From: Dehalococcoidales bacterium
Lineage (GTDB): Bacteria; Chloroflexota; Dehalococcoidia; Dehalococcoidales; BS750m-G39
Length of the DNA stretch: 32,717 nt
NCBI GenBank assembly: GCA_022865485.1
Contig: JALHSZ010000030.1
Coordinates: forward strand, 1-32,717
Direction of reading: 5' to 3'
Shown here: positions 1 through 32,717 of the stretch, one piece after another
Numbering within the stretch: the stretch's first letter is position 1
Layout: every line of letters starts with the position of its first letter
Notes under the pieces: model-generated
Told to the model about the DNA's origin: nothing
The model's database searches: none
Seen by the model: only the letters and a program-made list of their open reading frames with translations
Position numbers and translations under genes: made by a program

Positions 1-482
1 CGGCGGGTGAAACCGGGGAGATTGTTGTCCGTGGAGCCCGCATAATGAAAGGCTACTGGAAGGACGAGGAGAAGACCAGGAAGGCTTTTACCGCCGACGG
101 CTGGTACCGCACCGGCGACATGGGCTATAAAGACGAGGAGGGCTACATCTACCTTACCGGGCGCGCCGACGACATTATTGTTCGGGGGGGCGAGAACATC
201 GGGCCCAGCGAGGTGGAGAGCGTCCTTTCCACCCACCCCAAAATCGAGGAGGCGGGGGTTATCGGGGTCAAGGATGTGGAGTGGGGGCAGCAGGTCAGGG
301 CTATCGTCAGGCTCAAAGAGGGGGAGAGCGCCACCGAGGCGGAGATTATCGACTTTACTCGCCCCCGGCTGGCTGGGTTTAAGCGCCCGACCTCAATAAT
401 CTTTGTCAGCGGCGAGCTGCCCAAGACCAGCACCGGCAAGGTCCTGCGCCGAGAGCTGCGCGCAAACTACGGCGAGCCTTAA
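1..482 (+). CDS. Acyl-CoA ligase (AMP-binding enzyme), C-terminal part, 5' truncated by window edge
   Basis: This is the 3' end of an ANL-superfamily acyl-CoA synthetase, which activates a carboxylic acid with ATP to an acyl-adenylate and then the CoA thioester. The frame is open from base 3. Visible landmarks are the core motif TGDMGYKDEEGYIYLTGR, the hinge region RADDIIVRGGEN, and the C-terminal A10 motif LPKTSTGKVLRREL with the catalytic lysine. About 160 residues are present, roughly the last third of the usual 500-550, and the upstream part lies outside the window. The substrate cannot be read from this fragment. The stop overlaps by 4 bases the stop of the convergent small gene on the other strand. 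The nearby HdrD-like membrane Fe-S gene makes a role in fatty-acid activation for beta-oxidation plausible, but this is inference. Confidence 0.93.
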   Translation, partial: AGETGEIVVRGARIMKGYWKDEEKTRKAFTADGWYRTGDMGYKDEEGYIYLTGRADDIIVRGGENIGPSEVESVLSTHPKIEEAGVIGVKDVEWGQQVRAIVRLKEGESATEAEIIDFTRPRLAGFKRPTSIIFVSGELPKTSTGKVLRRELRANYGEP

Positions 483-751
483 CCCTGGTCGCGGACGCGG
501 CGAATTTCAAAGACCACCGGGTTATCGGGGTCGGGGCAAGCCACCGTGGTCTTGTCGGGGTCTTTTTCCCAGGGGAAGGCGCCGCCGTACATCAGCGGCG
601 TGATGAAGGGAAAAAGGGAGGAGAAGGCAAAGAGGCACATGCCCCCGGGCGTCTTTTCGCCGACCAGCCACTGGTCGCCGACCTTGTGCCCCGCCTCACA
701 GCTCCCCTTCTGGCTTATTACCTTAATGCTGACCTTGTAGCTTTCCGCCAT
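479..751 (-). CDS. TIGR04076 family protein (90 aa)
   Basis: This small protein resembles the TIGR04076 family of about 90 residues, whose function is unknown. It has the features I associate with that family: an early cysteine (GSCEAGHKVGDQW), a central PGGMCLFAFSSLFPF segment, a Gly-Gly then Trp turn (YGGAFPWE), and a C-terminal ACPDPDNPVVFEIRRV strand. The conserved cysteines suggest a metal or redox role, which is not proven. The ATG at 749-751 has a good ribosome binding site, GAGGAG, and lies 18 bases after the end of the open reading that continues past the stop of the HdrD-like gene. The two are therefore likely one transcript. Confidence 0.8.
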   Translation of the reverse strand: MAESYKVSIKVISQKGSCEAGHKVGDQWLVGEKTPGGMCLFAFSSLFPFITPLMYGGAFPWEKDPDKTTVACPDPDNPVVFEIRRVRDQG

Positions 752-769
752 CTTTCTCCTCGGGTTTTT

Positions 770-925
770 TTATTCTTCTATCTGCGCCGCCAGCAGCTCG
801 GCGATGTCCATCACCTTGAGTTCAGCCTCTTTGGTCTTGATGCCGTCGTCGAACATCTGCAGGCAGAAGGGGCAGGCGGTAACCACCTTTTGCGCCCCCG
901 TTGCTATCGCCTGCTCGGTGCGCAG
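770..925 (-). pseudogene. Severed C-terminal segment of the HdrD-like protein, downstream of an in-frame TAG
   Basis: After the TAG at 926-928 the same frame stays open for 51 codons, to a TAA at 770-772. It encodes [20 protein letters not shown] and onward, which is the expected end of a CCG domain including the final CPFC motif. There is no start codon or ribosome binding site of its own. If the TAG were read through, the protein would be 669 residues. The segment looks conserved rather than drifted, so the stop is recent, suppressed, or a sequencing or assembly error. Confidence 0.8.
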
Positions 926-2779
926 CTAGTTGATACGGCGGCCTTCGTGCTCTTCCAGCCACATGTGCCCGCCGCCGCCACCGCAGCAGAAGCTGTTCTC
1001 CTTGTTGCGCTCCATCTCCACCATCTTGATGCCGGGGATGGCTTTGACCAGCCGTCGCGGCGGCTGGTAGATATCGTTATAGCGTCCCAGGTAGCAGGCG
1101 TCGTGGTAGGTGACCAGTTCGCTTAAGCTATTATTGACCTTGAGTTTGCCTTCCTTGATTAGCCGGGCGATAAGCTGGGTGTGGTGGATTACCTCGAATT
1201 TGCCGCCGAACTGGGGGTACTCGTTTTTCAGGGTGTGGTAGCCGTGGGGGCAGGCGGTGACGATGCGCTTGACCCCGTAGTTCTTTAAGAGCCCGATGTT
1301 TTTCTCCGCCTGCATCTGGAAGAGGTATTCGTTGCCCAGTCGGCGGGCAGGCTCGCCGCAGCAGCTTTCTTCCGTTCCCAGAATACCGAAGTTGACGCCG
1401 GCTGCCTTGAGCAGCTTAGCCGTAGCCCGGGAAATCTGGGTGCTCCTTTCTTCCAGCGCCCCGGTGCAGCCCACCCAGAAGAGGATGTCCACGTCCTTGT
1501 CGTCGGCCAGAACCTTAATCTCCAGTCCTTTCGCCCAGTCCGTCCGCGACAGCGTCGTGCCCCGCCAGGGGTGGCCGCGGTCTTCGATGCTCCTTAATGC
1601 GCCTTCGGCGGTCTCGGGGATGGACGCCTGCTCCATGACCAGGTTGCGCCTCATATCGATTATCTTTTCCACGTGCTCCACCGCTACCGGGCAGGCTTCC
1701 TGGCAGGCGCGGCAGGTGGTGCAGGCCCAGATTACCTCCTGGGTGATGACCTCGCCGATCATAGCCTTGGCGGGGGCGCCTCCCTTGAGCAGCCCGGGTC
1801 CTTCGGTGAGCAAATGCTCCTTGAGGTCGTCAATCAGCTTCTTGGGATTTAAGGCTTTACCGCTGGCCGTTGCCGGGCAGACCTCCTGGCACTGGCCGTA
1901 GATGACGCAGGAATAGAGGTCTAAAAGCTGCTTGCGGTTGAAGTCGGTTATCTTGGCGGCGCCGAAGCTTTCCGCCTTCTCCAGGTCGATGGGGCGCAGG
2001 GCGCCCTTGGGGGGTGGGGACTGGAGTAGGACGTTGAACATGCTGGCAATCATATGCAGGTAGCGGGAGTAGGCGATGAAGACCAGGACGAAGAGGACGA
2101 AGCCCCAGTGCGCCCAGAAGAAGGCGGTGTTAGCCGCCTGAATCGAGGACTGGCTAGCGCCGTCGAAAAGATTGCTCAGCGCCTGGCTTATGGGAGGCAG
2201 GTGGGTGCCCAGGCCCACCGGTGCGTAGCCCAGGGCGATGCCGGTGGCTTCCTTAAAGAGGTGGGTTAAGGGGTGGATAAACACCGTAACCAGTATGACC
2301 AGCGCCTCGAAGGTCTGTTCGCCCTTGAGTCTCGGCGGCCGGATAACGTAGCGGCGGATGATGGCCCAGAGGGCGCCGAGCATAATAAACGGAGCGGCGA
2401 TATCCATAACCCAGGCGTAGTAGAAGAAGAAGCTGGTGTGCTCCAGCGTCTCGGAGAGGCCCAAGCCGCCGCCGATGATGATAAATATCAGGTAGAAGGG
2501 GATGAAGATGAAGAACCCCCAGGCCATAAAGACGTGGCCCAGGCTGGCCCGGTTCTTGGCGGTCAGGTTTTGCAGCTGGCACCACTGCCCGAATACCCTG
2601 ACGATGGTGCTGGAGACCCTTTTTACGAGGTGGCCGAAGCCGCCCACGGATTGCCCCAGGAGCATGTAGCGCAGTAGCTGGTACATGCGGCGCAGGAACA
2701 GCCCCACGGCCAGGGCGAACAATACCCAGAAGATAACGTAGCCCGGAATTCCCAGGTAGCTCATACTGATTGGCGACAT
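926..2779 (-). CDS. HdrD/GlpC-like membrane Fe-S oxidoreductase (NarI-like membrane domain, two 4Fe-4S sites, CCG domains), ended by a premature TAG
   Basis: This is an electron-transfer protein of the heterodisulfide-reductase-related family, as used for ETF:menaquinone oxidoreduction in anaerobic beta-oxidation. Residues 1 to about 265 form a NarI-like membrane domain with about six hydrophobic segments. Two ferredoxin-type cysteine clusters follow, at about 289-302 (CVIYGQCQEVCP) and 350-363 (CTTCRACQEACP). Next come two CCG domains, with ESCCGEP and CPHG (C510, G513) in the first and SFCCGGGGGHMW (C598, C599) in the second. The reading frame stops with TAG immediately after EGRRIN at residue 617, before the final CPFC motif, which lies in frame downstream. 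The ATG at 2777-2779 follows GGGGAA. The adjacent acyl-CoA ligase supports a fatty-acid or acyl-CoA oxidation role, by inference. Confidence 0.9.
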   Translation of the reverse strand: MSPISMSYLGIPGYVIFWVLFALAVGLFLRRMYQLLRYMLLGQSVGGFGHLVKRVSSTIVRVFGQWCQLQNLTAKNRASLGHVFMAWGFFIFIPFYLIFIIIGGGLGLSETLEHTSFFFYYAWVMDIAAPFIMLGALWAIIRRYVIRPPRLKGEQTFEALVILVTVFIHPLTHLFKEATGIALGYAPVGLGTHLPPISQALSNLFDGASQSSIQAANTAFFWAHWGFVLFVLVFIAYSRYLHMIASMFNVLLQSPPPKGALRPIDLEKAESFGAAKITDFNRKQLLDLYSCVIYGQCQEVCPATASGKALNPKKLIDDLKEHLLTEGPGLLKGGAPAKAMIGEVITQEVIWACTTCRACQEACPVAVEHVEKIIDMRRNLVMEQASIPETAEGALRSIEDRGHPWRGTTLSRTDWAKGLEIKVLADDKDVDILFWVGCTGALEERSTQISRATAKLLKAAGVNFGILGTEESCCGEPARRLGNEYLFQMQAEKNIGLLKNYGVKRIVTACPHGYHTLKNEYPQFGGKFEVIHHTQLIARLIKEGKLKVNNSLSELVTYHDACYLGRYNDIYQPPRRLVKAIPGIKMVEMERNKENSFCCGGGGGHMWLEEHEGRRIN

Positions 2780-2817
2780 GATTTCCCCTATCTAGTTCCC
2801 TTCGGACATTGAGTATT

Positions 2818-3303
2818 TTAGCGCAATCGGATGACGGCGACAAATATGCCTATGGCTAGGGCCAGTATATCGAGCGGGTGGAAGGCAGCATCGTATCTAA
2901 AAAGCATGTTGATGGGAATGCTGGCCAGGTAGCTTATGGGTATGGCAATAGCCCCGGTTAAGGCCAGCCATTTGCCGCGCTTGCGGTTGACGGAACGGCC
3001 GACCACTTCGCCGATGGCATAGCCGACGCCGCCAGCTATCAGCAGGTTGACGAAGATGAAGGGCAAGAATGCACTCAGCAGCCCCCAGACGATACCGCCG
3101 GCGAGAGCCATGCCCAGCGCCGTGCCCGACGCAATCAAGTAGTGCTTGGCGGAGAGGCGGTAGGTGGGCAGTTTGGCTAGTTTGGCGCAATCGGGGCACC
3201 TGGCTCCCACCGGTGTTTGCACCATGCATTTGGGGCATATCGGCTGGCCGCACTTGCCGCAGCTTAAGCTGGTTTCAACGTCGGGGTGATAGGCGCATTT
3301 CAT
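2818..3303 (-). CDS. B-box/zinc-finger N-terminus membrane protein (161 aa)
   Basis: The N-terminal 45 residues carry a dense Cys/His pattern, CAYHPDVETSLSCGKCGQ then CPKCM and CPDCA, typical of the B-box-type zinc finger found at the head of many bacterial membrane proteins. The rest holds about four hydrophobic segments, with a glycine-rich stretch (LIAGGVGYAIGEVVG) and a short basic cytoplasmic loop (NRKRGK). The zinc finger is expected on the cytoplasmic side. The function is unknown. The gene sits between plsY and the Fe-S gene with short gaps, so cotranscription is likely. The ribosome binding site is weak. Confidence 0.82.
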   Translation of the reverse strand: MKCAYHPDVETSLSCGKCGQPICPKCMVQTPVGARCPDCAKLAKLPTYRLSAKHYLIASGTALGMALAGGIVWGLLSAFLPFIFVNLLIAGGVGYAIGEVVGRSVNRKRGKWLALTGAIAIPISYLASIPINMLFRYDAAFHPLDILALAIGIFVAVIRLR

Positions 3304-3313
3304 CTGGACAAAT

Positions 3314-4021
3314 TTAGTCCTTTCCCGTTTCTTTGGGCTTTACCCGCTGCTGATTTATCCAGGTTTCCCGGTCCCTGATATCGCGGTCGAAGAGCAGGCG
3401 GTTGAGCAATAGCTCCCCCGTCGTCACCGAGGCCGAAACCTGGGTCCGGGGCGGAGTCAGCCGCCTGATGACCATAATTAAGAACATGGCGACAAAGCCC
3501 AGAATCAGCTCCAGCGGCTCGCCAGCCACCCAGCTGACGATAGGCATAAGAGCCACGGCGATGCCTATGCCCTCCGGTATTCTACGCACGGCAAGCACGT
3601 TTAGAATCATAATTGTCAGGAAGACTATCAGCGACCAGGGCACCAGCGGGGGGTCATTAACCAGGGGAACTATAAAAGCCACTCCTATGATGGTGGCGAT
3701 GCCTCTGCCGCCGTTGAAGCGGAGAAAGACGGGCCAGTTGTGCCCGATAACCCCAGCGATGCCTACGGCCACCTGCTGGGTGAGGTCCAGCCCTACCAGG
3801 TGAGCTACCCAGACCGCGGGCATCGCCTTGCCGATGTCAAAGAGGACTACCAGGACGGCTATCCAGCGGGCGCCAACCTTTATCAGGTTGGCGCCACCGA
3901 CATTACCGCTGCCGTACTGCCTGATGTCTATCCCTCGCATCCACCGGGCGGCCAGATAGGCGGCGGGAATGGCGCCCATAAGATAGCCGCCGACCAGTAG
4001 CAGGATAAACTTAATAACCAT
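3314..4021 (-). CDS. plsY: Glycerol-3-phosphate acyltransferase PlsY (copy 1)
   Basis: PlsY is the membrane acyl-phosphate:glycerol-3-phosphate acyltransferase that makes lysophosphatidic acid, the first step of phospholipid synthesis. The sequence shows the family blocks: GYLMGAIPAAYLAARWMRGI near the N-terminus, the GSGNVGGANLIKVG loop, a second block GHNWPVFLRFNGGRGIAT, and a late hydrophobic core. At 235 residues it is longer than the usual 190-210, owing to a charged C-terminal tail after residue 195 or so. The ATG has GAGGAG upstream. A second, shorter paralogue is at 26419-26988. The gene follows the PHP gene with a 9-base gap and is likely in the same transcript. Confidence 0.95.
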   Translation of the reverse strand: MVIKFILLLVGGYLMGAIPAAYLAARWMRGIDIRQYGSGNVGGANLIKVGARWIAVLVVLFDIGKAMPAVWVAHLVGLDLTQQVAVGIAGVIGHNWPVFLRFNGGRGIATIIGVAFIVPLVNDPPLVPWSLIVFLTIMILNVLAVRRIPEGIGIAVALMPIVSWVAGEPLELILGFVAMFLIMVIRRLTPPRTQVSASVTTGELLLNRLLFDRDIRDRETWINQQRVKPKETGKD

Positions 4022-4030
4022 AAACTCTCC

Positions 4031-4879
4031 TCATAGTATAAGTTTGGGGTTTTTCTCTTTAGCCAGGGCGATGAGCCGCTCAGCCGCTTCCAGGGGGACG
4101 TCGGCGCCGCCGATGGCGGTCTCCTCGTCGGGCTCTATGCCGTGAAAGTCGCTGCCGCCAGTGGCAATAAGGTTGTGCCTCCGGGCTAGCCCCACCAGCC
4201 TCTTGACTTCTTCGGCGGTATAGTCTTTGTAGTAGGCTTCTATGCCAACCAGCCCCGCCGGCTTCAGCTCTAATATCAGTCCCTCGGGGTCGGGGGAGGT
4301 GAGGGGGTGAGCCAGCACGGGCAAGCCCCTGGCTTTGACGATTATCGCCGCCGCCTCGGCGGGGAGCATCTTTTCCCGCTCCACATAGGCGGGTTTACCG
4401 TGCCCCAGGTATTCGTCGAATGCCTCTTTAAACGAGGCGATATAGTCCTTCTCCAGCAAGGCTTGGGCGATGTGGGGGCGGCCGATGGTGCTGGTGCCGG
4501 CTATCTCCAGGACGCGCTGCCAGTCGATATGAACGCCCAGCTTATCCAGTTTAGCCACCATCGCTTGAGCCCGCCGCCGGCGGGAATTCTTGAAATTCTC
4601 CAGCTGGGCCAGCAGTTGGGGGTCGGTGTAGTCGATGAAGTAGCCCAGGATATGTACCTCGCCCTGGGGGATGTCGGTGCTGATTTCGATGCCGGGTATG
4701 ACGGTAAGATTGGGGAAGCTCTGCGCCGCCGCTTTGGCGGCGGCAATGCCGTCCACGCTGTCGTGGTCAGCCAGGGCGATATAGACTAAGCCCCGTTCCG
4801 CCGCTTCCCGAATGACTTCGGCGGGGCTGAGCCGGCCGTCGGAGGTGGTGGAGTGTACGTGGAGGTCGACCCGACCCAA
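4031..4879 (-). CDS. PHP-domain phosphoesterase, RNase AM / nucleoside bisphosphate phosphatase type
   Basis: This 282-residue protein is a stand-alone PHP metallophosphoesterase. Its metal-site motifs are visible: DLHVHSTTSDG (H7, H9, D14), ADHDS (D38, H39), HPLTSPD and GGSDFHG near the C-terminus. This layout matches the YciV/RNase AM group, which trims RNA 5' ends and hydrolyses 3',5'-nucleoside bisphosphates. The exact substrate is not settled by sequence alone. The most upstream start is a TTG at 4877-4879, two bases after the ymdB stop, with GAGGTGG overlapping the end of ymdB as the ribosome binding site. Translational coupling with ymdB is therefore likely. Its place beside RNase Y and YmdB fits an RNA-turnover role. 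Confidence 0.9.
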   Translation of the reverse strand: MGRVDLHVHSTTSDGRLSPAEVIREAAERGLVYIALADHDSVDGIAAAKAAAQSFPNLTVIPGIEISTDIPQGEVHILGYFIDYTDPQLLAQLENFKNSRRRRAQAMVAKLDKLGVHIDWQRVLEIAGTSTIGRPHIAQALLEKDYIASFKEAFDEYLGHGKPAYVEREKMLPAEAAAIIVKARGLPVLAHPLTSPDPEGLILELKPAGLVGIEAYYKDYTAEEVKRLVGLARRHNLIATGGSDFHGIEPDEETAIGGADVPLEAAERLIALAKEKNPKLIL

Positions 4880-4881
4880 GG

Positions 4882-5643
4882 CTAGCCCACCTCCCGGTAG
4901 ATTCGTTCGATACTCCTGGCCCGCCCTGAGGCGTCGTCGATATCTACCATTACGGCGTTGAGGACGGGCTTGCCTTTGCCCACTGAGAGGCGATGGTGGA
5001 CGCCCGTCAGGAAGCGCTGGATGACGGCATTGACGTCGTCGCCGATAACCGAATCGGTGGGGCCGGTCATGCCGATATCGGTGACATAGGCGGTGCCCCC
5101 GGCTAAAATCTGGGTGTCGATAGTGCCCACGTGGGTGTGGGTGCCGAGGACGGCGCTGACACGCCCGTCCAGATATCGGCCCATAGCCACCTTTTCCGAG
5201 GTCGCCTCGGCGTGAAAATCAACAATGATAACCGGCTGCTTTAATTTGGCCAGCAGCTTGTCCATAGCCTGGAAGGGGCAGTCGAGGTTGCCGATAAATG
5301 TCCGCCCCATTATATTGACCACCGCCACCGGCCCGAGGGTGATATAGCCCCGGCCCGGCACCCCGGGCGGGTAGTTCAGGGGGCGCACGATAGGCATCTG
5401 GCCCTCAAGATAGGGGAAGATTTCCTTTTGCGCCCATATGTGGTTGCCCGAGGTTATCACGTCGACGCCAGCGTCGAGCAGCTCCTGGGCTGTTTCCGGG
5501 GTCAGCCCGATGCCGCCCGCGGCGTTTTCGCCGTTGGCGATAATCAGCTTTAAGCCGTATTGCTGGCGGAGGCCGGGCAAGAGCTGGCTTACCGCCTTCC
5601 GGCCCGGCTTGCCCACGATATCACCGATAGCTAATATCAGCAC
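4882..5643 (-). CDS. ymdB: YmdB-family metallophosphoesterase (TIGR00282)
   Basis: YmdB is a dinuclear-metal phosphodiesterase; the Bacillus protein hydrolyses 2',3'-cAMP and influences motility and biofilm choices. Family motifs are present in order: AIGDIVGKPGRKA at the N-terminus, IIANGENAAGG, TSGNHIWAQKE, VDFHAEATSEK, and VLGTHTHVGT in the C-terminal half. At 253 residues it is near the usual 260. The start is GTG at 5641-5643 with AGGAAG ahead. It lies 18 bases after rny, the same gene pair seen in Firmicutes and other bacteria, so it is probably cotranscribed with RNase Y. Confidence 0.95.
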   Translation of the reverse strand: MLILAIGDIVGKPGRKAVSQLLPGLRQQYGLKLIIANGENAAGGIGLTPETAQELLDAGVDVITSGNHIWAQKEIFPYLEGQMPIVRPLNYPPGVPGRGYITLGPVAVVNIMGRTFIGNLDCPFQAMDKLLAKLKQPVIIVDFHAEATSEKVAMGRYLDGRVSAVLGTHTHVGTIDTQILAGGTAYVTDIGMTGPTDSVIGDDVNAVIQRFLTGVHHRLSVGKGKPVLNAVMVDIDDASGRARSIERIYREVG

Positions 5644-5661
5644 TTGTCTTCCTATATCTTC

Positions 5662-7206
5662 CTACTTGGCGTAATCTACGGCTCTGGTCTCCCGGAGCAC
5701 GGTAACCTTGATTTGCCCCGGGTATGACAGCCCTTCTTCTATCTTCTTGACGATGTCCCGCGCCAGCCTCATCGCGCCCAGGTCATCAACCTCTTCGGGC
5801 TTGACCAGGATGCGGATTTCGCGGCCGGCCTGAATGGCATAGGACTTTTCCACTCCCTTGAAGTCGTTGGCGATATCCTCAAGCTCCTTGAGGCGCTTGA
5901 GGTAGTTTTCCAGGGACTCACGCCTGGCTCCGGGCCGGGCGCTACTGATGGCATCAGCCGCGGCCACGATGAAGCCCCAGACGCTGGAGGTATCGGTTTC
6001 GAAATGGTGCTCGGCGACGCCCTGTACGACCTCGGGGGATTTATCCCACTGTTTGACCAGGTCGGCGCCGATAGCGGCGTGGGGACCTTCAACCTCCCGG
6101 TCTACCGCTTTACCGATGTCGTGCAGCAGTCCCGTCTTCTTGGCGGTAGCCACGTTGACGCCCAGTTCCCCGGCAATCATGCCCGCCAGGTGGGCGACCT
6201 CGACGGAGTGGTTGAGCACGTTTTGCCCGTAGCTGGTGCGGTACTTGAGCCGGCCCAGCAGCTTGATTAGCTCGGGGCGCAGGCCGTGCACACCGACCTG
6301 GTATGCCGCCTGCTCTCCCGCGTTCTGCATAGTTGCCTCTACCTCTTCTTTGGTCTTGGCTACCACCTCTTCGATGCGGGCGGGGTGGATGCGCCCGTCC
6401 TGAATGAGCTTGGTGAGCGCCAGGCGAGCTATCTCCCGCCGTATCGGGTCGAAGCTGGACAGGGTTACCGCTTCCGGGGTATCGTCGACGAAGAGGTCGA
6501 CGCCCGTCGCCTGCTCTAACGCCCGTATGTTGCGCCCTTCGCGCCCGATAAGCCTCCCCTTCATCTCGTCGCTGGGGAGGGGAACCGCCGCCACCGTTGT
6601 CTCCGATACCACCTCGGAGGCGCAACGCTGTATCGCCTGCGAGAGAATGTCCTGGGCTTTCTTGTCGGCTTCCTCTCTGAAGTGGGTCTCCCATTCCCGC
6701 AGGCGCCGCGAGGTCTCCTCTTCCATCTCGGTTTCTATAGCGTCGAGGAACATCTTTTTCGCCTCGGCGGCGGACATGCCCGAAATCATCTCCAGCTGCT
6801 TTAGCTGCTTGGCCCTGATTTCATCCAGTTCACCGCGGATAGAGGCATTTTCCTTTTCCTTGTTGGTCAGGTTGCGCTCCCGCTGCTCCACGCCTTCCAG
6901 CTTGCGGTCCATGGCTTCCGTCTTTTGCGACAGGCGGTTTTCCTGGCGTTGCAGTTCGGAGCGTCGTTCCCGGTAATCGGCATCGGCGGCTGACTTCATC
7001 TTGTCGATTTCCCGCCTCGCCTCGTTGAGCGTTTTCTTAGCCTCCTCGGTGGCTTCGGCCTCTATCTTAAAGGCTTTTCTCTGCGCTAAGCGAATCTGGC
7101 GGTTGACCATCACCCTCCGAAAGAGGAAGATAGCCATGCCGCCGAAGACGACGCCGATGACGAAGCTGAAGAAAACAGCCAGTATGGGTCCTACTCCCAG
7201 TTCCAT
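5662..7206 (-). CDS. rny: Ribonuclease Y
   Basis: RNase Y is the membrane-anchored endonuclease that starts mRNA decay in bacteria lacking RNase E. Residues 1-30 form one membrane anchor, followed by a long charged coiled coil to about 150. A KH domain follows with [20 protein letters not shown], and the HD domain has [13 protein letters not shown] and the catalytic [10 protein letters not shown]. The C-terminal region is present, giving 514 residues, the normal length. The ATG at 7204-7206 has a strong site, AAAGGGGGTG. It sits between recX (105-base gap) and ymdB on the same strand. Confidence 0.97.
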
Positions 7207-7311
7207 GTTTCACCCCCTTTGTTTTTGTCTTTACCTCCCCCCGGGAATAGGCTGCAGATAGATACTAACCATTTTGCCCCTCTGGGGTCAAGGTAAGGGT
7301 TTATCTTTAAC

Positions 7312-7938
7312 CTACTCCTTCACTTCTTCCCAGATCTTTTTTACGGTATTGTTTATCACTCCGTAGCCGAAGCCACGGCGCTTGAGATATTCGCCGAGGC
7401 GGCGGCGGAAGCCCTGATAGTCGTTAACGGGCAGGCGGCGCGCCTTGGCTATCGCCGCCCGGTAGGCGCTGTCTTCATCGTCGACGTCAGCCACCACCCG
7501 CTCGATGACATCGTCGGTGACACCCTTTTGCTTAAGCTCATGGCGGGTCAGCCACTGGCTGCGCGGGCTGAAAGACTGGCGGTTTTCCTTCCAGAATTGG
7601 GCGAAAGCCAGGTCGTCGACCAAACCTTGTGCTTTGAGCCTGGCTATGGCCGTTGCCACGCTATCCCCGTCGAAGCCGCGCCGGACGAGCCTTTCCCTGA
7701 GCTCGGACTCGCTGCGCAGGCGGTAGGAGAGGTAGCGGAGGGCGGCGTTAAGGCAGCGCTGGGACAGCTCGGCGCCCGCCAGCGCTTCGATATCGCCCTC
7801 GGAAAGCTCCTGCCCCACCCGCAAGCCTTCTTTCAGGGCGACGCCGGCTTCCAGGCTGAAGGCGAACTTGTCGTCTAAGAATATGTTGACCCGCCTTTTC
7901 CTCCTCTTCCCCTCCCCGATGGCGGTGACCTTTTTCAT
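7312..7938 (-). CDS. recX: Regulatory protein RecX
   Basis: RecX binds RecA filaments and limits their growth. The 208-residue protein has three-helix RecX repeats, recognisable from ALRYLSYRLRSESELRERLV, RRGFDGDSVATAIARLKAQG, and the C-terminal EYLKRRGFGYGVINNTVKKI. The N-terminal strand region (GEGKRRKRRVNIFLDD) is typical of the longer members. It lies directly downstream of recA, the most common arrangement, and is probably made from the recA transcript. The 92-base gap holds only a weak 4-bp hairpin, so attenuated read-through is possible but not shown. Confidence 0.93.
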   Translation of the reverse strand: MKKVTAIGEGKRRKRRVNIFLDDKFAFSLEAGVALKEGLRVGQELSEGDIEALAGAELSQRCLNAALRYLSYRLRSESELRERLVRRGFDGDSVATAIARLKAQGLVDDLAFAQFWKENRQSFSPRSQWLTRHELKQKGVTDDVIERVVADVDDEDSAYRAAIAKARRLPVNDYQGFRRRLGEYLKRRGFGYGVINNTVKKIWEEVKE

Positions 7939-8030
7939 CGCTTTTTCTGCCCCTTAAAAGACATAAGGCCAAGGCATTACGCCTCAGCCCTATTCAATAT
8001 TATCTCGGTTAAGATATTTTTAATCTATTT

Positions 8031-9029
8031 TTAAGGGTTATGGGTGATGACGGCTGAGGCTCTGACCTGCTGCTCGATCTTCTCGGCAAGCTCGGGATTC
8101 TCTTTCAGGTAGTGTTTGGCGTTCTCCCTCCCCTGCCCCAGGCGAACATCACCATAGGAGAAAAAGGCACCGGACTTCTTGACTATCCCCAGCTCTGCAC
8201 CCAGGTCGATAAGGTTGCCCTCCTGGCTTATGCCGTGGTCGAACATGATGTCAAACAGAGCCGTTTTGAAGGGAGGGGCAATCTTATTCTTGACCACCTT
8301 GGCTCGCACCGTGTTGCCGATGGCGACATCGCCCTGTTTTATGGTTTCGATGCGCCTTAAGTCTATCCTCACCGAGCTGTAGAATTTGAGAGCCCTGCCC
8401 CCCGGCGTTACCTCGGGATTGCCGAAGATAATACCCACCTTCTCTCTCAGCTGGTTGATGAAGACCACTGCCGTGCCCGATTTGCCGATAGCGGCGGCGA
8501 GTTTCCTCAGGGCTTGAGACATGAGGCGGGCTTGTAAGCCGACATGGACGTCTCCCATCTGCCCCTCAATCTCAGCCTGGGGTACCAGTGCCGCTACACT
8601 GTCAATCACGATGACATCGACAGCCCCGCTCCTTACCAGCGCTTCGGTGATTTCCAGTGCCTGTTCGCCGGTATCGGGTTGAGAGATGAGCAGTTCATCG
8701 ACATTGACACCACAATTGGCGGCATAGGAAGGGTCTAGAGCGTGCTCGGCATCGATATAGGCAACCGTGCCCCCCAGTTTTTGCGCTTCGGCAATTATGT
8801 GCTGGGCCAGGGTGGTCTTCCCCGAAGATTCGGGGCCGAATATCTCGGTGATCCGTCCCCTGGGGATACCGCCTACGCCCAGCGCCAGGTCTAGCGCCAG
8901 CGAGCCGCTGGGGATTGCCGGCACCTTTACCAGCGCGCCTTCCCCCAGCTTCATCACCGCGCCCTTGCCGAATCGCTTTTCAATCTGGCTGATAGCCAGC
9001 TCCAACGCCTTAACCTTTTCTGTGGTCAT
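8031..9029 (-). CDS. recA: Recombinase RecA
   Basis: RecA forms ATP-dependent filaments on single-stranded DNA for recombination and repair and triggers LexA cleavage. Walker A is GPESSGKT at residues 65-72, Walker B is [10 protein letters not shown], and the DNA-binding L1/L2 area includes [20 protein letters not shown]. The length of 332 is slightly short because the acidic C-terminal tail is reduced. A promoter with TTGTTT, 17 bases and TATTAT lies just upstream, and its -10 box ends only 14 bases before the ATG. The message therefore has almost no leader and no clear Shine-Dalgarno site. I see no convincing SOS operator in the short upstream region. Confidence 0.98.
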
Positions 9030-9043
9030 ATTCGCCTAGTTGA

Positions 9044-9072
9044 ATAATAGCACAGACACCCCCCCAAAACAA
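9044..9072 (-). promoter_or_regulatory. recA promoter, extended -10, near-leaderless
   Basis: On the minus strand the -35 box TTGTTT (9067-9072) and the -10 box TATTAT (9044-9049) are separated by 17 bases. The -10 is preceded by TGC, the extended -10 signature. The distance from the -10 to the recA ATG is 14 bases, so transcription should begin about 6-8 bases from the start codon. Confidence 0.6.
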
Positions 9073-9102
9073 GCAGTCGGGGTCGTTTTATGTCGTGTGG
9101 AA

Positions 9103-9837
9103 CTAAAGCTCAAGGTCAGCCACGGGCGGCGGTTGGCGCTTGTGTTCGGCGGCGGCGATGATGGCCTTAAATTTCGCTTTGAGGGCGGCTGAGGCTTCAC
9201 CAGAAGCCAGATAGCGGTCGAGTTCTTCGTAGCTAAAGCCCAGCTCCCCTTCGTCGGTCTGGCCCTCCCATAATCCCGCTGAGGGGGGCTTATCTATAAT
9301 CGGCCGGGGGATGCCCAGAAATTGAGCCAGCTCTTTGACCTGCCCTTTGAGCAGGCTGCCCAGGGGCTGGATATCGACACCGCCGTCGCCGTATTTGGTG
9401 AAGTAGCCCAGGGCAAGCTCATCCCGGTTGCCCGAGCCGACCACGAGGTAGTCGAGGCGGTTGGCGAAGTAGTAGAGGGTGAGCATCCTCAATCTGGCTT
9501 TAAGATTGGCTTTAGCCAGACGGCTGGCCTCGGGAGATGCTTTCTCGTCGGGGAGCGCTTTGAGCAGGGTGTCATAGGTGCTGTCAAGAACCACCGTCTT
9601 AGTCGGGATAGAGAACTGGTCAGACAGCATCCGGGCATGCTCTATATCCTGATTGTGGCTATAGCAGGGCATAATCACCCCCAGCATTTTCCGGGGGAAG
9701 GCGCGCTGGCAGAGCACAGCTACCACCGAGGAGTCCACACCGCCGCTCAAGCCCAGCACCACCCCTTTGCTCCCCGCCGCCGCTACCCGTTCTTCTATCC
9801 AGAGGGATAGCTTTTCGGCTATCTTGGCTGAGTTCAT
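9103..9837 (-). CDS. nadE: NAD+ synthase, ammonia-dependent type
   Basis: NadE converts nicotinic acid adenine dinucleotide to NAD+ using ATP and an amino donor. The P-loop pyrophosphatase motif LGLSGGVDSSVVAVLC is clear, and the later blocks VVGSGNRDELALGYFTKYGDG and PSAGLWEGQTDEGELGF match the family. No glutaminase domain is attached, so ammonia or a separate amidotransferase must supply nitrogen. I chose the ATG at 9835-9837 because GGAG lies 9 bases ahead. An upstream in-frame TTG at 9850-9852 would add five residues but lies almost on the predicted transcription start. The gene diverges from the amidohydrolase. Confidence 0.95.
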   Translation of the reverse strand: MNSAKIAEKLSLWIEERVAAAGSKGVVLGLSGGVDSSVVAVLCQRAFPRKMLGVIMPCYSHNQDIEHARMLSDQFSIPTKTVVLDSTYDTLLKALPDEKASPEASRLAKANLKARLRMLTLYYFANRLDYLVVGSGNRDELALGYFTKYGDGGVDIQPLGSLLKGQVKELAQFLGIPRPIIDKPPSAGLWEGQTDEGELGFSYEELDRYLASGEASAALKAKFKAIIAAAEHKRQPPPVADLEL

Positions 9838-9840
9838 CGG

Positions 9841-9869
9841 TTGTTGCTCCAAGTTGCCAGTAGTATACT
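9841..9869 (+). promoter_or_regulatory. Promoter of the amidohydrolase gene (rightward half of a two-way promoter)
   Basis: TTGTTG at 9841-9846 and TATACT at 9864-9869 are separated by exactly 17 bases and point toward the start at 9913. The -10 lies in the 12-base perfect palindrome 9860-9871 and overlaps the leftward -10. The predicted start is near 9876, leaving a leader that includes the AAAGGA site. Confidence 0.6.
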
Positions 9870-9890
9870 ACCATGTAGCTAGCGGGTCAA
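9862..9890 (-). promoter_or_regulatory. nadE promoter (leftward half of a two-way promoter)
   Basis: On the minus strand TTGACC (9885-9890) and TATACT (9862-9867) are separated by exactly 17 bases and point toward nadE. The -10 shares four base pairs with the rightward -10 because both sit in one palindrome. The predicted start near 9855 supports the ATG at 9835-9837 as the true nadE start. Confidence 0.65.
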
Positions 9891-9912
9891 AGGCCCAGTA
9901 AAAGGATTGGAG

Positions 9913-11460
9913 ATGCCGAGCGCCGACCTTATCCTTACTAACGCCAATGTGATAACCATGAACCCCGCCCGTCCCTCGGCGCAACTGGTGGCAGTAAAGG
10001 GCAATAAGATTCTACTGGTGGCTGGTAACGACCAGCTGGGGGAGGTGAGGGGGGCCAAGACCAGGGTTATCGACTGCGGGGGGCGGGTGGTGGTGCCCGG
10101 ATTTAACGACGCCCACTGCCACATCTTCGGCTTTATCAGGAAGCGGCGCAGCCTCGACCTCAGTCATTCGTCGGTGAAGTCCATCGCTGACATAAAAGCA
10201 GCCGTCCGTCGCCAGGCGCAGGCTACTCCGAGGGGCCAGTGGATTATCGGCAGCGACTACCACGAGTTCTACCTGGCGGAGAAGCGCCACCCTAACCGCC
10301 GCGACCTGGACGAGGCGGCGCCAGAGCACCCGGTGGTGCTCTACCAACGCTCGCTGCATGCCTGCGTCCTCAACAGCCTGGCGTTGGCGCGGGCGGGCAT
10401 CATCAGGGAAACGCCGGAGCCAGCGGGGGCGGTTATCGAGCGGGAGCTCGATACGGGAGAGCCGAGCGGGCTGCTTTTCGAGATGGTGGGCTATATCCGC
10501 CAGAAAGTATTGCCGCCGCTATCCGAGGACGAGCTGGCCGAGGAAATAGCCTCGGTCAACCGTCACTACCTTTCGATGGGCATCACCTCGCTGCAGGAAG
10601 CCTCGGTGAGCAACGACTACGCCCGCTGGCAGAGCCTCAAGAGGTTTAAGGATGACGGTAGTCTCAAAAGCCGGGTTTCGATGATGTTCGGATTCGACGC
10701 CTTACCCCAGTTTCAGGAGAGAGGTATGGCTTTCGGCTCGGGCGACGGTCATTTGCGGCTGGGGGGAGTAAAGTTTTTGCTCAGTGAGGCCAGGGGGAGG
10801 TTGCAGCCGCCGCTGGACGAGCTAAAACGGCAGGCGCTGGCGGCCCACCGGGCGGGCTTTCCGCTGGCGATTCACTGCGTCGAGCCGGGGACGGTAGAGG
10901 CTGCAGCCGCAGCCCTTGAGTATCTCGGCAATCGTTCGTCTATAGCGGGACGGCGTCACCGCCTGGAGCACGTCTCGGAGTGCCCGCCCCAATTGCTGGA
11001 ACGACTCAAAAAGCTCAGGGCGGTGGTGGTCACCCAGCCTGCTTTTATCTACCAAAACGGCGAGCGATATTTAGCCACCGTCCCCGCCCAACGGCAGCGC
11101 TGGCTTTACCGCATCAAGTCCTTTATTGACGCTGGCTTGACGGTGGCGGGCAGCTCGGATTCGCCAGTAGCCCCCGATAACCCCTTGCTCGGCATCTACG
11201 CCGCCGTCACGCGGCGGGCGGAATCGGGGCAAGAGCTTTTGCCCGAGGAAGCTATCTCCGTCCAGCAAGCGCTGGCAATGTATACCACCAGCGCCGCTTA
11301 TGCCTCGTTCGAGGAGGATAGCAAAGGCTCTATCGCTCCGGGCAAGCTGGCGGATATGGTGATTTTAAGCGCCGACCCCTTGCGGTCGCCGCCGGAGAAA
11401 ATCAAGGATATCCGGGTGGAGATGACCATAATCGGGGGCGGGGTGGCCTGGGAGGTTTGA
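9913..11460 (+). CDS. YtcJ-like metal-dependent amidohydrolase
   Basis: This TIM-barrel amidohydrolase belongs to the YtcJ/NfdA-like group (amidohydrolase family 3). The metal motif DAHCHIFGF follows the N-terminal beta-sandwich strands (ADLILTNANVITMNP). Other family marks are GSDYHEFYL, AIHCVEPG, HRLEHVSEC, AGSSDSPVAPDNPL and the C-terminal GSIAPGKLADMVILSADP. The length of about 515 is normal. The substrate is unknown. Characterised relatives act on N-substituted formamides or other amides, but most are unassigned. The ATG at 9913 is preferred, with AAAGGA six bases ahead. A TTG two codons upstream is also possible. The gene diverges from nadE at a shared promoter. Confidence 0.93.
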   Translation: MPSADLILTNANVITMNPARPSAQLVAVKGNKILLVAGNDQLGEVRGAKTRVIDCGGRVVVPGFNDAHCHIFGFIRKRRSLDLSHSSVKSIADIKAAVRRQAQATPRGQWIIGSDYHEFYLAEKRHPNRRDLDEAAPEHPVVLYQRSLHACVLNSLALARAGIIRETPEPAGAVIERELDTGEPSGLLFEMVGYIRQKVLPPLSEDELAEEIASVNRHYLSMGITSLQEASVSNDYARWQSLKRFKDDGSLKSRVSMMFGFDALPQFQERGMAFGSGDGHLRLGGVKFLLSEARGRLQPPLDELKRQALAAHRAGFPLAIHCVEPGTVEAAAAALEYLGNRSSIAGRRHRLEHVSECPPQLLERLKKLRAVVVTQPAFIYQNGERYLATVPAQRQRWLYRIKSFIDAGLTVAGSSDSPVAPDNPLLGIYAAVTRRAESGQELLPEEAISVQQALAMYTTSAAYASFEEDSKGSIAPGKLADMVILSADPLRSPPEKIKDIRVEMTIIGGGVAWEV

Positions 11461-11574
11461 CCAGTCCATCGAGCTGTTGCGTAAAGCTATTAACCGGGCT
11501 AAACTGGGGATTAAAGGGAAAAACGAGGCGGAGGGTAGGCTGAGGAAATTGACTATATCGGAGGGGTGAGAGAT
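11461..11574. other. Short spacer between the amidohydrolase and the DUF1003 gene
   Basis: No recognisable gene, terminator or RNA. One plus-strand frame stays open through most of it and would read a lysine-rich helix (RKAINRAKLGIKGKNEAEGR), but it lacks a start codon. It may be a remnant or chance. The end of the spacer carries GGAGGGG, the ribosome binding site of the next gene. Confidence 0.5.
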
Positions 11575-12297
11575 ATGGCCAGAAAGCAACCGGAGACAGT
11601 AACGTGTCAAATCTGCGGGAAGCAGAAGAAAATGAGTGAGGCTATGCCTGCCGAGCTAATCCGCGAACCTCTGGTCGAGATAATTCGGAGAACACATCCC
11701 GATTGGTCCTCAAGCGGTTTTATTTGCCTTTCTGACCTCGACCAGGTCAGGGCAGACTATGTAAAGAACGTTCTCGAGACGGAAAAGGGCGAGCTTTCGA
11801 CATTGGAAGAGGATGTCCTGAAGAGCCTGAAGGAGCAGGAGCTTCTTTCCGAGAACATCAATGTCGAGTTCGACCAGAAGCTGACCTTTGGCCAGCGCCT
11901 TTCCGACAAACTGGCCGACTCTGCTGGAAGCTGGGGTTTCATCATTGCCTTTGGTATCGTGATTCTGTTGTGGATTATCATAAACACGGTGCTGCTGGTC
12001 TTTAGGCACTTCGACCCCTACCCCTTTATCCTGCTCAACCTGGTCCTTTCCTGTCTGGCGGCTTTGCAGGCCCCCGTCATTCTGATGAGTCAGAACCGTC
12101 AGGAGTCGAGGGACCGCCTGCGCGCCGAATACGACTATCGGGTGAATCTCAAGGCAGAACTGGAGATTCGCAACCTGCATGAGAAAGTGGACCACCTTCT
12201 CCGGCATCAGTGGCAGAGGCTTCTGGAAATCCAGGAAATCCAGACCGAGTTGATGGGGGAACTGGCGGGTAAGGTGCCGAGAAAGCGCCGCGGCTGA
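11575..12297 (+). CDS. DUF1003 domain membrane protein
   Basis: The central region has the DUF1003 pattern: a polar stretch TFGQRLSDKLADSAGSWGF leads into two closely spaced membrane helices (IIAFGIVILLWIIINTVLLV and FILLNLVLSCLAALQAPVIL), followed by the family motif MSQNRQESRDRLRAEYDY and a charged helical tail. The N-terminus adds a CQICGK motif that may bind metal with a later cysteine. The function of the family is unknown. The ATG at 11575 is preferred over a GTG three codons upstream because GGAGGGG ends 8 bases before it. Confidence 0.9.
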   Translation: MARKQPETVTCQICGKQKKMSEAMPAELIREPLVEIIRRTHPDWSSSGFICLSDLDQVRADYVKNVLETEKGELSTLEEDVLKSLKEQELLSENINVEFDQKLTFGQRLSDKLADSAGSWGFIIAFGIVILLWIIINTVLLVFRHFDPYPFILLNLVLSCLAALQAPVILMSQNRQESRDRLRAEYDYRVNLKAELEIRNLHEKVDHLLRHQWQRLLEIQEIQTELMGELAGKVPRKRRG

Positions 12298-12380
12298 TGG
12301 GGGGTGGGGAGGCTGAATAGGATAAAACGGTAAGGTCTTTAAGAACTACTTGGGATAGCCGCACGATGATCCTGGCTTTC

Positions 12381-12389
12381 TGCTATAAT
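12381..12389 (+). promoter_or_regulatory. Extended -10 promoter of hicBA
   Basis: TGCTATAAT matches the extended -10 consensus exactly, and no good -35 box stands 16-18 bases upstream. The predicted start is near 12396, about 22 bases before the GTG of hicB, with GGGAGG between. HicB-type antitoxins usually repress their own promoter, but I see no clear operator palindrome. Confidence 0.55.
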
Positions 12390-12418
12390 AGGGCTAGAGT
12401 TCTTTCGGGAGGTGGGAT

Positions 12419-12631
12419 GTGCTGGTAAAGATAGAGACTTACTTCGACGGCAAGTCCTGGTGCGCCCGGGGAATAGGCGACGACATTTTTACTCAAGCTA
12501 ATACTCTGGACGAGCTCTACCAGAATATTCAAGAAGCGGTATCCCTTCATTACGGCGAAACCGGGGAGCCGGTTACTATTCTGACTTTGTCCGAGGTGAA
12601 GTTAGCTGGTGCCAAAGCTCCCACAGGTTAG
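12419..12631 (+). CDS. hicB: HicB-like antitoxin (type II toxin-antitoxin)
   Basis: The 70-residue protein has the short HicB partial RNase H-like fold: IETYFDGKSWCARGIGDDIF, then TQANTLDELYQNIQEAVSLH, the helix that follows the strands in this family. HicB proteins neutralise HicA. No C-terminal DNA-binding domain is present, so any autoregulation would act through another protein. The start is GTG at 12419 with GGGAGG six bases before it. The gene overlaps hicA by 23 bases, which fits coupled translation and the antitoxin-first order. Confidence 0.88.
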   Translation: MLVKIETYFDGKSWCARGIGDDIFTQANTLDELYQNIQEAVSLHYGETGEPVTILTLSEVKLAGAKAPTG

Positions 12632-12851
12632 CGGTGGCAAACTGGTCGGGTTTCTTCAGTCTCTGGGCTATGAAGTGACCCGACAGCGGGGAAGTCACCT
12701 TCGGCTAAGAAAAGTCACCTCCTTAGGTGAGCATATAATTACTGTCCCTGCGCACAAGGTTTTAGCCAAAGGAACGCTGAACGATATCCTCAACAGAATA
12801 AGCCTCTGGAATAATATCCCCAAGGCAAGCCTCGTTGATAAACTGAAGTAG
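12609..12851 (+). CDS. hicA: HicA-type mRNA interferase toxin
   Basis: HicA is a small double-stranded-RNA-binding-fold ribonuclease that cleaves mRNA. The 80-residue protein shows PQVSGGKLVGFLQSLGYEVT, the catalytic-histidine motif RGSHLRLRK (H30), then ITVPAHKVLAKGTLNDILNR, all as in intact toxins. The start is GTG at 12609, inside the last codons of hicB. All key positions are kept, so the toxin appears functional. The pair sits alone between housekeeping genes, a common place for a mobile toxin-antitoxin module, though no repeats mark an insertion. Confidence 0.9.
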   Translation: MPKLPQVSGGKLVGFLQSLGYEVTRQRGSHLRLRKVTSLGEHIITVPAHKVLAKGTLNDILNRISLWNNIPKASLVDKLK

Positions 12852-12890
12852 CAACACCCTTCTACTCTATTGAGCTTGGTGGCTGGTTCT

Positions 12891-13490
12891 ATGGCGGATG
12901 AAGATATAATCAAAAGCCCGGATACGGAAAGAGAAGACAGAGTCCCGCCCGGCCAGAAGCTCACCGAAAAGTGGCCCGCGTTGCACTACGGCTCGGTGCC
13001 CAAAATCGATATCTCCAAGTGGGAATTTGCTATATTCGGGCTGGTGGAGAAGGAACGAAGGCTCAGCTACCGGGAATTTGCGGCGCTGCCGCAGGTGAAG
13101 GTGTTTTCCGATATCCACTGCGTCACCGGCTGGTCGAAACTGGACAACCTCTGGGAGGGGGTGGCCAGCGAACAGATACGGGAGCTCGTCCGCATCCTGC
13201 CCGAGGCTAAGTTCGTCATGGTTCACTCTGTCGGCGGCTTTACCACCAATCTTTCCTTAAACGATTTCTTCCAGCCCGACGTCTTGTTTGCCCTGAAGCA
13301 CAACGGCGAGCCGCTGACCAGAGAGCACGGCTATCCGCTGAGGCTGGTGGTGCCCCGGCTCTATTTCTGGAAGAGCGCCAAGTGGGTGACTGGCGTCGAG
13401 TTCATGGCCGAGGACAAGAGGGGCTTCTGGGAGTCCGAGGGCTACCACAATCACGGCGACCCCTGGAAAGAAGAGAGATACGGCGGCTAG
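12891..13490 (+). CDS. Sulfite-oxidase-like molybdopterin-binding protein
   Basis: This is a short (about 199 residues) protein of the oxidoreductase molybdopterin-binding family, COG2041. The molybdenum-ligand cysteine is in SDIHCVTGWSK (C77 counted from the ATG at 12891). Further family marks are NLSLNDFFQPDVLFALKHNG, EHGYPLRLVVPRLYFWKSAK and WVTGVEFMAEDKRGFWE. It has no heme or dimerisation domain and no signal peptide, so it may act in the cytoplasm. Its electron partner and substrate are unknown. An upstream TTG at 12870 is open too but has no ribosome binding site. Its stop overlaps the convergent neighbour by 4 bases. Confidence 0.9.
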   Translation: MADEDIIKSPDTEREDRVPPGQKLTEKWPALHYGSVPKIDISKWEFAIFGLVEKERRLSYREFAALPQVKVFSDIHCVTGWSKLDNLWEGVASEQIRELVRILPEAKFVMVHSVGGFTTNLSLNDFFQPDVLFALKHNGEPLTREHGYPLRLVVPRLYFWKSAKWVTGVEFMAEDKRGFWESEGYHNHGDPWKEERYGG

Positions 13491-14179
13491 GCTATCAGCC
13501 GTTTTCGGGTAGAGAGCAGATATCCCCCGCTTAATCCCCCCAGAATCAGCGCCGGCCCGCCGCTGCCCAGGGCGCAGAAGAGAACGGCGTCGTAGAAGAA
13601 CTCATCGGTAAAGAGCTTGAGCATATAGCCCTCGGCGTACCAGAACTCGTGGGAGAAGAAGAGCCGGTGGAACTGCCAGAAAAGCTCGTTGAAGCTGAGC
13701 AGCGCTCCCAGCCCCAGCGCCAGCATCAGGGCTCTAGTTAAGCCGCTGCCCCCCACCAGCGCCCAGGCCAGTTGTTGCCAGTATTTTTTGCGCCGCCAGA
13801 AGAGGCAAACGGCGGCGTAAGCCAGGACGTATAATAGCGTCCCGCCCAGCACCCAGTAGTCCAGCCGAATGAGGCCTTTGACGTCCTTGAAGTGGATGGT
13901 TTCTTCGGTGGTAAAGAGCGGGAAGGACTGGCCGTCAACGGTGACGGTGATGCTGACATACTCTTCATCGGAGTTGAAGTAGCCGATTAGCCCGTCGGCG
14001 ATTTTTTCCAGGTCGAACTCGGCCAGCTCCGGCGTCTGGACGACGCTGTATTTCTGGAAGCCGTAGTTATAGAGCCAGTGGCTGTTAACCGCCCAGCCCA
14101 GGCTGGCCGTGAACAATAGAAAGGGCAGGCAGAGGATAAAGAGCCACTGGGCTATGGTGCCCGCTATTTTCGTTTTCAT
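13487..14179 (-). CDS. DUF1461 / TIGR01906 integral membrane protein
   Basis: The 230-residue protein has about four membrane helices: one at residues 10-32, two central ones (WVLGGTLLYVLAYAAVCLFW, LMLALGLGALLSF), and one near the C-terminus. A large outer loop carries GLIGYFNSDEEYVSITVTVDG and HFKDVKGLIRLDY, the features of TIGR01906. The function is unknown. The -10-like TAAAAT lies at 14190-14195, only 10 bases before the ATG, so the transcript may be nearly leaderless. The gene is convergent with the sulfite-oxidase-like gene. Confidence 0.88.
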   Translation of the reverse strand: MKTKIAGTIAQWLFILCLPFLLFTASLGWAVNSHWLYNYGFQKYSVVQTPELAEFDLEKIADGLIGYFNSDEEYVSITVTVDGQSFPLFTTEETIHFKDVKGLIRLDYWVLGGTLLYVLAYAAVCLFWRRKKYWQQLAWALVGGSGLTRALMLALGLGALLSFNELFWQFHRLFFSHEFWYAEGYMLKLFTDEFFYDAVLFCALGSGGPALILGGLSGGYLLSTRKRLIA

Positions 14180-14189
14180 ATTGTTTAAG

Positions 14190-14195
14190 ATTTTA
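14190..14195 (-). promoter_or_regulatory. Possible -10 box of the DUF1461 gene
   Basis: TAAAAT on the minus strand ends 10 bases before the ATG. No -35 box fits well. It is listed because several other genes here show the same spacing. Confidence 0.35.
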
Positions 14196-14288
14196 CAACG
14201 TTGAGGCGGAAAAGGATAGGGGGAGAATTCGTTTCAAAATTTCCCGTGGGTTATGTCTTACAACTATATCCCCCCGGCACTAGCCCTG

Positions 14289-14297
14289 TGCTATAAT
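14289..14297 (+). promoter_or_regulatory. dnaE promoter, extended -10, near-leaderless
   Basis: TGCTATAAT gives a perfect extended -10, with the hexamer at 14292-14297. It ends 11 bases before the dnaE ATG. No good -35 stands 17 bases upstream. The expected start is about 4-6 bases before the ATG, and no Shine-Dalgarno sequence is visible. Confidence 0.6.
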
Positions 14298-14308
14298 AAA
14301 TCAGAGCC

Positions 14309-17300
14309 ATGTTCAGCCACCTCCATGTTCATACCCAGTACAGCCTGCTCGACGGCATGGGTCGTATCTCCCAGCTCGTGGAGCGGGCCAAGGAAATGGG
14401 CATGGAAAGCCTGGCCATAACCGACCACGGGGTTATGTACGGCGCCATCGAGTTCTACCTCGCCGCCAGGGAAGCGGGGATAAAGCCCATCATCGGCTGC
14501 GAGGTCTATCTGGCGCCAAACAGCCGCCTCAGCCGCAACGCCAGCGACAAGAGCAACTACCACCTCGTCTTGCTGGCCAAGAACCAGACCGGTTACCGCA
14601 ACCTGATTCAGCTCACCACCAGAGCGCAACTGGAGGGCTTTTATTACCGTCCCCGCGTGGATAAGGAGTTGCTGGAGCGCTATCACCAGGGGCTTATCGC
14701 CTTGAGCGCCTGCATTGCCGGCGAGGTACCCCGCCTTATCCTTTCGGGGAGGCTCGAGGAAGCCAAGCAGGCCGCCCTCTGGTATAAGGAGACCTTCGGC
14801 GATTTCTACCTGGAGATACAGCGCCACCCCATCCCCGAGCTGGAGCAGGTCAACCAGCACCTGATAGCGATGAGCCAGGAGCTGGATATACCGCTGGTCG
14901 CCACCAACGACGTCCACTATGTCAACCGCGAGGACGCCTCCGCCCACGACCTGCTGCTCTGCATCGGCACCAACTCCTCTATCCTTGACCAGAAGCGGAT
15001 AAAGATGGCCGGCGACTTCTATTACCTCAAGAGCCCCGAGGAGATGGCGGCGCTTTATCAGGATATCCCCCAGGCGCTGGAGAACACCGAGCGCATCGCC
15101 GAGATGTGCAACCTCAAGCTGGAGTTCGACCGCCTCCACCTCCCCGAGATAGCTTTGCCCGAGGGTAAGACCGCCGACCAGGTCCTGGCCGACCTCTGCC
15201 ACCATAGCCTGGCTAACTACTACCCCGACCCGTCGCCGGAGATAAAACAGCGGCTCGATTACGAGCTGGAGGTAATCAAGCAGACCCAGTTCGCCAACTA
15301 CCTGCTCGTGGTCTGGGATATTATCTCCTTCGCCAAGGAGCGTAAAATCCTCTTCGGCGTCAGGGGCAGCGCCGCCGCCAGCATCATCCTGCGCTGCCTG
15401 GGCATCACCGAGGTCGACCCCATCGAGAATAAGCTGGTCTTCGAGCGCTTTCTTAACCTGGAGCGCCAGGAGATGCCCGATATCGACCTGGATTTCGAGG
15501 ACTCCCGCCGCGACGAGGTTATCGCCTACGTCTCGGAAAAATACGGCAAGGACCACGTCGCCCAGATTATCACCTTCGGCACGCTGGGCGCGCGGGCGGC
15601 GCTGCGGGATGTGGGGCGGGCGCTGGGTATGGCCTACGGCGATGTCGACCGCGTCGCCCGTCTGGTGCCCTTCCGCCCGGGGATAACCCTGGAGAGAGCC
15701 CTGGAGGAGAACAGCGAGCTGCGGGCTATCTACGGCGAGGATAAAATCATCCGCAAGCTGGTCGATTCCGCCCAGAGGCTGGAGGGCATCGCCCGCCACG
15801 CCAGCACCCATGCCGCCGGCGTGGTCATCTCCAAGCAGCCGTTGACCAGCTATGTCCCCCTGCAGAGGGCGAGCCGGGGCGACGGCGAGACCACGGTGAT
15901 GACCCAGTTCTCCATGGAGGATATCGCCCGTATCGGGCTGCTCAAGATGGACTTCCTGGGGCTGGCTAACCTGACCATCCTGGGCAGGGCTAAAGAGATT
16001 ATCGCTCAGAGCCGGGGCGTCGATGTCGACCTGCATAATATCCCCATGGACGACGCCAAGACCTTCGAGCTTTTGTCTTCGGGGGAGACGGTGGGGGTGT
16101 TTCAATTAGAGGGGGCGGGTATGCGCCGCTACATCAAGGAGCTAAAGCCCTCCAACTTCGGCGACATCGCCGCCATGATTGCCCTCTACCGCCCGGGGCC
16201 CATGGAGCATATTCCCACCTTTATCAAAGCCAAGCACGGACTGGAGCCCATCCACTATCCCCACCCGACACTGGCCAGTATATTAGAAGAGACCTACGGA
16301 GTAATCGTCTACCAGGAGCAGGTGTTGTTTATCGTCCAGGCGCTGGCCGGCTACAGCCTGGGGCAGGCCGATATCTTCCGCAAGGCGATGGGCAAGAAGA
16401 TTGCGGCGGTAATGAAGAAGGAGGAGCGTAATTTTATGAGCGGCGCCAGGGAGATGGGCTATTCCTCCCAGGTCGCCGAGGAGGTCTTTGCCCTTATCGA
16501 GCCCTTCGCTGGCTACGCCTTTAACAAGGCGCACAGCTTCAGCTATGCCCTTATCGCCTACCAGACCGCCTATCTCAAAGCGAATTACCCCGCCGAGTAT
16601 ATCACCGCCTTTCTCATTACCCACGCCGACCAGCAGGATAAAGTCGCCACCGCCGTTGCCGAATGCCGCCGCCTGGGTATCGAGGTTCTGCCCCCCGACG
16701 TAAACCGCAGTCAGGTCGACTTTTCTATCGAGCCCCAGGGCGAGAGCGGCACCACCGCCATACGCTTCGGGCTGAATGCGATTAAGAATGTGGGGGTGGG
16801 GGCGGTGGAACCGCTGGTCGCCGAGCGAAATAAGGGGGGCGAGTTCGAGTCTATCGACGACCTCTGCCGCCGCACCGACCTGCGGAGCTTGAACCGGCGG
16901 GCGATGGAGAGCCTGATAAAGGCGGGCGCCTTCGACAGCCTGGGCGACCGCGGCGCCCTGCTCGCCAGCGTCGGGCGCATACAATCCCTGGCCCAGCGGG
17001 AGCAGCACCTGCGGGAGACGGGGCAGTCCACTATGTTCGACCTCTGGGGGGAGAGTATGCCCACCCCTGTGCCCAGCCTCGAGCTGGAGACGGCTGAAAT
17101 CTCAACCAAGGATAAACTCGACTGGGAGAGGGAGCTGATGGGGGTCTATCTCTCCGAGCACCCCTTCGCCGCCTTTGCCGCCAAGGTGGCGGCGGAGAAT
17201 ACCGTCCTCTGCGGGCATGTCGACGCCGAGCTGGTGGGGCAGACCATCCTGGTGGCGGGTATGGTGGCTTCGGTGCACCAGTCGTTTACTCGGGACCGCC

Positions 17301-17791
17301 GTCCCTTCGCCAGCGTCATGCTGGAGGACCTCGACGGCCGGGTGGAGGTTATGGTCTGGCCCGATGTCTATGCCGGCACCCGGGAGCTCTGGCAGGAAGG
17401 CACTATAGTGCTGGTGGAAGGCAAGGTGAGGGTCCGAAATGACCGGTTGCAGCTTAGCTGCGATAACGTGCGCCGCTACCAGCCCGAAGCCGCCCCTGAA
17501 AAAGCCCGGCCCGAGGCGGAGAAGCCCAAAGCCCCCGCGCCCAAGAGCCGCCTGACCATAAGCATCAAGCAGACCGAGAATATCGACAACGATGTCGCCT
17601 GCCTGAATAAATTGGTCGATACCCTGAGGGTCTTCCCCGGGGAGGACGAGGTCAACATGTGCGTCGTCAACGGGGATAGGGTGGTCAACCTCAAGCTCTC
17701 CAATATATACACCGAATACTGCCCCGAGCTGCACCAGCGCCTGGTGGAGCTGGTGGGGGAGGCGGGGCTGAAGGTGGTGACCAGTGGCTGA
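14309..17791 (+). CDS. dnaE: DNA polymerase III subunit alpha, DnaE1 type
   Basis: DnaE is the replicative polymerase subunit. The N-terminal PHP domain keeps its metal motifs (HLHVHTQYSLLDG, ITDHGVMYGA), so it may support proofreading or structure. The catalytic aspartates are D391, D393 (PDIDLDF) and D548 (KMDFLGL). The fingers region with GVIVYQEQVL and the HhH area near residues 800-860 (IEVLPPDVN, FGLNAIKNVG) follow. An OB fold sits near 960-1050 (ILVAGMVASV, VMVWPDVY). After a Pro/Lys/Glu linker there is a C-terminal domain of about 90 residues. The total of 1160 is normal. The 3' end overlaps radC by 8 bases. Confidence 0.97.
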   Translation: MFSHLHVHTQYSLLDGMGRISQLVERAKEMGMESLAITDHGVMYGAIEFYLAAREAGIKPIIGCEVYLAPNSRLSRNASDKSNYHLVLLAKNQTGYRNLIQLTTRAQLEGFYYRPRVDKELLERYHQGLIALSACIAGEVPRLILSGRLEEAKQAALWYKETFGDFYLEIQRHPIPELEQVNQHLIAMSQELDIPLVATNDVHYVNREDASAHDLLLCIGTNSSILDQKRIKMAGDFYYLKSPEEMAALYQDIPQALENTERIAEMCNLKLEFDRLHLPEIALPEGKTADQVLADLCHHSLANYYPDPSPEIKQRLDYELEVIKQTQFANYLLVVWDIISFAKERKILFGVRGSAAASIILRCLGITEVDPIENKLVFERFLNLERQEMPDIDLDFEDSRRDEVIAYVSEKYGKDHVAQIITFGTLGARAALRDVGRALGMAYGDVDRVARLVPFRPGITLERALEENSELRAIYGEDKIIRKLVDSAQRLEGIARHASTHAAGVVISKQPLTSYVPLQRASRGDGETTVMTQFSMEDIARIGLLKMDFLGLANLTILGRAKEIIAQSRGVDVDLHNIPMDDAKTFELLSSGETVGVFQLEGAGMRRYIKELKPSNFGDIAAMIALYRPGPMEHIPTFIKAKHGLEPIHYPHPTLASILEETYGVIVYQEQVLFIVQALAGYSLGQADIFRKAMGKKIAAVMKKEERNFMSGAREMGYSSQVAEEVFALIEPFAGYAFNKAHSFSYALIAYQTAYLKANYPAEYITAFLITHADQQDKVATAVAECRRLGIEVLPPDVNRSQVDFSIEPQGESGTTAIRFGLNAIKNVGVGAVEPLVAERNKGGEFESIDDLCRRTDLRSLNRRAMESLIKAGAFDSLGDRGALLASVGRIQSLAQREQHLRETGQSTMFDLWGESMPTPVPSLELETAEISTKDKLDWERELMGVYLSEHPFAAFAAKVAAENTVLCGHVDAELVGQTILVAGMVASVHQSFTRDRRPFASVMLEDLDGRVEVMVWPDVYAGTRELWQEGTIVLVEGKVRVRNDRLQLSCDNVRRYQPEAAPEKARPEAEKPKAPAPKSRLTISIKQTENIDNDVACLNKLVDTLRVFPGEDEVNMCVVNGDRVVNLKLSNIYTEYCPELHQRLVELVGEAGLKVVTSG

Positions 17792-18584
17792 GCCGGGGAG
17801 CGGGAAAGAGGCGCCGGCGGGACACCGCAAGAGATTGCGGGAGAAGTTCATCAGGTCGGGGCTGGCCGGCTTTCACGACTATGAACTCGTCGAGCTGCTG
17901 CTTACCCTGGGCTCGCCGCGCAAGGACTGTAAGCCGCAGGCGAAAGAAGCCATAAAGAGATTCAAGACGCTGAGGGGGGTGCTATCGGCTTCGCCCGAGG
18001 AATTGCAGCAGATAGACGGCATCGGGCCTCATAACGCCCTGGGCATCAAGCTGGTATCCGAAGTAGCCCGGGAGTTTCTCAAGCAAAAGATTGTGGCTAA
18101 GCCCGCCTATAAGTCGGCGCGGGAGATTTTCGATTACCTCTACCACTCCATGCGCGACCTCAAGAAGGAGGTCTTCAAGGTTATCTACCTAAACAGCCAG
18201 AGCCAGATTATCGATATCGCCGACATCGCCCAAGGTACGGTGGACAAGGGGATGGTCTCCCCCCGCCAGGTGATGGAGAGCGCCATAAAGCATAACGCTG
18301 TGTCGCTGATTCTCGCCCACAACCACCCTTCGGGCAACCCCGAGCCCAGCCAGAGCGACGAGCAGATAACCAGGGACCTGGTCTTTGCCGGGGGCATTAT
18401 GCAGATAAGGGTCCTGGACCATATCGTCATCGGCGAGAATAGATACTACAGCTTCGCCGTGGAGGGGCTAATCGAGAAATACGAGGGGGACTTCCTGGAC
18501 CTTAAGCTTAAGGGGGTATCCGAGGCGAAACGGAGGCTTTACCGCGCTAAAGTATTGCCCCCCGAGCTTCACTGGCGCCCCTGA
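17784..18584 (+). CDS. radC: RadC/JAB-domain protein (UPF0758)
   Basis: The 266-residue protein has an N-terminal helix-hairpin-helix-like region (ELVELLLTLGSPRKDCKPQA, EELQQIDGIGPHNALGIK) and the C-terminal JAMM metalloprotease-like domain with AHNHPSGNPEPSQSDEQIT, the zinc-binding HxHx7SxxD motif. Its biochemical role is unknown; the old link to RecA-dependent repair is not well supported. The GTG at 17784 lies within the end of dnaE, so the two genes are likely translated from one message. A longer C-terminal tail (LKLKGVSEAKRRLYRAK) extends beyond the usual end of the domain. Confidence 0.93.
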   Translation: MAEPGSGKEAPAGHRKRLREKFIRSGLAGFHDYELVELLLTLGSPRKDCKPQAKEAIKRFKTLRGVLSASPEELQQIDGIGPHNALGIKLVSEVAREFLKQKIVAKPAYKSAREIFDYLYHSMRDLKKEVFKVIYLNSQSQIIDIADIAQGTVDKGMVSPRQVMESAIKHNAVSLILAHNHPSGNPEPSQSDEQITRDLVFAGGIMQIRVLDHIVIGENRYYSFAVEGLIEKYEGDFLDLKLKGVSEAKRRLYRAKVLPPELHWRP

Positions 18585-18631
18585 CTAAAAAAGGGCGATA
18601 ACAGAAACTAACCTTTTGCCGCTGCCATCGT

Positions 18632-18637
18632 TATAAT
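18632..18637 (+). promoter_or_regulatory. -10 box of the chagasin-like lipoprotein gene
   Basis: TATAAT matches consensus and lies 41 bases before the ATG at 18679, leaving room for the GAGGAGG site. The -35 region is poor. Confidence 0.45.
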
Positions 18638-18678
18638 AGAGTGGAAAGATAAAGAGCAAATTAATTGAGGAGGACGCG

Positions 18679-19065
18679 ATGAAAAGAGTTTTGCTTTTGG
18701 TCACCCTGGTGGTGTTGACTCTTGGTCTGGTGGCGGGGTGCGTGGGGGTTAAGACCTACAAGAATGTCGGGGAGGATATAAAAATCGGCGTGGGCCAGGA
18801 GTTTATTATCGCCCTCGGCTCCAACCCCACTACCGGTTACAGCTGGCAGGCAAGCTACGACGAGAGCATGCTGGAGCTGGTCGGCGGCGAGCCCACTTAT
18901 GAGGCGGAGGAGACAGGCGACGATGTCGTCGGCGCTGGTGGTATCGAGAGCTTCCAGTTCCGGGCGCTGGAGGTTGGGGAGACCGAGATAACCCTGACCT
19001 ATGCGCAGCCCTGGGAGGGCGGCGGAGTGGACGAGACCAAGGTATTTACCGTTGTTATCGAATAA
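18679..19065 (+). CDS. Chagasin-like (inhibitor I42 family) lipoprotein
   Basis: A lipoprotein signal peptide is clear: MKRVLLLVTLVVLTLGLVAG with the lipid-attachment cysteine at C21. The mature part contains the chagasin loop NPTTGYSW (residues 53-62 region), the second loop area VVGAGGIESFQFRA, and the third ALEVGETEITLTYAQPWE. Chagasin-family proteins inhibit papain-like cysteine peptidases. A surface-anchored version could protect against host or competitor proteases or control a secreted one, which is inference. The ATG has GAGGAGG six bases ahead, and a TATAAT stands upstream. It is likely a separate unit from dnaE-radC. Confidence 0.9.
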   Translation: MKRVLLLVTLVVLTLGLVAGCVGVKTYKNVGEDIKIGVGQEFIIALGSNPTTGYSWQASYDESMLELVGGEPTYEAEETGDDVVGAGGIESFQFRALEVGETEITLTYAQPWEGGGVDETKVFTVVIE

Positions 19066-19072
19066 CCTTTGA

Positions 19073-19573
19073 TTAGCGATGAGCTTCCAGGCGGAGCAGG
19101 GACTTTTTCATCCCCACCCCACCGCTGTAGCCGCCGAGCCCGACATCGCTAACCACCCGGTGGCAGGGAATGATAACGGGCAGGCAGTTCCGGGCCAGGG
19201 CCTGCCCCACCGCCCGCGCCGCCCCGATTTTACCCAATCTTTCGGCTATCCAGCCGTAGCTCCTGGTTTCCCCGTAGGGGATGAGACGGGTAAGCCGCCA
19301 GACCTGGCGCTGGAAAGGGGTGGCTGAGGAGAGGTCGAGCTCGTCGGGGAAGTCTACCCGCTGCCCGGCAAAATAAGCCCTGAGGCGTTCTATTGTCTCA
19401 CGAAAGGGTTTTTCGGAACGTGTGGCTGACTTTAGCCTCTCACCCAGCAAGCGCTCGGCTTCCCGGGCGGAGGATTGGGGCGGGGTGGCGGCGAGCAGTC
19501 CCGAATCAGAGCCCAATATCCCCACCCAGCCCATAGCGGTATTGAAAATGGTGTAGTATAGTTCCCTTACCAT
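19073..19573 (-). CDS. ogt: Methylated-DNA--protein-cysteine S-methyltransferase
   Basis: The protein repairs O6-alkylguanine by transferring the alkyl group to its own cysteine. The active-site motif is IIPCHRVV with C137. Other family features are ATPFQRQVWRLTRLIPYGET, the RAVGQALARNCLPV helix with the arginine-finger region, and the late GGYSGGVGMKKSLLRLE. The 166-residue length matches the Ogt/MGMT type without an Ada domain. It is convergent with the chagasin-like gene (7-base gap). Confidence 0.95.
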   Translation of the reverse strand: MVRELYYTIFNTAMGWVGILGSDSGLLAATPPQSSAREAERLLGERLKSATRSEKPFRETIERLRAYFAGQRVDFPDELDLSSATPFQRQVWRLTRLIPYGETRSYGWIAERLGKIGAARAVGQALARNCLPVIIPCHRVVSDVGLGGYSGGVGMKKSLLRLEAHR

Positions 19574-19598
19574 AAGCGACAGCGGCTAATGAGGAAGG

Positions 19599-19883
19599 TT
19601 AAGACCGGCTCGGTTGCCTTCGCTTTGGTTGCCTTCGCCGTTGTAGATAAGCTGCCAGGAAGATAAAGACAGCACCCAGGACGATACAAACTAATATCTT
19701 AATTATTCTCGGTATGTCCATGGTCAGGAAGAAGGCAAGGGTGAATATGCCAGAAAGGGAGGAAAGCCAATACATCACTACATGGGCCTTAATCGCCTTT
19801 ATCTTGGCTGCCCGGTAGATTATCCAGCCGATAAGAGCCAGCAATAAAAGTATAGCTAAAAATATAACTAGACCTATCATCAT
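19599..19883 (-). CDS. Small membrane protein, unknown (94 aa)
   Basis: I do not recognise this protein. It has one long hydrophobic N-terminal segment (IGLVIFLAILLLLALIGWII), then two more (YWLSSLSGIFTLAFFL, ILVCIVLGAVFIFLAAYL), and a basic C-terminal tail (QRRRQPKRRQPS). The tail contains a near-repeat of QPKRRQPS type. It starts two bases after the stop of a 57-residue membrane ORF and belongs to the same three-gene group. Confidence 0.75.
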   Translation of the reverse strand: MMIGLVIFLAILLLLALIGWIIYRAAKIKAIKAHVVMYWLSSLSGIFTLAFFLTMDIPRIIKILVCIVLGAVFIFLAAYLQRRRQPKRRQPSRS

Positions 19884-19887
19884 ATAT

Positions 19888-20061
19888 TCACCAGCCTATT
19901 TTCTCAAAGTATTTCCCCAGGAAGCCGAGCACGCCCACTATCAGAAAGAGGCAAACCAGCCTCCCCGGCTCGGAGAGGTATTTCACATACTCTACCGCTA
20001 GATAGCCTATGCCGGAGATACACAGCAATACGCCGAAGCCATATAAAATATAAGTCCTCAT
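19888..20061 (-). CDS. Small membrane protein, unknown (57 aa)
   Basis: This short ORF reads MRTYILYGFGVLLCISGIGY at its N-terminus and has two hydrophobic segments (about residues 5-22 and 35-50) with a charged middle (VEYVKYLSEPGR) and an aromatic C-terminus. It ends 4 bases before the start of the 94-residue gene and begins 16 bases after the 175-residue gene ends. The close packing, same strand and matching membrane character support a real gene. The ribosome binding site is weak. The function is unknown. Confidence 0.65.
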   Translation of the reverse strand: MRTYILYGFGVLLCISGIGYLAVEYVKYLSEPGRLVCLFLIVGVLGFLGKYFEKIGW

Positions 20062-20077
20062 CTTCTTAATCCCGTTA

Positions 20078-20605
20078 TCACTCTATGATTAAGGAAGGTG
20101 GCACACTATCTCTGTAGTACTCCTCAGGATAATAGAAATCCACCACTATCCTTCTTGTCACCTCTCCCCAGCTAATTTTTATCGTATACTGGTTGGATGT
20201 ACCAGCTACAGGCTCTTCTAACTCCTCGGCTGATAGTTCCCACTCCGCTATTGCCTTATCAAACGGCCCTATGGATTTTTCTTCAGAAAACAGGTCAAAG
20301 AGCTTTTCGTTCTCCTGCCATACTGATGCCTGAACCAGAGTGGAATAAGAGGCAAAGCGGCGGTTATCAATTTCATAGCGGAAGGATACATTCTGCCCCC
20401 ACTCTGCTGATATGTAGTAATCGATTTCGTATCCGGCAGGGGCGTCACGCTGAGGCAGCCAGTAATCAGGCTCTATTATCTGTTCCTGCTCGCCGACGGT
20501 TACATAGGTGGTATCGTAGATGCCCATATAGCCATCAACAAAGAATATGGCGATAAGGGCAAGGAAGCAAGCCAGAGCCAGATATAAGAATATGTTTTTT
20601 CGCAT
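20078..20605 (-). CDS. Signal-anchored extracytoplasmic protein, unknown (175 aa)
   Basis: I do not recognise this family. An N-terminal hydrophobic segment (IFLYLALACFLALIAIFFVD) anchors or exports it. The rest is soluble, rich in Glu, Tyr and Trp, and has a beta-rich appearance (YVTVGEQEQIIE, YYISAEWGQNVSFRYEIDNR, TIKISWGEVTRRIVVDFYYP). The first gene of a three-gene membrane module, it has TATAAT only 7 bases before the ATG. It contains no cysteine in the mature part. Confidence 0.8.
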   Translation of the reverse strand: MRKNIFLYLALACFLALIAIFFVDGYMGIYDTTYVTVGEQEQIIEPDYWLPQRDAPAGYEIDYYISAEWGQNVSFRYEIDNRRFASYSTLVQASVWQENEKLFDLFSEEKSIGPFDKAIAEWELSAEELEEPVAGTSNQYTIKISWGEVTRRIVVDFYYPEEYYRDSVPPSLIIE

Positions 20606-20612
20606 TGGCTAT

Positions 20613-20618
20613 ATTATA
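20613..20618 (-). promoter_or_regulatory. -10 box of the membrane module, leaderless spacing
   Basis: TATAAT on the minus strand ends 7 bases before the ATG at 20605. Transcription would then begin at or next to the A of the start codon. The -35 region (TGTTTT or similar) is weak. Confidence 0.5.
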
Positions 20619-20654
20619 TCATAGGGGCAAGTAAAAAACACCAGCCTCAGATTT

Positions 20655-21191
20655 TTAGCCCATCTCGGGCTCGATAAGCCCGTAGTTGCCGTCGTGGCGG
20701 CGGTAGAGCAGGTTGAGCTCCTCGCTTTCGGCGTTAAAGAAGAGGAATAAGGCGTGCCCCAGGAGCTCCATCTGGTCGATGGCTTCGGCGGCCGACATCG
20801 GTTTGACGGCCAAGCGCTTGACCTTGACCACCTTGCCCATGGGCGGAGCCTCTTCCTTAAGTTCGTCCCTGGCCAGCGAGCTGCCCTTGCCTTTCTCGTA
20901 GAGCTTGCCCTTGTAGCGCTCAATCTGCCGATTGATGACCGCCGCCACTTTATCAATCGCCGTGGGCAGGTCTTCCCCCCGCTCCGCCCCCCGGAGCAGG
21001 GTGCCGTGGCTATCTATGGTTAGCTGGACGACGAAGTGCTGGTTGGCCGCCCTGGTCTTTTCCCGGGCGATTTCCACCTTGTATTCCAGGATATCGGGCA
21101 GGTGGCGCCCCAGTTTGCCCAGCTTGTTTTCGATGAGCTGGCGCACGGTGGGGGTTAGTTCTATGTTTTTAGCCGTTATCTGTAGCTCCAT
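20655..21191 (-). CDS. hpf: Ribosome hibernation-promoting factor, long form
   Basis: Long HPF binds the 30S subunit and dimerises ribosomes in resting cells. The N-terminal S30AE domain (ELQITAKNIELTPTVRQLIE, residues 1-100) and the C-terminal dimerisation domain (VVKVKRLAVKPMSAAEAIDQ, then FFNAESEELNLLYRRHDGNY, residues about 118-178) are both present, joined by a charged linker. The length of 178 is typical. Its Shine-Dalgarno sequence, GGAGGGTG, overlaps the stop codon of comF, so the two genes are translationally linked. Confidence 0.96.
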   Translation of the reverse strand: MELQITAKNIELTPTVRQLIENKLGKLGRHLPDILEYKVEIAREKTRAANQHFVVQLTIDSHGTLLRGAERGEDLPTAIDKVAAVINRQIERYKGKLYEKGKGSSLARDELKEEAPPMGKVVKVKRLAVKPMSAAEAIDQMELLGHALFLFFNAESEELNLLYRRHDGNYGLIEPEMG

Positions 21192-21195
21192 CTTT

Positions 21196-21927
21196 TCACC
21201 CTCCTAGCGCTGGTTCCTTTATCTCTTTAGCGAGCACCAGACCCCATACCGAGCTTGCCCCCGACTCTTTCAGCGCCCGGGCGCAGGCATCGAGGGTTGC
21301 CCCCGAGGTGGCGACGTCGTCGATGAGCAGGACCTGTTTTGCTTCCAGGCGGCGGTCGCGGCAGGCAAAGGCGTCGGCGACGTTGCTGCGCCGCTCGTCC
21401 ACGCTGGGGGTCCGCGTCTGGGGGGTGGTGTAGCGTTCCCTTACCAGGCAGTCATCGACTAGCGGTAAGCCGCTGAGCCTGGACAGCTCCAGGGCCAGCA
21501 GGCGGGACTGGTTATAGCCCCTTTCCCGCAGGCGCTTGTGGTGCAGCGGCACCGGCACTAATACCTCTCCGGGGAGGGGATTGGCTGCCAGGTAATCGCC
21601 CAGCCACCGGCCGAGTAACGCCGCCATAGCCCTGAGGTTGTTATACTTTAGCCCGTGGATAGCCTGGCGGATGGCGCCGTCAAATTTAAAGGGGGCGCGG
21701 ATGCCGTCTATCGACGCCTGCCAGCCGACGCAGACGGGACAGATTACGGCGTTGAGCTGGGGCCGACCGCAGCGGGGGCAGAGGGGAGGCGTAATGCGGG
21801 CTAGCGACTTGAGGCAGGCAGAACAGATAAAATCCCCCTCCCTTCCACAGCCAACGCACCAGCGTGGAAACAACAGGTCGAGTGCTATCCCCTTGAGTTT
21901 GGTTAACTGAGGGAGCACCTTCCGCAC
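21196..21927 (-). CDS. ComF-family phosphoribosyltransferase
   Basis: ComF-like proteins combine an N-terminal zinc-binding region with a phosphoribosyltransferase domain and are linked to DNA uptake in competent bacteria. Here CVGCGREGDFICSACL, then PPLCPRCGRPQLNAVICPVC give the zinc-binding cysteines. PVPLHHKRLRERGYNQSRLL and the PRPP motif VLLIDDVATSGATLDACARA follow. The start is a GTG at 21925-21927. The protein is full length at 243 residues. No other competence genes are in the window, so uptake remains unproven. Confidence 0.92.
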   Translation of the reverse strand: MRKVLPQLTKLKGIALDLLFPRWCVGCGREGDFICSACLKSLARITPPLCPRCGRPQLNAVICPVCVGWQASIDGIRAPFKFDGAIRQAIHGLKYNNLRAMAALLGRWLGDYLAANPLPGEVLVPVPLHHKRLRERGYNQSRLLALELSRLSGLPLVDDCLVRERYTTPQTRTPSVDERRSNVADAFACRDRRLEAKQVLLIDDVATSGATLDACARALKESGASSVWGLVLAKEIKEPALGG

Positions 21928-21957
21928 CAGCCTAATTCGGGGTAACGGGCCTGGGTT

Positions 21958-22170
21958 TTAGCGGGCGCGCGGGGTGTGAAGCGTCCCGCTTATGATGGGT
22001 TCGTTGACATAAACGTCACCGTTCCTGATTTTAAGGTTGAAACCGCAATCGGGATTGGTGCAAACCCACGCTTTGTAATGAATGGCTGCCCCCTGACTGC
22101 CAAAGTCGGACAGGGGCACCAGCTCTCCAGAATTGCATTTCAAGCATTTGGGGAAATTAGATTGTTCCAT
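21958..22170 (-). CDS. Zinc-ribbon-like small protein, unknown (70 aa)
   Basis: Four cysteines in two pairs (FPKCLKCNSGE near residue 10, VCTNPDCGF near 40) suggest a zinc ribbon. The rest (NLKIRNGDVYVNEP) is strand-like. The function is unknown, perhaps nucleic-acid or protein binding. The start codon has GGAGGAGG seven bases ahead. It has its own promoter within the end of thpR, so it need not be read with the upstream genes. Confidence 0.75.
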   Translation of the reverse strand: MEQSNFPKCLKCNSGELVPLSDFGSQGAAIHYKAWVCTNPDCGFNLKIRNGDVYVNEPIISGTLHTPRAR

Positions 22171-22205
22171 GAAGTCCTCCTCCCAACCAAAATGGAATCT
22201 TATGC

Positions 22206-22234
22206 AGTATACACTATGCTTTTGCCGTTGGCAA
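22206..22234 (-). promoter_or_regulatory. Promoter of the zinc-ribbon gene, inside the thpR end
   Basis: On the minus strand TTGCCA (22229-22234) and TATACT (22206-22211) are separated by exactly 17 bases. The predicted start is near 22199, about 29 bases before the ATG at 22170. The -35 box lies inside the last codons of thpR. Confidence 0.55.
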
Positions 22235-22816
22235 GGGCTGGTCCAGCGCCGCCGAGCTTATCCGGGTGTAGATGGGGCCCTCCCTGGTGAGCTGGCTCTT
22301 CATCAGGTTGACGGCTTCCACCATAAAGCTGTGGGCGGCCTCGAATTTGGTTTCGGCGATAAGCTGCCCCAGCCTGGCTCGTTCGTCGGGCGTTGCCTGG
22401 TCGCGAACTCGTGCCAGGGTTAGCTGGGGGGTGAAGCGCCTGCCCTCGGGGGGAAAGCCCAGCCCCTCAAGCCCGGACTCGATACGCTGCTGGAGGTGAG
22501 CCAGCTTAGCCACCTCCCCGCTCACCCCCACCCATACTATCTGCACCCGCCCGGGGTTGGGGAAAACACCTAATTCCCTGACTTCAAGAGAAAAATAAGA
22601 CGTCCCCTGCACCGCTTGGGTCATGGCGGCGGTTATTTCCTCCATCCTGTCCGCCGCCACGTTGCCCAGGAACTTCAATGTCAGGTGGATGTGGGTGGGG
22701 TCGACCCACTTGACCGGTGCCCGGCTGCCCGCTTTGAGTTGCGCCTGAAGCTCTCTAAGCCCCTTTTTTATCTCTTCGGGGAGCTCGATGGCGATAAAAC
22801 TGCGCACCTGTTCCAT
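22214..22816 (-). CDS. thpR: RNA 2',3'-cyclic phosphodiesterase (2H family), with an altered second motif
   Basis: ThpR belongs to the 2H phosphoesterase family, which opens 2',3'-cyclic phosphates and was first known as 2'-5' RNA ligase. The first HxT motif is intact (HIHLTLKFLG, H44, T46). The second reads RFTPQLTLARV, with Gln (Q131, codon CAG) where a catalytic histidine is expected. The rest, including VRSFIAIELPEEIKKGLREL at the start, matches the family and the 200-residue length is normal. A one-His enzyme may be inactive or bind without cleaving. The gene starts three bases after the stop of the TIM-barrel hydrolase. Confidence 0.93.
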   Translation of the reverse strand: MEQVRSFIAIELPEEIKKGLRELQAQLKAGSRAPVKWVDPTHIHLTLKFLGNVAADRMEEITAAMTQAVQGTSYFSLEVRELGVFPNPGRVQIVWVGVSGEVAKLAHLQQRIESGLEGLGFPPEGRRFTPQLTLARVRDQATPDERARLGQLIAETKFEAAHSFMVEAVNLMKSQLTREGPIYTRISSAALDQPLPTAKA

Positions 22817-22819
22817 AGT

Positions 22820-23671
22820 CTAGGACTCTTTTTCGATGCCGAGAAGCCTCAGGGCGTTGCCGGATAACATCAGGTCTTTGGTCTCCTGATTTAAGTCCAG
22901 CGCCTCAATCTCCCCGAGCAGGCGGCGCGGCGGCAGCAGGGGGTAGTCGCTGCCGAAGAGGACTTTGTCGGCACCCACCAGCTGGATAACCTGGTTATAG
23001 ACATCGGGGCTATAGAGAAAGGGAGAAGCGGCGGTGTCAAAATAGACGTTTTTCATCGCCTCTTTGACCTCGGGCATGAGGTTATAGAAGGGCAGCCCCC
23101 CGCCCCAGTGGGCGCAGACGATGGTCAGCTGGGGGTGGGCGGCGATAAAGGGGTAGAGTATGTCGGGGGTGATGCCTCCCTTGCCCTGGTATTTATGCCC
23201 CACCGGTTCCGAGGCGTGGGTGAGCAGGATGAGGCGGTGGTGGTTGAGCGCCTCGACGAAGGGGTCTATCACCATCTCGTCGGAGAGGTCGAATAGCTGT
23301 GTATCCGGTCTCATCTCGCCGACCCCTTTTAGCCCGGCCTGAGCGCAGCGCTCGATTTCGGCGACGGCGGCTTTAACGGATTGGGGCTGGACGGCACAGA
23401 AGCCGACCAGCCTCCGGGGGTAGCGGGCGACCGCGTCTATGATATAGTCGTTGGTTTCGACGCAAAGCTCGTGGGTCATCCAGCCGATGTTGAGGATGAC
23501 CGAGACATCGACCCCGCTTTTATCCATATCGGCGATGAGCTCGTCGGCGGTGGCTATTTTAGCCTCGGGGTTGGAGTAGAGAATAGCAAAGCAGGGGTCG
23601 CGCTCGACGTACTGACTGCGCTTCTTCTTTATCTCGGGTGGAAAGACATGGGTATGAAAGTCGACAGTCAC
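22820..23671 (-). CDS. Amidohydrolase-2 family TIM-barrel metal-dependent hydrolase
   Basis: This 283-residue protein belongs to the family that includes ACMSD and related decarboxylases and hydrolases. The metal motif is DFHTHVFPP near the N-terminus, with ILLTHASEP, IVCAHWGGGLPF and the late VLFGSDYPLLPPRRLL. The substrate is unknown. The start is GTG at 23669-23671. An extended -10 (TGCTATAAT) ends only 6 bases before it, so transcription likely begins at the start codon. It is the first gene of a unit leading into thpR. Confidence 0.9.
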   Translation of the reverse strand: MTVDFHTHVFPPEIKKKRSQYVERDPCFAILYSNPEAKIATADELIADMDKSGVDVSVILNIGWMTHELCVETNDYIIDAVARYPRRLVGFCAVQPQSVKAAVAEIERCAQAGLKGVGEMRPDTQLFDLSDEMVIDPFVEALNHHRLILLTHASEPVGHKYQGKGGITPDILYPFIAAHPQLTIVCAHWGGGLPFYNLMPEVKEAMKNVYFDTAASPFLYSPDVYNQVIQLVGADKVLFGSDYPLLPPRRLLGEIEALDLNQETKDLMLSGNALRLLGIEKES

Positions 23672-23677
23672 AGCCCG

Positions 23678-23686
23678 ATTATAGCA
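23678..23686 (-). promoter_or_regulatory. Promoter of the TIM-barrel hydrolase, extended -10, leaderless spacing
   Basis: TGCTATAAT on the minus strand, with the hexamer at 23678-23683, ends 6 bases before the GTG start. Transcription starting 7 bases after the -10 would begin on the G of GTG. Confidence 0.55.
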
Positions 23687-23717
23687 AACGCCCAGCAGGG
23701 CTTCAAGCGGCGAAGGG

Positions 23718-24392
23718 TTAGTCTTCCGTCGCTTCCTCTGCCTTTTCCGCGGCTTCCTTGCCCTCTTCGGTGACCTCTTCGGCGACCGCCTCTGCCTCGG
23801 CGGCTACCGCTTCGACGACCGCCTCTGCCTCAACCCTTACCTCGCTGACCTTGACCACCAGCTGGCCGGGTTCGTCCATAACGGTGACCCCGGGGCCGAG
23901 GACGATATCTCTGACGAAGATTGACTGATCCACCTCTTCCAGCGGGCTCAAGTCGACCTCAATCTGGGGCGGGAGGTCGTCGGGGAGGCACTCCACGCTC
24001 AAGCTGGTGAGGCTGTGGGATATGGTGCGCCCTTTTTCCTTCATGGCCGGGGCTTCGCCAACGAGGATGATAGGCACGTCCACCTTTATCTTCTCCGTCA
24101 TCTTCACCTCGTAGAAGTCAACGTGGAGCAGCCCTCCGCTACGGGGCTCTTTCTGGATTTCCCGGATGAAGACGCTGCGGGGTTTTTTGTCGCCTTCGAC
24201 GTCAAGGGCGATAAGCCGGGTCATGCCCGCCCGGGCTATCGTCCGTTGCAGGGTGGGGGTATCGCACTGCAGTGCCAGCGAATCGAGGCCGTGCCCGAAG
24301 AGGTGCGCCGGGGTGATGCTCTGGCGGCGTAGAAATCGGGTCTTCTTACCCACTATCTCTCTTTTGCTAGCCTTCAGTGTCAGTTTTTCCAT
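23718..24392 (-). CDS. rplY: 50S ribosomal protein L25, CTC/TL5 type
   Basis: L25 binds 5S rRNA in the large subunit. The long general-stress (CTC) form is seen: an N-terminal L25 domain (LTLKASKREIVGKKTRFLRR, then LLHVDFYEVKMTEKIKVDVP) and a C-terminal TL5 beta domain (SLSVECLPDDLPPQIEVDLS, VTVMDEPGQLVVKVSEVR). A tail of about 35 residues rich in Ala and Glu (VEAVAAEAEAVAEEVTEEGK) extends the protein to 224. The ribosome binding site is GAGGAGA. A 29-residue membrane ORF ends 19 bases upstream on the same strand. Confidence 0.96.
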   Translation of the reverse strand: MEKLTLKASKREIVGKKTRFLRRQSITPAHLFGHGLDSLALQCDTPTLQRTIARAGMTRLIALDVEGDKKPRSVFIREIQKEPRSGGLLHVDFYEVKMTEKIKVDVPIILVGEAPAMKEKGRTISHSLTSLSVECLPDDLPPQIEVDLSPLEEVDQSIFVRDIVLGPGVTVMDEPGQLVVKVSEVRVEAEAVVEAVAAEAEAVAEEVTEEGKEAAEKAEEATED

Positions 24393-24411
24393 CTGTCTCC
24401 TCTGCCCCCGT

Positions 24412-24501
24412 CTAGTATTGCAGCATTAGTATCAGGCCGGCAATCAGTGTCGCCAGGCCTACAAAAAGTAGAAAGACGAGCCACTTCATGTCCATTAACA
24501 T
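24412..24501 (-). CDS. Tiny single-pass membrane ORF (29 aa)
   Basis: The ORF reads MLMDMKWLVFLLFVGLATLI and continues as AGLILMLQY, a single hydrophobic helix with one positive charge near the start. The ATG at 24499-24501 has GGGGG nine bases before it. It lies just upstream of rplY on the same strand. The length and ribosome binding site fit a small membrane protein, but no homology can be checked here and chance is possible. Confidence 0.4.
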   Translation of the reverse strand: MLMDMKWLVFLLFVGLATLIAGLILMLQY

Positions 24502-24538
24502 TAACACTTTCCCCCGGGCAAAGTCAATTTGAGCCAGC

Positions 24539-24567
24539 TAGACTTAAGCCTGCAACTATTGTATAAT
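24539..24567 (+). promoter_or_regulatory. Transketolase operon promoter
   Basis: TAGACT at 24539-24544 and TATAAT at 24562-24567 are 17 bases apart. The ATG at 24578 is only 10 bases after the -10. Transcription should therefore start about 3-5 bases before it, and a terminator-like hairpin lies 45-80 bases downstream. Confidence 0.6.
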
Positions 24568-24577
24568 CAAAGCACAG

Positions 24578-25471
24578 ATGGTGAAGAAGTCTTTACCCGA
24601 GATGGGCGGCTCGAAATCAACCTCGGCTACAAGTGCAGAAGCCGAGGTTTTTTCTTTATCAGCCTCGGTCGCCGAGATGGAGGCGATGGCTAAAAAGCTG
24701 CGCCGCCACATCATCACCATGATAGGCAAAGCGGGCAGCGGCCACCCGGGCGGCTCCCTTTCCGCGGTGGAGATTTTGACCGCCCTTTATTTTAAATTGA
24801 TGCGGCATAAGCCTCAGGACCCGCATTGGGAGGACAGGGACCGCTTTATCCTGAGCAAGGGGCACGCCGCCCCTCTCCTCTACGCCGTCCTGGCCGAGTG
24901 CGGCTACTTTCCTGTAGAAGAGCTGCTCACCCTGCGGCAGCTGGACAGCCGATTGCAGGGGCACACCGACCGCACGATTACCCCGGGCGTGGAGATGTCG
25001 GCGGGCTCCCTGGGGCAGGGGTTGTCCTTCGCCCTGGGGGTGGCTCTAGCCGGCCGCCTTGATGGGCAGGACTACCGGGTCTATGTGCTGCTGGGGGATG
25101 GGGAGTGTAACGAGGGGCAGGTATGGGAGGCGGCCATGGCGGCCTCCCACTACAGTGTGGATAACCTGACGGCCATAGTGGACAACAACGGCCAGCAGAT
25201 AGACGGCTGGAACTGCGATGTCATGAGCCTCGACCCCTTCGCCGCCAAGTGGCAGGCCTTCGGCTGGAGGGTCATAGAGGTCGACGGCCACAGTATTCCC
25301 CGGCTTATCGCCGCCTTTAAGGAGGCGCAGAAGGTCAAGGGGCAGCCCGTGGTTATCATCGCCCACACCGTGAAGGGTAAAGGGGTCAGCTTTATGGAGA
25401 ATAACCCCGATTTTCACGGCACCGCCCCCAACACCATGGAGGTGGAGTTTGCCCTGAAGGAGCTGGCATAA
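24578..25471 (+). CDS. Transketolase, N-terminal subunit (split type)
   Basis: The N-terminal half of a split transketolase binds the diphosphate of ThDP for ketol transfer between sugar phosphates in the pentose phosphate pathway. The protein shows IGKAGSGHPGGSLSAVEILT, ILSKGHAAPLLYAVL, the GDGECNEGQVWEAAMAASHY motif of the ThDP site, and IVDNNGQQIDGW. The first 33 residues, SLPEMGGSKSTSATSAEAEV among them, go beyond the usual start, which resembles MEAMAKKLRRHIITMIGKAG at about codon 34 (24677). The extension spans the hairpin, so the upstream ATG may start a leader. The C-terminal subunit follows directly. Confidence 0.95.
   Translation: MVKKSLPEMGGSKSTSATSAEAEVFSLSASVAEMEAMAKKLRRHIITMIGKAGSGHPGGSLSAVEILTALYFKLMRHKPQDPHWEDRDRFILSKGHAAPLLYAVLAECGYFPVEELLTLRQLDSRLQGHTDRTITPGVEMSAGSLGQGLSFALGVALAGRLDGQDYRVYVLLGDGECNEGQVWEAAMAASHYSVDNLTAIVDNNGQQIDGWNCDVMSLDPFAAKWQAFGWRVIEVDGHSIPRLIAAFKEAQKVKGQPVVIIAHTVKGKGVSFMENNPDFHGTAPNTMEVEFALKELA
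24619..24657 (+). terminator. Intrinsic terminator-like hairpin within the transketolase leader
   Basis: A perfect 10-bp stem (AACCTCGGCT at 24619-24628 with AGCCGAGGTT at 24640-24649) with an 11-base loop is followed by six T residues (24648-24653), one C and three T. It lies between the promoter and the conserved start of the protein, and inside the open 5' extension. This arrangement resembles an attenuator. An alternative hairpin (CTCGG/CCGAG) lies just after it, at about 24663-24675. Confidence 0.65.
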
Positions 25472-26413
25472 GTGGCTGAGGAAGTTTCGGTCAGAGAAGC
25501 CTACGGTAAAGCCCTGCTCGAACTGGGCATGGAAAACCACGACGTGGTGGTGCTGGACGCCGACCTTTCGCGGTCGACGATGACCGCCTTTTTCGCCCGC
25601 GAGTTTCCCGAGCGCTTTTTCGAGTGTGGCATCGCCGAGCAGAATATGATCGGCATCGCCGCGGGGATGGCGGCGTCGGGCAAGATACCCTTTGCCAGCA
25701 CCTTTGCCGTCTTTGTCCCCGGGCGCTGTTTCGACCAGGTGCGCATGTCTATAGCCCAGCCCGGACTCAACGTTAAGCTGGTGACCACCCACGGTGGCCT
25801 CAGCGTCGGCGAGGACGGCACCTCGCACCAGTCTATCGAAGACCTTTCGCTGATCTGTTCCCTGCCCGGTTTTACCGTTATCGTGCCCGCCGATGCTATC
25901 GAGACCACCGAGGCGGTGAAGGCGGCGGCGGCTCATCTGGGGCCTTTTTACATCAGGCTATGCCGTCCCAAGCTGCCGCTGGTCTACGGCGATGACTACC
26001 GTTTTAAGCTGGGCAAGGCGGTGGTGATGAGGCAGGGTGGGGATGCCACCATCATCGCCATCGGCCTGATGGTGCAATCAGCTTTGGACGCCGCCCGTAA
26101 CCTGGAGCGGGAGGGCATCTACTGTCGCGTCTTGAATATGTCCACCCTCAAGCCCATCGATGAGGCGGCCATAGTTCAGGCTGCCGCCGAGACCCGAGCC
26201 ATCGTTACCGCCGAGGAGCACCTGGAGCACGGCGGCCTGGGCAGCCTGGTGGCTCAGGTAGTGGTCAGGCACCAGCCGGTGCCTATGGAGTTCGTCGCTA
26301 TCAAGGATACGTACGCCAAGTCGGGCAAGCCCTCCGAGCTGCTGGAGAGATACGGGCTGACCGAGAAGGATATCGAGCGGGCGGTAAAACTGGCGCTGGC
26401 CAAGAAGCGCTAG
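25472..26413 (+). CDS. Transketolase, C-terminal subunit (split type)
   Basis: This is the pyrimidine-binding and C-terminal half of the split transketolase. It has REAYGKALLELGMENHDVVV at the start, the catalytic-glutamate motif CGIAEQNMIGIAAGMAASGK, the family block THGGLSVGEDGTSHQSIEDL, and a late EEHLEHGGLGS motif. The 313-residue length is typical. It starts at GTG 25472, immediately after the TAA of the N-terminal subunit. It therefore depends on coupled translation, which keeps the two halves in balance. Confidence 0.96.
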   Translation: MAEEVSVREAYGKALLELGMENHDVVVLDADLSRSTMTAFFAREFPERFFECGIAEQNMIGIAAGMAASGKIPFASTFAVFVPGRCFDQVRMSIAQPGLNVKLVTTHGGLSVGEDGTSHQSIEDLSLICSLPGFTVIVPADAIETTEAVKAAAAHLGPFYIRLCRPKLPLVYGDDYRFKLGKAVVMRQGGDATIIAIGLMVQSALDAARNLEREGIYCRVLNMSTLKPIDEAAIVQAAAETRAIVTAEEHLEHGGLGSLVAQVVVRHQPVPMEFVAIKDTYAKSGKPSELLERYGLTEKDIERAVKLALAKKR

Positions 26414-26418
26414 TGGCT

Positions 26419-26988
26419 TCAGGGTCCGGGGGTCGCCGCCAGCCACCTCGTCCTCAGGAAATGGGTAAAGCCCACCAGGCAGGGCAGGGCGATACTGTAG
26501 ACTATGAGCACCCCGGAAAGCCCCACCAGCCAGCAGACTAAGGGCAGCGGCACGAAGATAAAGGCGGCGGCTTTGGTGGTATCCCGGAAGATAAAGTGAG
26601 CCAGTATGGCTGGCGCGGCTACTATCAGCATGGGAATGGTGAGCACCGCCAGTAGTACCCCGATGGTGGTTGATTCCCCCCGACCTCCCCGGAAGCCGAG
26701 AAAGATGGGCCAGTTGTGGCCGAAGACAGCGGCGGCTCCCGCCAGCAGGACGACTGCCTGGGGGGCATCTGCCGCCTGGGCGATAAGCACCGCCAGCGCT
26801 CCCTTGGCGGCGTCGACAATGCCCACCATCACTCCTACCCTGGGTCCGAGCTGGCGATAGGCGTTAGCCGCCCCCATGTTGCCGTCGCCAATATGCCTGA
26901 TGTCGATGCCCTTTAAGGTCCGCCCGGCAATATAGGCGGTGGGGACGGAGCCCAGAAAGTAAGCCAGTAATACTATCAGCCAGGGCAT
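26419..26988 (-). CDS. plsY: Glycerol-3-phosphate acyltransferase PlsY (copy 2)
   Basis: This second PlsY has 189 residues, close to the usual length. It shows AYFLGSVPTAYIAGRTLKGI, the loop GDGNMGAANAYRQLGPRVGV, and GHNWPIFLGFRGGRGESTTI. It differs from copy 1 at several loop residues (GDGNMG against GSGNVG), so it may use another acyl donor or acceptor. The ATG lies 13 bases from the CCA end of tRNA-Leu(UAA) on the same strand, with no promoter between. The two are therefore probably one transcript. It is convergent with the transketolase gene. Confidence 0.93.
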   Translation of the reverse strand: MPWLIVLLAYFLGSVPTAYIAGRTLKGIDIRHIGDGNMGAANAYRQLGPRVGVMVGIVDAAKGALAVLIAQAADAPQAVVLLAGAAAVFGHNWPIFLGFRGGRGESTTIGVLLAVLTIPMLIVAAPAILAHFIFRDTTKAAAFIFVPLPLVCWLVGLSGVLIVYSIALPCLVGFTHFLRTRWLAATPGP

Positions 26989-27001
26989 AGCACTCTCTTA
27001 T

Positions 27002-27087
<86 letters not shown>

Positions 27088-27100
27088 ATCTGACAGGGGT

Positions 27101-27129
27101 ATTCTACCGCTTTTGGATAGGGCGTTCAA
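27101..27129 (-). promoter_or_regulatory. Promoter of tRNA-Leu(UAA)-plsY
   Basis: On the minus strand TTGAAC (27124-27129) and TAGAAT (27101-27106) are 17 bases apart. The expected start lies about 7 bases before the tRNA 5' end. Confidence 0.65.
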
Positions 27130-27189
27130 GCTAGCATAGGTGAATCATAGGACGCTGTGTGCGCTGGATGCGAATTCATAATATGACAG

Positions 27190-27217
27190 TTGACAGGGAT
27201 GAGAATAGTGGTATTAT
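27190..27217 (+). promoter_or_regulatory. Promoter of the orphan coiled-coil membrane gene
   Basis: TTGACA (27190-27195) and TATTAT (27212-27217) are 16 bases apart. The predicted start near 27224 leaves about 29 bases to the ATG at 27253, including GGAGTAGG. Confidence 0.6.
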
Positions 27218-27252
27218 CTAACTAAACATAATATCAGAGTTGCAGGAGTAGG

Positions 27253-28224
27253 ATGGGTACTATATACGAATGGACGTTCTTCTTAGCCCTAGGACTGCTT
27301 GCCATAGTGGTGACGATATTCGTTTTTGCTGTATCTCTACTTGGTCGTGCTCTAGAAACGGCTTCAAGGGAACAAGAAAAAACTACCAAAGAACAGAAAG
27401 AGACCACAGAAAAGGAAATTGCTGCGATACAAAAACAGATTTCTGATTTAGGAAAGAAAGGACGAATTGATAAAGAAAAACTTAAAGAGCTGGAGAAAAA
27501 GCTTAAACAACTGAGAAAACAGGAAGAAAAATTTGAAAAGAAATTGGGCAGGATTGGGAAAACCCCGGAATTGCTCACAGTAAAAGGCGGGGTAGTTCCC
27601 TGTGGTGGTTGCTTATTAGCAGCACTAGTCCTCACTAGCACAGCTTGGTATTTATCCACTATTGAGAACCTTATCTGGGCCCTGGACGTTCCTATCTGGA
27701 TTCTGGGGTTGGCAGCCATAGGCTACACCATTTCTCGAATTTACCAATGTTTAAGAGTGATTGAGAGCGTGGCTATAACTTCCGAGGAGGCGGCTTTAGC
27801 TAGAGAAACGAAAGCGCTTAAGGGAGCTCTAGTGGAATTTGAGGAGGGAAAGAAACCAAAACTGAGGCTAGCTCTGGCAGATAAGAAATTTCCGCTACGT
27901 GTGCGGGCTGATTCGGAGTCGAGTTTTAAGCTAAACTTGGATTTAGTAAAAGGAGAGCTTGCTGAATACGTGGATGTTCACGTGTGTCTTCCGCCGGGTT
28001 TTGGTTTTCCAAACGAAGAAACGAGCACCCTGCCCTCAAACCATGATTATCCAAATTACATTGTAATGATATGGCATGAAGACAGGATTATTCCACCTTT
28101 GTATTATTGGCGAAACATAACATTTAAGTCGCCTTCGACTAAAGGTAGCTATAGTATCATTTTCTACAAATTCTGTAGGGGTTTTGCAGCTTCGCCAGAA
28201 GAGGGAGAGGTAATAGTAGAATAG
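27253..28224 (+). CDS. Orphan membrane/coiled-coil protein (323 aa), AT-rich
   Basis: I do not recognise this protein. It begins with a membrane helix (FFLALGLLAIVVTIFVFAVS), then a highly charged coiled coil from about residue 38 to 100 (KEKLKELEKKLKQLRKQEEK). Two hydrophobic segments follow (CLLAALVLTSTAWYLS, VPIWILGLAAIGYTIS), and a beta-rich C-terminal domain from about 185, with FPLRVRADSESSFKLNLDLV and PPLYYWRNITFKSPSTKGSY. The gene is visibly richer in A and T and uses different codons (many AAA, GAA, TTA) from its neighbours. It lies between tRNA genes, which suggests acquisition by horizontal transfer. Confidence 0.85.
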   Translation: MGTIYEWTFFLALGLLAIVVTIFVFAVSLLGRALETASREQEKTTKEQKETTEKEIAAIQKQISDLGKKGRIDKEKLKELEKKLKQLRKQEEKFEKKLGRIGKTPELLTVKGGVVPCGGCLLAALVLTSTAWYLSTIENLIWALDVPIWILGLAAIGYTISRIYQCLRVIESVAITSEEAALARETKALKGALVEFEEGKKPKLRLALADKKFPLRVRADSESSFKLNLDLVKGELAEYVDVHVCLPPGFGFPNEETSTLPSNHDYPNYIVMIWHEDRIIPPLYYWRNITFKSPSTKGSYSIIFYKFCRGFAASPEEGEVIVE

Positions 28225-28263
28225 AGCTTGGCTTCTGCTGAAAGAGAAGGTTACACTAATAAA

Positions 28264-28339
28264 TGGAGGCGACGACCGGATTCGAACCGGTGTATAGGGG
28301 TTTTGCAGACCCCCGCCTTAACCACTTGGCTACGTCGCC
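28264..28339 (-). tRNA. tRNA-Cys (anticodon GCA)
   Basis: On the minus strand the acceptor stem GGCGACG/CGTCGCC, the anticodon loop CTGCAAA on a GGGGT/ACCCC stem (anticodon GCA), and the GGTTCGAATCC T-arm define a 76-base tRNA with encoded CCA (28264-28266). It is last in the leftward tRNA cluster. Confidence 0.95.
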
Positions 28340-28365
28340 CCTAAAAAGATTTCTTTTCAAACCCA

Positions 28366-28384
28366 CAAAAATCTTCGATTTTTG
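28366..28384. repeat. AT-rich hairpin between tRNA-Gly and tRNA-Cys
   Basis: CAAAAATC (28366-28373) and GATTTTTG (28377-28384) form a perfect 8-bp stem with a 3-base loop. It has no T-tract in either direction, so it is more likely a processing or folding element in the tRNA transcript than a terminator. Confidence 0.55.
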
Positions 28385-28400
28385 CGGGGACCCTTTCTTT

Positions 28401-28475
28401 TGGAGCGGAAGACGAGATTCGAACTCGCGACCCTCTCCTTGGCAAGGAGATGCTCTACCACTGAGCCACTTCCGC
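28401..28475 (-). tRNA. tRNA-Gly (anticodon GCC)
   Basis: On the minus strand the acceptor stem GCGGAAG/CTTCCGC, the anticodon loop TTGCCAA on a TCTCC/GGAGA stem, and the GAGTTCGAATC T-arm form a 75-base tRNA with encoded CCA (28401-28403). It sits five bases from tRNA-Leu(GAG) in the same array. Confidence 0.95.
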
Positions 28476-28480
28476 AATAT

Positions 28481-28567
28481 TGGTGCCGAGGCGGAGATTT
28501 GAACTCCGACGAGCTTACGCTCACCACCCCCTCAAGATGGCGTGTCTACCGATTCCACCACCTCGGC
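28481..28567 (-). tRNA. tRNA-Leu (anticodon GAG)
   Basis: On the minus strand GCCGAGG/CCTCGGC form the acceptor stem. The anticodon loop TTGAGGG lies on CCATC/GGTGG (with one G-T pair), giving anticodon GAG. A long variable arm (GTGAGCGTAAGCTC) marks a class II tRNA, 87 bases with CCA at 28481-28483. It is the first gene of the Leu-Gly-Cys cluster. Confidence 0.94.
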
Positions 28568-28631
28568 CTTTTTTAACGGTTTGCCTCGTCTTTGCTTAAG
28601 GCAGCACTAGCCGCACTTTAGCTCACCAGAT

Positions 28632-28660
28632 AGTATAAGTCTCTTATAGACTGTCGTCAA
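28632..28660 (-). promoter_or_regulatory. Promoter of the tRNA-Leu-Gly-Cys array
   Basis: On the minus strand TTGACG (28655-28660) and TATACT (28632-28637) are 17 bases apart. Inside the spacer AGTCT and AGACT form a short inverted repeat around a 5-base centre. The predicted start is near 28625, about 58 bases before the first tRNA. Confidence 0.6.
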
Positions 28661-28894
28661 GGCATATTCCGTGTCTGAGCGCTCTCACCCGATAGGCATG
28701 ATCAGGTTAGATGAGCTTGACAATTTGACAGGATAGTGGTATTGACTAGTGTGTGACTATAGGCATACAACAGCTACAAAAGATACTTTAGGCAAATTTG
28801 AGAGCTTTAACAGCTTAATCCGTAAATTGGCGGCGGTCGGTTTTAAGGCGACTTCATCGTAGGTAAGGACCAGGCGAAAAGGGGGGAAAAGGCG
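28661..28894. other. Intergenic region upstream of the two-component locus
   Basis: No gene or RNA is recognisable. It has two overlapping TTGACA boxes (28717-28722 and 28725-28730) and a TTGACT at 28742-28747; the best -10 (TACAAC, 28766-28771, 18-base spacing) is poor. The segment around 28725-28743 resembles the promoter at 27190-27217. The G-rich GGGGGG at 28881-28886 is the ribosome binding site of the next small ORF. Confidence 0.4.
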
Positions 28895-29002
28895 ATGAAG
28901 AGGTTATTAGGGCTTCTATTAGTTAGCACAGCGGCTAGCTGCTCTCGGCAGATGGCTCAGGTACTGGTAGAACTGAGGCTAGAGGGGAGGGCAGTAGAAT
29001 GA
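28895..29002 (+). CDS. Small lipoprotein-like ORF (35 aa) coupled to the histidine kinase
   Basis: The ORF reads MKRLLGLLLVSTAASCSRQM and continues to LEGRAVE. The start has GGGGGG nine bases ahead, and the first 16 residues form a lipoprotein-like signal with a lipobox-like TAASC (C16). Its TGA overlaps the kinase ATG as ATGA, a coupled arrangement. It may be a genuine small leader protein, or the truncated start of a lost binding protein. Neither is proven. Confidence 0.45.
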   Translation: MKRLLGLLLVSTAASCSRQMAQVLVELRLEGRAVE

Positions 29003-31590
29003 GAGCCATTGGGGAGGAGGAAAAGCGCCAGCGGGCCGAGGAAACATTGCGGGAGAGCGAAGCCAGGTACCGGGCGGTGATTGAGGGAGCGCACGATATG
29101 ATACAGAGTATCAGCCTTGATGGTCGCATCATCTTCGTCAATAAGTCATGGCGGGATACGCTGGGTTACACCGAAGCCGAGCTGTCGAGCCTGAACCTGT
29201 TTGATATCATTCATCCCGACTCCCTGGCGCACTGCCGGGAACTATTCGCCGAGGTTATGAGCGGAAAGTCTGTCCACGGCATAGAGGCCGTTTTTTTGAC
29301 CAAGGATGGGCGGAAGATTCTGGTGGAAGGGAATGCCGCGCCGCGTTATATCGGCAAAAAGGTGGTGGCCTCCCAGGGTATCTTCCGCGATGTTACCGAG
29401 AGTAAGCTAAAAGAAAAGGATTACCAGAATATTATCCACACTACCACAGATGGTTTCTGGATTGTGGATAGCGCGGGGCGCTTTCTGGATGTGAATGATG
29501 CTTATTGCGCTCTCGTTGGCTACAGCCGCGAAGAGCTGCTGAATATGAGAATTACGGACATCGAAGCCGTGGAGAAGCCGGAAGACACAGCCCGGCGCAT
29601 CCGTCGGATTATTAAGACTGGGCATGACCGCTTTGAGACGCGTCATAAATGTAAGGATGGCAGAATTGTGGACATAGAAGTCAGTACCACTTATGCCGGT
29701 GCTGGCGATGGCCGTCTCTTTGTGTTCATTCGTGACATCACCGTGCGCAAGCAGATAGAGGATGAGCTCCAGGCGGAGAAGAATAAGCTGCAATCAGTAA
29801 TAGATGCCATGGTGGACCATCTCACCATCCGAGATAAAGACTATAACCTTATCTATCAGAGTGAGTCGTCACAGGGAGTATTTGGTAACCACCTGGGGGA
29901 GAAATGCTACCGGGTCTATGAGGGCCAAGACGAGTTTTGTGATAACTGCCCGGTAGAAAAGGCGTTTAAGGACGGTAAGTCACATACTTCGGAGAGGAAG
30001 ACGGTAACGCCTTCAGGGGAGGTTATCTTCTGGGAGACTACGGCTAACCTCATTAGAGATGCCAAGGGAGAAATAGTTTCCTGCCTTGAGGTTGCCAGGG
30101 ATATCACCGAGCGCAAGCGGGCAGAAGAAGCGCTGGCCGATGAAGCCACCCGCCGGCGTATTCTTATCGACCAGTCCCTGGACGGGATAGTTATCCTCGA
30201 TGAGAATTCAAAAGTTTATGAGGCAAACCAGAAATTTTGCGAGATGCTTGGCTACACCCCTGAGGAAGTCCGTGAACTCCACACCTGGGATTGGGATACC
30301 CAGTGGACAAAGGAGCAGCTGCTCGAGATGGGACGGAATGTTGACGAGGCCGGTCTCCACCTGGAGACGTATCACCGCCGTAAGGACGGCACGATATTTG
30401 ACGTTGAAATCAGCATCAACGGGGCCATGTGCGCGGGGCAGAAGCTTATCTTCTGCGTGTCCCGGGACATCACCGCGCGTGAGCAGGCGGAGGCGGCGCT
30501 GAAGGAGTCCGAGGAGAAGTACAAGACCCTGGTCGAAGCCACCAGCGATATAATATGGGAGGTGGATAGAGATGGGTGGTTTAGCTTCGTCAGCCCCAAG
30601 ATGAAAGATGTCCTGGGTTATGAGGTGGATGAGGTGGTGGGCAAAATGAGGACGCTCGACCTTATCCCTAAAGGGGAAGCGCGAAGGTGGCTTAAGCGTT
30701 TCAAGGAGGTTAATGCGAAAAGGACGCCCTTCTTCGGCTTTGAGATTGCCCATCTCCACAAGAATGGCACCTATGTCATCTTTGAGACGAGCGGCATTCC
30801 CCTTTTTGATAGCGCGGGAAATCTCAAGGGCTTTGTCGGTATTAATAAGGACATCACCGAGCGCCGGCAGATGCAGGAGCAGCTGGTCATCGCCGACCGG
30901 CTGGCTTCGGTCGGCGAGCTGGCGGCGGGTATCGCCCACGAGCTGAATAACCCGCTGACGGGCGTCATCGGTTTTTCCCAGCTGCTGCTGGACAAGGAGA
31001 TGCCTGCAGACATTAAGGAAGACATTGAGGTGGTCTATAGTGAAGCCCAGCGCGCCTCCCAGGTGGTGAAGAACCTGCTCACCTTCGCCCGAAAGCACAC
31101 CGCCGCCAAGGAGAAGGTGAATATAAACGACATCATCAATAAGGTGCTGGAACTGCGCGCCTACGAGCAGAAGCTGGAAAGCATTACGGTCGATGCCCGC
31201 CTTGATGCCAACCTGCCCGAGGTTATGGCCGACTATTTCCAGCTGCAACAGGTGTTCCTTAACATTGTCATCAATGCCGAGTACTTCATGAAGGAAGCCA
31301 ACCATAAAGGTAATCTGACCATCACTACGGAAAAGGTGGGCAACAAGATTAGGGCTTCCTTTGCCGATGACGGGCCCGGAATTGCCGATGAGAATCTGGG
31401 GCACCTCTTTGACCCCTTCTTTACCACCAAAGAGGTGGGCAGGGGGACGGGGCTGGGGCTGAGTATCTGTCACGGCATAGTTGCCGAGCACGGCGGTAGG
31501 ATATACGTCGAGAGCGAGCTGGGTAAGGGCGCCGCCTTTATCGTGGAGCTGGCCATCGGCGCCGCTGAGAGGAAGGGGGGTGCGGCATGA
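28999..31590 (+). CDS. Multi-PAS sensor histidine kinase
   Basis: This 863-residue kinase has five PAS domains in a row, spaced by repeating DITxRxQxE helices: about 20-135, 137-255, 260-375, 385-500 and 505-630. The HisKA motif AAGIAHELNNPLTGVIGFSQ carries the phosphorylated His (about 648), and the HATPase boxes are NIVINAEYFM, FADDGPGIADENLGHLF and GRGTGLGLSI. No membrane segment is visible, so it acts in the cytoplasm. PAS3 holds C303, C314 and C317 (EFCDNCPVEKAF), a possible metal or redox site. The end overlaps the receiver gene as ATGA. Confidence 0.95.
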   Translation: MRAIGEEEKRQRAEETLRESEARYRAVIEGAHDMIQSISLDGRIIFVNKSWRDTLGYTEAELSSLNLFDIIHPDSLAHCRELFAEVMSGKSVHGIEAVFLTKDGRKILVEGNAAPRYIGKKVVASQGIFRDVTESKLKEKDYQNIIHTTTDGFWIVDSAGRFLDVNDAYCALVGYSREELLNMRITDIEAVEKPEDTARRIRRIIKTGHDRFETRHKCKDGRIVDIEVSTTYAGAGDGRLFVFIRDITVRKQIEDELQAEKNKLQSVIDAMVDHLTIRDKDYNLIYQSESSQGVFGNHLGEKCYRVYEGQDEFCDNCPVEKAFKDGKSHTSERKTVTPSGEVIFWETTANLIRDAKGEIVSCLEVARDITERKRAEEALADEATRRRILIDQSLDGIVILDENSKVYEANQKFCEMLGYTPEEVRELHTWDWDTQWTKEQLLEMGRNVDEAGLHLETYHRRKDGTIFDVEISINGAMCAGQKLIFCVSRDITAREQAEAALKESEEKYKTLVEATSDIIWEVDRDGWFSFVSPKMKDVLGYEVDEVVGKMRTLDLIPKGEARRWLKRFKEVNAKRTPFFGFEIAHLHKNGTYVIFETSGIPLFDSAGNLKGFVGINKDITERRQMQEQLVIADRLASVGELAAGIAHELNNPLTGVIGFSQLLLDKEMPADIKEDIEVVYSEAQRASQVVKNLLTFARKHTAAKEKVNINDIINKVLELRAYEQKLESITVDARLDANLPEVMADYFQLQQVFLNIVINAEYFMKEANHKGNLTITTEKVGNKIRASFADDGPGIADENLGHLFDPFFTTKEVGRGTGLGLSICHGIVAEHGGRIYVESELGKGAAFIVELAIGAAERKGGAA

Positions 31591-32000
31591 AAAACCCTGA
31601 TGCCAGCGCCGGCAGGGTGCTGGTGGTTGAAGACGAACCCTCAATCAGTCAGATCTGCTTAAGGACGCTTAGCGGGGAGGGGTTTGAGGTGGATATCGCG
31701 GCGAACGGGGCCGAGGCCCAGGAGAGGCTGAAGGCAAAGGACTACGACATTTGCCTTGTCGATATCATTACCCCGGTGATGGATGGTAAGCGGCTTTTCC
31801 GCTGGATAACCGAAAAACACCCCGAGATGGCGACGAGGGTGATATTCACCACCGGAGATTCGATAAACCCGGATACCAGAATTTTCCTGGAGCAGGCGGG
31901 CCGGCCATTGCTGCCCAAACCGTTTACCCTGGACGAGCTGAGAAACGTGGTCAGGGAGACCTTGAGTCAGGCAGGAAAATGGACAGAAAAAAAGGGGTAA
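31587..32000 (+). CDS. Stand-alone receiver-domain response regulator
   Basis: The 137-residue protein is a CheY-like receiver without an output domain. The acidic pair is in VLVVEDEPS (E15, D16), the phosphorylated aspartate is D59 (DICLVDIITPVMDG), the Thr switch is in VIFTTGD and the conserved lysine is K111 (LLPKPF). Its start overlaps the kinase stop by 4 bases, so the two are translationally coupled and likely partners. With no output domain it may act by protein contact or pass phosphate onward. Confidence 0.93.
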   Translation: MKNPDASAGRVLVVEDEPSISQICLRTLSGEGFEVDIAANGAEAQERLKAKDYDICLVDIITPVMDGKRLFRWITEKHPEMATRVIFTTGDSINPDTRIFLEQAGRPLLPKPFTLDELRNVVRETLSQAGKWTEKKG

Positions 32001-32212
32001 TACTCCTCGTTGACGATGAGGCGATGATAAGGCGGCTGCTTAGCCAGAAGCTGTCGGCCGAAGGCTACCGCTGTGAGGAGGCTGCTAACGCGGGGTAGAA
32101 GCTGGTCTTCTGCGTGTGCCGGGACATCACCGAGCGCAAGCAGGCAGATGGAGCAAATCGTTCAGGAGGCTCGTGAATATGCGGAGAGTATCGTGTCTAC
32201 GGTGCGTGACCC
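31979..32212 (+). pseudogene. Decayed chimera of two-component gene fragments
   Basis: Three fragments follow each other. First is the start of a receiver (ATG at 31979, GVILLVDDEAMIRRLLSQKL, 39 codons). It runs in frame into TAG at 32096-32098 and then into KLVFCVCRDITERKQAD, the end of a PAS domain almost identical to PAS4 of the kinase (IFCVSRDITAREQAE). Third, in another frame, an ATG at 32148 begins MEQIVQEAREYAESIVSTVR, a typical head of another PAS kinase, broken at about 32212 against the NarL gene end. Deletions and recombination between kinase genes explain it. Confidence 0.75.
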
Positions 32213-32717
32213 TCAGGCAACTAACCCCGGCTCAGGTTGGACTTCAACAATAGCAGCGATAGGCTTGCCCGCGATGCCTGACTGGGCCGCGATAATCGCC
32301 GCATGGGTGCGGCTACGTGCCTGCAGCTTGTCGATAACGTTTCCGACGTGTTTCTTGGCAGTGTCCAAGGTGATGCAGAGAGTTCCGGCGATTGCTTTGT
32401 TTGAGTCTCCGTTCCCCATGAGCCTGAGCACATCGACCTCCCTGGGGGTGAGGTGAGCAGCCTCAGCCGTGCGCTCGGCAAGCGTCATCCGCCCGTTTTG
32501 AATCAGGTCGTCCACGGCCTTGCGCAGCAATTCCGTCTTCATCTGCGCCCCGCCCTTGCCCACTTGATGGATACTCTGCAGCAGCGTTTCCGGCGTCATG
32601 TCCTTGAGAAAGATGTACCCCCCCGCGCCCGCCTGGATGGCGTCAATGACATTGGAATCGTTGTCGAACTCCGTCAGCACCAGGACCGAGACCCCTAAGA
32701 ATTCGTCCTTGATAAGC
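32213..32717 (-). CDS. NarL/LuxR-type response regulator, C-terminal part, 5' truncated by window edge
   Basis: The minus-strand frame is open to the window edge. It has the end of a receiver (LVLTEFDNDSNVIDAIQAGA, GGYIFLKDMTPETLLQSIHQ, with the conserved Lys) and a LuxR-type helix-turn-helix (LTPREVDVLRLMGNGDSNKA, then LDTAKKHVGNVIDKLQARSR). The end is a short tail (GKPIAAIVEVQPEPGLVA). The usual partner is a histidine kinase, maybe one that was lost when the fragments next to it decayed. The aspartate end of the receiver lies beyond the window. Confidence 0.93.
   Translation of the reverse strand, partial: LIKDEFLGVSVLVLTEFDNDSNVIDAIQAGAGGYIFLKDMTPETLLQSIHQVGKGGAQMKTELLRKAVDDLIQNGRMTLAERTAEAAHLTPREVDVLRLMGNGDSNKAIAGTLCITLDTAKKHVGNVIDKLQARSRTHAAIIAAQSGIAGKPIAAIVEVQPEPGLVA

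Follow-up and report, generated by a model that had tools for sequence, protein, structure and literature searches.

The in-frame TAG that interrupts a gene for a membrane Fe-S oxidoreductase in a metagenome-assembled genome (MAG) of Dehalococcoidales is most likely a single-base error in the consensus sequence of that assembly; its location and the codons of relatives at the same site are established, and the error is deduced. The gene is otherwise an ordinary EtfD-like gene, and the organism would probably have a Glu codon at this position and produce the full-length protein of 669 residues. An error is considered most likely because no relative readable at this codon has a stop here and because the genes for DnaA and leucyl-tRNA synthetase (LeuRS) of the same genome carry stops of the same kind. 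The window, which is the whole stretch of 32,717 nucleotides analyzed, corresponds to contig C19 of the MAG designated G000 (1.19 Mb, 88% complete). The following features were recognized.

926..2779, minus strand: open reading frame of the EtfD/HdrD-like membrane Fe-S oxidoreductase as the sequence stands, 617 codons, from ATG at 2779 to the TAG
926..928, minus strand: in-frame TAG, where G002, of the same genus, has GAG
773..925, minus strand: 51-codon continuation, the end of the second CCG domain
863..874, minus strand: CPFC (residues 636-639); it aligns with Cys709 and Cys712 of EtfD, which bind the noncubane cluster D2
770..772, minus strand: TAA at which the gene would normally end, at a position that matches the nearest relatives and directly before the ribosome-binding site of the next gene
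479..751, minus strand: next gene in the same direction, an open reading frame of 90 aa starting with MAESYKV

The preliminary description had reported that the TAG cuts an HdrD-like gene and that 51 well-kept codons with CPFC lie beyond it. This was confirmed: the frame is open down to the TAA, the tail aligns with relatives, and the full frame from 2779 to 770 through the TAG accounts for the 669 residues. The start of the 90-aa gene is also found 3' of the EtfD-like gene in G002, G004, G007, G009, and G010. The records of G010 and G007 are titled Deltaproteobacteria while carrying genes of this Dehalococcoidia family, and these titles look wrong. An Rfam search revealed no known RNA element near the stop, and only four tRNAs were matched in the whole window.

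The site of the TAG was compared among 61 genomes of the order; the relatives are for the most part MAGs that bear the name Dehalococcoidia or Dehalococcoidales. Full-length relatives are common, and 28 of them are readable at this codon. They show GAG (17), GAA (3), CAA (2), and AAG, GTG, GCA, ACC, CTG, and ATC (1 each); thus Glu is encoded in 20 of the 28. None of the 28 has a stop at this site, whereas a conserved programmed read-through is expected to keep the stop in relatives. The TAG is likely to have originated from GAG by a G>T transversion, since GAG is present in G002, which belongs to the same genus and is 90% identical. The GAG in relatives does not support the change from CAG to TAG by C-to-T that had been proposed at first, and this origin was rejected. 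A search for a second genome of this species gave none, and the sequence from G001, the other member of the genus, breaks off at residue 526.

Relatives that naturally end at RIN without CPFC were looked for among the readable sequences and none was recognized; all 28 carry CxxC at the position of CPFC (15 CPFC, 10 CPYC, 2 CSFC, and 1 CPLC). The tail is not a chance sequence, because it aligns with every relative and the CxxC is present in all readable ones. Compared with G002, the tail shows dN 0.039, dS 0.213, and dN/dS 0.18, against dN/dS 0.13 for the rest of the gene, the tail values being derived from only about 11 substitutions. Tail and body have thus diverged at a similar pace. An in-frame deletion of 6 bases in the tail (KEAE--LKV versus KEAEEKLKV) is found only in this genome among the aligned relatives and is absent from G002. 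It may represent either normal variation or the beginning of decay.

Sequence homology relates the protein to EtfD, the ETF:menaquinone oxidoreductase. Among solved structures, mycobacterial EtfD is the closest (PDB 9ojn, phmmer E 1e-109) (PMC13083937), and in both proteins a membrane domain is combined with two 4Fe-4S motifs and a pair of CCG domains in identical order. An N-terminal membrane domain was recognized from about five hydrophobic segments in residues 11-245 on the hydropathy profile, aligned with EtfD 18-342. Pfam analysis of the read-through protein detected two CCG domains and ferredoxin motifs, with Fer4 matches at approximately 285-380 that include two 4Fe-4S ferredoxin-type motifs (Cys 291/297/301 and 353/356/359/363). 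As the sequence stands, the second CCG domain ends at the TAG before CPFC; both CCG domains, including the final CxxC, are complete in the full frame and in all readable relatives. EtfD has in addition a long disordered C-terminus that is lacking here.

In EtfD, the noncubane [4Fe-4S] cluster D2 is coordinated by Cys637, 672, 673, 709, and 712 together with His583, and it takes part in the transfer of electrons between ETF and menaquinone (PMC13083937). D2 residues of EtfD can be aligned with the gene product: CPFC corresponds to positions 709-712, and the His of CPH is also aligned. Truncation after residue 617 would remove two D2 ligands and should leave the protein inactive. The alignment of CPFC with Cys709 and Cys712 supports the earlier proposal that the loss of CPFC should destroy the cluster site.

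The gene product, as far as homology indicates, would be of the EtfD type and transfer electrons from ETF to membrane menaquinone by way of heme and a chain of Fe-S clusters. The ETF genes of this genome are located on a different contig, C48. EMO, the ETF:methylmenaquinone oxidoreductase of syntrophic bacteria, is a membrane heme/Fe-S protein that takes electrons from ETF in anaerobes (PMC8805022), and an EMO-like function is likely here by homology. Heterodisulfide reductase HdrB/HdrD (PDB 5odc) has a common cysteine pattern of CCG domains in the C-terminal part, with weak similarity (E about 1e-5). In contrast to HdrB/HdrD, the protein here has its own membrane domain, and the CoB/CoM disulfide would not be an expected substrate in this bacterium.

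The first CCG domain has CCG and CPHG, in place of CTG and CPHC in EtfD. In the CPHG (residues 510-513; 1241-1252, minus strand), the second Cys of the CxxC is replaced by Gly. The Gly is common to this genome, G001, G002, G004, G007, and G010, while several other relatives have Cys. In EtfD, the corresponding Cys binds the linear [3Fe-4S] cluster, and the Fe-S cluster at this site may differ here.

Other in-frame stops were screened in 744 kb of the genome by comparison with the proteins of family relatives, which gave approximately 82,000 aligned residues from queries of G003. The count was filtered against out-of-frame and antisense open reading frames, and matches with multiple stops and stops near the N-terminus were dropped on inspection. 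Four internal stops in well-aligned surroundings remained, one in the EtfD-like gene and three in other genes, corresponding to about one in-frame stop per 20,000 codons in the assembly. The three others are as follows.

G000:C49:20472: in-frame TAG in DnaA; nearest relative codon GAG
G000:C45:13597: in-frame TAG in LeuRS; nearest relative codon TCG
G000:C52:12156: in-frame TAA in a CoA-transferase; TAC in G002 and TAT in the more distant G003

DnaA and LeuRS are both indispensable proteins, and cells that lack them do not survive. Each is encoded by a single copy above the family cut-offs in this genome. Therefore, the stops in these two genes cannot be real terminators; they are either errors or read through.

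All four stops are G:C>T:A changes in comparison with the nearest codons seen (GAG, GAG, TCG, and TAC). With the substitution spectrum of the branch, four out of four would arise with a probability of 0.008, and with equal rates of 0.02, for a class that was noticed after the data were seen and that rests on four events. This class is produced by guanine oxidation in library preparation (PMC8748355), and the pattern fits errors of the oxidation type. A genome-wide excess of this type was not seen: G:C>T:A constitutes 7.9% of the substitutions of this genome, versus 9.9% on the G002 branch. Weighing against the error reading, the spectrum and the small number of four stops do not show a pervasive artefact. 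Among the control targets G002, G003, and G010, one clear in-frame stop was found, in G010:C85; the samples were smaller for G002 and G010, and the control samples are too small to call this genome exceptional or worse than other MAGs. The stop in G010:C85 (minus strand) lies in an EtfD-like paralog beside an EtfB-like gene, with TAG at a Glu position (HCYNTIKN*YPRYGG).

Of the explanations offered in the preliminary description, the sequencing error is the best supported, a null mutation is possible, and the evidence disfavours read-through. The main rival to the error, less likely but worth considering, is a genuine nonsense mutation of recent date, carried by the sampled strain or by some of its population, with an inactive truncated protein whose role is covered by a paralog or another route. 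The loss could be tolerable, as the genome has a second EtfD-like gene on contig C30 (46% identical) and other HdrD-like proteins. The second EtfD-like gene (G000:C30:2-1102) runs off the end of the contig, and a separate HdrD-like protein of 394 aa is encoded near it (G000:C30:5118-6077). The unchanged constraint on the tail suits a mutation too young for decay, and the 6-base deletion is also in line with loss. However, a null allele leaves the stops of DnaA and LeuRS unexplained, and whatever caused these would also cover the stop of the EtfD-like gene. No nearly invariant position of the relatives is broken in the rest of the gene, which speaks against a null allele and rules out decay of the gene as a whole.

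Far less probable is read-through of UAG, whether by a suppressor tRNA, by pyrrolysine, or in a programmed manner, which would yield either long and short forms or a complete protein that carries a different residue. TAG represents three of the four in-frame stops, two of them within indispensable genes; the paralog in G010:C85 of a family relative likewise has TAG at a Glu position, and users of pyrrolysine are known among Chloroflexi (PMC5424206). Against this, a search for a TAG-suppressor tRNA, as had been suggested, found none with the anticodon CUA among 40 tRNAs, a partial tRNA at C52 reading GGT. Pyrrolysine was rejected on the basis of PylS_Cterm, with the best score of 27 bits in this genome against the cut-off of 178 and scores below the cut-off in all 61 genomes, and of PylB and PylD, below the cut-off in all 11 family genomes. 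TAG is moreover the commonest stop, ending 196 of about 494 long open reading frames, so that about 40% of proteins would be lengthened if suppression were general. The in-frame stop of the CoA-transferase is TAA rather than TAG, and the site in the EtfD-like gene shows TAG in none of the relatives. The case against a suppressor tRNA is strong but not absolute, because the bin is 88% complete and several expected tRNAs are missing. It is equally doubtful that the lineage tolerates leaky decoding, with the UAG of DnaA, LeuRS, and the EtfD-like gene partly read as an amino acid despite being the commonest stop; if true, this would be an unusual ambiguous genetic code.

A consensus error thus remains the preferred explanation of the TAG, and the result calls for caution. 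Isolated in-frame stops occur in this MAG even within single-copy indispensable genes, and without reads a single in-frame stop is no proof that a gene is lost or recoded.
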